From Pseudidiomarina tainanensis (GTDB taxonomy: Bacteria; Pseudomonadota; Gammaproteobacteria; Enterobacterales; Alteromonadaceae), in assembly GCF_004214835.1 (NCBI RefSeq), contig NZ_PIQJ01000001.1, forward strand, positions 868,001 through 932,000: a stretch of DNA of 64,000 nt, read 5' to 3'. The notes under the pieces were generated by a model that saw only the letters and a list, made by a program, of their open reading frames with translations, searched no databases and was not told where the DNA came from. The position numbers and the translations under genes were made by a program. This document shows positions 1-64,000 of this stretch, piece after piece. Positions within the stretch are counted from its first letter, which is position 1. Each line of letters begins with the position of its first letter.

Positions 1-6
1 TTTGAT

Positions 7-83
7 TGGTGGCTACGGCGAGATTCGAACTTGCGACCCCAGCATTATGAGTGCTGTGCTCTAACCAGCTGAGCTACGTAGCC
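7..83 (-). tRNA. tRNA-Met (elongator, anticodon CAT)
   Basis: On the minus strand this folds as a standard 77-nt tRNA. The acceptor stem is GGCTACG paired with CGTAGCC, the anticodon loop is CTCATAA, the T arm carries GTTCGAATC, and the CCA end is encoded. The sequence closely resembles the E. coli elongator tRNA-Met rather than the initiator: the first acceptor pair is G-C, whereas initiators have an unpaired C-A. A good sigma-70 promoter lies just upstream. Confidence 0.97.
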
Positions 84-127
84 AACATCAAATTTTCATC
101 AAACTGCACTCGTTGAGTGCGGCGCGT

Positions 128-156
128 ATTATGCAAATCAGGGGCGAAAGCGTCAA
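128..156 (-). promoter_or_regulatory. Sigma-70 promoter of tRNA-Met
   Basis: On the minus strand a TTGACG box (156-151) is followed after 17 bases by CATAAT (133-128), about 45 bases before the tRNA. A GC-rich stretch, ACGCGCCGC, follows the -10 box. Such a discriminator is typical of stable-RNA promoters under stringent control; that regulation is inferred. Confidence 0.8.
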
Positions 157-231
157 CCTCTTTTTCTCAAAAAATCCATGATTTCTGCGCGATTGCTTAA
201 AAAACGGATAGTTTGCTTATTTAATCGACGA

Positions 232-969
232 CTAATCGACTAATTGATACGAAACTGTCGACACAACACGCACAATTTTTAAATGTGGCGTATTCGAGTC
301 ACGATCGTAAATTGTGAATTGGCCCTGGTTCGCACTGCGGATTTTACCGAGCTGACTATCCGAGTGTTCAGCAAAACGTAAAGCGACCTCTCGGGCGTTA
401 CGCGCAGACTCCTCAATCATACTTGGTTTAATCGCATTAAGACCGTTAAAGTGATATTCGACGGCACTGTCGTAATTATTACCGCTCAGGCTAACACCTT
501 GTTTACCAAGTTCAGACAGTTGCTGGCGCAATTCACGTACGCGGTCGACTTTTTCAGTGTAAACAGTCAACGTTTGTTCGCCGGTGTACCGTAATCCAAC
601 ATCTTCGGTCGCCCAGCGTTCGGCCAGTTTATCGAGTACATTCGGTGCTGAAACGGAAAGCTCGGCTTCATCGAAGCCATTCACCAGTAAAAATGCGCGA
701 ATGGCTTGGATGTCTTTATCGAGTTCTTCATAAATGGTGTTCTGCGTATTACCCGCGCGAACCACCTTCAGTGGCCAAATAGCTGTATCCGCTTTAACTT
801 CTCGCTCAGCTAAGCCTTTAACCTCAACGACGCGGTCGAAATTACGAAAGCTTTGTACACTATTACTAAGCCCGTAACTCAACAATCCGGCGCCAATAAT
901 TATCGCGACGGCCAAAACAATGCCGCCAACATTGGCGCCATCGGTACTGTTTGAGTGAGAAGTTGTCAT
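232..969 (-). CDS. SIMPL (DUF541) domain protein
   Basis: 245-residue protein with one N-terminal membrane segment (about residues 16-38) and the rest predicted periplasmic. The body, with a VVEVKGLAEREVKAD segment after the anchor and a C-terminal VRVVSTVSYQL strand, matches the SIMPL/DUF541 family. Members of that family form oligomeric periplasmic or surface assemblies of poorly known function, some linked to oxidative stress. The ATG has an AGGA box 8 bases upstream. The gene is followed on its strand by the tRNA promoter region and preceded by an SDR gene only 32 bases away, so co-transcription with the SDR and fumC genes is possible. Confidence 0.85.
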   Translation of the reverse strand: MTTSHSNSTDGANVGGIVLAVAIIIGAGLLSYGLSNSVQSFRNFDRVVEVKGLAEREVKADTAIWPLKVVRAGNTQNTIYEELDKDIQAIRAFLLVNGFDEAELSVSAPNVLDKLAERWATEDVGLRYTGEQTLTVYTEKVDRVRELRQQLSELGKQGVSLSGNNYDSAVEYHFNGLNAIKPSMIEESARNAREVALRFAEHSDSQLGKIRSANQGQFTIYDRDSNTPHLKIVRVVSTVSYQLVD

Positions 970-1001
970 GATTGTATCCTAGCGAATCGAAACGGTAAAA
1001 G

Positions 1002-1667
1002 TTACCACGGCAAGGAGTCGCCGTTGCTGTGTTTAAATTGACCCGTGGTATCAATCGTTAGTTCATCGATACGCTGAATTAATCTTTCAGCTGCAGTATC
1101 GGCGCTGATATCACCTGCATTGTTAACCATTTCAGTTTGCACAAACCCAGGGTGGAGCATTGCCACAGCGATGCCGTCATCTTTCAAATCATTCGCCAGT
1201 GAAACACCAGCCGCATTCAGCGCAGCTTTACTCATACGGTAACCATAATAGGCACCAGAGCCATTATCCGCCATTGAACCCATGCGGCTTGTTATCATAA
1301 TGACCTTACTGCCTTTGTGTAAGTTGTCTCGCAGCGCATCGGTCACGAGCAATGGTCCCATTGCATTCACTTTAAATTGTGCCTCAATGGTTGCGGTGGA
1401 CAAGCTCCCGAGGTGTTCGCGCTCGAGCAAGCCAGCATTGTTAATTAAAATATCAATAGAGTGTCCACTGAGTTGTTGGCTCAATTCAGAAATACTATCG
1501 GCATGAGTGACATCAATATTTTCAATAATGCTCACTCCAAGTGCTTTGAGTTCCTCTGACGCCTTGCGACAGACCGCTGTCACGTTATCGCCGCGTTGCT
1601 TGAATTGCGTTGCAAGGGCCAAGCCAATACCGCGGTTAGCGCCAGTAATCACAATATGCTGTGTCAT
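1002..1667 (-). CDS. Short-chain dehydrogenase/reductase
   Basis: 221-residue classical-type SDR, cytosolic. It has the nucleotide-binding TGANRGIG motif at about residues 8-15, the structural NNAG motif near residue 76 and a YxxxK active site (YRMSK) near residue 147. The protein is shorter than most classical SDRs (about 250) and resembles the C-factor/YciK-like single-Rossmann proteins. The substrate cannot be read from sequence. The start has a clear AGGAG Shine-Dalgarno, and the gene begins 9 bases after the end of fumC on the same strand, so it is probably in the fumC transcript. Confidence 0.88.
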   Translation of the reverse strand: MTQHIVITGANRGIGLALATQFKQRGDNVTAVCRKASEELKALGVSIIENIDVTHADSISELSQQLSGHSIDILINNAGLLEREHLGSLSTATIEAQFKVNAMGPLLVTDALRDNLHKGSKVIMITSRMGSMADNGSGAYYGYRMSKAALNAAGVSLANDLKDDGIAVAMLHPGFVQTEMVNNAGDISADTAAERLIQRIDELTIDTTGQFKHSNGDSLPW

Positions 1668-1676
1668 GTGTACTCC

Positions 1677-3062
1677 TTATATTAAATTTTTAGGGTCGAG
1701 TAATTGCTCGAGTTTTTCACGCGGAATATCGGTCATTTCCTCGGCGACATCGAGGATAGGGCGTTGTTGCTGATAGGCTTTTTTAGCAATTTCAGCCGCT
1801 TTGTTATAACCAATTTCACGATTTAATGCGGTCACCAGAATCGGATTTTTTGCTAAAGCTTCATTTAACCGATCGTGATTCACAGTAAAGTCGACGATTG
1901 CCTGATCAGCGAGCGCACGTGCGGCATTGTTCAGCAATGCGATGCTCTGCAATTGGTTGTATGCGATAACAGGTAACATCACGTTTAATTGGAAGTTACC
2001 TTGTTGCGCCGCAACGGTGATAGTTTGATGGTTACCGGCAACTTGTGCACACACCATAGCTACGGCCTCAGGAATCACCGGATTGACCTTGCCGGGCATA
2101 ATGCTACTGCCAGGTTGCAACGCTTTGAGGCTAATTTCGGCTAATCCGGCAAGCGGTCCGCTATTCATCCAACGTAAATCATTGCTTATTTTCAACAGGA
2201 CAGCACTAAGCGCGTTTAAGTGTCCGCTAATCATTAAATTAACTTCTTGCCCAGAAATTCCAGCAAACGGATTATCGCTAGCATGAAATTCTGTCGCCGT
2301 GCGCTGACTCAGAAAGTGACAGAAACGCTCACCAAAGTTCTTTGGCGCATTGATACCTGAACCAATAGCCGTGCCACCTTGCGGCAATCGACTTGCCGTC
2401 TTAATCGCTTGGTTCAATCCATCTTCAATATGCTCCAGCTGCGTACGCCAAGCATGTAATTCTTGCGCCATGCTTAAAGGCATTGCATCCATCAAATGCG
2501 TGCGACCCGTTTTTATAGTTTCCGTCAGCGTACTGGCTTTGCGGGCAATCATTTGTCTCAGGTGGGCGAGCGCAGGTAAAAGTTGCTGGCGCAAATTTAG
2601 GACACTACTCACCAAAATTGTTGTCGGGATGACATCGTTGCTACTTTGGCTGGCATTGACATGATCATTCGGGTGAATCGACTCGTGGCCTTGGTGTTGA
2701 GCCAGCGATGCAATCACTTCGTTCATGTTCATATTAGTGCTGGTGCCAGATCCAGTCTGAAAAATATCGAGTGGGAACGCATCGTCAGCTTGCCCCGACA
2801 AAATGACCTCAACGGCAGCGTGAATCGCTTCAGCTTGCGGCTTAGTAATAGCTTTGGCTTCGAGGTTGGCATCTGCCGCGGCCGCTTTAACATGGGCTAG
2901 CGTGTAAATGAATTCGAGCGGGAAGTGCATGTTGCTTAGCTGAAAATTCTGCCGCGCTCGCTCGGTTTGTGCGCGCCAAAGAGCATGTTTAGGTACTTCT
3001 ACTGCCCCCATGCTATCGGTTTCAGTGCGGGTTTCGGTATGTTTGCTGCTACTCTTATGCAT
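1677..3062 (-). CDS. fumC: Class II fumarate hydratase
   Basis: 461 residues, close to E. coli FumC (467). It catalyses reversible hydration of fumarate to L-malate in the TCA cycle and is the iron-free, oxidant-resistant fumarase. Family signatures are present: GSGTSTNMNMNEV in the N-terminal half, the TGRTHLMDAMP region, and the fumarase/aspartase signature GSSIMPGKVNP containing the mobile-loop serine. The N-terminus is about 7 residues longer than in E. coli and rich in Ser, Thr and Lys; no later start is available before the conserved DSMG. A purine-rich AGGGGG lies upstream of the ATG. It is divergent from the cupredoxin gene. Confidence 0.95.
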   Translation of the reverse strand: MHKSSSKHTETRTETDSMGAVEVPKHALWRAQTERARQNFQLSNMHFPLEFIYTLAHVKAAAADANLEAKAITKPQAEAIHAAVEVILSGQADDAFPLDIFQTGSGTSTNMNMNEVIASLAQHQGHESIHPNDHVNASQSSNDVIPTTILVSSVLNLRQQLLPALAHLRQMIARKASTLTETIKTGRTHLMDAMPLSMAQELHAWRTQLEHIEDGLNQAIKTASRLPQGGTAIGSGINAPKNFGERFCHFLSQRTATEFHASDNPFAGISGQEVNLMISGHLNALSAVLLKISNDLRWMNSGPLAGLAEISLKALQPGSSIMPGKVNPVIPEAVAMVCAQVAGNHQTITVAAQQGNFQLNVMLPVIAYNQLQSIALLNNAARALADQAIVDFTVNHDRLNEALAKNPILVTALNREIGYNKAAEIAKKAYQQQRPILDVAEEMTDIPREKLEQLLDPKNLI

Positions 3063-3207
3063 AGTTGCCCCCTACGGGTTAACAAATGTCGTGCATTTGT
3101 TTCATTCATTCAGGTAAGCTTATCTTAGTCGATTCAATTGAGTATTGAATCATAAGCTTATTTTTATAAGCACAATTTCTAAGCATTACTTTAAGCATGG
3201 GGACACA

Positions 3208-3882
3208 ATGACCAAGTTTCAAATAACATTGCTCGTTATCATTGGGTTGGCCCATGGTTTACCTAGCGTTGCGGCACAAGAAAAGATCACCGCATCTGCA
3301 CAACTCGAGGTAACGGTACTTGACCAAAATCAGCAACCATTAGCGCTGGCAGTCGTTAGTGTGAATGGCGTGGCAACATCAGCCGAGCCGTCCACAGCAG
3401 TTATGGATCAAGTTGATCGGTTGTTTGTGCCTTATGTACTAGCCATTCCACAAAATACCCGCGTAAAGTTTCCGAATAGCGATAATATTCGACATCAAGT
3501 GTATTCGTTTTCTGAAGCTCGACCATTTGAATTACCGCTTTATAGCAACCGTGAAGCACCCGAAATAAACTTTGATAAATCGGGTATTGCGGTGCTTGGC
3601 TGTAATATTCATGACCACATGCAAGCCTATATCTACGTGAGCCCGCATGATCTTTCACGAACAACTGATGCAACCGGGCGCGTAAACATGCCACGCGGAG
3701 ACAGCCAATTGCATGTTTGGTATCCATCACTCGCCAATACAATAACCGACGAAACCGTGGTCACGGTGGCAGCGGGGGAGACAAAAGTCACGGTCGTTTT
3801 GCCGGTGCAAACACAACAGCAACAACCGCCCCCTATGTCGGCCTTACAACAACGATTTAATCAACGGAAAAACAATAATTAA
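3208..3882 (+). CDS. Secreted cupredoxin-like protein (methylamine-utilization-like)
   Basis: Starting at the ATG at 3208 gives 224 residues with a clear signal peptide (KFQITLLVIIGLAHGLPSVAA); an upstream in-frame start at 3145 would bury it. The mature part has an early beta-sandwich-like section, then a blue-copper-like section. That section has His in NIRHQVYSFS (near residue 92) and a C-terminal GCNIHDHMQAYIYV with Cys, His and Met, the pattern of type 1 copper ligands. The end is low complexity (QQQQPPP). Such proteins are often labelled methylamine utilization proteins without evidence for that role. The stop codon abuts the ATG of the GGDEF/EAL gene. I infer a periplasmic electron-transfer or copper-sensing partner of that gene. 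Confidence 0.8.
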   Translation: MTKFQITLLVIIGLAHGLPSVAAQEKITASAQLEVTVLDQNQQPLALAVVSVNGVATSAEPSTAVMDQVDRLFVPYVLAIPQNTRVKFPNSDNIRHQVYSFSEARPFELPLYSNREAPEINFDKSGIAVLGCNIHDHMQAYIYVSPHDLSRTTDATGRVNMPRGDSQLHVWYPSLANTITDETVVTVAAGETKVTVVLPVQTQQQQPPPMSALQQRFNQRKNNN

Positions 3883-6189
3883 ATGAAAATAAAAAGTTTT
3901 CGTTCACGATTACTGTTGGTATTTACGGCGCTAGCGAGTGCTGTTTTACTGTTTGCGCTGATTGCTATTTGGCTAGCAACTTCGCAGCAATCTGAACGAA
4001 CTCTGGAACGCGAATTGGCGGTTAGTGAGCGTGTTTTTGCCGAGCTCGTTGATGTTCGTGCACAACAGTTGCAACAAGCGGCCGAGGTATTAACGACAGA
4101 TTTTGGTTTCCGCGAAGCAGTTGCCAGTGGCGATGAAAACACGATTGTTTCAGCGTTAGTGAATCATGGTCAGCGCATTGGTACTGATCTCATTGTCGTG
4201 CAGACGCCACAAGGCGTCGAGATTGCCGCTACACATGCAGCACAATTACTGCCGTCATTAGCAGTATTGACGAATGCTCAAGCCAAAGCCCAGTTTGTTA
4301 CTGTAGAAGAACAGATTTTTCAGATAGTGACAGTGCCCGTGAACGCCCCGAACCTGATTGCGTGGGCAACCTTGGGGTTTGCAGTTGACGATGAATTTGC
4401 GACATTGATGCGCCAATTAACTCATGCTGACATCACCTTTTTACATCGCAGTAGCGGGCTTATCTTTGCGACGAGTTTGCAAGCTGAATTGCGTGAACTC
4501 ATGGCATCGAATGCCGGCTCTTTGCAGCAGGTGTTTGCGAAGAATGATATCGCCGCCCATATTTCACAGTTCAATGACAACAATGCCGCAGTAAACACCG
4601 AAACAGATTTGTTGATTGTATTTAGCACCGACAAGCTTGAAGCCACTCACGAGTTCCTTACTCTGCAACGTCAATATATTGGTATTGCCTTAGTCACCCT
4701 TTTATTTGCAGGAGTTTTAGCAACCATAACGGCACGCAAAATCAGTCAACCGATTACAGTGCTCACCGAAGCGACGAAAAAGCTTGGTGAAGGTGACTAT
4801 CGAGCTCCTTTAACACTGCAGCGTGCTGATGAGTTCGGCGCCTTAAGCGATGCTTTTGAAGGAATGCGTCGTGGTATAGCTGAGCGAGAGAAACAAATTG
4901 TATTCCAACTCGAACACGATTTACTCACCGGTTTGCCCAATCGAGTGTCGATTCGCTCCTTGTTAAAACAGGCTATCGCATCGGCACAAAGTGGCTATGT
5001 TGTATTGTTGAACGTGGCGCGGTTCGGTGAGGTGAATGATCGGTTTGGTCAGCGTGTTGGTGATGAATTATTGCGCATGGTTGCGCAACGCTTGCGCGAT
5101 GCGGTGCCGACAAATTGGCATGTTGGGCATCTGGGTGGTGACGAGTTTGTGGTTGTTGGCGAGTTGCAAAGTGAACCCCAAGTGGCGCAGTTGATTGCGG
5201 TATTAAAAAATGCGTTGGAGTTACCGTGGTGGCTTGAGGAAACGAGTTATTTACTTAGTTTCCACGCTGGCTACTTAGCTTTTCCACATGCCGCCGACGA
5301 CGCTGATAGCATCCTTCGTCGGGCGCAACTATGTGCTCGCCAAGCGAAACGAGATAACCGCTTTGCAGTTGCCTACAGTCAAGGAATGGATGAACAATAC
5401 TTGCGTCGATTACAAATTGTTCAAGCGCTACCTAGTGCCGTTCGTGAACATCGATTGCAACTGCATTTTCAGCCCAAATTATCGTGCCAATCAGGTCAAG
5501 TTATAGGGGTAGAGGCTCTGTTGCGTTGGCGCGATGAACAACTCGGTGTTGTGCGCCCCGATGAGTTTATTCCTTTAGCGGAGCAAACCGGCGAAATACA
5601 GCGTATTACCCGTTGGGTCTGTGCGGCGGCACTCGATCAATTGCAACTTTGGCATGAACAAGGCTTCGATTTAACGCTAGCAATTAACTTGTCGGCACTT
5701 GATTTACAGTGGCCTGAATTAGTTGAGTTTGTGACAACTGCAACGCATCAACGCGGGTTATCGCCAGCATCGATAACCTTGGAGGTTACCGAGAGTGCGG
5801 TCATGGTTGATCCTGAACAAGCCATATTGCGATTGCAGGAGTTACGAGAGGCTGGCTTTAAAATTGCAATCGATGATTATGGTACTGGGTATGCGTCATT
5901 AGCTCAGCTGAAACGTTTGCCAGCCGATGAATTAAAGCTCGATCGCTCATTTATTCAGAATATAGCAACCACACCAGAGGATGAAACGATTGTGCGCTCG
6001 ACTATATTGTTAGCTCACGATTTAAACTTAACCACGGTTGCTGAAGGCATTGAAGAAGATGCCGCGTGGCAAGTTCTGAAACGGTTAGGCTGTGATTTAG
6101 TGCAAGGCTACTATTTTAGTCGACCGTTGGCTGCAGCGCAGTTTGAACGCTGGTGGCGTGACTACCATGGAGAAAATTCGAATGCATAG
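3883..6189 (+). CDS. Membrane GGDEF-EAL protein with periplasmic sensor and HAMP
   Basis: 768 residues. Order: membrane segment 1 (about 8-31), periplasmic sensor (about 32-263), membrane segment 2 (about 265-284), HAMP (about 285-337), GGDEF domain (about 350-510) and EAL domain (about 520-765). GGDEF is literal at 418-422 and EAL at 544-546. The diguanylate cyclase domain is suspect: the usual first metal-binding Asp of the L(I)D-x-D-x-F-K strand is Asn in LLNVARFGEVND. The EAL domain keeps the expected residues: EALLRW, NLSALDLQ, EVTES, DDYGTGYASL, KLDRSF and AEGIE. It is most likely a c-di-GMP phosphodiesterase with a regulatory GGDEF domain, controlled by an envelope signal. It starts directly after the cupredoxin stop and overlaps the next gene. 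Confidence 0.92.
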   Translation: MKIKSFRSRLLLVFTALASAVLLFALIAIWLATSQQSERTLERELAVSERVFAELVDVRAQQLQQAAEVLTTDFGFREAVASGDENTIVSALVNHGQRIGTDLIVVQTPQGVEIAATHAAQLLPSLAVLTNAQAKAQFVTVEEQIFQIVTVPVNAPNLIAWATLGFAVDDEFATLMRQLTHADITFLHRSSGLIFATSLQAELRELMASNAGSLQQVFAKNDIAAHISQFNDNNAAVNTETDLLIVFSTDKLEATHEFLTLQRQYIGIALVTLLFAGVLATITARKISQPITVLTEATKKLGEGDYRAPLTLQRADEFGALSDAFEGMRRGIAEREKQIVFQLEHDLLTGLPNRVSIRSLLKQAIASAQSGYVVLLNVARFGEVNDRFGQRVGDELLRMVAQRLRDAVPTNWHVGHLGGDEFVVVGELQSEPQVAQLIAVLKNALELPWWLEETSYLLSFHAGYLAFPHAADDADSILRRAQLCARQAKRDNRFAVAYSQGMDEQYLRRLQIVQALPSAVREHRLQLHFQPKLSCQSGQVIGVEALLRWRDEQLGVVRPDEFIPLAEQTGEIQRITRWVCAAALDQLQLWHEQGFDLTLAINLSALDLQWPELVEFVTTATHQRGLSPASITLEVTESAVMVDPEQAILRLQELREAGFKIAIDDYGTGYASLAQLKRLPADELKLDRSFIQNIATTPEDETIVRSTILLAHDLNLTTVAEGIEEDAAWQVLKRLGCDLVQGYYFSRPLAAAQFERWWRDYHGENSNA

Positions 6190-7033
6190 ACAAACTAGCT
6201 TGCTTGCAGGGGTAGTGATAACCGCGGCAATGTTTTGCAGTCAGACTGCGATGGCCGATTTTGGCCGTATTATTGCAACGGGCGGTTTAACCTCGGTTGA
6301 AGGCAGTGGCGGAGGTGGATTAGTGCCCTGGGCGACATTATCAAGCTATGCTGAAGAGGGGCAGTGGGGCGCAACCGTTGCTTATAATCAAGCCGATGTC
6401 GATGACTATAAGTTAGCGGTTAAAGCGGCAACCGTGTCATTCGATAACCGTTGGGAGTTTAGTATTGCGCAACAGCAGTTTGATTTATTGCGCCTTGGAG
6501 GCAGCTTAAAGCAAGATATTTACGGCGTAAAATACCGACTAGCAGGCGATATTTTATATGGAGATTTACCCCAATTGGCGATTGGCTTACAACACAAGCG
6601 CAATCAATCATTTGAGCTACCGTCTGCGGTTGGCGCTAAAGATGATTCGGGTACCGATATTTACTTCAGCAGTGCGAAAGTATGGCTCGATGGTTTGTTT
6701 CATCGTACTTGGCTGGCAAATATCACACTAAGAGCAACCAAAGCGAATGAAATGGGCCTGCTTGGTTTTGGTGGTGATGTTAACGACAGTTATAAACTGC
6801 AGGGCGAGCTAGCCGTTGGTATGTTTATCAATCGGCATTGGGTGGTTGGTATGGAGTATCGGCAAAAACCAAATAATCTAGGCTTTGCCGAAGAACATGA
6901 TTGGCATGATATTTTCGTTGGTTGGTTTCCGCATAAGCGCATCGCCGTCGCCTTGGCTTACACGCAACTAGAATCTATTGCCGGTGCCGATGATCAAGAT
7001 GGAATTTATGGCTCCGTTCAAGTTACGTTTTAA
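6182..7033 (+). CDS. DUF3034 family outer-membrane protein
   Basis: I chose the ATG at 6182, inside the last codons of the preceding gene, because a GGAG box lies 9 bases upstream and the product then begins with a normal signal peptide (HRQTSLLAGVVITAAMFCSQTAMA). An ATG at 6167 is also in frame. The mature protein of about 260 residues begins DFGRIIATGGLTSVEGSGGG and alternates hydrophobic and polar residues. It ends in a terminal aromatic (VQVTF), a beta-barrel sign. It matches, from memory, the DUF3034 family of putative outer-membrane proteins of unknown function. It is probably translationally coupled to the GGDEF/EAL gene. Confidence 0.78.
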   Translation: MHRQTSLLAGVVITAAMFCSQTAMADFGRIIATGGLTSVEGSGGGGLVPWATLSSYAEEGQWGATVAYNQADVDDYKLAVKAATVSFDNRWEFSIAQQQFDLLRLGGSLKQDIYGVKYRLAGDILYGDLPQLAIGLQHKRNQSFELPSAVGAKDDSGTDIYFSSAKVWLDGLFHRTWLANITLRATKANEMGLLGFGGDVNDSYKLQGELAVGMFINRHWVVGMEYRQKPNNLGFAEEHDWHDIFVGWFPHKRIAVALAYTQLESIAGADDQDGIYGSVQVTF

Positions 7034-7044
7034 GGAAACTTCTC

Positions 7045-7461
7045 ATGCTTCGAGTCTACTTAGTTAGTTTAATTGTCCTGTTCATGTCGCCATTACATGC
7101 CGCTGAACAAAGGCTTTACGATGAGCTTGGCCAGCAGCAGGGTATTAGCCAACTGATGGAATTATTTGTGCTGGAAATAGCTGCCGACGAGCGCATTATT
7201 CATCACTTTGAAAACGTCGATATCGATCGTTTCCATCGCATGTTATCTGAGCACATTTGTGAGTTGTCCGGCGGACCTTGTGAGTACACGGGCGAGTCGA
7301 TGGTCACGGTACACACCGGTATGAATATTTCGCGAGCGGAATTCAATGCTGTGGTTGAACATTTAATGACAGCAATGGATGAACAACAACTCCCAGTTAG
7401 TACACAAAACCGATTACTTGCTATACTCGCAGCATTCCATAAGGAAGTGATACATCAATAA
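7045..7461 (+). CDS. Secreted group 1 truncated haemoglobin
   Basis: 138 residues: a signal peptide (LRVYLVSLIVLFMSPLHA) followed by a truncated globin of about 119 residues. The globin begins LYDELGQQQGISQLMELF and carries the proximal haem His in the VHTGMNIS motif (about residue 96). Group 1 truncated globins bind O2 or NO through haem b. Export to the periplasm is less usual than the cytosolic form and makes it a candidate gas or redox component for the neighbouring sensor. It starts 11 bases after the DUF3034 gene, with an AAGGAAA box upstream, so it belongs to the same transcript. Confidence 0.88.
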   Translation: MLRVYLVSLIVLFMSPLHAAEQRLYDELGQQQGISQLMELFVLEIAADERIIHHFENVDIDRFHRMLSEHICELSGGPCEYTGESMVTVHTGMNISRAEFNAVVEHLMTAMDEQQLPVSTQNRLLAILAAFHKEVIHQ

Positions 7462-7488
7462 CAAGAATGAGAGCGAGTTTTCCCCGCC

Positions 7489-8865
7489 ATGATAAAAATA
7501 AAAATACCGCATACATTAGTGCTGATGCTTTACATGATGATTGCTGCGTTGATCCTGACTTGGATTATTCCAGCCGGCGAATTTCAGCGAACGGTCAACG
7601 ATATTGGACAAACAGTTGTTCAGCCAGGTACTTACACTGTGCTCGCAGAACAGCCCACATTGAGCCCATTGACCCTCTTTACCGTTATCCCTCAAGCCTT
7701 AGGTGACGCACAGGCGGTCATTTTCTTTGTGCTATTAATTGGTGGGGTGATGGGTATCTTGCGTGCAACCGGCATGCTGGATGCATTGATTGGTCTGCTA
7801 CTAAAAAAATTCGCGGATAAAACCGGTTTGCTGATTCTGGGCGGCATGCTTACTTTTGGGATTTTTTCAGCATTAATTGGTGTCGCTGAAGAGTACCTTA
7901 TTTTTGTTGCGATGTTGGTTGCGTTGTGTCGGGCATTGAAGCTCGATGGCATTACCGCCATGGGTATTTTGATTGTCGGTTATGGCATCGGTTATGGCTT
8001 GTCGCTTTTTAATCCGTTCACTTTACTGATTGCGCAAGCGGTTGCTGAAGTGCCACCAGCGTCGGGATTATGGTACCGACTCATGTTGTGGCCGATTTTG
8101 TTCGGGATTGCCTTCCATCATGTTTATGGCTATGCCAAGCGTGTCGCTGCTGATCCAAAAGCTTCGTTTTTAGCCGACATCACGCCAGCCAAAAGCGATG
8201 TTCGAGAAGAATATCCGGCACTTGATGGTCGTCATAAAATTATTTTACTAGGTTTTGTTGCGGTACTCGGTGTGCTTATTTGGGGGATTAAAGTACATGG
8301 TTGGTACCTGGTCGAATTGAGCGCATTATTCTTAGGCTTCGGTTTGTTTGCGGCAATCGTTGCTCAAATGACTGCCAGCGAGGCGGCTAATAAGTTTATT
8401 GAAGGCGCCGCAGAACTTACTGCAACGGCATTATTAATTGGCTTTGCTCGTTCAATTGCTATGATTATGGAGCAGGGGCAAGTACTTGATACGGTTATCT
8501 ATTACTTAGCGATGCCGGTTGAGGCCTTTGGTGCGTATTTTGGTGCGGTCAGTATGCTGGTCATTCAAAGTATACTTAATTTATTCATACCATCGGGTAG
8601 CGGCCAAGCATTTGTAACCATGCCGATTATGGTGCCGATAGCGGATACTGCTGGTATTGGCCGACAAATCGCGGTACTCGCATTCCAAATGGGAGATGGC
8701 TTGATGAATATGATTGTGCCTACCAATCCTGTTCTCATGGGGATATTGGGCTTGGCTGGCGTTCCGTACGAGCGTTGGTTCAAATTCATTGCGCCATTGA
8801 TGTTAAAGTTGTTATTCGCCTGCGCGATAGCAATGATTGTTGCTGTCGCGATTGGTTATCAATAA
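7489..8865 (+). CDS. YfcC/DcuC-type membrane carrier
   Basis: 458 residues with about 11-12 hydrophobic helices. The opening IPHTLVLMLYMMIAALILTW, the WIIPAGEF motif at about residues 24-31, and the later FIPSGSGQAFVTMPIMVPIAD and GDGLMNMIVPTNPVLMG segments are typical of the YfcC/C4-dicarboxylate anaerobic carrier (DcuC-like) family. Members move dicarboxylates, amino acids or peptides across the inner membrane; the substrate here cannot be assigned. The gene sits 27 bases after the globin gene and 24 bases before the sulfurtransferase on the same strand. Membership in either unit is uncertain. Confidence 0.85.
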   Translation: MIKIKIPHTLVLMLYMMIAALILTWIIPAGEFQRTVNDIGQTVVQPGTYTVLAEQPTLSPLTLFTVIPQALGDAQAVIFFVLLIGGVMGILRATGMLDALIGLLLKKFADKTGLLILGGMLTFGIFSALIGVAEEYLIFVAMLVALCRALKLDGITAMGILIVGYGIGYGLSLFNPFTLLIAQAVAEVPPASGLWYRLMLWPILFGIAFHHVYGYAKRVAADPKASFLADITPAKSDVREEYPALDGRHKIILLGFVAVLGVLIWGIKVHGWYLVELSALFLGFGLFAAIVAQMTASEAANKFIEGAAELTATALLIGFARSIAMIMEQGQVLDTVIYYLAMPVEAFGAYFGAVSMLVIQSILNLFIPSGSGQAFVTMPIMVPIADTAGIGRQIAVLAFQMGDGLMNMIVPTNPVLMGILGLAGVPYERWFKFIAPLMLKLLFACAIAMIVAVAIGYQ

Positions 8866-8889
8866 CGAGACCCGGATAGACTTTGCGAT

Positions 8890-9804
8890 ATGGATAGTGC
8901 AACAACAATGCTTGAAAAAGCGCAAGATAATGCGGTACCGGAGGCTGTACCGCATTATTTAGTATCGACCCGCTGGTTGGCAGAGAACCTGAAAAAGAGT
9001 CATGTGCATGTCTTAGATGCAAGCATGAGGAAAGTGGTTGGTCGCACGCCGCTTGACTACAACGAACTCACGGTTATTCCTAATTCAGTTCATTTGGATT
9101 TAGAGCAGCGCCTCACAGATACTACCGCATCGTTGCCAAATACCTTTCCGTCAGCAGAACAGGTGACGCTCGCCCTGCAAGAATTGGGAATTAACAAAAC
9201 CGATACCGTGGTGTTATACGACAACCAAGGAATTTATTCGGCTCCTCGAGCCTGGGTGATTTTTAAAGCCATGGGCTTTAAAAATGTCTTTATCTTGGAC
9301 GGTGGTTTGCCGCAATGGCTATCGGATAATTACCCTGCTGCAACAGAGCACTCACTCCCACGCACGGCACGCGGTAATTTTGTTGCTAAGTTCGATAAAA
9401 GTTGGCTAGTGACCTCAAAAGACGTACTCAAAGCCACGCAAAGTGGTTCAAGTAGTATTATTGATGCCCGCTCGCCGGATCGCTTCAACGGCTTAAAGCC
9501 AGAACCGCGAGAGGGTATGCGCAGTGGGCACATTCGTAGCTCATTCAACTTGCCATTTCTCGATGTATTGGATGACAATCGCTATCGCAAGCCAGATGAG
9601 CTTGAAGAGCTTTTTATTTCACTCGTTGGACCGAAATCACCTCACCTAATTTTGACCTGTGGTTCCGGTATTACAGCGTGTATTCTATTGGTAGCAGCAA
9701 GAATAGCGGGTTTTACTGAAGTACAACTCTATGACGGGTCATGGTCCGAATGGGGCGCCAATTCTCAGCTCCCCATCGAACCAAACTCTTCTTCGAATAA
9801 CTAA
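8890..9804 (+). CDS. sseA: Tandem-rhodanese sulfurtransferase (SseA-type)
   Basis: 304 residues with two rhodanese domains. The N-terminal domain (about 20-150) is inactive-type, with SAPRAWVIFKAMG. The C-terminal domain (about 175-300) carries the catalytic Cys in LTCGSGITAC near residue 257. The CG(S/T)G(I/V)TA loop is that of 3-mercaptopyruvate sulfurtransferases, as opposed to the CRxGx[RT] loop of thiosulfate-specific rhodaneses. It transfers sulfane sulfur from 3-mercaptopyruvate to thiols or cyanide. The stop codon lies inside the first unit of a seven-base tandem repeat. The start has no strong Shine-Dalgarno, so a slightly later start is possible. Confidence 0.88.
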   Translation: MDSATTMLEKAQDNAVPEAVPHYLVSTRWLAENLKKSHVHVLDASMRKVVGRTPLDYNELTVIPNSVHLDLEQRLTDTTASLPNTFPSAEQVTLALQELGINKTDTVVLYDNQGIYSAPRAWVIFKAMGFKNVFILDGGLPQWLSDNYPAATEHSLPRTARGNFVAKFDKSWLVTSKDVLKATQSGSSSIIDARSPDRFNGLKPEPREGMRSGHIRSSFNLPFLDVLDDNRYRKPDELEELFISLVGPKSPHLILTCGSGITACILLVAARIAGFTEVQLYDGSWSEWGANSQLPIEPNSSSNN

Positions 9805-9842
9805 TATCTAATATCTAATATCTAATATCTAATATCTAATAT
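9801..9842. repeat. Six tandem copies of a 7-bp unit (CTAATAT)
   Basis: Six exact copies of CTAATAT run from 9801 to 9842, filling most of the gap between the convergent sseA and ychF genes. The first copy contains the sseA stop codon. The tract ends in ATCGCTCTTG. The same word ending in ATCGCTTTTG recurs in the inverted repeat near 37.9 kb. No terminator hairpin is visible here. Confidence 0.95.
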
Positions 9843-9854
9843 CGCTCTTGCTCT

Positions 9855-10946
9855 CTAAACATTAAAGCGGAACAAGATCACATCGCCGTCTTTCACGATA
9901 TAATCCTTACCTTCCTCGCGACGTTTACCCGCTTCTTTCGCGCCTTGCTCACCCTTAAACTGAATGTAGTCGTCAAAACCAACAACCACAGCGCGAATAA
10001 AGCCTTTCTCGAAGTCGGTGTGAATTTTACCAGCAGCTTGCGGTGCCGTTGCGCCAACTGGGATAGTCCAAGCGCGAACCTCTTTCACACCAGCAGTGAA
10101 GTAGGTTTGTAGGTTCAACAACTGGTAGCCGCCGCGAATAACCCGATTCAAACCTGGCTCGGTAAGACCCAAATCCGCCATGAATTCTGCCTTTTCTTCG
10201 TCATCAAGCTCCGCAATTTCTGACTCAATTTCAGCACAAACAGGCACCACAATGGCATTCTCTTTGCTGGCGATTTCGCGCACTTTATCGAGGTACGGGT
10301 TATTCTCGAAGCCATCGTCGTTCACGTTGGCGATATACATGGTTGGTTTCATAGTCAGCAAGTTGTAGCTACGAATCGTGGCTTTTTCATCGTCTGTTAA
10401 CGTCACAGAACGAGCCATTTCGCCGCTTTCAAGTGCTGGCAATAATTTTTGTAATACTGCAATTTCAGCTGCAGCTTGCTTATCGCCACCTTTGGCTTTT
10501 TTACCTTGACGATGAATCGCCTTTTCAACGCTATCCAAATCGGCGAGGGCAAGCTCGGTATTAATCACTTCAATGTCTTCAGCTGGGTCAACCTTACCCG
10601 CCACGTGAACAATGTTGTCGTTCTCAAAGCAACGCACAACGTGACCAATTGCATCGGTTTCACGAATATTTGCAAGGAATTGGTTACCTAATCCTTCACC
10701 TTTTGAGGCGCCTTTCACTAATCCGGCGATATCCACAAACTCCATGGTGGTTGGCACCACGCGTTGTGGATTAACAATTTTAGCCAGTTCGTCGAGGCGT
10801 GGATCGGGTACTGCAACAACACCCGTATTTGGCTCAATGGTACAGAAAGGGAAGTTTGCAGCTTCAATACCTGCTTTAGTCAGCGCGTTAAACAGCGTTG
10901 ATTTACCTACGTTCGGCAAGCCGACGATACCACACTTGAATCCCAT
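9855..10946 (-). CDS. ychF: Redox-regulated GTPase/ATPase YchF
   Basis: 363 residues, the usual length for YchF. This Obg-related TRAFAC P-loop protein prefers ATP, associates with ribosomes and is linked to oxidative-stress responses. The P-loop GLPNVGKST is at residues 9-17, the switch region is [19 protein letters not shown], and the C-terminal TGS domain contains the [14 protein letters not shown] segment. It lies 2 bases after pth on the same strand. The pth-ychF pairing is conserved in many gammaproteobacteria and suggests a shared transcript with translation-related function. Confidence 0.96.
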
Positions 10947-10948
10947 GC

Positions 10949-11542
10949 TTATTTCTCTCTCTGTGCTTTGAAACTATGTAAATACTGTGTTGCCGCGCGC
11001 AGATCTTGCTGCATTAAAATATCGATGCTGCGGCAGGCTTCCGTAATGGTATCGTCCATCAAGTGTTGATCAGCTTGTGGCGCTTTCCCGAGCACCCAAC
11101 CGGTGACTTTAGTTTTGTCACCTGGATGACCGATACCGATACGTAAGCGATGAAAATCTTGAGTTCCCAATCGTGCAACAATGTCCTTGATACCATTGTG
11201 TCCGCCTGTGCCACCGCCGGTTTTAAACTTCGCCACGCCAGGTGGTAAATCGAGCTCATCATAGGCAACTAATATTTCATGCGGCTCAATTTTATAGAAG
11301 TTAGCGAGGGTTGCGACAGCGTTGCCGCTTCGATTCATAAATTGCATTGGCAGCAACAGACGTAAATCCATGGCGCCTTTTTGAATACGAGCGGTGTGTC
11401 CGAAAAATTTGGTTTCAGGCTGGAGTGTTTGGCCATGCATGCGAGCATATTGCTCGACTAACCAAAAGCCTGCATTGTGTCGGGTTTGGGAGTATTCGGG
11501 GCCTGGATTACCCAGGCCCACGAGTAAGCGAATGGTCGACAT
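10949..11542 (-). CDS. pth: Peptidyl-tRNA hydrolase
   Basis: 197 residues, the expected size. It releases peptides from peptidyl-tRNAs that drop off ribosomes. The conserved [19 protein letters not shown] segment (residues 9-27) contains the catalytic His, and YDELDLPPG and the [11 protein letters not shown] motif are intact. An AAGG box precedes the ATG. It is flanked closely by rplY (6 bases upstream) and ychF (2 bases downstream), indicating one minus-strand operon. Confidence 0.97.
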
Positions 11543-11548
11543 AAGACC

Positions 11549-12220
11549 TTATTCAGCGTCTTTGTCTTCTTCTTTCGCTTCTTTAGCGGTCGGAACTTCA
11601 GCTGATACTTCTTCAGTTTCTTCCGCTTCTTTTTCTACACGCGGAGCAGTGATTGATACAACTGCTTGGTCGTGGTCTTCACCTTTAGTCAGCTCAACTA
11701 ATTCAACGCCTTTAGGCATGTTTAAGTCAGTTAAGTGCAAGGTTTCGCCCAACTTCAAGTTCGCGATATCTACTTCAACGTACTCTGGCAGATCTTTTGG
11801 CAAGCAAGAAACTTCTAAGTCTGCAATGTGGTGAACCACAACGCCGCCTTCTTGTTTCACGCCAACAGCACTTGCTTCGTTAACGAAGTGAACTGGAACG
11901 TGAGTATGAAGTTTTTGACCTTTAACAACACGTTGGAAATCCAAGTGAGTTAATTTTGGCTTGTACGGGTGACGTTGAACGTCTTTCAAGATTGCTTCGT
12001 GCTTCTTGCCGTCGATAACCAAAGTCAAAATGTGCGAGTAGAAAGCTTCGTGGTCAGCCATGTTGTTCACTTTGTTGTGATCCAACGTGATTGATACCGC
12101 TTCTTTATCGGCACCGTATAAAATTGCAGGCACTTTTTCCGCACGACGCAGGCGGCGGCTCGCACCTTTCCCTGTATCCGTACGGAGTTCTGCTTGAATA
12201 GTAAAATCGATAGTTGACAT
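11549..12220 (-). CDS. rplY: 50S ribosomal protein L25, long Ctc/TL5 form
   Basis: 223 residues. The N-terminal L25 domain (about 1-95, with [14 protein letters not shown] and VPAILYG) binds 5S rRNA. The C-terminal TL5-type beta domain (about 100-190) and a very acidic tail rich in Glu and Ala make it the long Ctc form, unlike the 94-residue E. coli L25. A GGAG box precedes the ATG. The 126-base gap upstream, before prs, contains an 11-bp perfect inverted repeat and could hold a promoter or regulatory site for rplY-pth-ychF. Confidence 0.96.
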
Positions 12221-12303
12221 GTGGAGTGTCTCCGTTAAATAAAAATAAGCCGGATATTCGCGACCAAATACCCGACGTGTTCCTCAAAAACTTGTTTTGC
12301 TTA

Positions 12304-12340
12304 TTTGAGGGCGCGGAATATTACCACTGGCGCCCTCAAA
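12304..12340. repeat. Perfect 11-bp inverted repeat between prs and rplY
   Basis: TTTGAGGGCGC (12304-12314) and GCGCCCTCAAA (12330-12340) form an 11-bp stem with a 15-base loop just after the prs stop codon. Neither strand has a run of T after the stem, so it is not a standard intrinsic terminator. It may act as a 3'-end stabiliser, a Rho-dependent pause or a processing site. Confidence 0.85.
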
Positions 12341-12346
12341 ATTCAA

Positions 12347-13294
12347 TCAATACTCGAACATTGCCGAGATTGATTCTTCGTTGCTGACGCGGCGTAGCGC
12401 TTCAGACAGCATGCCACTTAAGGTTAATTGATGTACCTTATCGAGCGCCTTCATTTCTGGGCTCAATGGAATACTGTCAGTGACCACGACGCGATCGATG
12501 TGCGAGTCACGAATGTTTTCAAACGCATTGCCTGAGAATACTGGGTGCGTAGCATACGCAAATACCCGACGCGCGCCATTTTTCTTCAATGCTTCTGCGG
12601 CTTTACATAAGGTACCGCCGGTATCAATCATGTCGTCAACAATGATGCAGTCACGATCTTGAATATCACCAATGATGTGCATAACTTGCGATTCGTTGGC
12701 ACGCGGGCGACGTTTATCGATAATGGCCAAGTCAATGTCGTTGAGCAACTTGGCAATTGCACGAGCTCGCACAACACCACCAATGTCAGGTGATACGACA
12801 ACTGGGTTATGGAAGTCTTGCTGGCGCAGATGTTCCATCAATACTGGGCTACCGAATACGTTGTCGACCGGTACATCGAAGAAACCTTGAATCTGTTCAG
12901 CATGCAAATCAACCGTTAACACGCGGTCGACACCAACGCTCGACAAGAAGTCAGCAACAACTTTCGCAGTGATTGGTACGCGCGCAGAGCGAACACGACG
13001 GTCTTGGCGTGCATAGCCGAAATATGGCATGACGGCGGTAATACGACCCGCTGAAGCACGACGCAATGCATCCACCATGACGATAAGCTCCATTAAGTTA
13101 TCGTTGGTAGGGGCACACGTTGATTGAATAATGAAAACGTCAGAACCACGAACATTCTCGTTGATCATGACACTGATTTCACCGTCGCTAAAACGGCCTA
13201 CTTCAGCATCACCAAGTTTGATATATAGGCGGTCGGCAATTTTTTGGGCGAGTTCTGGCGTCGCATTGCCAGCAAAGAGCTTCATGTCAGGCAC
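12347..13294 (-). CDS. prs: Ribose-phosphate pyrophosphokinase
   Basis: 315 residues, identical in length to E. coli Prs. It makes PRPP from ribose 5-phosphate and ATP for nucleotide, histidine and NAD synthesis; the his operon and apt elsewhere in this window both use PRPP. The PRPP-binding loop [17 protein letters not shown] and the flexible YARQDRR segment are intact. I chose the GTG at 13294 (product begins [10 protein letters not shown] as in E. coli), with a GAGG box 6 bases upstream; an ATG three codons later is possible. It begins one base after the ispE stop. Confidence 0.97.
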
Positions 13295-13295
13295 A

Positions 13296-14174
13296 CTAAA
13301 CCTCAGTCTTGTTGGTTAGGTTCACAGTTGAAGCCTGCCGCAGTTGCTGGCAGACCGGGTTTTCATTGAGACCTCGCGCGACAAACCCTGTCCATTGTGC
13401 AGGCATCCTTTCTAGCGCAGCACGGGCATCTGTCTCGTTCTCAAAGCGACCGAAGATGCATGCACCTGTGCCAGTCAACCGAGACGGCGCGTATTCTACC
13501 AACCAGTCGAGGGCCTTGGCAACTTCTGGATAGAGTTGACAGACCAGCGCTTCGCAATCGTTACTGGTATTTTCCCAACTCCAATTTGGCCAATTCAATG
13601 GCAAATGTTGGCGCGGTAGGTCGGGGTGTTTAAAAATACTTGGGGTACTAATTTGAACGCCCGGATGAATAACCAAATACCACGGGCAGGGCGGTTGTGC
13701 CGGTTGTAAAAATTCGCCAACACCTTCCGCAAAAGCTGCTTGTCCGCGCACAAATACTGGGACATCAGCACCAAGTTGCAAACCTAATTCTGCAAGTTGG
13801 GTGTCGCTTAAAGGCAGCTGCCAGAGATGCCGTAGTGCCAATAATGTGGTTGCTGCATCGGATGAGCCACCACCTAAACCGCCACCAAACGGGAGCTTTT
13901 TATGAATATGTATATGCACGCCAGGTCGTGTTTTGTGGGCATGCTGAGCCAATAAGTGCGCTGCTTGAAGTACCAGATTATCAGCGCTTTCCAACGTTGG
14001 CTCAGTACAACTTAAAGTGATTTCAGAGTCATCACGCAAGGTAAATGATAATTCATCGCCAAAGTCGATAAACTGGAACAGCGTTTGTAAGTTGTGATAG
14101 CCATCAGCGCGCTGACCAACAATGTGCAAAAATAGGTTTAACTTGGCAACCGCCGGCAAGGTTAGAAGCGCCAT
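13296..14174 (-). CDS. ispE: 4-diphosphocytidyl-2-C-methyl-D-erythritol kinase
   Basis: 292 residues from the ATG at 14174, which overlaps the end of lolB by 13 bases; a TTG nine codons upstream is possible but less likely. This GHMP-family kinase phosphorylates CDP-methylerythritol in the MEP isoprenoid pathway. The substrate motif [20 protein letters not shown] is near the N-terminus, and the ATP loop [14 protein letters not shown] is at about residues 93-106. Gene order lolB-ispE-prs is the conserved gammaproteobacterial arrangement, and the start is probably coupled to lolB translation. Confidence 0.95.
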
Positions 14175-14794
14175 TGTGACACCTGCAATTTCAGCCGCCA
14201 AGCATCGGTTGTTAGGTTAATATTGTACGGCAAAAATATCCCATCGGTCAGTTCATACTGCCCGAGTTGTGCGCGCCAAAGTTGATCGGCGGCAACCATA
14301 GTAAAGTCTGAGAGCAACGCATATTGTTGTTGCTGGTATTGTTGCAGTTGGTATTGCTTTTGCACCATTTCAGGTAACTCGCGACCCGTGACAATAGCGC
14401 TAATCTGATTCACCGGTAAATCCAATCGAAAATATTGCCACAGTAATTCTTGCGCGGTTGTGGCACGATATTCTTTGCCATCTTCGTCTGTGAGCAAAGC
14501 GACACCGTTAGCCTGTTCCAGCTTTGCCAAGGTGCCGCGTAGCGGGTGAGAGAAGCGCATGGTGAGTTGCTCAGCGCTTGAATACCAATCGATGTAAAGA
14601 CCATGGCGGTCGTCGGCGCGTAAGTCAAATAGCGCCATTTGTCCACTTAATCGCCAGTTGGCTAAGTTTTTGAGTTGTTGCTGTTGTGCAGCAACTGCCG
14701 CGCTATCGACATCTGATACGCTGGGTGGCTCGGGAACGCTGCTACAGGCAGTCAACCAAGCACTTGTGAGTACTACTAAAAGGAGACGTTTCAT
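14162..14794 (-). CDS. lolB: Outer-membrane lipoprotein insertase LolB
   Basis: 210 residues from the ATG at 14794, chosen because it gives a lipoprotein signal ([16 protein letters not shown]) with lipobox LTAC at about residues 15-18. Longer readings start inside the promoter region of hemA. LolB receives lipoproteins from LolA and inserts them into the outer membrane. The body shows the family's half-barrel pattern ([35 protein letters not shown]). It is divergent from hemA across about 100 bases. Confidence 0.92.
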
Positions 14795-14894
14795 TGGTTT
14801 TGCTATCCCTGTTCGTGCGCTTTTCATCATGCGGGCTTTCACGTACAATTGCCAGCGTTTCGCAGTAGTTAGAGGCTCGCAATTTTTCGTTATT

Positions 14895-16145
14895 ATGACC
14901 ATTTTCGCGCTAGGTGTTAACCATAAAACAGCTTCCGTATCGTTACGGGAGCAAATCGCCTTCTCGCCAGAGCAGCTACACCAAGCGCTGCAAGCTTTGC
15001 GTGAACAGACGGGCGTGGCTGAAGCGGTTATTCTGTCCACCTGTAATAGAACTGAATTGTACTGTCATGGCGCAACCTCGACGGATATGTTGATTGGTTG
15101 GTTAGCTGGGTACCACCGCATTCCGTTAGAGCAATTACGTGAGCATTGCTACACCTACGAAGATGGCCCAGCTATTGAGCATTTGATGGCGGTAGCTAGT
15201 GGGCTTGATTCGTTAGTTCTGGGCGAGCCGCAAATTCTTGGCCAGGTTAAGCAGGCCTATCAATTTGCTCGAAACCAAGCCAGTGTCGGAAGCGTGCTTG
15301 AACGCTTATTCCAAAGTACGTTTCGCGTTGCAAAAACGGTTCGCAGTGAAACCAAAGTCGGTGAAAATGCCGTTTCCGTTGCGTTTGCAGCAGTCAACTT
15401 GGCGCGGCAAATTTTTGCTGAATTACCAGAATCGCGTGTGTTATTGGTTGGCGCCGGCGATACTGCCGAGTTAGTCGCACAGCATTTGACCGAGCACGGC
15501 GTGAAGCAATTGATGGTTGCCAACAGAACGCTGGCGCGAGCGAATGCTGTGGCTGAACAGTTTCATGGTCAGGCACATACACTGGGTGAGTTACCCGAAC
15601 TACTACCGCAAGCTGATATCGTTATTAGTTCGACCGCAAGTCCGCTGCCGATTATCGGCAAAGGTCTGGTTGAAAAGGCATTGAAAGCTCGCAAACGCCA
15701 ACCGATTCTCCTGATTGATTTGGCGGTACCACGGGACATTGAAGAGCAAGTCAACGAATTAGACGACGCCTTCTTGTACACCGTTGATGATTTGCAAGGC
15801 ATTATCACTGAAAACCTGCGCAATCGTGAAGAAGCCGCTGCCGAAGCGAAAGTTATAATTGCCGAGCACTCCGAAGCGTTTACGGCGTGGTTGCGTCAAC
15901 TTGATCATGTTGATGTGATTCGGGATTATCGTCAGCGCACGGAGCAAATGGCCGCAGAGCAATTGTTGCGTGCTCGAAACCAGTTGGCAGCAGGTAAAAA
16001 CGCTGATGATGTACTCGCGGAATTAACCCAAAGATTAACCAAACAATTTCTTCACCAGCCGACGCGTATGATGCGTGATGCTGGCGCCGCAGGTGATTTT
16101 GAGACCTTGGCGGTATTTCAAAAATTAATAGCAGATGACGAGTAA
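14895..16145 (+). CDS. hemA: Glutamyl-tRNA reductase
   Basis: 416 residues from the ATG at 14895, the start that gives the family N-terminus TIFALGVNHKTA. It reduces glutamyl-tRNA to glutamate-1-semialdehyde, the first step of tetrapyrrole synthesis. The catalytic Cys50 is in STCNRTE, the LVLGEPQILGQVK motif follows, the NADPH fold has LVGAGDTAEL, and a C-terminal helical dimerisation domain is present. It heads the hemA-prfA-prmC set and is divergent from lolB. In relatives, enzyme level is controlled by proteolysis acting at the N-terminus. Confidence 0.97.
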   Translation: MTIFALGVNHKTASVSLREQIAFSPEQLHQALQALREQTGVAEAVILSTCNRTELYCHGATSTDMLIGWLAGYHRIPLEQLREHCYTYEDGPAIEHLMAVASGLDSLVLGEPQILGQVKQAYQFARNQASVGSVLERLFQSTFRVAKTVRSETKVGENAVSVAFAAVNLARQIFAELPESRVLLVGAGDTAELVAQHLTEHGVKQLMVANRTLARANAVAEQFHGQAHTLGELPELLPQADIVISSTASPLPIIGKGLVEKALKARKRQPILLIDLAVPRDIEEQVNELDDAFLYTVDDLQGIITENLRNREEAAAEAKVIIAEHSEAFTAWLRQLDHVDVIRDYRQRTEQMAAEQLLRARNQLAAGKNADDVLAELTQRLTKQFLHQPTRMMRDAGAAGDFETLAVFQKLIADDE

Positions 16146-16157
16146 GGTCCTCACCGC

Positions 16158-17249
16158 ATGATGAATCCTTCGATTATTCGAAAACTAGAAGCGCTGCTTG
16201 AGCGCTATGAAGAAGTACAACACTTATTAAGTGACCCGGGTGTTATTGCGGACCAAGATAAGTTTCGTGGCTTGTCGCGAGAATATTCGCAGCTTGAAGA
16301 GCTGGTGAAATGTTTTACCAGCTACCAACAAGCGCAAGCGGATGAAGCCGCGGCGCAAGAGATGATGCAAGAAGACGACGCTGAAATGCGCGAAATGGCA
16401 AAAGTTGAATTGGATGAAGCACAAGCGAAACAAGAAGAGCTTGAGCAAGAACTACAGATTTTACTGTTACCGAAAGATCCAAACGATGATCGCCCTTGTT
16501 ATCTTGAAATCCGTGCTGGTGCTGGTGGTGATGAAGCGGCGATTTTTGCTGGTGACTTGTTCCGTATGTACAGCCGTTATGCTGAGCAACATGGTTGGCG
16601 TGTGAGCATGGTGAGCTGTAACGAGGGTGAGCACGGCGGTTTTAAAGAAGTTATCGCTCACGTATCGGGTGATGGTGCCTATGGTCGCTTTAAATTTGAA
16701 TCCGGTGGCCACCGCGTACAACGTGTACCGGAAACAGAGTCACAAGGGCGTGTCCACACATCCGCATGTACAGTCGCGGTGTTACCTGAAGTGCCAGAAG
16801 CTGAAGCCATCGAAATTAACCCAGCGGATTTACGCGTGGATACCTTCCGTGCGTCGGGCGCTGGTGGTCAGCACGTTAACCGAACTGACTCAGCGATTCG
16901 GATCACGCATATTCCGACAGGATTTGTGGTGGAATGTCAGGACGAGCGCTCGCAGCACAAAAACCGTGCGAAAGCGATGTCGGTGCTTCAAGCTCGATTA
17001 CAACAGGCAGAAGACGAAAAACGTCGTCTCGAAGAACAATCTACCCGCCGTAGTTTGGTTGGTAGTGGCGATCGTTCAGAGCGTATTCGCACGTATAACT
17101 ACCCACAAGGCCGTGTCAGCGATCACCGCATCAATTTGACGTTGTATCGCTTAGATGAAGTTTTGGAAGGGGCACTGGATTTGATTTTGGATGCCATCGT
17201 GCAAGAACATCAAGCCGATCAGCTTGCAGCGCTTGCTGAGAATCAATGA
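16158..17249 (+). CDS. prfA: Peptide chain release factor 1
   Basis: 363 residues, similar to E. coli RF1 (360). It recognises UAA and UAG stop codons and triggers peptide release. The [13 protein letters not shown] segment contains the GGQ methylation/catalytic motif (about residues 235-237). The codon-recognition tripeptide region reads [10 protein letters not shown], i.e. PET where E. coli has PAT. Two tandem ATG codons are possible starts. The stop overlaps the prmC start by 4 bases (ATGA). That fits function, because PrmC methylates this protein's GGQ glutamine. Confidence 0.97.
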
Positions 17250-18106
17250 TAAAGACGCCAATGACAATTGCAGAAGCATTGCGCTGGGCGACGCAACACA
17301 TGACGCTTAGCGAAACCCCAAAGCTTGATGCAGAAGTGTTATTGGCGCATACCATTAAGCGTGATCGTACCTATTTGTTTACTTGGGCTGACCGAATTCT
17401 CGAACCGTTACAGCAAGAGCGTTTCGAGCAACTGGTACAGCGCCGCAAGCTAGGTACGCCGGTTGCTCATTTGGTAGGACAACGCGAGTTTTGGTCGCTA
17501 CCATTGACTGTCAATGACAGTACCTTGATACCGCGCCCAGACACCGAAGTTTTAGTCGAACAAGCATTAAACCTACCAATGCCATCAGCGGCTACAGTAC
17601 TTGATTTAGGTACTGGCACCGGCGCAATAGCGCTGGCATTAAAAAGTAGTCGCCCGCAATGGCAGGTGTGGGCAGTGGATAAAATGGCTGCGGCCGTTGC
17701 GTTGGCGCAGCAAAATGCACAAACGCTTAAACTTTCTATTTCGATAACTCAAAGTGATTGGTTTGACGCTTTAGAACCGCAGCAAAAGTTTGACCTGATT
17801 GTGTCGAATCCGCCGTATATTGATGCAAATGATCCGCATTTGGCACAGGGTGATGTACGCTTTGAACCGAAAAGCGCATTAGTTGCTGCAAATAATGGTT
17901 TGGCAGATATCGAAACGATTATTCAGGGTTCGAAACAATATTTACGCAGCGAAGGGTGGCTGCTCATCGAGCATGGTTGGACGCAAGCTGCAGCCGTTCG
18001 TGAACTGATGCAACAAGCACAGTTTAAAGCGGTTACGAGTATTCGTGATTATGCTAATCTGGAGCGAGTAACGATGGGACAGTGGAGTACTACCGATGGC
18101 CAATGA
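17246..18106 (+). CDS. prmC: Release-factor glutamine N5-methyltransferase
   Basis: 286 residues. This SAM-dependent methyltransferase modifies the Gln of the GGQ motif in RF1 and RF2. It has an N-terminal helical domain (about 1-90), the SAM loop [14 protein letters not shown] (about residues 113-126) and the substrate-amide motif SNPPYID (about 188-194). The start overlaps prfA in ATGA, and the last 11 bases overlap the following receiver-domain gene, so all three genes are likely translated from one mRNA. Confidence 0.96.
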
Positions 18107-18701
18107 TTTCATTTTCGCTGAAGAAAACGATCAAGAAGAAGTACCTGACAACACAACTGAAGCAGGTTGGAAGGTATTGATTGTTGATGATGAGCGTGAA
18201 GTGCATGCGGTAACCCGCTTAGCCTTGATGGACTTGGTATTTGAAGGCAAGGGTTTGAATTTTCTCAGTGCGTATTCACGTCGTGAGGCGGAGCAACTGA
18301 TTTCTGAGCACGACGATATTGCGATTGTGCTGCTTGATGTTGTGATGGACACCGATGACGCTGGTTTGCAGGTCGCCAAATACATTCGCGAAACCGTTGG
18401 TAACCGCACCAGCCGTATCGTGTTACGCACTGGTCAGCCGGGTCAAGCGCCCGAACGCTCGGTAGTTATTAATTATGATATCAATGATTACAAAGCGAAA
18501 ACCGAATTAACTGCGCAAAAGCTATTTACCTGTGTGATGTCGGCACTGCGTTCGTATCGCGACATCATTCGCGTTAAAGAGCAACTCGAACGAGTTGAGC
18601 ATGAGTTGAGTTTTTACCAAACTTGGCTGCTTGAACACCAGCCGCAAGTGCGTCAGCAAGTTGCTGATGCCTATCAACGTTTAACCGAAAATAACGATTA
18701 A
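18096..18701 (+). CDS. Orphan receiver protein, DUF3369-type N-terminus
   Basis: 201 residues. After an acidic 25-residue leader comes a receiver domain (about 26-155): VDDEREVHAV, the phospho-acceptor Asp in IVLLDVVMDTDDAGL, LRTGQPGQAPE, and the Lys in YKAKTELTAQKL. It ends with a coiled-coil-like helix (RVKEQLERVEHELSFY). The receiver and linker look like the start of DUF3369 response regulators, which normally continue into DUF3369 plus an HD-GYP or EAL output. Here the protein stops after the linker, so no output domain is present. It overlaps prmC by 11 bases and is an insertion into the usual prmC-sirB2 order. Confidence 0.85.
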   Translation: MANDFIFAEENDQEEVPDNTTEAGWKVLIVDDEREVHAVTRLALMDLVFEGKGLNFLSAYSRREAEQLISEHDDIAIVLLDVVMDTDDAGLQVAKYIRETVGNRTSRIVLRTGQPGQAPERSVVINYDINDYKAKTELTAQKLFTCVMSALRSYRDIIRVKEQLERVEHELSFYQTWLLEHQPQVRQQVADAYQRLTENND

Positions 18702-18715
18702 AAAGGACGTTCTTG

Positions 18716-19087
18716 ATGTCATTCATAGCTCTAAAACACCTCCATGTCACCTTTGTGGCCATAAGTGTGGTATTATTCATGCTTCGTTTTTTCTGGCGCA
18801 GCATTGGCGCCGGCATAGCGAATCAAAAGTGGGTAAAGATAGTACCGCACATTATCGACACCGGTTTGTTGTTGACGATTGTCGGTATGTTGATTCACTG
18901 GCAGATGTGGCCGTGGGAAACACCATGGTTGATTAATAAAATCATTGGTTTGTTAGGCTATATTTTGTTTGGCTTGGTAGCGATGAAGGCATCGGTGAGC
19001 TGGCTGCGTTATGTCGGTTTTGTTGGTGCGCTGAGCTGGATTATGTTCCTGCTTCACATCGCGTTCAGCAAACAAGCACTGATTTAA
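18716..19087 (+). CDS. sirB2: SirB2-family membrane protein
   Basis: 123 residues with four hydrophobic helices (about 5-27, 38-58, 72-90, 97-117). This is the SirB2/YchQ family of inner-membrane proteins, of unresolved biochemical role. The ATG at 18716 has an AAGGA box 8 bases upstream. Position between prmC and sirB1 is the conserved gammaproteobacterial order. It is followed by a 106-base inverted-repeat element before sirB1. Confidence 0.85.
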   Translation: MSFIALKHLHVTFVAISVVLFMLRFFWRSIGAGIANQKWVKIVPHIIDTGLLLTIVGMLIHWQMWPWETPWLINKIIGLLGYILFGLVAMKASVSWLRYVGFVGALSWIMFLLHIAFSKQALI

Positions 19088-19092
19088 TAAAG

Positions 19093-19198
19093 CGTTATTC
19101 GTTATTCGTCCGCTACGCTGTTCGTCCGCTTCGCTTTTCGAACAGTGCGCAGCACGCACGAACAGTGAGCATAGCGAACGTACGAATAACGAATAACG
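19093..19198. repeat. 106-base imperfect inverted repeat with 7-bp words
   Basis: The outer 17 bases match exactly as an inverted repeat: CGTTATTCGTTATTCGT (19093-19109) against ACGAATAACGAATAACG (19182-19198). Each arm is a tandem pair of the word TTATTCG or its complement. Inner segments (GCTACGCT/AGCATAGC, GTTCGT/ACGAAC) pair imperfectly, and CGAACAGTG occurs twice. It fills the sirB2-sirB1 gap and encodes nothing. Confidence 0.92.
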
Positions 19199-19210
19199 AA
19201 TTAAGGGTTT

Positions 19211-20014
19211 ATGCGTTTTTCATATTTAGAACATGTTGCTCATGAAATTCTCCCAACTATCGAAATAGTGTGGGAGATTAGCCGTACCTTTCATTCTGAT
19301 AGTGACCAGTACGTTAGTGATTATTATCAACAAATACGTGAGATGACGCATAAACATGAAGCACTCGCAGGTATTGAAAAACTGCAAGCGGTGATTCAGG
19401 ACTTTTATTTCGATTTAGGGTTTAGTGATGCGCCGGAGCCGGTTGTTGGGGCGCAGCGCATCCTCCTTGATCGAGTGATTGGCTACCGTACCGGTTTGCC
19501 GATTAGTTTGGCGTTATTACTGCAAGAAACAGCGGCTTATGCTGGCATTCAAACTGAGTTGGTGGATTTTCCTGGCTATCCGTTATTGCGATTTGATTTT
19601 GACCATGAAAGCTATTTTGTTGATCCATTGCACGGCGAATTGTTAGAAGGCCAGCAAGTGCAAGAACGGTTCGAAGATGTCACCGATGATGCGCTTGAAT
19701 TTTCGTGGGACATGTTTGAGGCGGCGGATCAAAAGACGATATTGATGCGCTACTTAACTGAGCTAAAGCATGCCATGATTCATGATCGTGAATTTGCGAA
19801 TGCGCTAACGGTGGTGCACATGCTACTGGCCATATCCCCGGATGACCCATACGAAATACGTGACCGCGGTTATGTGCTCGAGGAACTCGATTGTCAACAA
19901 GCAGCAGTTGACGATTACCAGTATTTTGTCGAACAATGCCCAGATGATCCAAGCGCACAGCTGTTGCGCTTGCAGTTAGAAACGTGGGCGGCCCCCCAGC
20001 ACGTCCTTCATTAA
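19211..20014 (+). CDS. sirB1: SirB1-family transglutaminase-like/TPR protein
   Basis: 267 residues. The N-terminal two-thirds is the transglutaminase-like SirB1/YchA domain (DRVIGYRTGLPISLALLLQETA; PLLRFDF; FVDPLHGELL). The C-terminal part (about 180-260) has TPR-like helices ending QAAVDDYQYFVEQCPDDPSAQ. The classical catalytic Cys is absent from the RTGLPISLALL segment, as is common in this family, so enzymatic activity is doubtful. An AAGGG box precedes the ATG. It sits between sirB2 and kdsA as in E. coli, except for the DUF819 gene inserted downstream. Confidence 0.9.
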   Translation: MRFSYLEHVAHEILPTIEIVWEISRTFHSDSDQYVSDYYQQIREMTHKHEALAGIEKLQAVIQDFYFDLGFSDAPEPVVGAQRILLDRVIGYRTGLPISLALLLQETAAYAGIQTELVDFPGYPLLRFDFDHESYFVDPLHGELLEGQQVQERFEDVTDDALEFSWDMFEAADQKTILMRYLTELKHAMIHDREFANALTVVHMLLAISPDDPYEIRDRGYVLEELDCQQAAVDDYQYFVEQCPDDPSAQLLRLQLETWAAPQHVLH

Positions 20015-20037
20015 AATAAAAAATAAAAGGGGTTCTT

Positions 20038-21288
20038 GTGGAAAGCTCTGCATTGATTACCAATGACGGTATTATTTTTGGTTTGCTCGCCGTTATTCTA
20101 GGTCTTATTTTCTACACGCAAACCAGTTCAAATAGTTTTTGGCAGAAGTTTTATAAATGGGTTCCGGCCCTGCTGCTTTGCTATTTTATCCCTTCATTAT
20201 TGAACACTTTCGGTGTTGTTGATGGTGCCAATACTGGCATCTATCCATTAGTTATGGATTATCTGTTACCGGCGTGTTTGGTGTTGCTCACCTTGAGCTT
20301 AGACTTAAAAGCGATTTTACGTCTCGGTCCTAAGCTACTGATTTTGTTTTTGACCGGTACCGTGGGTATCGTTATCGGTGGCCCCATTGCGCTATTAATT
20401 GTTAGCGCTATTTTCCCTGAAATGCTTGGTGGCGCTGGGCCTGACGCCGTATGGCGCGGTATGACGACAATTGCCGGCAGTTGGATTGGTGGCGGTGCCA
20501 ACCAGGCGGCAATGAAAGAAGTCTATGAAGTGGGCGGTGAGATTTTCTCAGCAATGGTTACCGTCGATATTATTGTTGCCAATTTATGGATGGCCGTGTT
20601 GCTGTATATGGCTGCCAATAACAAGGCAATCGATAAGCGTATTGGCGCGGATACTAGCGCCATTGAAGCGATTAAACAGCGTATGGAACAGTACGAAGCT
20701 GAACATCGCCGTGAATCAAAACTACCTGATCTGATGTTTATTGTGGCGGTGGCATTTGGTGTCACTGGCTTGTCGCATTGGGGCGCCGATGTCATCGCAC
20801 CGTATATTGCTGATAATGTGCCAGCGCTCAAAGACTTTAGCCTCGACAAGAAATTCTTCTGGTTGATAGTGATTGCGACGACGGTTGGTGTCGCTCTGTC
20901 ATTTACGCCAGCTCGTAAGCTTGAAGGTGTTGGTGCATCGAAGTACGGTTCGATGTTCGTTTATATCCTTGTCGCCACAATTGGTTTGCATATGGATGTG
21001 ACAGCCATTGTCGATGTGCCGAAGTATTTCCTAATTGGTGCTATCTGGATGATTATTCATGCCAGTTTAATGCTCATAGTTGCGCGTTTATTAAAAGCGC
21101 CGGTGTTTTACATGGCGGTCGGTAGCCAAGCAAACGTCGGTGGCGCAGCATCTGCACCGGTTGTTGCATCGGCATTTCATCCGTCTTTAGCGCCAGTTGG
21201 TGTGCTTCTTGCTGTGTTTGGTTATGCGTTAGGCACCTATATGGCCTATATTTGTGGTCAGATTTTGCGGGTTATTGCTGCCGGATAA
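20038..21288 (+). CDS. DUF819 family integral membrane protein
   Basis: 416 residues, GTG start with AAAAGGGG upstream. About ten hydrophobic segments are visible. The two inverted halves each contain a Gly-rich signature: GSWIGGGANQAAMKEVYEV at about residues 149-167 and GSQANVGGAASAPVVAS near 362-378. That is the DUF819 (YjcL-like) family of putative transporters, structurally like other inverted-repeat carriers; the substrate is unknown. It is inserted between sirB1 and kdsA, which are adjacent in E. coli. Confidence 0.88.
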   Translation: MESSALITNDGIIFGLLAVILGLIFYTQTSSNSFWQKFYKWVPALLLCYFIPSLLNTFGVVDGANTGIYPLVMDYLLPACLVLLTLSLDLKAILRLGPKLLILFLTGTVGIVIGGPIALLIVSAIFPEMLGGAGPDAVWRGMTTIAGSWIGGGANQAAMKEVYEVGGEIFSAMVTVDIIVANLWMAVLLYMAANNKAIDKRIGADTSAIEAIKQRMEQYEAEHRRESKLPDLMFIVAVAFGVTGLSHWGADVIAPYIADNVPALKDFSLDKKFFWLIVIATTVGVALSFTPARKLEGVGASKYGSMFVYILVATIGLHMDVTAIVDVPKYFLIGAIWMIIHASLMLIVARLLKAPVFYMAVGSQANVGGAASAPVVASAFHPSLAPVGVLLAVFGYALGTYMAYICGQILRVIAAG

Positions 21289-21310
21289 GCAGCCTCCGCG
21301 CAATAGATAA

Positions 21311-22174
<864 letters not shown>

Positions 22175-22196
22175 TTACGTGAAATACTGATTAAGA

Positions 22197-22231
22197 AGGT
22201 GCTCCGTGTGAAACACATTGAGCGCTTTTTT
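22197..22231 (+). terminator. Intrinsic terminator after kdsA
   Basis: AGGTGCTC (22197-22204) pairs, with two G-U pairs, to GAGCGCTT (22220-22227), with a nested GTGT/ACAC pair in the loop and a run of T directly after. It ends the hemA-to-kdsA transcript just before the convergent unknown gene. Confidence 0.7.
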
Positions 22232-22239
22232 GTGATGGG

Positions 22240-22869
22240 TTATTGCGGTCGAACAATATAAAACGCGTGCTTTTTGTCTTTCGAGTTTGAGATCATCACG
22301 CTCTGATAGCCAGTATTAAACCACGGTGAATTGACTATTTGCTTATGAAATTTTTGCATGTGGTCAATCGGGGTGTCGATGCCGGTAAATTCAACGCGGC
22401 ATACTGTTGTCCGACATTCGACGCCAGCTAATGTTGCGCCTTGTAATTCCTCGTTTTCATCGTATAAACGCACAATACTATCTTGCATCATATATGCCCA
22501 ATCTTGGTCGATCGATTCGGTGTGAATCCGCTGTTGCACTTCATCAACATCAATTGCATTGCGCATTATTTCTTCGATTTCCCGTTGATGTTCGCTTTTA
22601 GTGGTGCGATCAGAACTAACCGGTTGCTCAATTCGACGCTCAATGGCAACGGTCTCTATGTCCTGTTGTTCGTCAGGTGCAGTCGCATCGGTTAGGTCAG
22701 TGGTTGTGATGGTGGCTTCAACTTCAGCATTATTGTTGGAAATAATTTCCTTCTCCACCACCATTTGTTTGGTTACTTGTGGCGATTGCTCGGTTTCTGG
22801 GGAGCTCCAAAGAAAATAAAGAAGTGCAGCAATTATCGCTATATAAACTCCATGCATGGCTTTTGTCAT
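22240..22869 (-). CDS. Membrane-anchored protein of unknown function
   Basis: 209 residues, not recognised. It has one N-terminal membrane anchor (about residues 7-22), then a long Glu/Thr-rich low-complexity linker (about 25-110), then a compact C-terminal domain. In that domain two cysteines in VECRTTVCRVEF (about 150-161) could form a disulfide in the periplasm. A conserved-looking HAFYIVRP end follows. Orientation with the C-terminus outside the cytoplasm is inferred. It is convergent with kdsA and divergent from psrA, so it is probably its own transcript. Confidence 0.7.
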   Translation of the reverse strand: MTKAMHGVYIAIIAALLYFLWSSPETEQSPQVTKQMVVEKEIISNNNAEVEATITTTDLTDATAPDEQQDIETVAIERRIEQPVSSDRTTKSEHQREIEEIMRNAIDVDEVQQRIHTESIDQDWAYMMQDSIVRLYDENEELQGATLAGVECRTTVCRVEFTGIDTPIDHMQKFHKQIVNSPWFNTGYQSVMISNSKDKKHAFYIVRPQ

Positions 22870-22949
22870 TGTTATATTTTCATCCTTTTATTCTCTCCCT
22901 TATATTCTCTTCCTTTGGCTTGCGCTCATACACAAACTGATTTAAATTA

Positions 22950-22961
22950 AAACGCATGTTT
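22950..22961. promoter_or_regulatory. Candidate PsrA operator
   Basis: AAACGCATGTTT lies 49 bases upstream of the psrA start. Its AAAC-N4-GTTT half-sites fit the core of the Pseudomonas PsrA site, (G/C)AAAC-N2-4-GTTT(G/C), but the outer G/C bases are not conserved. Autoregulation of psrA is known in relatives; binding here is inferred. Confidence 0.5.
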
Positions 22962-23009
22962 AAAATGTGCGTTCTAAACGTGCGAAACGAAGAAGAGAGA
23001 CACGTTTGT

Positions 23010-23642
23010 ATGGCAAAGCGAGTATCAACAAAAGATAAAATACTGAATGCTGCGGAGGCGTTGTTTGCTGAACATGGGTTTGAGCAGACATCATTACGTC
23101 AAATTACCGCAGATGCAGAGGTAAATCTCGCTTCGGTTAACTACCACTTTGGCTCAAAGAAGGCTTTGATTCAAGCTGTGATGGCGCGTTATCTGGAAGT
23201 TTTAATGCCAGCCCTTGAGCGGGAACTGATTCAACTGGCTGAGCAGCCTCAGGTGAGCACGCGAGCAGTGTTTGATTGTTTTCGCGCACCGTTAAATGAG
23301 CTGCGCGAGGTTAGAAAACATGGGCCGACCATATTTTTGAGCTTATTGGGTTATGCCTATGCGGATATCCAAGGTCATTTGCGTCGCTATACCATGGATC
23401 ATTTTGGCGATGTCATGCAGCGGTTGTTGGCCACATTGCATTTAGCAAATCCGCAATTGAGTCCAGTTGATATGTTCTGGCGCTTGCACTTTGTGTTAGG
23501 CGCGACAGTCTTTGCGCAAGTTTCTGGCCCAGCATTGCGTGAGATTGCTGCGGCAGACTTTGGTGAGGCTATTGAAGCCGATCAAGTCATTGACCGATTG
23601 ATTCCGTTTTTGGCCGGTGGTGTGGACGCACTCACCGAATAA
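23010..23642 (+). CDS. psrA: TetR-family fatty-acid regulator PsrA
   Basis: 210 residues from the ATG at 23010, which starts right at the DNA-binding domain (AKRVSTKDKILNAAEALFAE); a start at 22956 would overlap the candidate operator. The helix-turn-helix region EVNLASVNYHFGSKKALIQAV is nearly identical to Pseudomonas PsrA as I remember it. The C-terminal ligand domain also matches (MFWRLHFVLGATVF, ADQVIDRLIPFLAGG). In relatives PsrA represses beta-oxidation genes and is released by long-chain fatty acids. The adjacent fadE supports that role. Confidence 0.85.
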   Translation: MAKRVSTKDKILNAAEALFAEHGFEQTSLRQITADAEVNLASVNYHFGSKKALIQAVMARYLEVLMPALERELIQLAEQPQVSTRAVFDCFRAPLNELREVRKHGPTIFLSLLGYAYADIQGHLRRYTMDHFGDVMQRLLATLHLANPQLSPVDMFWRLHFVLGATVFAQVSGPALREIAAADFGEAIEADQVIDRLIPFLAGGVDALTE

Positions 23643-23706
23643 TGGACTATGCTTTATTGGGGCATGGTTTTCTGCCCGTTGTACCGAAAGGTTAAGGTGT
23701 TTTGAG

Positions 23707-26007
23707 ATGGAAATTATTATTCTGTTAGTCGTTGTGGTGGTATTGCTTGTTGCTGTACCCGATATTCGCCGCAGCTTAATTACACGACCTGCGTTTGCAT
23801 TCTTTAAACGCGTACTACCGCCGTTATCGCCAACTGAACGCGAAGCGATGCAAGCTGGTGACACATGGTGGGATGCCGACCTTTTTAGCGGACGTCCTGA
23901 TTGGCATAAATTCCACCAGACAAAAGCGCCGCAGTTTACCGAAGCTGAGCAAGCCTTCATTGATAATCAGCTAGAAACCTTACTAGCGATGCTCGACGAT
24001 TTCCGTATTGTTCAGCAAGATTCAGACCTACCAAAGAAAGTTTGGGATTACATTCGCAAAGAAAAATTCTTCGCGATGATAATTGGCAAAGAATTTGGTG
24101 GTCTCGATTTTTCGCCAGCAGCGAATTCACACATTGTTTCGCGTATTGCGACACGTTCAATTAGTGCTGCGGTATCAGTCATGGTACCTAACTCATTGGG
24201 CCCAGGTGAACTACTCACGCATTATGGTACGGATGAACAGAAAAATTATTGGTTGCCGCGTTTGGCGGACGGCACTGACATCCCGTGCTTTGCGTTGACT
24301 GGCCCAGAAGCTGGTTCTGACGCAGGTGCGATTCCAGACACTGGAATTATTTGTAAAGGCGAGTTTGAAGGCAAAGAAGTTGTTGGTATTCGCTTAAATT
24401 GGAGCAAGCGTTACATCACCTTAGCGCCAGTTGCGACAGTATTAGGCTTGGCGTTCAAATTGTATGATCCTGATGGCTTGATGGGTGAGCAAAAAGACAT
24501 TGGTATCACCTGTGCTTTGATTCCGACGAATCATCCAGGTGTTGAAACTGGCGAACGTCACTTGCCGTTAAACCAAGCGTTTATGAACGGTACAACTTAC
24601 GGGAAGGACGTATTTATTCCGCTTGAATGGATTATCGGTGGTAAAGACTACGCTGGTAAAGGTTGGCGGATGCTCATGGAGTGCTTGTCAGCAGGGCGTG
24701 GTATTAGTTTACCAGCACTTGCGGCCGCAACCGGACATGTCACCGAGCGTATGACGGGTGCTTATGCGTATGTCCGTCAGCAATTTGGTATGCCAATTGG
24801 TTTGTTCGAAGGCGTACAAGCGGCGATGGGTAAAATCGGTGGTACCAACTATACGCTGGAATCGATGCGCCGCTTAACGGTAACCGCATTGTGCGAAGGT
24901 AAGAGCCCCTCGGTGATTACCGCAATGACCAAATACCACATGACCGAAATGGGGCGCCAGGTAATGGACGCAGCGATGGACGTACATGCTGGTAAAGGTA
25001 TTCAATTGGGTCCACGTAACTACCTAGGCCATGGTTATATGGCGACACCGGTTTCGATTACCGTTGAAGGCGCAAACATTCTTACCCGCAACTTAATGAT
25101 TTTTGGCCAAGGTGCAACACGTTGTCACCCATATGTACTGGCAGAAATGGAAGCGGCGTCAAATCCAAATGAAGACGAGGGTTTGCAGCAATTTGATAGC
25201 TTACTGCTGAAACACATTGGTTTCGCCGCCGGTAACTTCTTCGGAAGCTTGTTCATGGGGCTAACCGGTGCACGGTTTAATGCAAGCCCAATGAGCGGTC
25301 CTACCGCGCGTTACTACCAGCAGCTCACACGCATGAGTCGTGCATTAGCATTAACCGCTGATATGGCCATGCTGGTGATGGGTGGCGATTTAAAACGTCG
25401 CGAGATGCTATCGGCGCGTTTAGGTGATGTGCTCAGCCATTTATACATGGCATCAGCAGTGTTGAAACGCTATGAAGACGATGGCCGCCAATCTGGTGAC
25501 CTGCCGTTTGTTGAATATGCGCTTGAGCATCATCTATATGAAACTGGTGAAGCGTTCAAAGGTTTCTTTGCGAACTTCCCAAACCGAATTGTGGCATGGA
25601 CCTTGCGCTTAGCAATTTTCCCATTAGGTATTCATTATCACAAACCGTCTGATGCCAACCTGCAAGCTGTTGCGAAAAGCATGATGGAACCAGGCGTTAC
25701 CCGTGACCGTCATACTTTCTTGTGTTTCTGGAAAGACGATGCAAAAGACATGACAGGGCATATGGAGCTGGCGTTCTTGGCAATGCGTGAACATGCAAAT
25801 ATTTATAAGCGTATTCGCAAAGCAGTGAAGCATGGTGATATTGCCGAAGACTTAAGCGGTGATGAGTTGGTGAAAGCGGCTCGTAAAGCGGAAGTGATTA
25901 CCGCTGATGAGGCCAAAGCTTTGAAGAAAACTGAACAATTGCGCATGACCGCTATCGGTGTGGATCAGTTTGCACCGGGCGTGATTGAGAAGCGTAAGTT
26001 TTACTAA
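23707..26007 (+). CDS. fadE: Long-chain acyl-CoA dehydrogenase FadE
   Basis: 766 residues from the ATG at 23707, slightly shorter than E. coli FadE (814). It catalyses the first, FAD-dependent step of fatty-acid beta-oxidation. A single N-terminal membrane segment (EIIILLVVVVVLLVAVP) is followed by the acyl-CoA dehydrogenase core: FGGLDFSPAANS, CFALTGPEAGSDAGA, MDVHAGKGIQLGP and EGANILTRNLMIFGQG. A long C-terminal DUF1974 domain (about 480-766) is specific to the FadE type. It follows psrA by 64 bases and ends at a strong terminator. Confidence 0.95.
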   Translation: MEIIILLVVVVVLLVAVPDIRRSLITRPAFAFFKRVLPPLSPTEREAMQAGDTWWDADLFSGRPDWHKFHQTKAPQFTEAEQAFIDNQLETLLAMLDDFRIVQQDSDLPKKVWDYIRKEKFFAMIIGKEFGGLDFSPAANSHIVSRIATRSISAAVSVMVPNSLGPGELLTHYGTDEQKNYWLPRLADGTDIPCFALTGPEAGSDAGAIPDTGIICKGEFEGKEVVGIRLNWSKRYITLAPVATVLGLAFKLYDPDGLMGEQKDIGITCALIPTNHPGVETGERHLPLNQAFMNGTTYGKDVFIPLEWIIGGKDYAGKGWRMLMECLSAGRGISLPALAAATGHVTERMTGAYAYVRQQFGMPIGLFEGVQAAMGKIGGTNYTLESMRRLTVTALCEGKSPSVITAMTKYHMTEMGRQVMDAAMDVHAGKGIQLGPRNYLGHGYMATPVSITVEGANILTRNLMIFGQGATRCHPYVLAEMEAASNPNEDEGLQQFDSLLLKHIGFAAGNFFGSLFMGLTGARFNASPMSGPTARYYQQLTRMSRALALTADMAMLVMGGDLKRREMLSARLGDVLSHLYMASAVLKRYEDDGRQSGDLPFVEYALEHHLYETGEAFKGFFANFPNRIVAWTLRLAIFPLGIHYHKPSDANLQAVAKSMMEPGVTRDRHTFLCFWKDDAKDMTGHMELAFLAMREHANIYKRIRKAVKHGDIAEDLSGDELVKAARKAEVITADEAKALKKTEQLRMTAIGVDQFAPGVIEKRKFY

Positions 26008-26019
26008 GCAGGTACGCAT

Positions 26020-26048
26020 AAAAAAGGGCTGTTTAAACAGCCCTTTTT
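26020..26048. terminator. Bidirectional terminator between fadE and ettA
   Basis: AAAAAGGGCTGTTTAAACAGCCCTTTTT is a self-complementary hairpin with A and T tracts on both sides, lying between the convergent fadE and ettA genes. It can work on either strand. Confidence 0.92.
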
Positions 26049-26054
26049 TGTCCG

Positions 26055-27722
26055 CTATACGCCAATCGGCTTGTAACGTGTGCGATGTGGTTCCATCGCT
26101 TGCTCGCCATGAGTTTTCTTCATGTACTCTTCGTAATCAGTATAGTTACCTTCATAGAAGTTAATTTTACCTTCATCACGATAATCAAGAATGTGCGTTG
26201 CAATACGGTCAAGGAACCAACGGTCGTGCGAGATAACTAACGCTGAACCTGGGAACTCTAATAATGCTTCTTCGAGTGCACGCAAGGTTTCGACGTCAAG
26301 GTCGTTGGTTGGTTCGTCGAGCAGCAATAAGTTACCGCCAGCTTTCAGTAGTTTCGCTAAATGCACACGGTTGCGCTCACCACCTGAAAGTTCGCCGATG
26401 TGTTTCTGCTGATCATTACCGCGGAAGTTAAAGCGACCCACGTAAGCGCGACTGTTAATTTCAAAATTACCAATGCGCAAAATATCTTGGCCTTCGGAGA
26501 TTTCTTGCCACACTGTGTTTTTGTCGACCATGCTGTCGCGGAACTGATCAACGCTTGCCAGTTGTACAGTATCACCAACTTCAACAGTACCCGAATCCGG
26601 TTGCTCTTTGCCGGTAATCATCCGGAATAACGTTGATTTACCGGCACCGTTTGGTCCGATAATTCCGACGATGGCGCCTTTAGGTACACTGAAACTTAAA
26701 TCATCAATCAACACGCGCCCGTCATAGGCCTTTTTCAAGTGGTTAACTTCGAGTACTTTGTCGCCTAAACGAGGGCCTGGCGGTATGAACAACTCATTGG
26801 TTTCGTTACGTTTCTGGTAATCGCCACTTTGTAACTCTTCAAATCGCGCCATACGCGCTTTGCTTTTTGCTTGACGGCCTTTCGGATTCTGACGAACCCA
26901 CTCAAGCTCTTGCTTAATGCTACGTTGACGCGCTTTCTCTTGCTTCTCTTCTTGCTCCAGACGTTTCTCTTTCTGCTCAAGCCAAGATGAATAGTTGCCT
27001 TCCCAAGGAATACCGTAACCACGGTCAAGCTCAAGAATCCAACCGGCAACGTTGTCGAGGAAGTAACGGTCGTGGGTAATCGCTACAACAGTACCTTCGT
27101 AGTCATGCAAGAAGCGCTCTAACCAAGCCACCGATTCAGCATCCAAATGGTTGGTTGGTTCGTCAAGTAACAGCATGTCTGGCTTACTGAGTAACAAGCG
27201 ACAAATGGCAACTCGGCGACGTTCACCACCTGAGAGTACTTTGATTTTAGTATCCCACGGCGGCAGACGGAGTGAATCGGCCGCACGCTCGAGCATGTTA
27301 TCGATATTGTGTCCGTCTTTGGCTTGAATAATCGCTTCAAGTTGACCTTGTTTTTTCGCCAACGCATCAAAGTCGGCATCTTCTTCCGCATAGGCCGCAT
27401 AAACTTGATCGAGCTCAGCCAATGCGTTTTTCACATCAGCAACGGCTTCTTCAACCGTTTCGCGAACTGTTTTGTCTTCATCGAGTTGCGGTTCTTGCGG
27501 CAGGTAACCAATTTGAATACCAGCCAGTGGACGTGCTTCACCTTCGTATTCTTTGTCGACGCCAGCCATAATGCGCAATAACGTTGATTTACCCGCACCG
27601 TTTAAACCGAGTACACCAATTTTCGCGCCAGGGAAAAACGAGAGTGAAATGTCTTTTAAAATCGTCTTTTTCGGCGGGACGACTTTACTGACCCGCGACA
27701 TGGAATAAATGTATTGTGCCAT
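26055..27722 (-). CDS. ettA: Energy-dependent translational throttle protein EttA
   Basis: 555 residues, same as E. coli EttA. It is an ABC-F ATPase that binds the ribosomal E site and gates entry into elongation according to the ATP/ADP ratio. Two ABC domains each have Walker A (GLNGAGKST about 39-47; GPNGAGKST about 357-365), the LSGGE signature and Walker B (LLLDEPTNHLD; LLLDEPTNDLD). Between them lies the charged arm and linker (about 240-320, EQKEKRLEQEEKQEKARQ). There is no transmembrane part. It is divergent from glyA. Confidence 0.96.
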   Translation of the reverse strand: MAQYIYSMSRVSKVVPPKKTILKDISLSFFPGAKIGVLGLNGAGKSTLLRIMAGVDKEYEGEARPLAGIQIGYLPQEPQLDEDKTVRETVEEAVADVKNALAELDQVYAAYAEEDADFDALAKKQGQLEAIIQAKDGHNIDNMLERAADSLRLPPWDTKIKVLSGGERRRVAICRLLLSKPDMLLLDEPTNHLDAESVAWLERFLHDYEGTVVAITHDRYFLDNVAGWILELDRGYGIPWEGNYSSWLEQKEKRLEQEEKQEKARQRSIKQELEWVRQNPKGRQAKSKARMARFEELQSGDYQKRNETNELFIPPGPRLGDKVLEVNHLKKAYDGRVLIDDLSFSVPKGAIVGIIGPNGAGKSTLFRMITGKEQPDSGTVEVGDTVQLASVDQFRDSMVDKNTVWQEISEGQDILRIGNFEINSRAYVGRFNFRGNDQQKHIGELSGGERNRVHLAKLLKAGGNLLLLDEPTNDLDVETLRALEEALLEFPGSALVISHDRWFLDRIATHILDYRDEGKINFYEGNYTDYEEYMKKTHGEQAMEPHRTRYKPIGV

Positions 27723-27869
27723 AACAGCATGCGTTCCTTTTTGAGGCGATATATTTAAGCAAAAATCGTAATTGTTTATTTTAACCCTTAAGTTGGCGCT
27801 AACCCAAGTATATTGGTAAACTAGGCGCCACTTATTTTCGTTTGACAGTTTGTGAAGTCAGGAGCCCCG

Positions 27870-29126
27870 ATGTTAAAACATGAAATGAATATTGCCGATT
27901 ACGATGCAGATTTATGGCAGGCAATGACTGGCGAAGTTCAACGCCAAGAAGAGCACATTGAATTAATCGCTTCAGAAAACTACACCAGCCCGCGTGTACT
28001 TGAAGCGCAGGGCTCACAGCTGACCAACAAGTATGCTGAAGGTTATCCACACAAGCGCTACTACGGTGGTTGTGAATATGTCGATATGGTGGAAGACCTC
28101 GCGATTGAACGAGCGAAAAAGCTGTTCGGTGCAAAGTACGCGAACGTACAACCGCATGCTGGTTCACAAGCCAACTCAGCCGTATTTTTGGCGTTGCTAA
28201 ACGCTGGCGATACAGTGCTGGGTATGAGCTTGGCGCATGGCGGCCATTTAACTCACGGTTCACACGTTAACTTCTCTGGTAAATTGTACAACGCAGTACA
28301 GTATGGTCTGGATGAAACAACGGGTGAAATTAACTATGCAGAAGTGCGTGAATTAGCGCTTGAGCACAAGCCAAAAATGATTGTGGCTGGTTTCTCGGCC
28401 TATTCAGGTGTTGTTGATTGGTCTAAATTCCGCGAAATTGCTGATGAAGTTGGTGCCTATTTGTTAGTCGATATGGCTCACGTTGCAGGCTTGGTTGCTG
28501 CTGGTTTATATCCAAACCCAGTGCCTTTTGCTGATGTGGTGACGACTACTACGCACAAAACACTTGCCGGCCCACGTAGCGGTTTGATTTTGTCAGGTAA
28601 AGACGACGAAGATCTGCACAAAAAACTCAATGGTGGTGTATTCCCTGGTAGCCAAGGCGGCCCACTTTGCCATGTTATCGCGGCTAAAGCGGTGGCGTTC
28701 AAAGAAGCCATGGAGCCAGAGTTTAAAGCTTACCAACAACAAGTTTTAGACAACGCCAATGCGATGGTTAAAGTCATGCAAGAGCGTGGCTACAAAATCG
28801 TTTCAGGCGGCACTAAGAACCACTTGTTCTTGGTTGACCTTATCGATAAAGATATTACTGGTAAAGACGCTGACGCAGCATTAGGTCGCGCGTACATTAC
28901 CGTGAACAAAAACTCGGTTCCGAATGACCCACGTTCACCGTTTGTGACCTCTGGTTTGCGTTTAGGTACCCCAGCGATTACTCGTCGTGGCTTTAAGCAA
29001 GCAGAAGCAGAGCAGGTCGCCAACTGGATTTGTGACGTACTTGATAATATGTCTGATGAGAGTGTTATCGAACGGGTTCGTGAACAAGTTAAGGCATTGT
29101 GTAAACAGTTTCCTGTTTATAAATAA
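27870..29126 (+). CDS. glyA: Serine hydroxymethyltransferase
   Basis: 418 residues (E. coli 417). This PLP enzyme interconverts serine and glycine with tetrahydrofolate. The PLP lysine is in [16 protein letters not shown] (about residue 230), and [21 protein letters not shown] and [15 protein letters not shown] are intact. The ATG at 27870 has a GGAG box 6 bases upstream; an in-frame ATG at 27852 precedes the Shine-Dalgarno and is unlikely. It is followed 19 bases later by nrdR. Confidence 0.97.
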
Positions 29127-29145
29127 TTAGCGAAGGAACACGCCG

Positions 29146-29595
29146 ATGCATTGTCCTTTTTGTGGCACACAAGATACCAAAGTGATTGATTCGCGATTGG
29201 TTGCGGACGGCGCCTCTGTGCGTCGTCGGCGCGAGTGTACCGAGTGTAAAGAGCGTTTCACTACGTTTGAAACAGCCGAATTAATTATGCCTCGCGTGAT
29301 TAAATCGGACGGTACTCGCGAGCCATTTAATGAGGACAAGTTGCGCAACGGGCTACTGCGCGCTCTAGAAAAGCGTCCAGTTAGTTTAGAGGCGATGGAA
29401 CAAGCAATTCAGAACGTCAAATCATCGCTACGGGCAACTGGGGAGCGTGAAATTACCAGTCAAGTGATTGGTGGTTTGGTGATGGAAAACCTGAAAGCTC
29501 TCGATAAAGTTGCCTATATCCGATTTGCCTCGGTGTACCGAGCTTTTGACGATATTCGTGAGTTTGGCGAGGAGATTGCTCGTCTCAATGACTGA
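29146..29595 (+). CDS. nrdR: Transcriptional repressor NrdR
   Basis: 149 residues, the usual length. It has an N-terminal zinc ribbon (CPFC at residues 3-6 and CTEC at about 31-34) and an ATP-cone domain (about 49-139, beginning [18 protein letters not shown]). It represses ribonucleotide reductase operons by sensing ATP/dATP. Its stop overlaps the ribD start by 8 bases, and the GAAGGA box lies 8 bases before the ATG. The glyA-nrdR-ribD order is common in gammaproteobacteria. Confidence 0.97.
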
Positions 29596-30703
29596 TCCGC
29601 TCGCTTGCCATCAACGTTATATGCAACGCGCCCTTGAGCTTGCCGCTCAAGGGCGTTTTTCCACCGCACCAAACCCGATGGTTGGCTGTGTTATCGTTGC
29701 CGATGATCAAATTGTTGGCGAAGGTTGGCATCAACGTGCTGGTGAACCGCACGCCGAAGTGCATGCCTTGCGCGAAGCAGGTGCCGCAGCGAAGGGTGCT
29801 ATCGCATACGTGACGTTGGAGCCTTGTAGTCATTTTGGTCGCACGCCGCCTTGTGCAGATGCGTTAATCAAAGCTGAAGTTGCCACTGTTGTGGTGGCGA
29901 TGAAAGATCCAAATCCGTTAGTAAGCGGTGAGGGCATCGAACGGCTTCGCGCTCATGGTATTGAGGTGATTGTTGGCGTGCTTGAGCAACAAGCGTTAGC
30001 GCTTAATTGCGGATTTGTGGCACGGATGCAACGCCAACGTCCTTGGCTACGGTTGAAAATGGCAGCCAGCTTAGATGGCCGCACGGCGCTCGCGAATGGT
30101 GAAAGTCAGTGGATAACTAGTATCGATGCGCGGCGCGATGTACATCGCTGGCGCGCCCAAAGTAGCGCGATATTGAGTACCGCGCGAACGGTGCTGGCAG
30201 ATAATGCGGTGTTGACCGCTCGCCATCCGCAAACCGTGATTCAGCCAACACGGGTGATTATAGACTCTCATGGCTTGTTAACCGGCAACGAAACGCTGTT
30301 TCAAGAATTAGCCTCGGTGATTGTGGTCCATGCACCCGATACGGCTGTTGAACGCAATTGGCCGGCGCATGTTGAATGCATCACAGTCACACGCAACGAA
30401 ACACAACATATCGATTTAGTAGAGCTGATGCACGCTTTAGCAGCGCACCACATCAATTCAGTATGGACTGAGTGCGGTGCTCAGCTTGCAGGTGCTTTGC
30501 TCAACGCTGAGTTAGTGGATGAAGTGGTGGTGTATTTAGCGCCCAAACTTGTTGGCGCCAGTGGTCTTGGACTTTTGAATTTACCGGCATTTTCTCACAT
30601 GAGCCAAGTGCCAGAATTAACCTTTAAAGATGTTCGTCAGGTTGCGGAAGATCTTCGAATTATTGCAGTTCCGCGCCGGGTGAGAGGAGACTTAACGTCG
30701 TGA
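29588..30703 (+). CDS. ribD: Bifunctional riboflavin deaminase/reductase
   Basis: 371 residues from the ATG at 29588, which overlaps nrdR. The N-terminal deaminase domain (about 1-145) has the zinc motifs HAEVHAL and [15 protein letters not shown]. The C-terminal reductase domain (about 148-368) has [24 protein letters not shown] and [14 protein letters not shown]. It converts diaminohydroxyphosphoribosylaminopyrimidine to the ribitylamino intermediate of riboflavin synthesis. The end overlaps the GTG start of the next gene in GTGA. Confidence 0.95.
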
Positions 30704-31830
30704 CTCGATTAAATAGTGCAGCAGAAATCATTGAAGATATTCGTCAAGGTAAAATGGTTATCTTGATGGACGATGAAGATCGTGAAAACGAAGGTGATTT
30801 AATTCTAGCTGCAGAGTGTGTCACGCCGACCGCGATTAACTTTATGGCGCGCTACGGCCGTGGCCTTATCTGTTTAACGCTAACCGAAGAACGTTGTAAG
30901 CAATTGCGCTTGCCACTCATGGTAGATCAAAATAACTCACCTTATGCAACCAACTTTACGGTTTCAATTGAAGCTGCAGAGGGCGTAACCACCGGTATTT
31001 CAGCTGCCGATCGCGCTCGCACCGTACAAGCGGCTGTAGCAAAAGATGCGCAACCGACTGATTTGGTGATGCCGGGTCACATTTTCCCACTGAAAGCGAA
31101 ATCAGGTGGTGTATTAAACCGCGCTGGCCATACGGAAGCCGGTTGCGATTTGGCGCGATTAGCTGGCTTTGAACCAGCCGCTGTGATTGTCGAAATTCTG
31201 AATGAAGACGGCACCATGGCGCGTCGCCCAGATTTAGAGAAGTTTGCCGCTGAGCACGACCTGAAGATTGGTACCATCGCTGATTTAATCGAATATCGTT
31301 CGTTGAAAGAGAAAACGGTTGAGCGTAAAGCGCATTGTAAACTGCCAACCGCATACGGTGAGTTTGAATTAATCACCTATCAAGACACGATTGATAAACA
31401 AGTTCATTATGCGTTGGTTCACGGTGCTATTGAACCCGATCAACCGGTGAACGTGCGTGTTCATTTGCAAGATACTTTCAATGATTTGTTCGCTACTGAG
31501 CGCGCAGCGAAACGCAGTTGGCCGCTGGGTCATGCAATGGAATATATCGGACAAAACGATGGTGTGTTGGTGGTGATTGGCCGGCATCAGAACCCGCAAG
31601 ACATCTTAGAGCAGGTGATGAGCTTTGCTGCTGAAGATCGTGGCGAAGTGAAACCAACAGCGGCTGCTTCTAACGCATCAAGAAATGTGGGAATCGGCTC
31701 ACAAATTCTCGCTGACTTGGGCGTTCACCATATGCACTTGATGAGCTCACCAAAACGCTATTCAGCGCTTTCGGGCTTTGGCCTAGAAGTTGTTGACTTC
31801 ATTGAAGACGAGCAAGCTGATAGCGAGTAA
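30700..31830 (+). CDS. ribB: DHBP synthase fused to a RibX-type domain
   Basis: 376 residues, GTG start overlapping ribD. The N-terminal RibB domain (about 1-205) is intact: [32 protein letters not shown] and [15 protein letters not shown]. It makes 3,4-dihydroxy-2-butanone 4-phosphate. The C-terminal half is homologous to GTP cyclohydrolase II but lacks the zinc cysteines (no RCDCG-type motif; the region reads [18 protein letters not shown]) and the GRGIGL loop. It therefore fits the non-catalytic RibX domain described in proteobacterial RibBX proteins. Calling it bifunctional RibBA would be wrong; ribA should be elsewhere. The stop abuts the convergent panE stop. Confidence 0.9.
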
Positions 31831-32703
31831 TCAGTTCGCTAATTCTTGTACACGGTGCCAGAGTAATTCATTCGCTGGCGCCGCTTTTCCTGCCTGAAGC
31901 GACTGTCGCGCAACAAAACCATTGAGAAAATCAATTTCGGTACGCCGCTGCTGTTGTACGTCAACCAACATTGATGAGTAATTGCGGGCGGTATTCTTAA
32001 TCACTGTGAGTGCGCTTTCAACTAGTGTCTCAGCGTGTAAGCGAATGCCTTTATGTTCAGCCAACCAACAAATCTCCTCAGCGACTTGCTGTTGTTGCGC
32101 GGTAATATCGTGCTGAAGTAGTTCGCCATTACGACAGTTATGTAACACTGTAAACGGATTGATGAGGCAGTTAATAGCGAGCTTTTGCCACCGGCGCTGA
32201 TCAATAGCAGGGCTCCAATTCAGCAATGGTAAGGCGTTATTTAATACGTTAAAAACTTCGGTTGGACGACGGCTTGAAGCATGTTCGACGCGAGCCCAGC
32301 CCAACCAGCTTTCGCCCACACCGGCATGAACAACTTCATTGTTATGACGATAAGCACCGTGCGTTGTAACCCAATGCAAAGCCCGTTCTGGCATGATCGT
32401 ACTCTCGTTATCGAGCATCCCGTTGTAGCTCAGAATAATCGATGAATCATCTGGAAGCGGTGATTGTTTGAGTTCCTCCAAAAAGGTAGCGACGTCGTAC
32501 GCTTTCACTGCGGCAAAAATTTGTGTCGGTGCGTTAATCGGTAACTGTTGCGTATTGAATTGTAAGGTATGAGCCTCATGAATAATCTCAATGGGGTGAG
32601 GTGTTGCACTGCGTGGTTTCAGGGAAACATGCTCGCCCACACGGCGTAAATTGACCGCCATCAAGCTACCCACTGCGCCTGTACCAACCACTAACCAATG
32701 CAT
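31831..32703 (-). CDS. panE: 2-dehydropantoate 2-reductase family protein
   Basis: 290 residues. It has an N-terminal NADPH-binding fold (WLVVGTGAVGSLMAVNLRRVG, residues 3-23) and a C-terminal helical ApbA/PanE domain, with the catalytic Lys plausibly in WQKLAINCLINPFTVL. It would reduce ketopantoate to pantoate for coenzyme A synthesis, though paralogues with other substrates exist. The ATG begins immediately after the ampG stop codon (no gap), so it is last in the rlmG-ppiA-ampG-panE run. Confidence 0.85.
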   Translation of the reverse strand: MHWLVVGTGAVGSLMAVNLRRVGEHVSLKPRSATPHPIEIIHEAHTLQFNTQQLPINAPTQIFAAVKAYDVATFLEELKQSPLPDDSSIILSYNGMLDNESTIMPERALHWVTTHGAYRHNNEVVHAGVGESWLGWARVEHASSRRPTEVFNVLNNALPLLNWSPAIDQRRWQKLAINCLINPFTVLHNCRNGELLQHDITAQQQQVAEEICWLAEHKGIRLHAETLVESALTVIKNTARNYSSMLVDVQQQRRTEIDFLNGFVARQSLQAGKAAPANELLWHRVQELAN

Positions 32704-34038
32704 TTACTCAAGCTCCCGATGATAATTTTGCTCTAATCGAGTCAATGACTTTCGTAGTGCAAACAGAATAATAAGACTTGGAATAACCATCACCGCGGTG
32801 AGAATAAAGAATAGCTGCCAGTTACCATCGAGCCAATTAACCACATAACCGCTGTAGGAGGACAGCAAGGTTCGCCCTAAGTTACCGAGTGATGCAAATA
32901 ACGCATACTGGGTGGCTGTAAACGCACGGTTGGCAAGCAAACTAATGAAGGCAACAAATGCAACCGTTGACCATGCGGCGGTAAAGCCATCAATGATTAC
33001 CGCGGCTAGCAACAAGTTAGTATTCGGACCAACGCCGGCTATCCAAGCAAACATTAAATTCGAGCCGGCCATGGCGATGCCACCCAACATGAGACCTCGC
33101 ACAATCCCAAGACGTAAATTCACGAAACTGCCGAGGATGGCGAAAATGATGGTGACCCACCAGTTAACCATTTTTGAGTAAACCGCAATGTCATCGTTGC
33201 TAAAGCCAACTTCTTTGTAGAACACAATCGACATGCGACCTAAAAAGGCCTCGCCAATTTTAAATAAGAAAATAAACGCAAGCATGCCGATGGCAAGTTG
33301 CCAGCCATTGCGTTTGAAAAATTCGGTAATTGGATCAACCAATGTGTTGCGGAGCCAGTCGAGCCAATGATTGAACTTTGGCAGTTCCGGACGATAGCGC
33401 TTCGACTCTTTTACCGCGAGCACAAATAAAAGCTGTGCAACTATGACAAAGCACAACACAACGTAGGCGTCTTGCCAGGTCAGTGTAGCACCGTCGACCA
33501 GGAAGAAGGGAATGGCACCAAGCCCGCTATAACCGCTCCACCAGCCGGCGGTAGCCATTGCTGCACCAGCAGACTGAAGGCGAGCTTCGTGCGGGCCAAA
33601 GGTTTCAATACGAAAGGCATCAATCGCAATATCTTGCGTGGCAGAGAATATTGCGATTACTAGCGCGGCGAGGGCAACCCACCACAAATGCTCAACCACG
33701 TTGATTTGGGTTAACACACTGGTGGCAAACAAAATGCCAATAAGGCAGAAAATAAGCCAGGCGCGACGTTGCCCAACCCATCGATTCAGTAGTGGAATTT
33801 TGACGCGATCAATCAGTGGTGACCACAGTGCATTAATGGAGTAGGCAACAAACACAACTCCGAATAACCCGATGGCTGAGCGGTCGACCCCGACTTCTTG
33901 TAACCAAGCGGACAGCATGGAGCCGATAAGCACCCATGGAAACCCGCTGATGACACCAAAACCAAAAATAACCCATACGCGCGGTTCGCGATACACCGCG
34001 AGGTCTTTATACCAAGGAGTTTGGGTTGAAGAACTCAC
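32704..34038 (-). CDS. ampG: AmpG-type major facilitator permease
   Basis: 444 residues with about 12 hydrophobic helices. The N-terminal YREPRVWVIFGFGVISGFPWVLIGSMLSAWLQE and SPLIDRVKIPLLNRWVGQRRAW segments match AmpG. AmpG imports anhydromuropeptides for cell-wall recycling and can affect beta-lactamase induction. The C-terminus is short and basic. It overlaps the upstream ppiA gene by 4 bases and abuts panE. No ampD, ampR or nagZ gene is adjacent. Confidence 0.9.
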   Translation of the reverse strand: MSSSTQTPWYKDLAVYREPRVWVIFGFGVISGFPWVLIGSMLSAWLQEVGVDRSAIGLFGVVFVAYSINALWSPLIDRVKIPLLNRWVGQRRAWLIFCLIGILFATSVLTQINVVEHLWWVALAALVIAIFSATQDIAIDAFRIETFGPHEARLQSAGAAMATAGWWSGYSGLGAIPFFLVDGATLTWQDAYVVLCFVIVAQLLFVLAVKESKRYRPELPKFNHWLDWLRNTLVDPITEFFKRNGWQLAIGMLAFIFLFKIGEAFLGRMSIVFYKEVGFSNDDIAVYSKMVNWWVTIIFAILGSFVNLRLGIVRGLMLGGIAMAGSNLMFAWIAGVGPNTNLLLAAVIIDGFTAAWSTVAFVAFISLLANRAFTATQYALFASLGNLGRTLLSSYSGYVVNWLDGNWQLFFILTAVMVIPSLIILFALRKSLTRLEQNYHRELE

Positions 34039-34619
34039 TGTTGCGGAACAATTTCAATTTTTTTCAAAACCGGCGGCTGTTTAGGTACGTCTGGCCAGCC
34101 TGTCTGCTCATGATAAGGCGAGGTTTCAACACTGGCGAGCTTCTCTAATACCTCCTCACCAGCGATAACCCAGCCAAACACCGCATAACCCCAACCTTTG
34201 GTGGATGGATTTAACGATTCGTTGTCATTCATATTGAAATAAAACTGGCGGGTGGCTGAATGCGGATCCGATGTGCGAGCCATCGCAATGGTCCCGTAGT
34301 TATTGAGCTTGCCATTGCCGGACTCATTAAAAATAGGGTCAAACATGGTTTTCGCTTCAAAATTTTCATTATAACCGCCGCCTTGCACAACAAAGCCGGG
34401 AATAATGCGATGAAAAATCGTGTTGTTATAGCTACCTGCCTGCACATACATTAAGAAATTTTCAACGGTTATCGGTGCCTTGGCACGATCCAGTTCAACC
34501 ACGATATCACCCTCAGTGGTAATAAATTTCACTTTGGGGAAGAGATTGTTGGGCTGCACTTGCGCAGCAAAACTCATACTGCTGAAACAAAAAACGAAGG
34601 CTAAAAGCAGGTAACGCAT
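34035..34619 (-). CDS. ppiA: Periplasmic cyclophilin-type peptidyl-prolyl isomerase
   Basis: 194 residues from the ATG at 34619, preferred because a GAGG box lies 6 bases upstream; an ATG two codons earlier overlaps rlmG in ATGA. A signal peptide (RYLLLAFVFCFSSMSFA) precedes a single cyclophilin domain with FHRIIPGFVVQGGGY (catalytic Arg and Phe) and ATRQFYFNMNDN. The tryptophan of the cyclosporin loop is absent, as in E. coli PpiA. It helps fold proteins in the periplasm. Confidence 0.93.
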   Translation of the reverse strand: MRYLLLAFVFCFSSMSFAAQVQPNNLFPKVKFITTEGDIVVELDRAKAPITVENFLMYVQAGSYNNTIFHRIIPGFVVQGGGYNENFEAKTMFDPIFNESGNGKLNNYGTIAMARTSDPHSATRQFYFNMNDNESLNPSTKGWGYAVFGWVIAGEEVLEKLASVETSPYHEQTGWPDVPKQPPVLKKIEIVPQQ

Positions 34620-34621
34620 AA

Positions 34622-35737
34622 TCATCCTCGTGCTTGTAAAATAATGAATTTACTATTTTGTGCGACTTGGTGCACTGATTTAAATAAGCGCTTTAACGAC
34701 TGATAATACGGGAGATGACGGTTCGCCACTACCCATAATTCACCATTTTTACGCAAAACTCGCCGACTATCTCTAAACATCTGGCGTGCAATATGCTCCG
34801 TCACGGCATGTTCTTGGTGAAATGGCGGATTGCAGAGAATGAGATCGATGCTGTCAGTAGCTGTTTGTGCCAAGCAATCGTCAACGCGGGTGTGGTATTG
34901 CGTGATGTGCTCAGCGGGAAGATTCTCAATAATATTCCGATGCGTTGACGCAATGGCGAGGAAGGATTCATCGACAAACGTAATGTCACTATCCGGCGAC
35001 ATCCGAGCAAAATGTATACCTAATACACCGTTACCACAGCCTAAATCAATCACCTGCTGGGCTCCTGCCGGAGGCATATTGTCCAACATAAAGCGGGCGC
35101 CTATGTCGAGTTGATTGCGCGCAAAGACGCCAGCGTGGTGATGTAAGGTGAGATTCAATTCAGGCACTTGCCACGCACTCACAAAGTGCTCTGCGTCTAA
35201 TGGCGTATTACGCACCACAGCATTCACCGTTCGACATTTACGGCGAATCAATGAAACCTCCACAGCATCGCAATATTTGGCAAAGAGTTCGCGTACAGCT
35301 GGTGTAAGCAACTTACTTTTGGCAGCGGCAATTATCGGTACGCCGGCAGGCAATTCCGCGGCGATTTTTGCTAACTGAAATTCAAGCAAGCTTAAACTCT
35401 TCGGTATTTTTAAATACACGACGTCGCGATCATCCGGCAATTGATCAAGTGGCGACAGTGCGCTAAGAGTTTTAGGCAATTGATTGAGTGTGAGATTATG
35501 ACGCCAGCCTAAATGACTCACATAGGAGTCGCTTAAACTGGCTGTGTCTAAACCAGCAAATGGCATCAACAGAGCACCCCATTGATCATTCACGAGTAGC
35601 GGCCTTTCGTCATTGCGGGTGACAATGATCTCATGCAGTAATTCATCTGCCGCTTCCCACGCTTGCAGCGTATCGTGGCTACGTGCAGGAAAACGTTGTA
35701 GTTGCCAAGTGCCGGCGGCAGTGGTGAATAAAGTCAT
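34622..35737 (-). CDS. rlmG: 23S rRNA (guanine-1835-N2) methyltransferase
   Basis: 371 residues from the ATG at 35737, chosen by comparison with E. coli RlmG (YgjO), whose LTLQRFPA lies near the N-terminus as WQLQRFPA does here; a GTG at 35782 is possible. The N-terminal half is an inactive methyltransferase-like domain (VVYLKIPKSLSLLEFQL). The C-terminal half has the SAM loop VIDLGCGNGVLGIHFA, FVDESFLA and the guanine-N2 motif LCNPPFH. It methylates G1835 of 23S rRNA. It heads the four-gene minus-strand operon. Confidence 0.93.
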   Translation of the reverse strand: MTLFTTAAGTWQLQRFPARSHDTLQAWEAADELLHEIIVTRNDERPLLVNDQWGALLMPFAGLDTASLSDSYVSHLGWRHNLTLNQLPKTLSALSPLDQLPDDRDVVYLKIPKSLSLLEFQLAKIAAELPAGVPIIAAAKSKLLTPAVRELFAKYCDAVEVSLIRRKCRTVNAVVRNTPLDAEHFVSAWQVPELNLTLHHHAGVFARNQLDIGARFMLDNMPPAGAQQVIDLGCGNGVLGIHFARMSPDSDITFVDESFLAIASTHRNIIENLPAEHITQYHTRVDDCLAQTATDSIDLILCNPPFHQEHAVTEHIARQMFRDSRRVLRKNGELWVVANRHLPYYQSLKRLFKSVHQVAQNSKFIILQARG

Positions 35738-35839
35738 AAATAGGTTGCTCGTTGTTGGGTTATCAATGGTCGGACATTTCACTCGGTCACATTCGTGCTA
35801 TGATAGCGAAAAACGACAGATGACTATAGGTTTTAACTC

Positions 35840-36931
35840 GTGAAAAAATACGCAGAAATTACCGGCTGGGGTAAATGTTTACCGCCTGCTGTGATGACCA
35901 ACGATGATTTGGCGACGTTTTTAGAGACGTCTGATGAATGGATTCGTACCCGCACGGGCATAGAAGAGCGTCGCGTGAGTGCGGTTGGCACTTCAAAGAT
36001 GGCAACTGTGGCAGCGCGTAATGCTTTAGCCGCGGCTGGTCTTGATGCTGAGGAACTCGATTTAATTATCGTCGGTACCTGTACGCCTGATGAAATTATC
36101 CCAAACGTAGCGTCGGCAGTACAACGCGACTTAGGTAATAAAACGGCTGCGGCGTTCGATTTGAATGCAGCCTGTAGTAGCTTTTTATATGGCATGCATT
36201 ACGCAACGCAAGCCATCCGCACCGGCGCGCACAAGAAAGTTCTCATTATTGGTGCCGAGCGTTTGACTCGTATTCTTGATTGGACCAAGCGCGAGAGCGC
36301 GGTGCTGTTTGGTGACGGCGCAGGGGCGATGATTCTTGAAGCGAGCGACGATGAAAGTGGCTTATTAGCTTCACATGTTACTTGTGATGCGGATGCCCGT
36401 GATGTGTTAGCGCTAGAATTCGGTATGAGTTTTAATCGCTTTGGTTTCGATGGCATTATGCCATTCAACTTTGTTGGCCAGGAAATTTTCAAACGCGCTG
36501 TCAAAGGCATGAATACCGCAGTTGAAAAAGTCTTCGAAGAAACCGGTCTTACCACCGACGATATCGACTCGTTGATTCCACATCAGGCCAACAAGCGCCT
36601 CATCGACTATCTTGCAAAAATGTGTAAGGTGCCGGAAGAAAAAACCGTCATTAATATTCAAAAATACGGCAATACGTCTTCAGCAACGCTACCCATCGCG
36701 TTTTGTGAAGCAGTAGAGCAGGGCATTGTGAAGCCGGGTGATACGATTGTTTCAGCTGTGTTCGGCGGTGGCTTAACCTGTGGTGCTGGTATTATTAAAT
36801 GGGGTCAGCGTGTCACACCAATTCGTGATTACAATGAAACCTTACCAAGCAATGGGCAAACGGCACTGGAGTTGATTTTGCCGTTATACGAAGGCACCAA
36901 AGCAGCTTGGGAAAAACGCGGCCATGAGTAA
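35840..36931 (+). CDS. 3-ketoacyl-ACP synthase III family protein
   Basis: 363 residues, GTG start. It has a thiolase fold with the KAS III triad: Cys112 in [10 protein letters not shown], His in IPHQANKR and Asn in KYGNTSSA. Position 112 is the same as in E. coli FabH. The protein is about 45 residues longer than FabH, with a C-terminal tail (about 330-363) after WGQRVTPI. It may prime fatty-acid synthesis, or be a secondary KAS III for a special acyl chain. No acyl-carrier gene is nearby. The stop overlaps the crotonase start by 8 bases, suggesting the two enzymes act together. Confidence 0.87.
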
Positions 36932-37670
36932 CTTGGTAAAAGAAGAAGTTCGCCATAACGTTCTGTGGTTGACGTTAGCGCGCGCAGATAAAAAAAATGC
37001 GTTGACTCAGGATATGTATACGGCCCTGAGCTCGGCGTTACAAGCTGCTGATCGTGACGAAAAAATTGCAGCGGTGGTTATTACCGGTGAAGGCGATAGC
37101 TTTACTGCAGGTAACGATTTAAATGACTTTTTGGCGATTGAAGATCTTGATGATAGTGCGCCACCGTTCGAGTTTCTGTATACCTTAAGTCGCCTTAGTG
37201 TTCCATTGGTAGCTGGTGTTAACGGTTTAGCGATTGGTATCGGCACGACGATTTTGCTGCACTGCGATTTAGTGTATGCGAGTAGCGACGCTATTTTTGC
37301 GTTGCCATTTATTAATTTAGGTTTAGTACCTGAAGCCGCATCGAGCTTATTGCTACCGCAGCAATGTGGTCACCTGAAAGCCTCTGAGTTGCTGTTGCTT
37401 GGCGATAGCTTTGATGCTCAAGAAGCGTTGCAATATGGCTTAGTTAATAAAGTTGTGGCACCGCAAGAGTTGAGCGAAACGCTTGAACAAGTTGCTGCTT
37501 CATTAGCGAGCAAACCACACGGTGGTTTACGAGCAGCTAAGAAGCTTATCAAACAGCCAGCTGAACCAGTAGCCGATAGAATAGAGCGTGAAGCGAAGAT
37601 CTTTGCCCGTGCTTTAAGCTCTGACGCGGCTCGCCAAGCGATAAAAGACCGCCTAACTAAAAAGAAATAA
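36924..37670 (+). CDS. Enoyl-CoA hydratase/isomerase family protein
   Basis: 248-residue crotonase-fold protein. It has the CoA-binding [12 protein letters not shown], the oxyanion-hole [10 protein letters not shown] (about residues 60-69), [20 protein letters not shown] and [10 protein letters not shown]. At the usual hydratase glutamates it has G(I)G and E(A)A, leaving hydratase versus isomerase activity open. It overlaps the KAS III gene by 8 bases. The substrate is unknown; fatty-acyl metabolism is inferred. Confidence 0.88.
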
Positions 37671-37710
37671 TCAAAATCGCTTAATTTCTCAGCAGTCAGC
37701 TGTACTTGCC

Positions 37711-37739
37711 TTGCGAGTACACTGGCTTTGAGGGATAAT
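37711..37739 (+). promoter_or_regulatory. Sigma-70 promoter of ffs
   Basis: TTGCGA (37711-37716) and GATAAT (37734-37739) are separated by exactly 17 bases. The predicted start, about 37746, lies just before the 4.5S RNA stem. Confidence 0.7.
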
Positions 37740-37751
37740 GCCCGCCGTTAT

Positions 37752-37865
37752 GGTGACCTCATCGGTCCCCCCGCAACACGAACTGGCGAACCCGGTCAGG
37801 CCCGGAAGGGAGCAGCCGTAGTCAGGGATGTGGGTGCCGGGGTGCTGGCTGGTGAGGTCGCCACC
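37752..37865 (+). ncRNA. ffs: 4.5S signal recognition particle RNA
   Basis: The conserved Ffh-binding core is literal: GGTCAGGCCCGGAAGGGAGC with the GGAA tetraloop, and AGCAGCC on the other side. The terminal stem pairs 37752-37761 (GGTGACCTCA) with 37853-37862 (TGAGGTCGCC), giving a single long hairpin of about 114 nt, the size of E. coli 4.5S RNA. It directs ribosomes making membrane proteins to the inner membrane together with Ffh. A promoter sits just upstream and an inverted repeat with a T-rich tail downstream. Confidence 0.96.
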
Positions 37866-37884
37866 CAATCTTCGAAAAGCGAGA

Positions 37885-37966
37885 GCGATATTAGCTATTT
37901 GATATTTGATATTAGACCAGTTAAAACTTGTGTTTCTAATATCAAATATCCAGTATCTAATATCGC
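37885..37966. repeat. 32-bp imperfect inverted repeat after ffs
   Basis: The arms 37885-37916 and 37935-37966 match as an inverted repeat over 32 bases with about four mismatches, leaving an 18-base loop. They are built from the words GATATTAG and TTTGATAT. The right side runs into TTTTGTTTTTT, so the element may also end the ffs transcript. The border CTAATATCGCTTTTG resembles the end of the tandem repeat at 9801. With ffs it fills the 319-base gap before kynA. Confidence 0.9.
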
Positions 37967-37989
37967 TTTTGTTTTTTAACGAGGATGAC

Positions 37990-39084
37990 ATGCCGAAGAA
38001 TGTGAAGCCGGTTTATTACGGCGACTACCTGCAATTAGATAAACTCCTAGATTCTCAGCAACCGCATAGCAAAATGTACGGGCCTGAAGCGCACGATGAA
38101 ATGTTGTTCATTATTGTGCATCAAGTGTATGAGCTTTGGTTTAAGCAAGTTTTGCATGAATTGCGGGCGATTTATAAAGAGTTTCGCGCAGAACAATTGG
38201 ATGACCGGGCGCTACAACTGGTTGCGCATCGACTGCGCCGTGTACTGACAATTCAAGACTTGATGAATGACCAAGTTGGCGTGATTGAGACGATGACGCC
38301 GCAAGAATTCTTGGAGTTTCGTGATTACCTCGTTCCAGCCTCCGGTTTTCAGAGCATTCAATTTAAAGAACTCGAAATTATTCTTGGACTGACCCGAGAC
38401 ACCCGTATCGCATTTGATCAACAATCGTTTTATAACCGCCTGAACGATGAACATCGAACATATTTAGAAGAACTAGAAACGCAACCGAGCTTATTTGATT
38501 GTGTTGATCAGTGGCTATCACGTATGCCGTTTTTACAGTTTGATGATTTTAGTTTTTGGGACGTCTATCAGCAGGCGGTAACAGATTCGCTTGACCGTGA
38601 CGAAGAAATTATTCGGCAAAATGCTGCCGATGATGGGCAATTAGAGACAGAATTGGCCAGTTTGCAGGTTAATCGGGATAATTTTTCGGCATTATTTAAT
38701 AACGAACGTTATAAATCGTTACAGGAAGATAACCGAGTTCGTCTATCCCAACGCGCAATGTTAAGTGCGCTGTTTATTACACAGTACCGCGAAGAACCGG
38801 CATTCCATCTTGCTCATCAGGTGATTACCTCGTTAGCCGAAATGGATGAGAAGCTCACTATTTGGCGTTATAAACATGCAATGATGGTGCAACGCATGTT
38901 GGGGACTAAGATTGGCACTGGCGGCTCTTCGGGGCATGATTATTTGCGTCGTACGACGGAACAAAATCGAGTATTCAAAGATTTCTTTGCCATGGCCACT
39001 TATTTGTTACCGAAAAGTGCGTTACCTGAGCTACCCAGTGCGGTTCGACAGGCACTCGGTTTTTATTTCCGGCACGACGACTAA
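37990..39084 (+). CDS. kynA: Tryptophan 2,3-dioxygenase
   Basis: 364 residues from the ATG at 37990, which has a GAGG box 5 bases upstream; an earlier in-frame ATG lies in the repeat element and is rejected. This haem enzyme opens the indole ring of L-tryptophan to N-formylkynurenine. The N-terminal MLFIIVHQVYELWFKQVLHE contains the substrate-pocket His. GTKIGTGGSSGHDYLRRT carries the binding loop, and the axial haem His is probably in the HLAHQVITSL or WRYKHAMMVQ helices. No kynurenine formamidase or kynureninase gene is adjacent. Confidence 0.93.
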   Translation: MPKNVKPVYYGDYLQLDKLLDSQQPHSKMYGPEAHDEMLFIIVHQVYELWFKQVLHELRAIYKEFRAEQLDDRALQLVAHRLRRVLTIQDLMNDQVGVIETMTPQEFLEFRDYLVPASGFQSIQFKELEIILGLTRDTRIAFDQQSFYNRLNDEHRTYLEELETQPSLFDCVDQWLSRMPFLQFDDFSFWDVYQQAVTDSLDRDEEIIRQNAADDGQLETELASLQVNRDNFSALFNNERYKSLQEDNRVRLSQRAMLSALFITQYREEPAFHLAHQVITSLAEMDEKLTIWRYKHAMMVQRMLGTKIGTGGSSGHDYLRRTTEQNRVFKDFFAMATYLLPKSALPELPSAVRQALGFYFRHDD

Positions 39085-39085
39085 C

Positions 39086-39388
39086 TTAGCGGTGGTGCTC
39101 GAACCAGCGAAGCGCTTGATGCAGTGCGCCCAGTTGATGGGCAAGGCGTTCTGACAACCACTGGCTACGGCTGGTGGTTGTTGCTTTGGTGAGACTCACT
39201 AGGGTTTGTCGAAGCTCATGAACGTAATCAAGCGGTTGGCTGGCCTCAGCATTAAACAATTGTGCATCAAACCAATCAGAAAAATTTTCTTCGGATATAT
39301 TCAACTGCTTAATACGTTGTTCTAATGCATTGATTTCATGCTCGAGGCGGGTTTGCAGCTGGTGATTGAAAATGCTTTGATTAGACAT
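39086..39388 (-). CDS. Short PriC-like (primosomal N'') protein
   Basis: 100 residues, all helical. The spacing FDAQLF...PLDYVHELRQTLVSL...WLSERLAHQLGALHQAL resembles the N-terminal half of PriC, the primosomal replication protein that reloads DnaB at stalled forks. Full PriC is about 170 residues, so the C-terminal half is missing or this is a naturally short family member. The resemblance is by eye. It is convergent with kynA, with 1 base between stops. Confidence 0.5.
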   Translation of the reverse strand: MSNQSIFNHQLQTRLEHEINALEQRIKQLNISEENFSDWFDAQLFNAEASQPLDYVHELRQTLVSLTKATTTSRSQWLSERLAHQLGALHQALRWFEHHR

Positions 39389-39759
39389 GCAAATGCTCGT
39401 TTGGTGGCGACATGAAACTTAAGTTGTTGATGGCACAGTTTAGCGCAACTCGATGACTTTCAAAAATAAAGATTTCTGAGAGCTACTGTTGTGGGTAAAT
39501 ATGCAGTCAGAAGTTACTTTTATGCACAACTGTTAAGATGCTGTAAACGGCATTTTATCTATATTTAGTGTTAATTTTAGCTGATATCCGTTGTTGACAT
39601 CGCCGCGTCGATCGTGGGAGTATTGATGCATTATTACCGTCGGCTTTCTGTCGGTAATAGCTGCAAGTGTTGATTAAACTCTTTTCGTCACTCAAATAAC
39701 TGGGAGGCTGGCGACATTAGGTCGTTGAGCTTAAAGTTAAGTCAAATTGGTTGGGAACT
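39389..39759. other. 371-base gap upstream of the TonB2-type operon
   Basis: No convincing ORF. It contains a perfect -35 hexamer TTGACA (39594-39599) without a good -10 at 17 bases. It also has a hairpin, TATTACCG (39632-39639) with CGGTAATA (39652-39659) and a 12-base loop. I found no recognisable Fur box. It probably holds the promoter and a long leader for the downstream operon. Confidence 0.5.
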
Positions 39760-40542
39760 ATGACCAAAGTAATCAATAAAAGCAAAGTTGCTGCAGCCCT
39801 AATCGGGATGTTCGCAATTGCAGGTAGCGCTAGCGCAGCTGCCCAAGATCTTTCGACGTTGCAAAACGAAGAAGCAAAAATTCACACTGCTGACAAACGG
39901 TCTCAGCAAAAAATCGATTCTTTGTTCGAACAGAGCCAAGAGTTGTTATATGAGTACCGTGCAGTTGTAGACGAATACGAAAACTTAAAAGTCTACAATG
40001 ATCACGTTCAGCGTCTCGTTGATGACCAGAATGCATCACTGGCTTCTCTACAGCGCCAGATCGACGGCATCGAAGCGACCAAGCAAGGTGTGGTTCCTTT
40101 GATGTACAAAATGATCGACGCTTTGGAGCAGTTTGTGGAGCTAGATCTGCCTATTCACAAAGAGCGTCGTTTGGCTCGTGTTGAGCGTTTACGCGAAATC
40201 ATGGGTGCTTCAAACGTCACGACTTCTGAGCAGTTCCGTCAAATCACTGAAGCTTATCAAGCTGAAATGGATTACGGCGCAGGTCTGATCGCATACGAAG
40301 GCAAGTTGCAGTTCGAAGGTGAAGAAATCTCTGTTGACTTCTTCCACTTAGGTCGCGCAGCTTTAATGGCTCAATCTTTGGACCTGAAAAACGGTTGGAT
40401 TTACAACAAAGAAGCGGGCGCATGGGAAGCTCTTGATGACGCTTACCTGGGCTCTTTGACCAAAGCGATTCGTATGGCGCGGAAGCAAACCGCACCTGAT
40501 CTGATTAAACTGCCTATCTACGCAGCGGAGCGTGCAGAATGA
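39760..40542 (+). CDS. DUF3450 periplasmic coiled-coil protein
   Basis: 260 residues from the ATG at 39760. A signal peptide (KVAAALIGMFAIAGSASA) is followed by a long coiled coil (about 30-110; ADKRSQQKIDSLFEQSQELLYEYRAV and repeated Gln-rich heptads) and a C-terminal globular part. DUF3450 genes are usually the first gene of TonB2-like operons in Alteromonadales and Vibrio relatives. Their product is thought to act in the periplasm with the ExbB-like protein. It overlaps the next gene by 4 bases. Confidence 0.88.
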   Translation: MTKVINKSKVAAALIGMFAIAGSASAAAQDLSTLQNEEAKIHTADKRSQQKIDSLFEQSQELLYEYRAVVDEYENLKVYNDHVQRLVDDQNASLASLQRQIDGIEATKQGVVPLMYKMIDALEQFVELDLPIHKERRLARVERLREIMGASNVTTSEQFRQITEAYQAEMDYGAGLIAYEGKLQFEGEEISVDFFHLGRAALMAQSLDLKNGWIYNKEAGAWEALDDAYLGSLTKAIRMARKQTAPDLIKLPIYAAERAE

Positions 40543-41900
40543 ACAAACTAGTGAAATCTTTGCTGGTCGCAGCAGCATTCTCATTATCAGCTGGCGCGAG
40601 CTCTGCTTACGCGCAAGATGAAGCGAAATCACTAGACCAACTTCTTGAACTAGTGAAAGAAAACCGTGCTGCCTCACAGCGTATCAACGCACAGCGTGAA
40701 GCTGAATTCACTTCAGCTCGTGCTGACAAGCAAGCATTATTGAACGACGCAAAACGTCAGCTAGCGAACGAAAAAGCTCGCGGCGAGCGTTTACAAGCTC
40801 AATTCGCTGAAAACGAAATCGCACTTGCTAACAAAGAACAAGAGTTGCAAAACGCTCTTGGTACTTTGGGTGAAATCGTTGGTGTTGCACGTGGTGCAGC
40901 AGGCGAAACTATCGGTCGTATCGCAACCTCTATCGTGAGCGCGCAGTATCCAGGTCGTGAAGACGTTTTGGAAACTATCGCTGAAGCGAAAGAAGTGCCA
41001 ACGATTGCTGAGCTTGAAGAGCTTTGGTTAGCTTGGTTGACCGAAATGAAAGAGTCTGGTCGTGTTGTAACTTTCAACAGTGACGTGACTTTGCTTGACG
41101 GTTCAACTGAAAACCGTGATGTAACTCGTATTGGTGTATTCAACTTGATTTCAAACGGCGAATACTTCAACTACAACGACGCTGCTGAAGAGATTCAGCC
41201 ATTAGGTCGTCAGCCAGAAGGTTTCGTTTTGGCAACTGTTGAAGCGTTTGAAAACACTGAAACTGGTTACGAAGGTTTATATATTGACCCGGCTCGTGGT
41301 CAAATCTTGAACTTGGCAACTCAAAAAGCAACGCTTGAAGAGCGTTATCACCAAGGTGGTACAGTTGGTTACGTAATCACTGTTGCGCTTATTGTTGGCT
41401 TCTTGATTGCAATCTACAAGTTCATCACTTTAGGTATTGAAGGTGCGAAGATGCGCGCTCAGTTGAAAAACACTGCGAACCCATCTGACAAAAACGCACT
41501 TGGCCGTATCTTGAAAGTGTATCAAGAGAACAAAACTGCAGACACTGAGAACCTTGAGTTGAAACTTGACGAAGCTATTTTGCGTGAAACACCACGTATC
41601 GACAGCGGCGTAAACATCATCAAGATTTTGGCAGCTATCGCGCCATTACTCGGTCTCTTAGGTACAGTTGTTGGTATGATCGGTACCTTCCAATCAATTA
41701 CCTTGTTTGGTACTGGTGATCCGAAAATCATGGCAGGCGATATCTCAATGGCGTTGGTTACCACCGCATTGGGTCTGATTGCTGCGTTGCCATTGATTCT
41801 TGTACACGCGATTGTGGCATCACGCGCTAAGTCTATTGTTCATGTATTAGATGAACAGGCTGCAGGTATCGTCGCCGCGCACGCGGAGAAGAAGGAGTAA
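40539..41900 (+). CDS. TtpC-type MotA/TolQ/ExbB proton-channel protein
   Basis: 453 residues. A signal peptide (residues 1-25, ending SSAYA) leads a periplasmic coiled-coil region (about 27-265). One membrane helix (VGYVITVALIVGFLIAIYKF) and a C-terminal ExbB/TolQ domain with two more helices (IIKILAAIAPLLGLLGTVVGMIGTF; ISMALVTTALGLIAALPLILVHAI) follow. This architecture matches TtpC of Vibrio TonB2 systems, an extra ExbB-like subunit needed for energy transduction to some TonB-dependent receptors. It lies between DUF3450 and exbB with coupled starts. Confidence 0.88.
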   Translation: MNKLVKSLLVAAAFSLSAGASSAYAQDEAKSLDQLLELVKENRAASQRINAQREAEFTSARADKQALLNDAKRQLANEKARGERLQAQFAENEIALANKEQELQNALGTLGEIVGVARGAAGETIGRIATSIVSAQYPGREDVLETIAEAKEVPTIAELEELWLAWLTEMKESGRVVTFNSDVTLLDGSTENRDVTRIGVFNLISNGEYFNYNDAAEEIQPLGRQPEGFVLATVEAFENTETGYEGLYIDPARGQILNLATQKATLEERYHQGGTVGYVITVALIVGFLIAIYKFITLGIEGAKMRAQLKNTANPSDKNALGRILKVYQENKTADTENLELKLDEAILRETPRIDSGVNIIKILAAIAPLLGLLGTVVGMIGTFQSITLFGTGDPKIMAGDISMALVTTALGLIAALPLILVHAIVASRAKSIVHVLDEQAAGIVAAHAEKKE

Positions 41901-41904
41901 TCCT

Positions 41905-42429
41905 ATGGTCTACCTGGTGGAGCTCTGGGAATCTATCAGGGATTTTCTGGGTACCGGTGGCGACGTCTTGTACGTCGTCATGGGGGCGCTCTTTCTCATG
42001 TGGGTTCTCATGATTGAGCGCTATTGGTTCCTCACCGGCGTATTTCCTAAGCTGAAGAAACAAATCATCAGCGACTGGGACGCTCGGAAAGATACCACCT
42101 CATGGTACGCTCACAAAATCCGTGATGCATGGATTTCTGAAGCCAACGAAAAACTAAATGCGCGTATTTTGTTGATCAAAACCTGCGTAGCGATTTGTCC
42201 GTTAATCGGACTACTTGGCACCGTAACCGGTATGATTGCAGTATTTGAAATCATGGCGGTACAAGGTACTGGTAACCCACGCTTGATGGCGTCGGGAATT
42301 TCGATGGCAACTATCCCGACAATGGCGGGCATGGTTGCAGCATTGTCAGGTATGTTCTTCGCCTCTCGCTTAGAAGCACGGGTGCGTCGAGCGAAAGAAA
42401 GATTGATCGACAGTTTGCCACATCATTAA
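41905..42429 (+). CDS. exbB: ExbB proton-channel subunit
   Basis: 174 residues from the ATG at 41905, with AAGGAG 8 bases upstream. It has three membrane helices and the conserved ICPLIGLLGTVTGMIAVFE and ISMATIPTMAGMVAALSGMFFA segments of the ExbB/TolQ channel. It forms the proton-conducting stator with ExbD that energises TonB. It is short compared with E. coli ExbB (244) but normal for the TonB2 type. Confidence 0.93.
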   Translation: MVYLVELWESIRDFLGTGGDVLYVVMGALFLMWVLMIERYWFLTGVFPKLKKQIISDWDARKDTTSWYAHKIRDAWISEANEKLNARILLIKTCVAICPLIGLLGTVTGMIAVFEIMAVQGTGNPRLMASGISMATIPTMAGMVAALSGMFFASRLEARVRRAKERLIDSLPHH

Positions 42430-42441
42430 GAGAGAAGAATT

Positions 42442-42843
42442 ATGGCACGTAAACGTTTTCGTGAAGAGGAAGATGCAGCGATCGATATGACGCCGATGCT
42501 CGACATCGTATTCATCATGTTGATCTTCTTCATCGTAACCACCTCTTTCGTAAAAGAAGCTGGTATTGACGTGAACAAGCCAGAAGCGAGTCAGGCAGAG
42601 AAGAAACCTTCTGCTAACATCTTTATCGCTATTCGTGCGAACGGCGAAGTATGGATGGACAAGCGTATGGTTGATGTAGAGCGTGTAGGCGCGAACATCG
42701 AACGTCTATTGGCAGAACAGCCAACTGATATCGTAGTGATTCAGGCGGACAAAGAAGCCAAGCATGGTGTTGTCGTTAAAGTCATGGATCAAATTAAGGA
42801 AGCGGGTATTGACAAGATATCCATAGCCGCAGAGGACGATTAA
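42442..42843 (+). CDS. exbD: ExbD/TolR family protein
   Basis: 133 residues. One membrane helix (about 15-37) contains the proton-binding Asp in DMTPMLDIVFIMLIFFIV, followed by a periplasmic domain ending VVKVMDQIKEAGIDKISIAAE. It pairs with ExbB to couple proton flow to TonB. The ATG follows a GAGAAG box and lies 12 bases after exbB; tonB begins 2 bases after its stop. Confidence 0.95.
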   Translation: MARKRFREEEDAAIDMTPMLDIVFIMLIFFIVTTSFVKEAGIDVNKPEASQAEKKPSANIFIAIRANGEVWMDKRMVDVERVGANIERLLAEQPTDIVVIQADKEAKHGVVVKVMDQIKEAGIDKISIAAEDD

Positions 42844-42845
42844 TT

Positions 42846-43457
42846 ATGGTGCGCTTTATAGTATCAATACTATTAGGTGCTGCAGCTACGTTCCTTCTGT
42901 TCGCTTTCATGGCTTTTTTGATTAGCGGCGGTGAGGGACGTAACGAAGGTCCACCACCGACTGCACCGATCGAACTTGTAACAACGCCACCGGATTCGGA
43001 TGTGGATCAGCGTCGCCGTACGCCACCACCACCTCCGCCTCCACCTCAGCAACCGCCTGAGACTCCGCCAAACGAGCCTGACACGTCAGACTCAGATGGT
43101 ATGAATCTTGACTTGGGTTTTGAGGTAGATGTTGGTGGAACCGATACAGGGCTAAATGCGGGCGGACTCATGGTTCGCGATGGTGAAGCAACACCTATCG
43201 TACGTATTAACCCGCGTTATCCGCCGGCTGCGGCACGTGACGGTATCCAAGGTTGGGTGCAATTACGTTTTACCATCGATGAAACAGGTGGGGTAACTGA
43301 TGTTGAAGTTATCGACTCAGAACCACGCCGTGTATTTGACCAAGAAGCTCGCCGCGCCTTGTTGCGTTGGAAATACAAGCCGAAGGTTGTTGACGGTAAA
43401 GCTGTACGCCAGCCTGGTCAAACGGTCCAGCTCGACTTCACGTTGGATATGGAGTAA
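42846..43457 (+). CDS. tonB: TonB2-type energy transducer
   Basis: 203 residues. An N-terminal membrane anchor (about 5-26) leads to a proline-rich spanning region (RRTPPPPPPPPQQPPETPP, about 56-75) and a C-terminal TonB domain (about 115-203). That domain carries INPRYPPAAARDGIQGWVQL, DVEVIDSEPRRVFD and RWKYKPK. It connects the inner-membrane motor to TonB-dependent outer-membrane receptors. The spanning region is short, as in Vibrio TonB2. No receptor gene is nearby. Confidence 0.94.
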   Translation: MVRFIVSILLGAAATFLLFAFMAFLISGGEGRNEGPPPTAPIELVTTPPDSDVDQRRRTPPPPPPPPQQPPETPPNEPDTSDSDGMNLDLGFEVDVGGTDTGLNAGGLMVRDGEATPIVRINPRYPPAAARDGIQGWVQLRFTIDETGGVTDVEVIDSEPRRVFDQEARRALLRWKYKPKVVDGKAVRQPGQTVQLDFTLDME

Positions 43458-43460
43458 TAG

Positions 43461-44768
43461 ATGATGCACAAAAAACTCACAACATTAATTAGTGCGAGTG
43501 TATTGTGTACTGTGATGGCAGCCGCTCCTGCGCCTGCCGCATCACAAGAAATCAATTACAACTTGCCATCAGCTGAACAAGTCGAAGCTGCGAAGCAGAG
43601 TCGCCGTAACCAAACCGTAAGCGAGCGTGTTGGTCGTCGTTTGATGACTGCATTGGATTTGTACACTGAAGAAGAAGACACAAAGGGTGCTATCGCAATC
43701 TTGGTCGAAATTGACCCAAGTAGCGAGTTTGATACTGCTTATGTCAACCGCTTCCTCGGTAACCTGTATGCAGCCGATGGCGAAGAACGTAAAGCTTACG
43801 ATTTAGTGAAGCGTGCAGCTGATGCTGATGTGTTAGGTCATGCTGACCAAGCATTAGTATTGAAGCTAACTGCAGACCTAGCGTTACAGCTTGAAGAATA
43901 TCGTAATGCATTAACCTATTACGGTAAGTGGCTCCAGTTTACTGGTGAAGCTGACCCAGATGTGTTTTTGCGAATTGCCAATGCTTATTATGAGCTGAAG
44001 CAGTTTGATAAAATTGTTCGTCCTGCCGATTTAGCGATTCAAGCTTATGAAGCAGAAGGCGAAGTCAACAAAAACCCATATGTGTTGAAAGTTGCAGCTT
44101 ACTACGAAACTGAACAGTACAAAGAAGCGATTAAAGTACTTGAAGTCGGTTTGAATAAACTACCTACTGAAAAAGTATGGTGGAGTCAGTTAGGCATGCT
44201 TTATATGCTGACTGAAAACATCGACAAAGCGTTACAAACGTTAGAAATTGCGTACTTAGCAGGTTACTTGGACAAGGAAAGCCAAATTAAGGCGGTTGTC
44301 CAGTTATATGCTAACTCGTCAATTCCTTACAAAGCAGCAACCTTGATGGTGAAGCATTTAAATGCTGGCGACATCGAGAAAACTGCGCGTAACTATCAAA
44401 GTGCGGCAAGTAGTTTCGAGCAAGCGCGCGAGTACGCGAAAGCTGCTGAAATGTACGGTTTATCAGCTAACTTACAAGAAACTCAGGCTGAGAAGGCTGA
44501 CTTCTTCCGCCGTCAAGGCAATGCATATCTTCGCGCTGAAGAATATTCAAAAGCAGCGAATGCTTATATGAAAGCGCTACAGGAGAATGTAGAAGAACCA
44601 GGCCGCGTATATATGTCTTTAACCGAAGCTTATTTCTATGAGAATAACTTCCGTGAAGCATTAAAATACGTGCAAGAAGCGAAGAAATTCCGTGACCAGC
44701 GTCGCAACGCGACCAGTTGGGAACAGTATATTCGCCAAAAAGCTTCGAACCGCGGTGTTTCACTGTAA
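43461..44768 (+). CDS. Periplasmic TPR protein of the TonB2-type operon
   Basis: 435 residues. A signal peptide (about 1-28, ending APAAS) is followed by repeated helical TPR units over most of the length, for example DVFLRIANAYYELKQFDKIV, KVWWSQLGMLYMLTENIDKA and FFRRQGNAYLRAEEYSKAAN. TPR proteins commonly end TonB2-like operons and may scaffold the complex or link it to receptors. It starts 3 bases after tonB and ends at a strong terminator. Confidence 0.9.
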   Translation: MMHKKLTTLISASVLCTVMAAAPAPAASQEINYNLPSAEQVEAAKQSRRNQTVSERVGRRLMTALDLYTEEEDTKGAIAILVEIDPSSEFDTAYVNRFLGNLYAADGEERKAYDLVKRAADADVLGHADQALVLKLTADLALQLEEYRNALTYYGKWLQFTGEADPDVFLRIANAYYELKQFDKIVRPADLAIQAYEAEGEVNKNPYVLKVAAYYETEQYKEAIKVLEVGLNKLPTEKVWWSQLGMLYMLTENIDKALQTLEIAYLAGYLDKESQIKAVVQLYANSSIPYKAATLMVKHLNAGDIEKTARNYQSAASSFEQAREYAKAAEMYGLSANLQETQAEKADFFRRQGNAYLRAEEYSKAANAYMKALQENVEEPGRVYMSLTEAYFYENNFREALKYVQEAKKFRDQRRNATSWEQYIRQKASNRGVSL

Positions 44769-44799
44769 TCGATATACAGTATTCAGTTAAATATCTGGT

Positions 44800-44827
44800 A
44801 AAACCCCGCGACTTAGCGGGGTTTTTT
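44800..44827 (+). terminator. Intrinsic terminator after the TonB2-type operon
   Basis: AAAACCCCGC (44800-44809) pairs with GCGGGGTTTT (about 44816-44825), with a six-base loop and T run. It separates the TonB operon from the RiPP locus. Confidence 0.95.
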
Positions 44828-44831
44828 ATTG

Positions 44832-44856
44832 GTCTTGAACTATTGTTATACAAGAC
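44832..44856 (+). promoter_or_regulatory. Candidate operator/promoter of the RiPP locus
   Basis: GTCTTG (44832-44837) and CAAGAC (44851-44856) form a 6-bp inverted repeat with a 13-base spacer. A possible extended -10 box, TGTTATACA (44844-44852), lies inside it. The arrangement would let a dimeric regulator block RNA polymerase. No regulator gene is adjacent. Confidence 0.4.
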
Positions 44857-44913
44857 ATGTCAAAATAAAAAGTGATAGTCTGTTGATCAAGAACAACAAA
44901 TGAGGAAATTCAA

Positions 44914-45342
44914 ATGAAAGCGATGAAAAAATCAGTTTCAGTAGCGGTAGGCGCATTGATGGTAAGCGCTGGTAGCGTTGCAGCTTCAGCAAACCCTTTT
45001 GGCTTTACCGAATTGCCTGGTGGCTATCAACAGCAACAGCAACAACAGCAGCAACAGCAAGAGATGCGTTGCGGTGCCAATAAAGACGCCAAAAAGGCCA
45101 AAGAAGGCAAATGCGGCGAGGGTAAATGTGGTGAAGGTAAATGCGGTGGCGATAAAGCCAAAGAGCATGCCAAGAAATATGAAGAAGGCAAATGCGGCGA
45201 AGGGAAGTGCGGCGAAGGCAAATGTGGCGGTGATAAAGCCATGCAAAAAATGGACGACAAAGCGAAAGAGCGCATGAACGAAAAAGCCAAAGAAGGTAAA
45301 TGCGGCGAAGGCAAATGTGGCGAAGGGAAGTGCGGCGCATAG
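44914..45342 (+). CDS. hvfA: EGKCG-repeat RiPP precursor (HvfA/bufferin-like)
   Basis: 142 residues. A signal peptide ends at ASA (about residue 26). Then come a short NPFGFTELPGGY segment, an 11-residue polyglutamine tract (about 39-49) and a Lys/Glu/Gly/Cys-rich tail. The tail has nine EGKCG motifs in three triplets (64-78, 91-105, 127-141) separated by charged spacers, plus one extra Cys at 53: ten cysteines in all. In Haemophilus HvfA and related MNIO substrates, the Cys of EGKCG motifs is converted by an iron enzyme into copper-binding oxazolone/thioamide groups. Codons vary between repeats, so the motif is kept at protein level. GAGGA lies 8 bases before the ATG. Modification here is inferred. 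Confidence 0.88.
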   Translation: MKAMKKSVSVAVGALMVSAGSVAASANPFGFTELPGGYQQQQQQQQQQQEMRCGANKDAKKAKEGKCGEGKCGEGKCGGDKAKEHAKKYEEGKCGEGKCGEGKCGGDKAMQKMDDKAKERMNEKAKEGKCGEGKCGEGKCGA

Positions 45343-46142
45343 TTGGCTTAGGACTCCGGCGGGAATTCTTAACTGAAGTATTACAGCAGAATCCCGCCGT
45401 AGACTTTTGGGAAATAGCACCTGAGAACTGGATTGAGCGTGGTTACGAAGCCTCTTACCAGCTCGATAGGTTGCGTGAACGATATCCGCTGTATAGCCAC
45501 GGACTTTCGCTATCAATTGGTAGTCCAGACCCCCTTGACGAAGCCTTCATTCTAAAGGTTAAGGCATTTCTCGATCGCTTTAATATAGAGCGCTACAGCG
45601 AACACTTAAGTTATTGCTCAGCCAACGGTCATCTTTATGACTTGTTGCCGATACCGTTTAGCGAAGAAGCGGCGGACTACGTGGCGCAGCGCGTTCGTCG
45701 AGTCCAAGAATTGCTTGAACGTAAACTCATTTTAGAAAACGTTTCGTATTACTCTCCTGCGGCGCAAGAAATCAGTGAACTCGCATTTATTAAACGCGTT
45801 CTCACGCAAGCGGATTGTGACTTATTGCTTGATGTGAATAACGTGTTCGTGAATAGCGTGAATCACAAATATGACCCCGTGGCGTTTATTCAAGGTTTAC
45901 CATCAGAGCGCATTAATTACGGGCATATTGCTGGACACTACGAAGAAGAACCTGACCTGTTAATTGACACCCATGGCGCTGCTGTGCGCCAAGAGGTCAT
46001 GGAGTTATTAGCGCTTAGCTATGAAACTCATGGACCATTTCCGGTTCTGTTAGAGCGTGATTTCAATATTCCGCCGTTACCGGAGTTATTGGCAGAAGTA
46101 GAGGCCATAAAGGCTGTAACACAAAATACAGAAGTAGCATGA
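45315..46142 (+). CDS. hvfB: MNIO (DUF692) iron-dependent RiPP-modifying enzyme
   Basis: About 275 residues. The family N-terminus IVGLGLRREFL requires a start inside the precursor gene. Candidates are ATG 45300, ATG 45315 (given here) and GTG 45330, all before the precursor stop at 45342. The TIM-barrel metal motifs are present: YSHGLSLSIGS, SEHLSYC, LENVSYY, DVNNVFVNSVNH, GHIAGH, DTHG and LLERDFNIP. MNIO enzymes carry two or three irons and oxidise cysteines in precursor peptides (MbnB, TglH and HvfB types). It overlaps the partner gene in ATGA, so all three genes look translationally coupled. Confidence 0.9.
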   Translation: MWRREVRRIVGLGLRREFLTEVLQQNPAVDFWEIAPENWIERGYEASYQLDRLRERYPLYSHGLSLSIGSPDPLDEAFILKVKAFLDRFNIERYSEHLSYCSANGHLYDLLPIPFSEEAADYVAQRVRRVQELLERKLILENVSYYSPAAQEISELAFIKRVLTQADCDLLLDVNNVFVNSVNHKYDPVAFIQGLPSERINYGHIAGHYEEEPDLLIDTHGAAVRQEVMELLALSYETHGPFPVLLERDFNIPPLPELLAEVEAIKAVTQNTEVA

Positions 46143-46900
46143 CAGAGTTCCAACGTATTCAAGAGCAGTGGTCGCGTTGGTTAAGAGATCCGAAAGGTAG
46201 CGAACAACCTGTTGCCGAATTACGTCGACTGCAGGTGTATGAGCGCTTAGTCAGAAATAACCTCGACGGATTTGTGACCCGCGGTTTCCCGGTATTGTTT
46301 AGTATTCTGACTGCCGAACAATCGCGTACCTTGTTACAAGCCTTTATTTCTCAACACCAAGCAAAGACACCGCTATTTTCAGCAATAGGCGCAGAGTTTG
46401 TTGAATTTTTGGCTGACTATGACGAAGATTGGTTGCCTGCTTGGAGCTATCAGCTTGCCGTATACGAGCGCATGGAGGTAGAAGCGTATAACCATGAATC
46501 TGCCTGTATTTTGCCACCATTAAAAACGGCTATAGAAGCCACATTGTGGCAGGTCAATCCGTCGCTGCAATGGCATGCTTTCGACTACCCCGTTCATACC
46601 ATTCAGCCTGAACTTGTTCCAGAACAACCGCTGGAGCAGGCCTGCTATTTAGCCGTTTATCGTGTTGATGAATTTAACAATGAGATGATTTCGGCTAACG
46701 TCAAATTTCTGCAACTTAATGCGGTTACCATGTTACTGGTGGACTTTTTATTGCAGCACCCAAAGCTAACCGTAGCGCAAATTGCCGAACATCTTGCCAA
46801 ACAACTACCGCAATTTCCCGCCGAGCAACTGCATCAAGGCTTGTTGGCAACGGTGCCGGAACTCTATCAACGAGGTATGTTGTTCCCCAGTCGCAATTAA
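46139..46900 (+). CDS. hvfC: DUF2063 partner protein of the MNIO enzyme
   Basis: 253 residues. The N-terminal DUF2063 domain (about 5-95) contains LRRLQVYERLVRNNLDGFVTRGFPVLFSIL. The C-terminal part is all-alpha/beta, with RVDEFNNEMISANVKFLQLN. Although DUF2063 is annotated as putative DNA-binding, in MNIO systems this protein (HvfC/BufC type) binds the precursor leader and forms a complex with the MNIO enzyme; that role is applied here by context. The start overlaps hvfB in ATGA. Confidence 0.9.
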   Translation: MTEFQRIQEQWSRWLRDPKGSEQPVAELRRLQVYERLVRNNLDGFVTRGFPVLFSILTAEQSRTLLQAFISQHQAKTPLFSAIGAEFVEFLADYDEDWLPAWSYQLAVYERMEVEAYNHESACILPPLKTAIEATLWQVNPSLQWHAFDYPVHTIQPELVPEQPLEQACYLAVYRVDEFNNEMISANVKFLQLNAVTMLLVDFLLQHPKLTVAQIAEHLAKQLPQFPAEQLHQGLLATVPELYQRGMLFPSRN

Positions 46901-46944
46901 AGTATGATCCGCACCGCAAATTTTAGTCAGTGAGGATGTATTTT

Positions 46945-47070
46945 ATGGCACATGATGAAAACTTCCGTGATGAATCGGGCGTAAAAATGGGCTGGCTTGC
47001 AGTAATTGTATTTCTTGCTGTACCAGTGTTACCAGCAGTTCTAGCTTGGTATAAGTTTTTTTCAGCTTAA
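46945..47070 (+). CDS. 41-residue single-pass membrane protein
   Basis: This short gene starts at the ATG at 46945, with a GAGG box 9 bases upstream, and ends in TAA at 47070. The product has a charged N-terminus (AHDENFRDESGVKMG) and one membrane helix (about residues 17-38, WLAVIVFLAVPVLPAVLAW). It lies 44 bases after hvfC and 24 bases before a CheY-like gene. I do not recognise a family. Its link to the RiPP locus is by position only. Confidence 0.65.
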   Translation: MAHDENFRDESGVKMGWLAVIVFLAVPVLPAVLAWYKFFSA

Positions 47071-47094
47071 GCTGTTTAATTAAATAGGCAGATT

Positions 47095-47490
47095 ATGTCA
47101 CTCCAATTATTGCTGGTTGAGGATAAACCAGCGACACGGGACCAATTGCTACAGATTATTGAGCAAAGCCCGTTTACGGTAAGTTGTGCCAATGACGGCC
47201 TCGACGGCTTAAACCGTAGTAAAAGTCAGCATTATGATGTGGTGTTGGTTGATCACAAAATGCCATTAATGGATGGTTTGGCTTTAATTAAGAGCCTACG
47301 CCAGTCTGAGCATTATCAACAGACACCAATTATTTTGATGACCACGCAAGATGCCGCACATGTGCAGCCTTTGGCTGACAAAGCCGGTGCAAACTTGTGT
47401 CTGCCTAAACCCGTAGAAGCACAACGCTTGTTGGGGTTACTCAACGACTTAGCGGCAACTACCGGTAACCCGCAACAAACAACTGTCTGA
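47095..47490 (+). CDS. Single-domain CheY-like response regulator
   Basis: 131 residues. A lone receiver domain: acidic pocket VEDKP (about 8-12), phospho-acceptor Asp in VLVDHKMPLMDG (about residue 53), Thr in ILMTTQD and Lys in LPKPVEAQ. The last 15 residues are Thr/Gln-rich. It has no output domain and no adjacent histidine kinase, so the partner is unknown. It starts 24 bases after the small membrane gene and ends 8 bases before apt. Confidence 0.88.
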   Translation: MSLQLLLVEDKPATRDQLLQIIEQSPFTVSCANDGLDGLNRSKSQHYDVVLVDHKMPLMDGLALIKSLRQSEHYQQTPIILMTTQDAAHVQPLADKAGANLCLPKPVEAQRLLGLLNDLAATTGNPQQTTV

Positions 47491-47498
47491 GACGATTG

Positions 47499-48017
47499 AT
47501 GCAGATAGAAAATTATATCCGTGCGATTCCGGATTATCCGAAGCCGGGCATTTTATTTCGTGATATTACGCCGCTTCTCGCCGATGGTGCTGCTTTCCAG
47601 CACACGATTAACATTCTCGCTGAACGTTACCGTGATCAAGGCATTACGAAAATTGTTGGCATTGAAGCGCGCGGTTTTATTTTCGCTACGGCGTTAGCTT
47701 ATGCGCTCGGCATCGGTTTCGTACCTTTGCGTAAGCCCGGAAAGCTGCCGCGCAAAACGGTTTCGCAAACTTATGCGCTGGAATATGGTGAAGACAAGCT
47801 CGAATTGCACGCTGAGGACATTAGCGCAGCCGACAAAGTACTGGTGGTGGATGATCTGCTAGCAACTGGCGGAACAATTTTGGCTGCCGTTGAAATGCTC
47901 AATAAGCAACAAGCGACCATCGCAGAATGCGTATTTATTATTACGCTCGCTGATTTACCTGGCGCTCAGCGTTTACAACAAGCCAAGATTCCATACTATA
48001 CCCTGTGCTCATTTTAA
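47499..48017 (+). CDS. apt: Adenine phosphoribosyltransferase
   Basis: 172 residues from the ATG at 47499. It salvages adenine with PRPP to AMP. The PRPP-binding motif VLVVDDLLATGGTILAA is at about residues 120-136, and EARGFIFATALAYALGIGFVPLRKPGKLP is typical of bacterial Apt. It is followed by dnaX, as in E. coli. Confidence 0.96.
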   Translation: MQIENYIRAIPDYPKPGILFRDITPLLADGAAFQHTINILAERYRDQGITKIVGIEARGFIFATALAYALGIGFVPLRKPGKLPRKTVSQTYALEYGEDKLELHAEDISAADKVLVVDDLLATGGTILAAVEMLNKQQATIAECVFIITLADLPGAQRLQQAKIPYYTLCSF

Positions 48018-48065
48018 GGTAAGTTAGCTACTTATCTGAAGCGACAGATTGAGAAGATATTGGCC

Positions 48066-50099
48066 ATGAGCTATCAAGTTCTCGCACGTAAGTGGCGACC
48101 CCGCAATTTTGCTGAAGTAGTAGGGCAACAACATGTGTTGAAGCCCCTATTTAATGCGTTACAAACTGGTCGATTACACCATGCTTGGTTACTGACCGGA
48201 ACCCGCGGCGTTGGTAAAACAACCATTGCTCGCATTCTTGCGAAAAGCCTTAATTGCGAGCAGGGTATTACCGCGGAACCTTGTGGTCAGTGCGGCGCTT
48301 GTACTGCGATTGATCAAGGTCGATTTGTCGACTTACTTGAAATAGATGCCGCATCGCGAACTAAAGTAGAAGATACCCGCGAACTACTCGATAACGTTCA
48401 ATACGCGCCGACTCAAGGCCGCTTCAAAGTCTATTTGATTGACGAAGTTCATATGCTGTCACGGCACAGTTTCAATGCGTTGTTAAAAACCTTGGAAGAA
48501 CCGCCTGAGCATGTGAAGTTTTTACTAGCGACGACTGATCCGCAAAAACTGCCGATCACGGTGTTGTCGCGTTGCCTCCAATTTAACCTCAAAGCGCTAT
48601 CACGGGATGAGATTACACAGCATTTAATGCAGGTGCTCGGTGCTGAGAATATTTCTTTTGAAGAGCCGGCAATTCAGGCGTTAGCCCGAGCAGCGCAAGG
48701 TAGTATGCGTGATGCATTGAGTTTGACTGATCAAGCTATTGCTCAGGGCGACCATGCCGTAACGGTGCATGGCGTGCAGCAAATGCTTGGCAGTGTGCCA
48801 AGTTATCAATTAATTAGCTTAATGCAGAACGTGTTGAGCGGTGATGCTGAAACTATGCTGCAAACACTCGAGCAAGTGGCTGGTCAGGTACCTGACTTAA
48901 GCGGCTTGTTACCCGAGTTACAGAATCTGATTCATCAAATGGCGTTGTACAAGGCTGTTCCAGAAACCGCGCATGCAACAGGCTTAGAACCTGCCGGGCA
49001 ACATCTGGCACAACAGTTACCAGCAGAATTGTTGCAGGTGTTTTATGACATTTTGGTGCAAGGCCGACGCGATTTAAATTATGCCAGTGATGTGCGCAGT
49101 GGTGTAGAAATGACCTTGCTGCGCTTAATGGCGTTTCGCCCGGAATATCTCGAAGTAGTTGAAGCGCCGCCTGAAATGGTTACCAAAGTGAAACCAGTTA
49201 CGGCAAAGACGCCACCACCGTCGGCACTCAGTACGCCGTTACCTGAAAGTCAGCCGGAACCTGAAGCAAATGTTGCTGAGCCAGAGTTTGAACCCGAATC
49301 TGAGTACGACTCAAATGATGGGCTAGAGGACGAGTTTGAACCAGACTATCAAGCTGCGCTTGACGAAGCGCCTCAGTCACAGCAATCGGTGACGGAACAG
49401 TCGCAACAATCAGTGACGGAGCAGCCTGCACCAGAGCAAGCGGAACAGTCGCCGCAACATGATTTGCAAGCACTACTTGCAACACGTAGTGCATTGGCGC
49501 AAAAAAAAAATCGTGAAGTAAATACGCCAACTGAAGATACCAAGCAACCGGCGATTCCGGCTGAGAAACCAGCAGAAACACAGCCGGTTAACGAACTTCC
49601 CGAACAGACAGAAGCGGCAACATCAGAACCTGCTGCTCAAGCGCAAGAAAGCTCCGAAGAGGCAAATACGCCAGTTGAGTTGCCAGAAATTGATGCGCAG
49701 ATTACTGATAGCACGCAACGTGCGGCCGAAATCGATCGCTGGTCGGCGATGATAGATGGGCTTGATTTACATGGATTAACTCGCCAATTAGCGCGCAACA
49801 GTGTGCTGCAAAAAGAACATGATCAATATGTACTAATGGTGCGAAAAAACTGGGCTTACCTATTGAATGATGGCGCAGTTATCACCATTAAAGAAGCTAT
49901 GGCCGAGCAGTTTGACATGGTTCTGCGAGATATTTTGGTTGGCGATGCCGAGGCGGCGACGCCAGTTGAAATTCAGCAGCGCATTAATAACCATCGGATG
50001 AATGTTGCGCAGCACACGTTGGCACAAGACCCAATTGCACAACAGCTCGAGAATGAATTTGGAGCTCAGCTGAAAGCTGACTCTGTGAAACCAGATTAA
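48066..50099 (+). CDS. dnaX: DNA polymerase III tau subunit (gamma by frameshift)
   Basis: 677 residues from the ATG at 48066 (begins SYQVLARKWRP like E. coli). The clamp-loader AAA+ domains I-III span about 1-365: Walker A GTRGVGKTT near residues 45-53, a C4 zinc knuckle in CEQGITAEPCGQCGAC, DEVHML, and sensor 1. A long acidic, Gln/Glu/Pro-rich linker (about 380-550) precedes the C-terminal tau domains that bind DnaB and the polymerase. A run of ten A at 49501-49510 in the linker would allow slippage; the -1 frame stops two codons later (TCG TGA), giving a gamma form of about 483 residues. Confidence 0.96.
   Translation: MSYQVLARKWRPRNFAEVVGQQHVLKPLFNALQTGRLHHAWLLTGTRGVGKTTIARILAKSLNCEQGITAEPCGQCGACTAIDQGRFVDLLEIDAASRTKVEDTRELLDNVQYAPTQGRFKVYLIDEVHMLSRHSFNALLKTLEEPPEHVKFLLATTDPQKLPITVLSRCLQFNLKALSRDEITQHLMQVLGAENISFEEPAIQALARAAQGSMRDALSLTDQAIAQGDHAVTVHGVQQMLGSVPSYQLISLMQNVLSGDAETMLQTLEQVAGQVPDLSGLLPELQNLIHQMALYKAVPETAHATGLEPAGQHLAQQLPAELLQVFYDILVQGRRDLNYASDVRSGVEMTLLRLMAFRPEYLEVVEAPPEMVTKVKPVTAKTPPPSALSTPLPESQPEPEANVAEPEFEPESEYDSNDGLEDEFEPDYQAALDEAPQSQQSVTEQSQQSVTEQPAPEQAEQSPQHDLQALLATRSALAQKKNREVNTPTEDTKQPAIPAEKPAETQPVNELPEQTEAATSEPAAQAQESSEEANTPVELPEIDAQITDSTQRAAEIDRWSAMIDGLDLHGLTRQLARNSVLQKEHDQYVLMVRKNWAYLLNDGAVITIKEAMAEQFDMVLRDILVGDAEAATPVEIQQRINNHRMNVAQHTLAQDPIAQQLENEFGAQLKADSVKPD
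49470..49510 (+). promoter_or_regulatory. dnaX slippage site: hairpin plus A10 run
   Basis: GCACTAC (49470-49476) pairs with GTAGTGC (49486-49492); eight bases later come ten consecutive A (49501-49510), read CAA AAA AAA AAT in frame. Loss of one base of frame (or one extra A in the mRNA) leads directly to TCG TGA. The hairpin lies before the slip site, unlike the downstream hairpin of E. coli dnaX. Confidence 0.75.
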
Positions 50100-50120
50100 A
50101 GCTAGAAAATAGAGGTAGAT

Positions 50121-50453
50121 ATGTTTAAAGGTGGTGGTTTAGGCAACATGATGAAGCAAGCGCAGCAGATGCAAGAACGTATGCAAAAAGCGCAGGCTGA
50201 AATTGCAAACCTAGAAGTAACTGGCGAAGCGGGTGCCGGTATGGTTAAGGTAACCATGCTTGGTAATCACAATGTACGTCGTGTCAGTATCGATCCGAGC
50301 TTATTCGAAGATGACGATAGCGAAATGATTGAAGACTTAGTTGCTGCGGCAATTAACGACGCGGTGCGTCGCGTTGAACAAACCAGCAAAGAGAAAATGG
50401 CTGAAGTTACCGGCGGTATGAACCTTCCACCTGGCTTTAAGATGCCATTTTAA
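50121..50453 (+). CDS. ybaB: YbaB/EbfC nucleoid-associated protein
   Basis: 110 residues. A small dimeric DNA-binding protein with a Gln/Met-rich N-terminal helix ([20 protein letters not shown]) and the core [20 protein letters not shown]. It lies between dnaX and recR as in most bacteria, 21 bases after dnaX and 13 before recR. Confidence 0.96.
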
Positions 50454-50466
50454 GCATAGGTGAAGC

Positions 50467-51075
50467 ATGCGTCTTAGTCCGACCATTCAAGAGCTTGTAC
50501 AAGCGTTACGGCTGCTACCTGGGGTTGGCCCCAAAAGCGCTCAGCGAATGACGTTTCAATTGTTGGAGCGTCAACGTGAAGGCGCTTTGCGCCTAGCGCA
50601 GGCGTTAACTGAGGCGGTCGAAAAAGTCGGTCACTGCAATCAGTGCCGCACACTAACCGAAGAGCAAACCTGTGCAATTTGTGCTGATGCGAAGCGACGT
50701 GACAGTGGCCTGCTGTGTATTGTTGAAACGCCAGCCGATGTTTTAGCGATTGAACAAACGGGTCAATATCAAGGCTGTTATTTTGTGCTGATGGGGCATT
50801 TATCGCCACTTGACGGCATTGGTCCCGAAGATATTGGCTTAGATGTGCTGGCTAAGCGCTTGCAGCAAGAAGCGATTGAAGAAGTCATTTTGGCAACGAA
50901 TCCAACCGTCGAAGGCGAGGCAACAGCGCATTTTATTGCTGATTTAGCGCGCTCACGCAATATACGTACCTCGCGTATTGCGCACGGTGTGCCAGTGGGT
51001 GGAGAGCTGGAGTATGTTGATCAAGCCACATTGGGCCATGCTTTCAGTGGCCGTAAAGTGATTGATCACAACTAA
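50467..51075 (+). CDS. recR: Recombination protein RecR
   Basis: 202 residues. It has an N-terminal helix-hairpin-helix ([15 protein letters not shown]), a C4 zinc finger (CNQC...CAIC, about 57-72), and a Toprim domain (about 80-175, [16 protein letters not shown]). It acts with RecF/RecO in gap repair by loading RecA. Confidence 0.97.
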
Positions 51076-51111
51076 TCTATCCTGACGTCGAATAATTTCA
51101 TGAAAATGGCG

Positions 51112-51139
51112 CTTGAAATGCGAAGCGCCATCCCCATCT
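51112..51139 (+). promoter_or_regulatory. Sigma-32 heat-shock promoter of htpG
   Basis: CTTGAAA (51112-51118) and CCCCATCT (51132-51139), 13 bases apart, match the RpoH consensus CTTGAAA-N11-16-CCCCATNT at every defined base. The start of transcription would be about 50-55 bases before the htpG ATG. Confidence 0.92.
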
Positions 51140-51199
51140 TTGTCCTATACCCATCTAATCATTGTTGATTTACTGACAGATAGTGTAGGAGAAATCACT

Positions 51200-53086
51200 A
51201 TGGCGGAGACCCGTCAAGCAGAAACCCACGGTTTTCAAACCGAAGTGAAGCAGTTGCTTCATTTGATGATTCATTCACTTTATTCCAATAAAGAAATCTT
51301 TCTGCGCGAGCTTGTATCGAATGCATCGGATGCTGCTGATAAGCTACGATTCAAAGCATTAAGTGACAGCAGTTTGTTAGCTGACGACGCTGAACTCTAT
51401 GTTCGTGTAAGTGCAGACAAAGATGCTGGCACTATTACCATTAGCGATAATGGTATTGGTATGACGCGTGATGAAGTGATGGCGAACCTAGGTACCATTG
51501 CCAAGTCAGGAACCGCTGATTTCTTTAGTCAGTTATCGGGTGATCAGACAAAAGACAGCCGCTTGATTGGTCAGTTCGGTGTTGGTTTCTACTCAGCCTT
51601 TATTGTTGCCGATAGCGTCACTGTGCGCACTCGCGCCGCAGGTGCTGATAGCGCTGTTGAGTGGTTCTCACGCGGTGAGGGCGAGTACGAGTTACGCAAT
51701 ATCGACAAAGCGAAGCGTGGTACCGATATCATTTTGCATTTACGTGATGACGCCAACGAGTACCTCGATGAGTGGCGTTTGAAAAGCATTATCACCAAAT
51801 ACTCGGATCATTTGAGTATTCCGGTGCAAATGCCAAAACGTGACGACGACAATAAACAAGATGGCTGGGAAGCGGTGAACTCTGGCCAAGCGTTATGGAC
51901 TCGTGAAAAATCAGAAATCTCTGATGAGGAATACAAAGAGTTCTATAAAACCATCGCGCATGATTTCGATGAGCCGTTGCTATGGAGCCACAACAAGGTT
52001 GAAGGTACGTCGGAGTACACGAGCTTGTTGTACATTCCAAAACGCGCGCCATGGGACTTATGGAATCGCGATAATCAGACCGGTATCAAACTATACGTTA
52101 AACGCGTTTTTATTATGGATGACGCGAAGCAATTGATGCCAACGTATCTGCGTTTCGTTCGTGGTCTGATGGATTCATCTGACTTACCGTTGAACGTGTC
52201 GCGTGAAATTTTGCAAGATAACAAAATCACGCGTTCAATGCGCAACGGTAGCACGAAGAAAATTTTGAGCATGTTGAGCAAACTTGCCAAAGACGATCCT
52301 GAAAAATATCAAGAATTTTGGAATACGTTCGGTACCGTTTTAAAAGAGGGACCGGCGGAAGATCACGGTAACCAAGAAACGATCGCGAGTTTATTGCGCT
52401 TTGCATCAACGCACGAAGATAACAGCGAAGCGACAGTGAGCTTGGATGCGTATCTTGAGCGCATGTCAGAGAAACAAGAGAAGATTTATTACATTGTCGC
52501 GGACAGCTATGAGGCGGCACGTGATAATCCAGCACTGGAAATCTTCCGCAAGAAGGGCATTGAAGTCCTGTTGCTGTCCGAGCGTATTGACGAGTGGCTC
52601 ATGAGCCATTTAACCGAATATAAGGAAAAAGCGTTCCAGTCGGTCACACGTGGTGATTTAGATCTCGGTGAACTTGATGACGCGGAAACCAAAAAGCAAC
52701 ACGAAGAATCTGAAAAAGCGTTCAAAAAGCAATTAAAACGCTTTGAGAAAGCATTAGGCGATAGCGTGAAGACCGTTCGCGTCACCCATCGTTTAACGGA
52801 TTCACCAGCGTGTATTGTTACCGACGAAAACGATATGAGTACACAAATGGCGAAGCTGATGGAAGCAGCGGGTCAGAAGGTGCCAGAAACCAAGTATATT
52901 TTTGAAATAAACCCAGAACATACGTTGGTACAGCGTATTGTCGAGCTCGATGATGACAGCCGCTTTAGCGAATGGGCACACGTATTGCTGGATCAAGCAA
53001 CCTTAGCAGAGCGCGGTAGCTTAAAAGACCCAGCAAAATTTGTGGCGCGTATGAACAAGCTGATGCTCGATTTAACTCAGGCATAA
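51200..53086 (+). CDS. htpG: Chaperone HtpG (Hsp90)
   Basis: 628 residues from the ATG at 51200 with a TAGGAG box 8 bases upstream (E. coli 624). It has a GHKL ATPase domain (about 1-220: [38 protein letters not shown]), a middle domain with the catalytic Arg in [11 protein letters not shown], and a C-terminal dimerisation domain. This ATP-dependent chaperone of stress conditions fits the sigma-32 promoter directly upstream. Confidence 0.97.
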
Positions 53087-53138
53087 GCACGTTGACGTTC
53101 AAAGTTGCGGAAAAATTCAGCAAATAGTGTGAGTCTGC

Positions 53139-53171
53139 GCATTGTCCGACGAAAGTCGGCAATGCTCGGAC
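53139..53171 (+). promoter_or_regulatory. Competing hairpins in the adk leader
   Basis: GCATTG-T-CCGAC, a GAAA tetraloop and GTCGG-CAATGC (53139-53165) form an 11-bp stem with one bulge. GTCCGA (53144-53149) can instead pair with TCGGAC (53166-53171), so the two structures exclude each other. A third small hairpin, AAGGT/ACCTT, follows. No T run is present, so a terminator is unlikely. Confidence 0.55.
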
Positions 53172-53237
53172 TTGTAAAGCCTCTTTGTGCAAGGTAAAGT
53201 TCGACCTTAACTTATCCGCATTAAACAAATTAAGTAA

Positions 53238-53894
<657 letters not shown>

Positions 53895-53918
53895 ACTTCA
53901 CGTTAACCAATAGATTTC

Positions 53919-53946
53919 AAAAGCCCACCTTGAGTGGGCTTTTTTG
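53919..53946 (+). terminator. Intrinsic terminator after adk
   Basis: AAAGCCCAC (about 53920-53928) pairs with GTGGGCTTT (about 53934-53942) around a five-base loop, then a T run. It ends the htpG/adk transcript. Confidence 0.93.
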
Positions 53947-54000
53947 TATAAACTAACGGTTCGTTCTTACACTCTTTGTTCATAAAAAAGGATAACAATC

Positions 54001-54405
54001 ATGGACATGACGTTAATGATCAGCATGTTGTATGCGGGCTTATTGACGCTGCTTTATTTCGCTTTGTCGGTAAATATTATTCGGCTACGTTGGCGCGATC
54101 GCGTTGGTATTGGCACTGGCGAGTCACAAGATTTGAAAGTGGCTGTGCGTATTCACGGAAATTTTGCTGAATATGTGCCGCTATCGTTAATTTTATTGGT
54201 ACTGATTGAATTGCAAGGGGCATCGGCAGCGTTGCTACATGCTCTCGGTGCGGCATTGTTTGTTGCTCGTGTCTGTCACGCATTGGGTCTTACGTTGTCA
54301 GTTGGTCCGTCGTGGGCACGCACCGTTGGGGTACTCGGTACTTTTGCGGTATTGCTACTGCAGGCCGGTTATGTGATTGGTGTGTTTATTGGCGGTGCAC
54401 TATGA
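54001..54405 (+). CDS. MAPEG family membrane protein
   Basis: 134 residues with four hydrophobic helices. The second-helix motif VAVRIHGNFAEYVPLSLILL is the MAPEG signature (membrane-associated eicosanoid/glutathione metabolism). Bacterial members may have glutathione transferase-like activity; the substrate is unknown. The stop overlaps the hydrolase start in ATGATGA. Confidence 0.92.
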   Translation: MDMTLMISMLYAGLLTLLYFALSVNIIRLRWRDRVGIGTGESQDLKVAVRIHGNFAEYVPLSLILLVLIELQGASAALLHALGAALFVARVCHALGLTLSVGPSWARTVGVLGTFAVLLLQAGYVIGVFIGGAL

Positions 54406-55205
54406 TGCTGTTACCCGGCGTACACCGCTTCGGCGTATTAGGTAAACCACCACTATTGTTGCTACACAGTTCACAAAGCAATAGTGGCCAATGGCGGGGG
54501 CTAATCCAGCAGCTTGAAAGTCAGTTTGATATTCTAGCGATTGATTTATTGGGTTATGGCAAGGCACCTGCGGCTGAAGATATCGAACCGGAAGCATTTC
54601 GTTTTAGCGACGAGCTACCGCGTGTATTAGAAGCTATGGCCGCAGCACAGTGGCAGCAACCAGTGACCATTGTTGGTCATTCCTATGGTGGTGCTTTGGC
54701 ACTAAAAATTGCCCTAGAAAAGCCGGTTGCGGTGCAACAGCTCGTAGTGTTCGAACCGGTTGCGTTTCATGTTTTAGAAGCGAATGAGCCAGCGCGTATT
54801 GAAATTGAAAAAATTGCGGCGCAAATGTATCAACATGACAGCGAAGCGGCGACTCGAGCATTTGTTGATTATTGGAATCAGCCTGGCTATTTCGATGCTT
54901 TACCGGAGCGCATTCGTGCCGGCATGGTCATGCAAGCAGCAAAAGTGACCAAGGATTTTGCGGCGCTGATGGGCGAGCCCCATAAGTTGCAGGACTATCG
55001 CCACGTTGATATGCCAGTCTTAGTACTTCAAGGCCAGCACACGCAAGAGAGCGCGCGGTGTGTGGCACATCATTTATTGCAAGTGATGCCAAATGCGAGC
55101 GAAGTCACGCTCGATTGTGGCCATATGGGGCCGGTAACTCATGCACACTTGGTGAATCCTGAAATTGTTGCTTTTGTAACTCAATCGCATGAAGTGGTGG
55201 CATGA
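54402..55205 (+). CDS. Alpha/beta-fold hydrolase
   Basis: 267 residues from the ATG at 54402 overlapping the MAPEG gene. It has the oxyanion motif LLLHSSQSNSGQW, the nucleophile elbow VGHSYGGALA (Ser near residue 95), and the catalytic His in DCGHMGPVTHAHLV. The substrate cannot be assigned; an esterase or lipase-like role is possible. The stop overlaps the cysteine desulfurase start in ATGA. Confidence 0.9.
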   Translation: MMLLPGVHRFGVLGKPPLLLLHSSQSNSGQWRGLIQQLESQFDILAIDLLGYGKAPAAEDIEPEAFRFSDELPRVLEAMAAAQWQQPVTIVGHSYGGALALKIALEKPVAVQQLVVFEPVAFHVLEANEPARIEIEKIAAQMYQHDSEAATRAFVDYWNQPGYFDALPERIRAGMVMQAAKVTKDFAALMGEPHKLQDYRHVDMPVLVLQGQHTQESARCVAHHLLQVMPNASEVTLDCGHMGPVTHAHLVNPEIVAFVTQSHEVVA

Positions 55206-56377
55206 ACCAATTTGCCTTGTTACGTCAGCATCCGGAACTGATTTATTTCGATAGCGCGGCAACGTGCCAAGTGCCTGATGTCGTGTTACAGGCGTATACT
55301 GATTATTACCAGCAACACCATGCTAATGTGCATCGAGCAAGCCATCAGTTGGGGCGGGCGGCGACTACGGCGCTAGAAACCACACGAGCTAAGTTGGCTG
55401 AATTTATTGGCGCAAGCGCCGAACAAGTTGCTTTGGTTGCTTCGACCACGGCGGCTTTGAACGGACTGGCAGAGCAACTTCCGGTGCAGTGGCAAGCTGG
55501 CGATGAAATTTTGCTTTCAAGCGCTGAACACCACGCCAATATATTGCCGTGGCAACGGCTTGCGAAACAATATGAATTGACCCTGCGTTATATTCCTATA
55601 GACCGCGAGACCGGCGAGTTAGGCGAATGGCGTGAGCTTTTGACCCCACGGACACGGGTGGTGAGTGTTACTGCCGCCAGCAACATTACAGGCACTGTGT
55701 TTCATCTACAGCCGTTGTTGCAAGCAGCGAAGGCAAAGGGGGCTTGGACGCTCGTCGATGCTGCTCAAGCTGCGGCACATGTGCCCATTGATGTGCATCA
55801 GCTTGAATGCGATGCGCTAGTATTTAGCATGCACAAGCTCTATAGCGTAAACGGTTGTGCAGTATTGTATATCCGTGATGCGTTGCGTGATGCGATGGCA
55901 CCATTTTGGGTCGGCGGCGGTATTGTCCAGCGCGTGAGCGCAACCGAGGCTGAGTTGATTGATGGTATTCACAAATTCGAAGCGGGTAGCCCTAACACTG
56001 CAGCCGCTGTCGCCGCCGCAACAGCGGTCGATTGGTTACAGCAACAACATTTACAGCAACAACTCGCCAGCTTACGCCATCAGCTCGTTGAAGAATTGCA
56101 GCAACGTGCTTGGTTAACCGTATTACCAAGCGGAGCGCAAGCAACCCCTACCATTTCGTTTTACAGCGACGCGTTTCAGGCGTTTGATATTGCGGCTTGG
56201 TTAGACCAACACCACATTGCCGTGCGCGCAGGTCATCATTGTGCACAACTATTATTGCAACAATGGCAACTACCAGCGGTCGTCAGAATCTCTTTAGGGG
56301 CGTATAATACCGCCGACCAAATAAACCGTTTTCTTGAAACCTTGGACGCTGGCTGGGCCTTATTCGGTTCAGACTAG
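55202..56377 (+). CDS. Group II cysteine desulfurase (SufS/CsdA type)
   Basis: 391 residues. A PLP-dependent class V aminotransferase fold. The PLP lysine is in VFSMHKLYSVNG (about residue 215), SAEHHANILPW is family-typical, and the catalytic Cys is in RAGHHCAQLLL (about residue 345), with the short loop of group II enzymes. It would release sulfur from cysteine as a persulfide. No sufBCDE or csdE gene is adjacent, so the sulfur acceptor is unknown. It sits in an overlapping run with the hydrolase and just before a MATE gene. Confidence 0.9.
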   Translation: MNQFALLRQHPELIYFDSAATCQVPDVVLQAYTDYYQQHHANVHRASHQLGRAATTALETTRAKLAEFIGASAEQVALVASTTAALNGLAEQLPVQWQAGDEILLSSAEHHANILPWQRLAKQYELTLRYIPIDRETGELGEWRELLTPRTRVVSVTAASNITGTVFHLQPLLQAAKAKGAWTLVDAAQAAAHVPIDVHQLECDALVFSMHKLYSVNGCAVLYIRDALRDAMAPFWVGGGIVQRVSATEAELIDGIHKFEAGSPNTAAAVAAATAVDWLQQQHLQQQLASLRHQLVEELQQRAWLTVLPSGAQATPTISFYSDAFQAFDIAAWLDQHHIAVRAGHHCAQLLLQQWQLPAVVRISLGAYNTADQINRFLETLDAGWALFGSD

Positions 56378-56387
56378 GAGTACAGAC

Positions 56388-57785
56388 GTGCAACAACCCA
56401 ATCATTGGTGGACCGAGTCAATCAAGCTGGCTCGACTCACTGGCCCTATTTTAATCGCGCAGCTCACACAAATGTTGATGAGCGTTGTCGATACCTTAAT
56501 GGCCGGTCGCGTGAGCGCGACTGACCTTGCCGCCGTTTCTGTTGGGGGTAGCATTTGGGTGCCGTCGACGCTAATTATTATGGGGCTTGCGCTGGCACTG
56601 GCGCCGATTATTTCGCATTTCGATGGTGCTGGAAAGCACCACAAAGTCGGCAATATGGTGCAACAGGGCATTTACACAGCCATGATTGGTGGGGTGTTAT
56701 GTTTTGCGGTAATACAAGCCGCCCCAGTTATTCTTAACGCCATGTCTGTCGAAGATGAGTTTCGTCGGGTGACGCTTGATTACCTGTTTTATGTTAGCTT
56801 CGGGATTCCAGCGCTCGTGCTGTATATGGTGTTGCGCAATTTCTGCGAAGGGCTTTCGCATACGGTGCCTTCGCTGATCATTGGGGTACTGGGCTTACTC
56901 GTTAACATTCCGGTGAACTACATCTTCATCTACGGTGAGTTCGGCATGCCGGCCCTTGGTGGTGCTGGTTGTGGCCTTGCCACCGCAATTGTTTTGTGGG
57001 TGATGGCACTGGGCATGCTGGTGTACGTGTCCGTGGTGCAGCGTTTTAAGAAATTGGCAATTTTTAAAACCTTTCATGCGCCGAATTGGGACGACATTTG
57101 GTATATCGTTCGAATTGGTTTCCCAATCGCGACCTCGATGTTTTTTGAGGTGAGCCTGTTTGCCGCAGCGGCATTGGTTATTGCGCCACTGGGTGCAACC
57201 GTGGTGGCCAGTCACCAAATTGCGTTGAATATTTCCTCGTTGGTTTACATGGTGCCTTTGAGTTTGTCGATGGCGGTTACGTTGCGCGTCGGTTTTGCCC
57301 TCGGCGCAGGTAATCCTGCGAATGCCATGCTTAGCCATAAATTGGCAACGTTTTATGGGATGACGTTTGCGGCGATCAACGGTGTGATTATGTACCTAGC
57401 GGGTGCGTGGCTTGCTGGCTTATATACTGAAGACCAAGCGGTGATTCAGTTGGCGGCAACCTTAATGGGCTTAGCGGCGATATTCACGCTCTCAGATACG
57501 TTCCAAGCCATCGCGATGGGAACCTTGCGCGGCTATAAAGACACCAAAGTGGTGATGTTTATTACCTTCGTATCGTACTGGCCATTTGGTTTAAGCTTGG
57601 GTGTTATCTTGTCATTAACCGATTGGATTGTGCCGGCGATGGGCGCTGCGGGTATGTGGATTGGCTTTATTATTGGCTTAAGCTGCGCTGCCGTGTTGTT
57701 AAGCTGGCGACTGCTGGTTGTCAGTCGCCGTTACAAAGTTGCTCATGCAGCAAACTTTAGTGAGTCAGCAACAATTCAAGACTGA
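56388..57785 (+). CDS. MATE-family efflux transporter
   Basis: 465 residues from the GTG at 56388, which has an AGGAG box 7 bases upstream. It has about 12 membrane helices. The N-terminal LTGPILIAQLTQMLMSVVDTLMAGRVSATDLAAVSVG is typical of NorM-like multidrug/Na+ or H+ antiporters. The substrate is unknown. Its end overlaps the convergent hisIE gene by 10 bases, so antisense overlap of the two transcripts is unavoidable unless termination occurs inside genes. Confidence 0.92.
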   Translation: MQQPNHWWTESIKLARLTGPILIAQLTQMLMSVVDTLMAGRVSATDLAAVSVGGSIWVPSTLIIMGLALALAPIISHFDGAGKHHKVGNMVQQGIYTAMIGGVLCFAVIQAAPVILNAMSVEDEFRRVTLDYLFYVSFGIPALVLYMVLRNFCEGLSHTVPSLIIGVLGLLVNIPVNYIFIYGEFGMPALGGAGCGLATAIVLWVMALGMLVYVSVVQRFKKLAIFKTFHAPNWDDIWYIVRIGFPIATSMFFEVSLFAAAALVIAPLGATVVASHQIALNISSLVYMVPLSLSMAVTLRVGFALGAGNPANAMLSHKLATFYGMTFAAINGVIMYLAGAWLAGLYTEDQAVIQLAATLMGLAAIFTLSDTFQAIAMGTLRGYKDTKVVMFITFVSYWPFGLSLGVILSLTDWIVPAMGAAGMWIGFIIGLSCAAVLLSWRLLVVSRRYKVAHAANFSESATIQD

Positions 57786-58390
57786 TGCCGTTGGTGTAAT
57801 ACCTCAAGCACGTCATTTAAGCTTAAGTCGCGGGCTGCTAGTGTCACCATCAAATGATACAGCAAGTCCGCGCTTTCATTGAGCAACTCTTTATCATCGC
57901 CGGCGGCAGCTGCTAGTGCCACCTCAACACCTTCTTCGCCAACTTTTTGCGCAGCTCGTTTCACTCCTTCGGCAAATAACGAGGCGGTATAGCTACTATC
58001 GACTGGTGCACCACGACGTGACTCAATGGTATCCATCAAACGCTGTAACATTGGTTGCGATTGCGCATCGGTAAAACAGCTACGGGTACCCAAATGACAA
58101 GTCGGGCCGGTCGGTTTCACGAGCACGAGCAAACTGTCCTGGTCACAATCCGTATGCACACTGACTAAAGTCAACGTATTGCCTGAGCTTTCACCTTTGG
58201 TCCATAACCGTTGCTTAGAGCGACTGAAAAACGTCACTTGTTGCGTATTTAAGGTTTGCTGCAAGGCATCTGTGTTCATATAGCCTTGCATTAAAATTTC
58301 ACCACTCAGCGCGTGCTGAACAATAGCCGGCAGCAAGTCATCACCTTTGGCGAAATTAACTGCATCGATGTTTGTTTGATTAATCCGCAT
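57776..58390 (-). CDS. hisI: Bifunctional phosphoribosyl-AMP cyclohydrolase/PR-ATP pyrophosphatase
   Basis: 204 residues. The N-terminal cyclohydrolase domain (about 1-115) has WTKGESSGNTL, the metal-binding DCDQDSLL and CHLGTRSCF. The C-terminal pyrophosphatase domain (about 120-204) has KVGEEGVEVALAA. It carries out steps 2 and 3 of histidine synthesis and is the last gene of the his operon, 21 bases after hisF. Confidence 0.96.
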   Translation of the reverse strand: MRINQTNIDAVNFAKGDDLLPAIVQHALSGEILMQGYMNTDALQQTLNTQQVTFFSRSKQRLWTKGESSGNTLTLVSVHTDCDQDSLLVLVKPTGPTCHLGTRSCFTDAQSQPMLQRLMDTIESRRGAPVDSSYTASLFAEGVKRAAQKVGEEGVEVALAAAAGDDKELLNESADLLYHLMVTLAARDLSLNDVLEVLHQRHQS

Positions 58391-58411
58391 CTTGTTCTCC
58401 TTGGCGCCAGA

Positions 58412-59188
58412 TTACACCGGCCGAATGGCAATGCCTGCCTGCTGTAACGATTGTTTTAACGCTTTGATTTCAATAATTCCTTTATGAAATACCGAAGCGG
58501 CGAGGGCACCGTCAACATCAGCCTGCGCAAAGACTTGCTCGAAATGCTCAATGCTGCCAGCGCCACCAGAAGCAATCAGCGGTACCGGGCAATCCGCACG
58601 CATCAGTTGCAGTTGTTCAATATCATAGCCTTTGCGCACACCGTCTTGGTTCATGCAGTTCAACACGATTTCACCAGCGCCACGCGCGACAACTTCGCGC
58701 AACCAATCACGGGTTTGCCATGCTGTTTTTTGTGTGCGTGTTTCATCACCGGTAAATTGATACACCTCATAGGTGTTGGTTTCCGCGTTATAGAAGCTAT
58801 CAATGCCTATCACAATACATTGCTGACCAAACTCCTCAACCAGCGTGTTGATCAGGTTTGGGTCGCGCAGAGCTGGCGAATTAATCGATATTTTGTCCGC
58901 GCCCATGGCTAAGATCTCTTGTGCTTGGGCAACTGAACTTATACCACCGGCAACGGTGAACGGGATATCGATGAGTCGAGCAATGCGCTCCACCCAAGAT
59001 TTGTCGACCACGCGCGCGTCAGAACTTGCCGTAATATCATAAAACACGAGTTCATCAGCACCGGCTTGTGCATAGCGTTCAGCTAATGGTTCGATTGCGC
59101 CAATCACTTCGTGATTACGAAATTGTACGCCCTTGACCACTTCTCCGTGACGAACATCCAGACAGGGAATTATGCGTTTGGCCAGCAT
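58412..59188 (-). CDS. hisF: Imidazole glycerol phosphate synthase cyclase subunit
   Basis: 258 residues (beta/alpha)8 barrel. Catalytic Asp in [15 protein letters not shown] (residue 11) and second Asp in VIGIDSFY, with phosphate loops VAGGISS and ASGGAGS. It makes IGP and AICAR with ammonia from HisH. It overlaps hisA by 19 bases. Confidence 0.97.
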
Positions 59189-59907
59189 TGTAGCGCCTCC
59201 GTTAAGGTGAATTTACCCGTCAGTAAGGCTTTGCCAAGAATCACTGAGTCACAATTGATGGCTTGCAATGCTGTTAAGTCGTCAAGGCTAGCGACACCAC
59301 CTGATGCTTGAAATTGGAGCTGCGGGTACTGTTGTTTCAGCTGTTCGTATAACGCAACATTGGTGCCCGTGAGCATACCGTCGCGACTGATATCAGTACA
59401 CAAGACATGACGTAAGCCAAAGGGTAAATAGCCATCAATCAGCTCGGTTAACGTGGTATTAGAAGTTTCTTGCCAGCCATGGGTGGCCACATAAGCCACG
59501 CCCTGATCATCAATGTTCACATCGAGCGCTAACACAATCGCATCGGGACCGAATTCTTGTAGCCAATGTTGTACCAGTTTCGGTTCACGCACTGCAACTG
59601 AGCCCACAACGGCGCGTTGCACACCCGCTGCGAACAATTGCTTGAGGTCGTGTTGCGTACGAATGCCGCCACCCACTTGAACGTTCATGTTGGTATTCGA
59701 GGTTATTTTTTTCAGAAGTTCGAGTTGGCGCTTCGAGGTGTCGCGCGCGCCATCTAGGTCAACTAAATGCAACCATTGTGCGCCAGCTTCTTCGTAGGCA
59801 TTAACCAACGTTAATGGATTACTCGAATAGGTTGTCTGGCGAGCGAAGTCACCTTGCTGCAAACGCACAACTTCGCCGTTAATTAAATCAAGCGCGGGTA
59901 TCAGCAT
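59170..59907 (-). CDS. hisA: ProFAR isomerase
   Basis: 245-residue barrel related to HisF. Catalytic Asp8 in [15 protein letters not shown] and the second Asp in [14 protein letters not shown], with phosphate loops VGGGIR and [10 protein letters not shown]. It performs the fourth his step. It overlaps hisH by 20 bases. Confidence 0.97.
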
Positions 59908-60505
59908 CAGTTAACTCCAAAAAATTTTTCAATAGTTGCGCACCAGCTTTACCGGAGCGCTCTGGGTGAAATTGCGCACCAAAATAGTTGTGGTGGCGAA
60001 TCATCGCAGCAAACTCTTGGCCATATTGGCATTGCGCGATGGTTGATTGGTCTTTGGCCACGGCAAAGCTATGTACAAAATAGAACCAAGCTTCCGCATC
60101 CATATTCTTTAAAAGCGGGTTGTCGTCGACCGCAGTCACGGTGTTCCAACCCATATGCGGCAACGGTAAGTCGCCGGCTTGCAAACGTACTGTTTGCGCT
60201 GGAATAACTCCCAAGCAGTTCACTTCGCCTTCGGCTGACCAGTCGGTGAGCAACTGCATGCCGAGACAGATACCGAGCACCGGTTGCTGCAAATCCCTTA
60301 GGGTTTCAACCAATTCCAGCTTTTGTAGATTACGCATCGCTGCTTGCGCGGTGCCTACGCCTGGCAAAATCACTTTATCCGCAGCCGCGATTCGTGCCGC
60401 ATCGGCAGTCACTTCTGGTTTGACTCCCAGACGCTCAAAAGCAAAGCGTACCGAGCTTAAGTTCGCACAGGCGGTATCGACAATCACTAAGTTTGTTGCG
60501 CTCAT
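59888..60505 (-). CDS. hisH: Imidazole glycerol phosphate synthase glutaminase subunit
   Basis: 205 residues. A class I glutamine amidotransferase with nucleophile Cys in [11 protein letters not shown] (about residue 79), His and Glu in AQFHPERSG, and the oxyanion PGVGTAQ. It delivers ammonia to HisF. The start overlaps hisB in ATGA. Confidence 0.97.
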
Positions 60506-61587
60506 GCCAACATTCCCTTACTTGATGGAAGTTCGTCACTAGCGCCCCGAGCAATCGCTTGCCGTAACGCGCGGCCGAAAACTTTGAACAAACTTTCTAC
60601 CTGGTGGTGCGCATTGCCTTCAGTGGTGCTCAAGTGAAGTGAAATCGCCATCGCATCGCTGAGTGAGCGGAAGAAGTGGCTGACCATCTCCGTCGACAGT
60701 TCGCCAACATTGTCGCGACTAAACTCAGCTTGCCACTGCAAATATGGACGACCCGACAAGTCGATTAAACACTCAGCGCGGCACTCATCCATCGGCAGGG
60801 CAAAGCCAAAACGGCCAATACCCCGCTTATCGCCCAACGCTTGGCGCAGTGCTTGGCCAAACGCTAAGGCCGTGTCTTCAACCGTGTGGTGTTCATCAAT
60901 GTGCAAATCACCTTTAACTTCAAGAGCTAATGAGAAGCCACCGTGAGTCGCAATTTGCTCCAACATGTGATCAAAAAAGCCAATGCCGGTGTGAATACGA
61001 ATCGGTTGTGACTTATCGAGATCAACCGCTACGTTGATATCGGTTTCGCGCGTGGTGCGCTGCACTTCGGCGGTCCGCGGGCGTTGAATCAGCGTATGAC
61101 CGATGGCTTGCCAATTATTATCAGCACGGTCATAACGAATGCCTTGAATCCCCATGTTTTCAGCAAGCTGCATATCGGTTTCACGGTCACCAATCACGTA
61201 AGAATCGGTAAAATCAACTTTGCCTTGCACGAGATAGTCACGCACCAAACCAAGCTTCGGTTTACGGCACGAACAATTATCTTCATCGAAGTGTGGACAA
61301 ATGAGTACGTCATCAAAACGCACACCTTGCGACTTAAAAATTGCCATCATCAAGTCATGCGGTGCGTCGAAATCAGCTTGCGGAAAACTATCGGTACCCA
61401 AGCCATCTTGATTGGATACCATGACCAAGCGGTAGCCTTTGTTTTGCAACGCTAACAACGTTGGAATCACTTGTGGTTCAAAGACTAACTTAGCAACGCT
61501 ATCGAGTTGTTTATCAATCGGTGGCTCTTCAACCAGCGTACCATCGCGATCAATAAACAAAATTTTCTGTGGGCTGGTTGAACTCAT
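60502..61587 (-). CDS. hisB: Bifunctional histidinol-phosphatase/IGP dehydratase
   Basis: 361 residues. The N-terminal HAD phosphatase (about 1-165) has the FIDRDGTL nucleophile motif and a zinc site, [15 protein letters not shown]. The C-terminal dehydratase (about 168-361) has [21 protein letters not shown] and [13 protein letters not shown]. The fused form is the enteric-type HisB. It overlaps hisC and hisH in ATGA junctions. Confidence 0.97.
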
Positions 61588-62678
61588 GGCAATACCTCCA
61601 TTAACTGCTGCATTTCGGCTTCGCTACCGATACTTACTCGGACACTATTATTGAGTCCGCGCTGCGATGATTGATTACGAATTAACACACCGCCGAGGCG
61701 ACATTGCTCAACCAATTGCTCGGCATTATCAACGTCGAGCAATACGAAGTTGGTGCAGCTTGGCCAAACTTTCTTCACCCACGGCTTTGCTGAAATTGCT
61801 TGGATGAAGGCGAGGCGTTGCGCCGTAGTTGTCGCAAGTTCTTGTTGCATCGCGGAAACCCCTTGCTGAGACAGGGCTCGCTCGGCAATATCTAAACAGG
61901 GTTGTGGCATTGGGTAAGGCGCAATGACTTTGCGTAATACCTCAATGATATCGCTGTTTGCCAAGGCAAAGCCGCAACGTATGGCAGCTAGACCAAAGGC
62001 TTTCGAGAGCGTACGCATCACCACCAATTGTGGGTACTTCGCGAGCCACTGGGTGATGTGATTGAGCGGTTGCACGTTACTTTGTGCGGCAAATTCAATA
62101 TAGGCCTCGTCAACTACAACCAAAGCTTGCTCACCGACGCCGACAATCAGGCGCTCGAGCTCCGCCAAGTTCACGTTGTTACCAAGCGGGTTGGATGGAT
62201 TACAAACAAACACTAACTTGATTTGTTGTTGGCTGCTGGTAAACGCGCGCAGCATTTCATCTACGTTTAATTGCAAGGAGCCATCAGTTGCACTCATCAG
62301 TGGCACATCAACCACACCAGCGCCTTGGGTTTGCGCGCTGATGGCGTACATACCGTATGTGGGGGTGGTGATCATAATCGCATCTTGCTGTGGCTCGCAG
62401 AAACTACGAATCAATAAATCGATGGCTTCGTCACTACCACGGCAGCTCAATACCTGATCGACATTCACTTGTGCATAGTTTGCATACGCTTGATTGAGCG
62501 CCGCACTTTGAAAACTCGGATACCGATTCAATTGTGTTTCATTGGCGGCTAGAGCCGGTGTTGTTGGCGCTTCATTCGCATTCAACCAAACTGCGCCACC
62601 ACTCATGCTTCGGCGTGCTGAAGCATAAGGCGTTAAGACAGCTAAGTGTGCACGCTGTAAAGATGCCGCTATGGTCAT
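61584..62678 (-). CDS. hisC: Histidinol-phosphate aminotransferase
   Basis: 364 residues. A PLP fold-type I enzyme: [10 protein letters not shown] substrate segment, [22 protein letters not shown], the PLP lysine in [10 protein letters not shown] (about residue 222) and RCGFALAN. It overlaps hisD and hisB by 4 bases each. Confidence 0.97.
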
Positions 62679-63973
62679 GACTGATTCTCCAAACGAATGC
62701 TAACGGCGCGCGCGTGCGCTCTTAAGCCTTCAGTTTCCGCCAAAGTAATAATGGCCTTACTGAGTTGCGCTAAACCTTGTTTTGTGACGGTTTGCGTGGT
62801 GTAGCGGCGATAGAAATCTAATAAACCTAAGCTGCTGTAGTTCCGTGCAAAGCCATACGTCGGCAACACATGATTGGTTCCGGTTGCATAGTCACCACCG
62901 GACTCTGGCGTGTAGTGACCAACAAAAATCGAGCCCGCCAAGGAAAGTTGAGCCAAATACTGTTCGGCATCGTCTAATTGCACCGATAAGTGTTCAGGCG
63001 CATACCGTTGGCTGATTTCGCAAGCTTGTTCAAGTGAATCGGCTTGAATCAATGAGCTTTGTTCGAGGGCTTTGCGCGCTGTTGCAGCACGCGGAAGTAC
63101 TTCGAGTTGTTGCTCAAGGGCGCTTTGGGTTGCACTAATTAATGCTGCACTGGGGCTCACCAAAATCACTTGTGAATCAGCGCCGTGTTCCGCTTGCGAC
63201 AATAAATCAGCCGCGACAAAAGCAGGATTAGCAGTATCATCAGCAATCACCAATAACTCGGATGGGCCCGCCGGCATATCAATGGCCGGACCGCCACTGC
63301 GTTGAGCAACCTGCTGTTTGGCCGCTGTCACATAGCTATTGCCTGGGCCAAATATCTTCGCCACTGGCGCGATACTCTCGGTACCTAGCGCAAGCGCGGC
63401 AATCGCTTGAGCACCACCACAGCAATACACTTCGGTAATACCGCATTTTTGCGCAACATACATCAGAGCAGGGCTGAGCTCACCATTGCTATCCGGTGGG
63501 CTGACTAAAACGCGCCGAGGATTGTTGGCAATCTGCGCTGGTACCCCAAGCATCAATGCGGTGGATGGTAATACGGCTGTACCGCCCGGAATATAAAGAC
63601 CCACTGCAGTTAATGCTTCGAAACGTTGCGTGCAGACAACGCCTGGCGCAGTTTCTACACTGATGTCCTGAGGCTGTTGTTGCAGGTGAAACGTACGAAT
63701 CGTTTCATAGGCAGTATCAATCGCCTGCTTTATGTCAGCTGAAAGTTGTTCAGCACGTTCAGCAATTTTAGCCTCGCTATATCGTAGTTTGCTCAAATTC
63801 TCGCAATCAAACTGACGGGTATATCGTAATACCGCTGCATCGCCTTCATTGGCAACCGCATCAATAATTGCCGCCACTTGTTGTTGCAGCTCGGCAGACT
63901 GGCTTTGGGCCGGTCGTGCCAATATTTCGGCTTGCTGTTGGTCGGTAAGTTGTGACCATTGAAATGCGCGCAT
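62675..63973 (-). CDS. hisD: Histidinol dehydrogenase
   Basis: 432 residues. It carries the two NAD-dependent oxidations to histidine. Family motifs are GLYIPGGTAVLPSTALMLGVPAQ, GGAQAIAALALGT, GPGNSYVTAAKQQV, DMPAGPSELLVIAD and the zinc-site AEHGADSQVILVS. It starts 3 bases after the hisG stop. Confidence 0.97.
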   Translation of the reverse strand: MRAFQWSQLTDQQQAEILARPAQSQSAELQQQVAAIIDAVANEGDAAVLRYTRQFDCENLSKLRYSEAKIAERAEQLSADIKQAIDTAYETIRTFHLQQQPQDISVETAPGVVCTQRFEALTAVGLYIPGGTAVLPSTALMLGVPAQIANNPRRVLVSPPDSNGELSPALMYVAQKCGITEVYCCGGAQAIAALALGTESIAPVAKIFGPGNSYVTAAKQQVAQRSGGPAIDMPAGPSELLVIADDTANPAFVAADLLSQAEHGADSQVILVSPSAALISATQSALEQQLEVLPRAATARKALEQSSLIQADSLEQACEISQRYAPEHLSVQLDDAEQYLAQLSLAGSIFVGHYTPESGGDYATGTNHVLPTYGFARNYSSLGLLDFYRRYTTQTVTKQGLAQLSKAIITLAETEGLRAHARAVSIRLENQS

Positions 63974-63976
63974 GCT

Positions 63977-64000
63977 TTACCCCATCATCTTCTCAATAGG
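63977..64000 (-). CDS. hisG: ATP phosphoribosyltransferase, last codons only
   Basis: The minus strand entering the window reads Pro-Ile-Glu-Lys-Met-Met-Gly-stop, matching the usual PIEKMM C-terminus of long-form HisG, and sits directly before hisD as expected. The gene is cut by the window edge. Confidence 0.85.
   Translation of the reverse strand, partial: PIEKMMG

Follow-up and report, generated by a model that had tools for sequence, protein, structure and literature searches.

In characterized HvfABC systems, the partner protein HvfC presents the precursor, the MNIO enzyme HvfB makes 5-thiooxazole by taking four hydrogens per Lys-Cys unit, and the product binds Cu(I) (PMC12668002, PMC13419390, PMC12538549); modification precedes Sec export, according to the Discussion of PMC12452194. 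Oxazolin, encoded by hvfABC of Haemophilus influenzae, derives from an EGKCG precursor, an HvfB-type MNIO and an HvfC partner and carries six 5-thiooxazole groups, an assignment that alkylation-assisted NMR put in place of oxazolone/thioamide (PMC13419390, PMC12668002). Fontiphorin of Fontimonas thermophila comes from a minimal ABC set, fonABC, with EGKCG repeats, seven modification sites and Arg-Arg and Phe specificity residues in the enzyme (PMC12668002). Bulbicupramide (mmrABC) occurs genus-wide in the marine gammaproteobacterium Microbulbifer and is built of EGKCG cassettes, with two Cys per cassette in the studied strain and five to eight Cys in the genus (PMC12538549). Antoine et al. 2025 described about 2,000 proteins of the Buf_EGKCG/oxazolin family ('captophorins'), with 17-residue repeats of two motifs and a predicted β-helix, and reported a precursor without an MNIO in 67 of 2,583 genomes (PMC12452194). 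The criteria for an EGKCG captophorin include 5-thiooxazole on Cys (−4 Da per site, about 305 nm) and copper binding. The bufferins Buf1 and Buf2 likewise combine an MNIO and a DUF2063 partner with a Sec-exported Cys-rich precursor.

Here we analyse a locus of this kind in a 64,000-nucleotide stretch of the Pseudidiomarina tainanensis genome (the window, G000:C1:868001-932000; genome 2.37 Mb, 99.93% complete). The locus belongs to the captophorin family. It shares with fonABC the minimal gene set, the repeats and the specificity residues, in a different lineage, and with mmrABC the genus-wide occurrence in a marine gammaproteobacterium and the cassette organization, with three-Cys rather than two-Cys cassettes. 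Compared with oxazolin it has ten Cys sites rather than six, and it is set apart by motif triplets and a Gln-rich spacer; the triplets, and a precursor for which no confident fold is predicted, also differ from the repeats described by Antoine et al. Through this three-gene set, a small secreted protein very probably has its cysteines turned into rings that grip copper. We consider it highly likely that the best explanation is an HvfABC-type ('captophorin') RiPP locus with the full proposed pathway, from modification through periplasmic Cu(I) binding. The type is already in print (oxazolin, fontiphorin, bulbicupramide), and the locus is an unexceptional example of it; among the matches listed in a literature search there was no published study of an MNIO in Pseudidiomarina.

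Layout and identity of the hvfABC locus

hvfA, hvfB and hvfC are co-directional and each overlaps the next within window positions 44914-46900 (Table 1). The overlap between hvfA and hvfB is 13 nt if hvfB starts at GTG 45330, and the ATG of hvfC at 46139 overlaps the hvfB stop codon (ATGA). An earlier note, made from the letters of the window, had described a secreted precursor with nine EGKCG motifs, an MNIO and a DUF2063 partner in overlapping genes; the coordinates and NCBIfam matches bear this out, with secretion read from a signal peptide by eye. The genes, their families, the active-site residues, the partner fold and the co-inheritance of the locus are established by computation. Among the best 15 named MNIO relatives listed, 14 were from Pseudidiomarina or 'Idiomarina' and one from an unplaced gammaproteobacterial MAG, and the locus clusters with Pseudidiomarina in an apt+dnaX tree.

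Table 1 Features of the hvfABC locus (positions in the window)
Feature	Position	Strand	Description
Terminator-like hairpin	44800..44825	+	10-pair stem, 6 GC, T tail; between TPR gene and hvfA
hvfA	44914..45342	+	Secreted EGKCG-repeat precursor, 142 aa, ten Cys; NF050137 57.3 bits (cut-off 19.5)
Predicted Sec signal peptide	44914..44991	+	Residues 1-26, ...ASA/N; read by eye
Leader motif NPFGFTELPGGY	44992..45027	+	Residues 27-38; proposed HvfBC recognition element
11-Gln run (CAA/CAG tract)	45028..45060	+	Gln-rich spacer, a subclade feature
Tenth site EMRCG (Cys53)	45061..45075	+	Kept in 7/7 genomes of the Gln-rich subclade
EGKCG triplet 1	45103..45147	+	
EGKCG triplet 2	45184..45228	+	
EGKCG triplet 3	45292..45336	+	Last KCG codons hold the proposed hvfB start in another frame
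hvfB	45330..46142	+	MNIO (DUF692/PF05114), 270 aa from GTG; NF003818 406.6 bits (cut-off 360)
hvfC	46139..46900	+	DUF2063 partner, RRE-like fold (PME-type 1), 253 aa; NF050145 202.8 bits (cut-off 142)

The earlier note had placed the locus in an HvfABC/bufferin class. The HvfABC half of that placement is upheld by the curated models, the catalytic residues and the partner fold, whereas the bufferin half is not: HvfB scores 274.8 bits against the BufB model, under its cut-off of 310, and the precursor has no DUF2282 match. The proteins thus assign the locus, on sequence grounds, to the HvfA/EGKCG branch rather than to the bufferins proper, with no Buf2 profile in the comparison.

Precursor, enzyme and partner

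In HvfA the EGKCG motif occurs nine times in exact form, grouped into triplets at residues 64-78, 91-105 and 127-141 with Lys/Glu/Ala-rich linkers between them; the protein has cysteines at positions 53, 67, 72, 77, 94, 99, 104, 130, 135 and 140. Its N terminus, judged by eye, shows clear n-, h- and c-regions and an ASA/NPF cleavage pattern at residue 26, and N27, P28, F29, G37, Y38, Q39 and Q40 are invariant in 14 of 14 aligned precursors. The nine motif peptides are encoded by six distinct 15-nt codings, and hvfA has a dN/dS of about 0.03 against its two nearest relatives. Together with the NCBIfam matches of all three proteins and the presence of an MNIO in 23 of 26 genus genomes, these features argue that the array is not a product of chance. 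No dN/dS is given for hvfB and hvfC because their synonymous sites are saturated. In a whole-genome search, all three NF050137 matches fell within hvfA; reverse-strand ORFs over the array are taken as complement artefacts of the repeat.

Nine motifs are unremarkable in a family whose KCG count ranges from 4 to 26 across 58 distinct precursors that have three or more KCG. Their arrangement in triplets is a minority one in the same set, where motifs stand in runs of two (267), one (38), three (29) or four (3). Within Pseudidiomarina, a run of at least three motifs is found in each of the 16 precursors compared; L102 and L116, which have no complete adjacent precursor, are not among these.

The earlier note had counted up to nine modified sites. 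The nine EGKCG motifs are exact, but HvfA has ten cysteines, and the count had passed over Cys53, which sits in an EMRCG motif after the Gln-rich spacer. Spacer and EMRCG occur together in seven of seven genomes of one subclade (the window and L095-L100), and most precursors of the other subclade have EAKCG as their first motif, near the place of EMRCG. Because FonBC accepts Arg at motif position 3 (PMC12668002), Cys53 is a plausible tenth modification site. The 11-Gln run directly after the leader is longer and less interrupted than in the six nearest relatives, and its CAA/CAG tract is a possible slippage-prone spacer.

HvfA scores 36.3 bits against the full-length equivalog NF050188, below the cut-off of 95 and a further difference from oxazolin. 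It matches no Pfam family at E 1, which argues against a DUF2282 protein. An AF2 model from 14 sequences gave no usable fold (mean pLDDT 42.3), so the β-helix reported for other members is not reproduced here.

The hvfB frame is open from 45300, and GTG 45330 is the start that fits relatives best: in three of four genus relatives hvfA contains an ATG or GTG at the equivalent position, and in the fourth, L037, the gene starts after the hvfA stop. The proposed start is read from the last KCG codons of hvfA, an arrangement in which the repeats would place a constraint on the beginning of hvfB.

HvfB is the one MNIO found in a whole-genome search (PF05114, E 3.9e-102). Residues E136, D168, N171, H199, D213, H215, E242 and D244 align to functional residues of VcMbnB in 7dz9, reported as E135, D165, N168, H194, D209, H211, E238 and the base D240, together with H55 and H91 (PMC8888699). 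The last two lie outside the alignment and were paired with HvfB H57 and H92 by motif (HGLSLS, SEHLS); the same two His motifs are found in 3bww (HGLSLS, SDHLS), over most of whose length HvfB aligns. All ten functional positions are invariant in 152 of 152 MNIO rows, each row being a locus and some genomes being counted twice. The metal motifs that the earlier note had read in the enzyme, and the iron ligands among them, are thereby found in place. By motif position rather than by alignment to FonB, the FonB specificity residues R15, R16 and F250 (PMC12668002) correspond to HvfB R10, R11 and F245.

The DUF2063 assignment of HvfC likewise stood, with the NCBIfam model joined by a Pfam match to PF09836 (69.1 bits). 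An AF2 model from 36 sequences (mean pLDDT 91.7) matched 3DEE, the partner protein of N. gonorrhoeae, in Foldseek (E 2e-9), the sole PDB match under 0.001; MbnC of 7dz9 and PqqD followed at ranks 2 and 4 with weak E values of 0.03-0.06.

By this model of the pathway, HvfC would bind the signal-peptide/leader region of HvfA and offer the EGKCG array to HvfB, which, with a mixed-valent diiron centre and O2, would take four hydrogens from each Lys-Cys unit and close a 5-thiooxazole ring. The earlier note had named oxazolone/thioamide for Haemophilus HvfA, the assignment since superseded by 5-thiooxazole (PMC12668002, PMC13419390). The modified 116-residue protein would then be exported by Sec and bind Cu(I) in the periplasm through thiols. 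For the ring, the iterative use of ten sites, the export after modification and the copper ligand, we infer from characterized homologues.

Inheritance, neighbours and physiological role

The precursor is present in 21 of the 26 genus genomes, each time together with the MNIO. Three genomes have neither, and the two with an MNIO alone are low-completeness assemblies (77% and 86%). Across 57 family loci (within L035-L094) whose MNIO shows 45% identity or more, apt or dnaX lies downstream in 52 and TonB-system genes upstream in 23. The corresponding counts for all 152 loci above this identity are 91 and 46, in a set that includes duplicates and distant taxa and in which short flanks hide some neighbours. 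Its position, mostly beside apt-dnaX in the family, indicates a long-resident locus and speaks against a mobile cluster.

TonB-ExbBD-TPR genes stand directly upstream of hvfA in the window, as they might if the product were a methanobactin-like chalkophore for copper acquisition. Between them and hvfA, however, lies the terminator-like hairpin, and a GC-rich stem with a T run is found by eye at its place in 12 of 12 aligned genus loci; the hairpin at 44800-44825 parts hvfABC from the upstream genes, in a window where the terminator scan as a whole was at chance level (3 found, 3.2 expected). Of 20 loci that lack an MNIO, 8 likewise have these TonB genes ahead of the gene for the EGKCG protein, so that the neighbourhood looks like chromosomal synteny. 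HvfB scores 42.4 bits against the MbnB model TIGR04159, far under its cut-off of 325, and no dedicated importer or protease was recognized beside the locus. Copper acquisition is accordingly the least probable of the alternatives that we weighed, and a highly improbable one. The TonB system as a part of hvfABC was dropped on the grounds of the hairpin and of its presence at the site without hvfBC.

Apart from the hairpin, the upstream alignment of 12 loci shows a GAGG-like stretch before the ATG in most. A promoter scan returned two sites where 3.7 were expected, none of them near the hvfA start, and no copper regulator or copper pump was recognized among the ORFs at 40.5-51 kb, most of which were named by eye. 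The Haemophilus locus also carries an hvfD/DoxX gene. The earlier note had reported a DoxX-like gene missing from the locus, and this extends to the whole genome, with 0 matches to PF07681, another difference from oxazolin; DoxX is variable in, and inessential to, the HvfABC family. The main text of the bulbicupramide report likewise does not contain 'DoxX' (PMC12538549).

Downstream of hvfC, and ahead of a solitary receiver-domain gene (47095-47490), positions 46945-47070 encode a protein of 41 aa that probably spans the membrane once. It has no NCBIfam or Pfam match at E 1, and similar short proteins recur at the site in other genera, including 8 of 20 MNIO-less loci; it was rejected as a fourth gene on both counts.

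In homologous ABC systems 5-thiooxazole is formed and copper is bound (PMC12668002), and copper binding and protection by HvfA of the window would follow by analogy. The earlier note had called such products both copper-binding and copper-protective. For characterized homologues the first holds, whereas published support for the second is mixed: the Microbulbifer homologue gave only slight protection in E. coli and was undetected in the proteome whether or not copper was added (PMC12538549). Physiologically, the protein most likely serves to buffer or detoxify copper, or some other soft metal, in the envelope, and this is the least certain step of the proposed pathway.

In P. planktonica (G159; L175 1009-2363), the sole EGKCG gene found is unlinked from hvfBC, 1.77 Mb from hvfB on the same contig, and keeps the leader GY. 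The next gene, 5 bp downstream and on the same strand, codes for a CDF cation-efflux protein (TIGR01297, 192.4 bits; cut-off 82.35). The CDF family usually moves Zn, Co, Ni or Mn rather than copper, and this neighbour hints at a metal other than copper. Such a linkage is one ground for a reading in which HvfA is modified but its physiological partner is not copper, or not only copper, and would be zinc, cadmium or general thiol/redox stress; the undetected Microbulbifer homologue and the discussion of roles with other metals by Antoine et al. (PMC12452194) are two more. Yet the linkage is found in one genome only, NCBIfam does not settle the metal of the CDF protein (ZitB-like, 150.5 bits, under 408), and the characterized homologues oxazolin, fontiphorin, gonophorin and bulbicupramide are copper binders. 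We regard this reading as rather unlikely and retain the copper-centred pathway as the preferred explanation.

Enzyme-less relatives

An MNIO, whatever its type, is encoded in 108 of 147 family genomes, and an EGKCG protein in 110. Comparison of the two listings leaves 22 of the 110 without an MNIO, and a direct search found no HvfC in these 22 either; 18 of them reach 90% completeness or more, and seven consist of a single contig. The motif alone is thus no proof of modification. These enzyme-less relatives were unexpected and are the part for specialists to follow.

We examined 20 of the 22 with wide flanks (L206-L225: G091, G078, G071, G103, G027, G038, G041, G076, G034, G107, G008, G052, G003, G109, G139, G039, G012, G087, G115, G092), G057 and G120 being left out for a contig end and masked letters. 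In 14, the protein occupies the hvfA site, co-directional beside TonB/TPR genes and/or the response regulator, apt or dnaX; in six it does not. A quick apt+dnaX tree of 72 rows combines the 12 loci in which both of these genes are present with 60 MNIO-bearing loci, and it groups the 12 on a single branch (SH-aLRT 99). As the tree is midpoint-rooted, a single loss is the simplest reading and no proof.

All 20 proteins keep the signal peptide, NPF and the arrays. Every one of their 242 Cys lies in KCG, and their dN/dS is 0.02-0.20 (six chosen pairs; dS 0.75-1.95, some near saturation). Two other features differ. The leader GY is present in 0 of 20, compared with 63 of 65 MNIO-linked family loci (the two exceptions are one AY and one masked) and 42 of 43 MNIO-linked loci elsewhere. 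Position-1 Glu is kept in 118 of 242 enzyme-less motifs, against 740 of 751 MNIO-linked ones, and is replaced mostly by Lys. FonBC fails to process Arg at motif position 1, Lys not being among the variants covered in the cited part of that work (PMC12668002).

Seven further EGKCG proteins from the family listing served as controls. Four, from one genus with MNIOs, have no GY, and in most of their motif pairs the first member has Lys or Asp. Of the ten MNIOs in their genomes, nine were examined; these are 26-39% identical to that of the window, with no HvfC match or EGKCG array adjacent, and are on these grounds not of HvfB type. The genomes of the other three encode a close MNIO (unlinked in one case, linked in another, the third being at a contig end), and each protein keeps GY and a Glu before every KCG. 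These results indicate that GY and Glu track an HvfB-type enzyme, and neither MNIOs in general nor linkage.

Does HvfA of the window itself work mainly unmodified, as a secreted metallothionein-like thiol protein to which hvfBC would be accessory? The enzyme-less genomes, with their arrays under purifying selection and their Cys all kept in KCG, speak for such a reading. The window protein, however, retains both GY and Glu, and so still looks like a substrate, and its hvfB and hvfC are open and intact. We judge this improbable for the window and keep to HvfA as a modified precursor.

For the enzyme-less proteins themselves, retention of the KCG Cys under selection suggests that the family may also work without this modification. 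Antoine et al. presumed that the rare enzyme-less precursors need no modification or have lost function; the passages of that work consulted here (PMC12452194) do not mention an orthologous position, a common branch, selection or a joint lack of GY and Glu. We see an evenly balanced case for the proposal that EGKCG proteins work without MNIO modification, and that one lineage lost hvfB and hvfC at the hvfA site, kept a selected Cys array and jointly gave up GY and, in about half of the motifs, position-1 Glu. If this is true, HvfBC would recognize its substrates in vivo by GY and position-1 Glu, and the family would cover both modified and unmodified secreted metal binders.

The window locus thus offers a genus-wide, vertically inherited case in a widespread, copper-related RiPP class of disputed physiological role. 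Its enzyme-less relatives, mostly at the orthologous site, on one branch where they could be placed, under selection and lacking the proposed recognition features, make a function free of modification testable.
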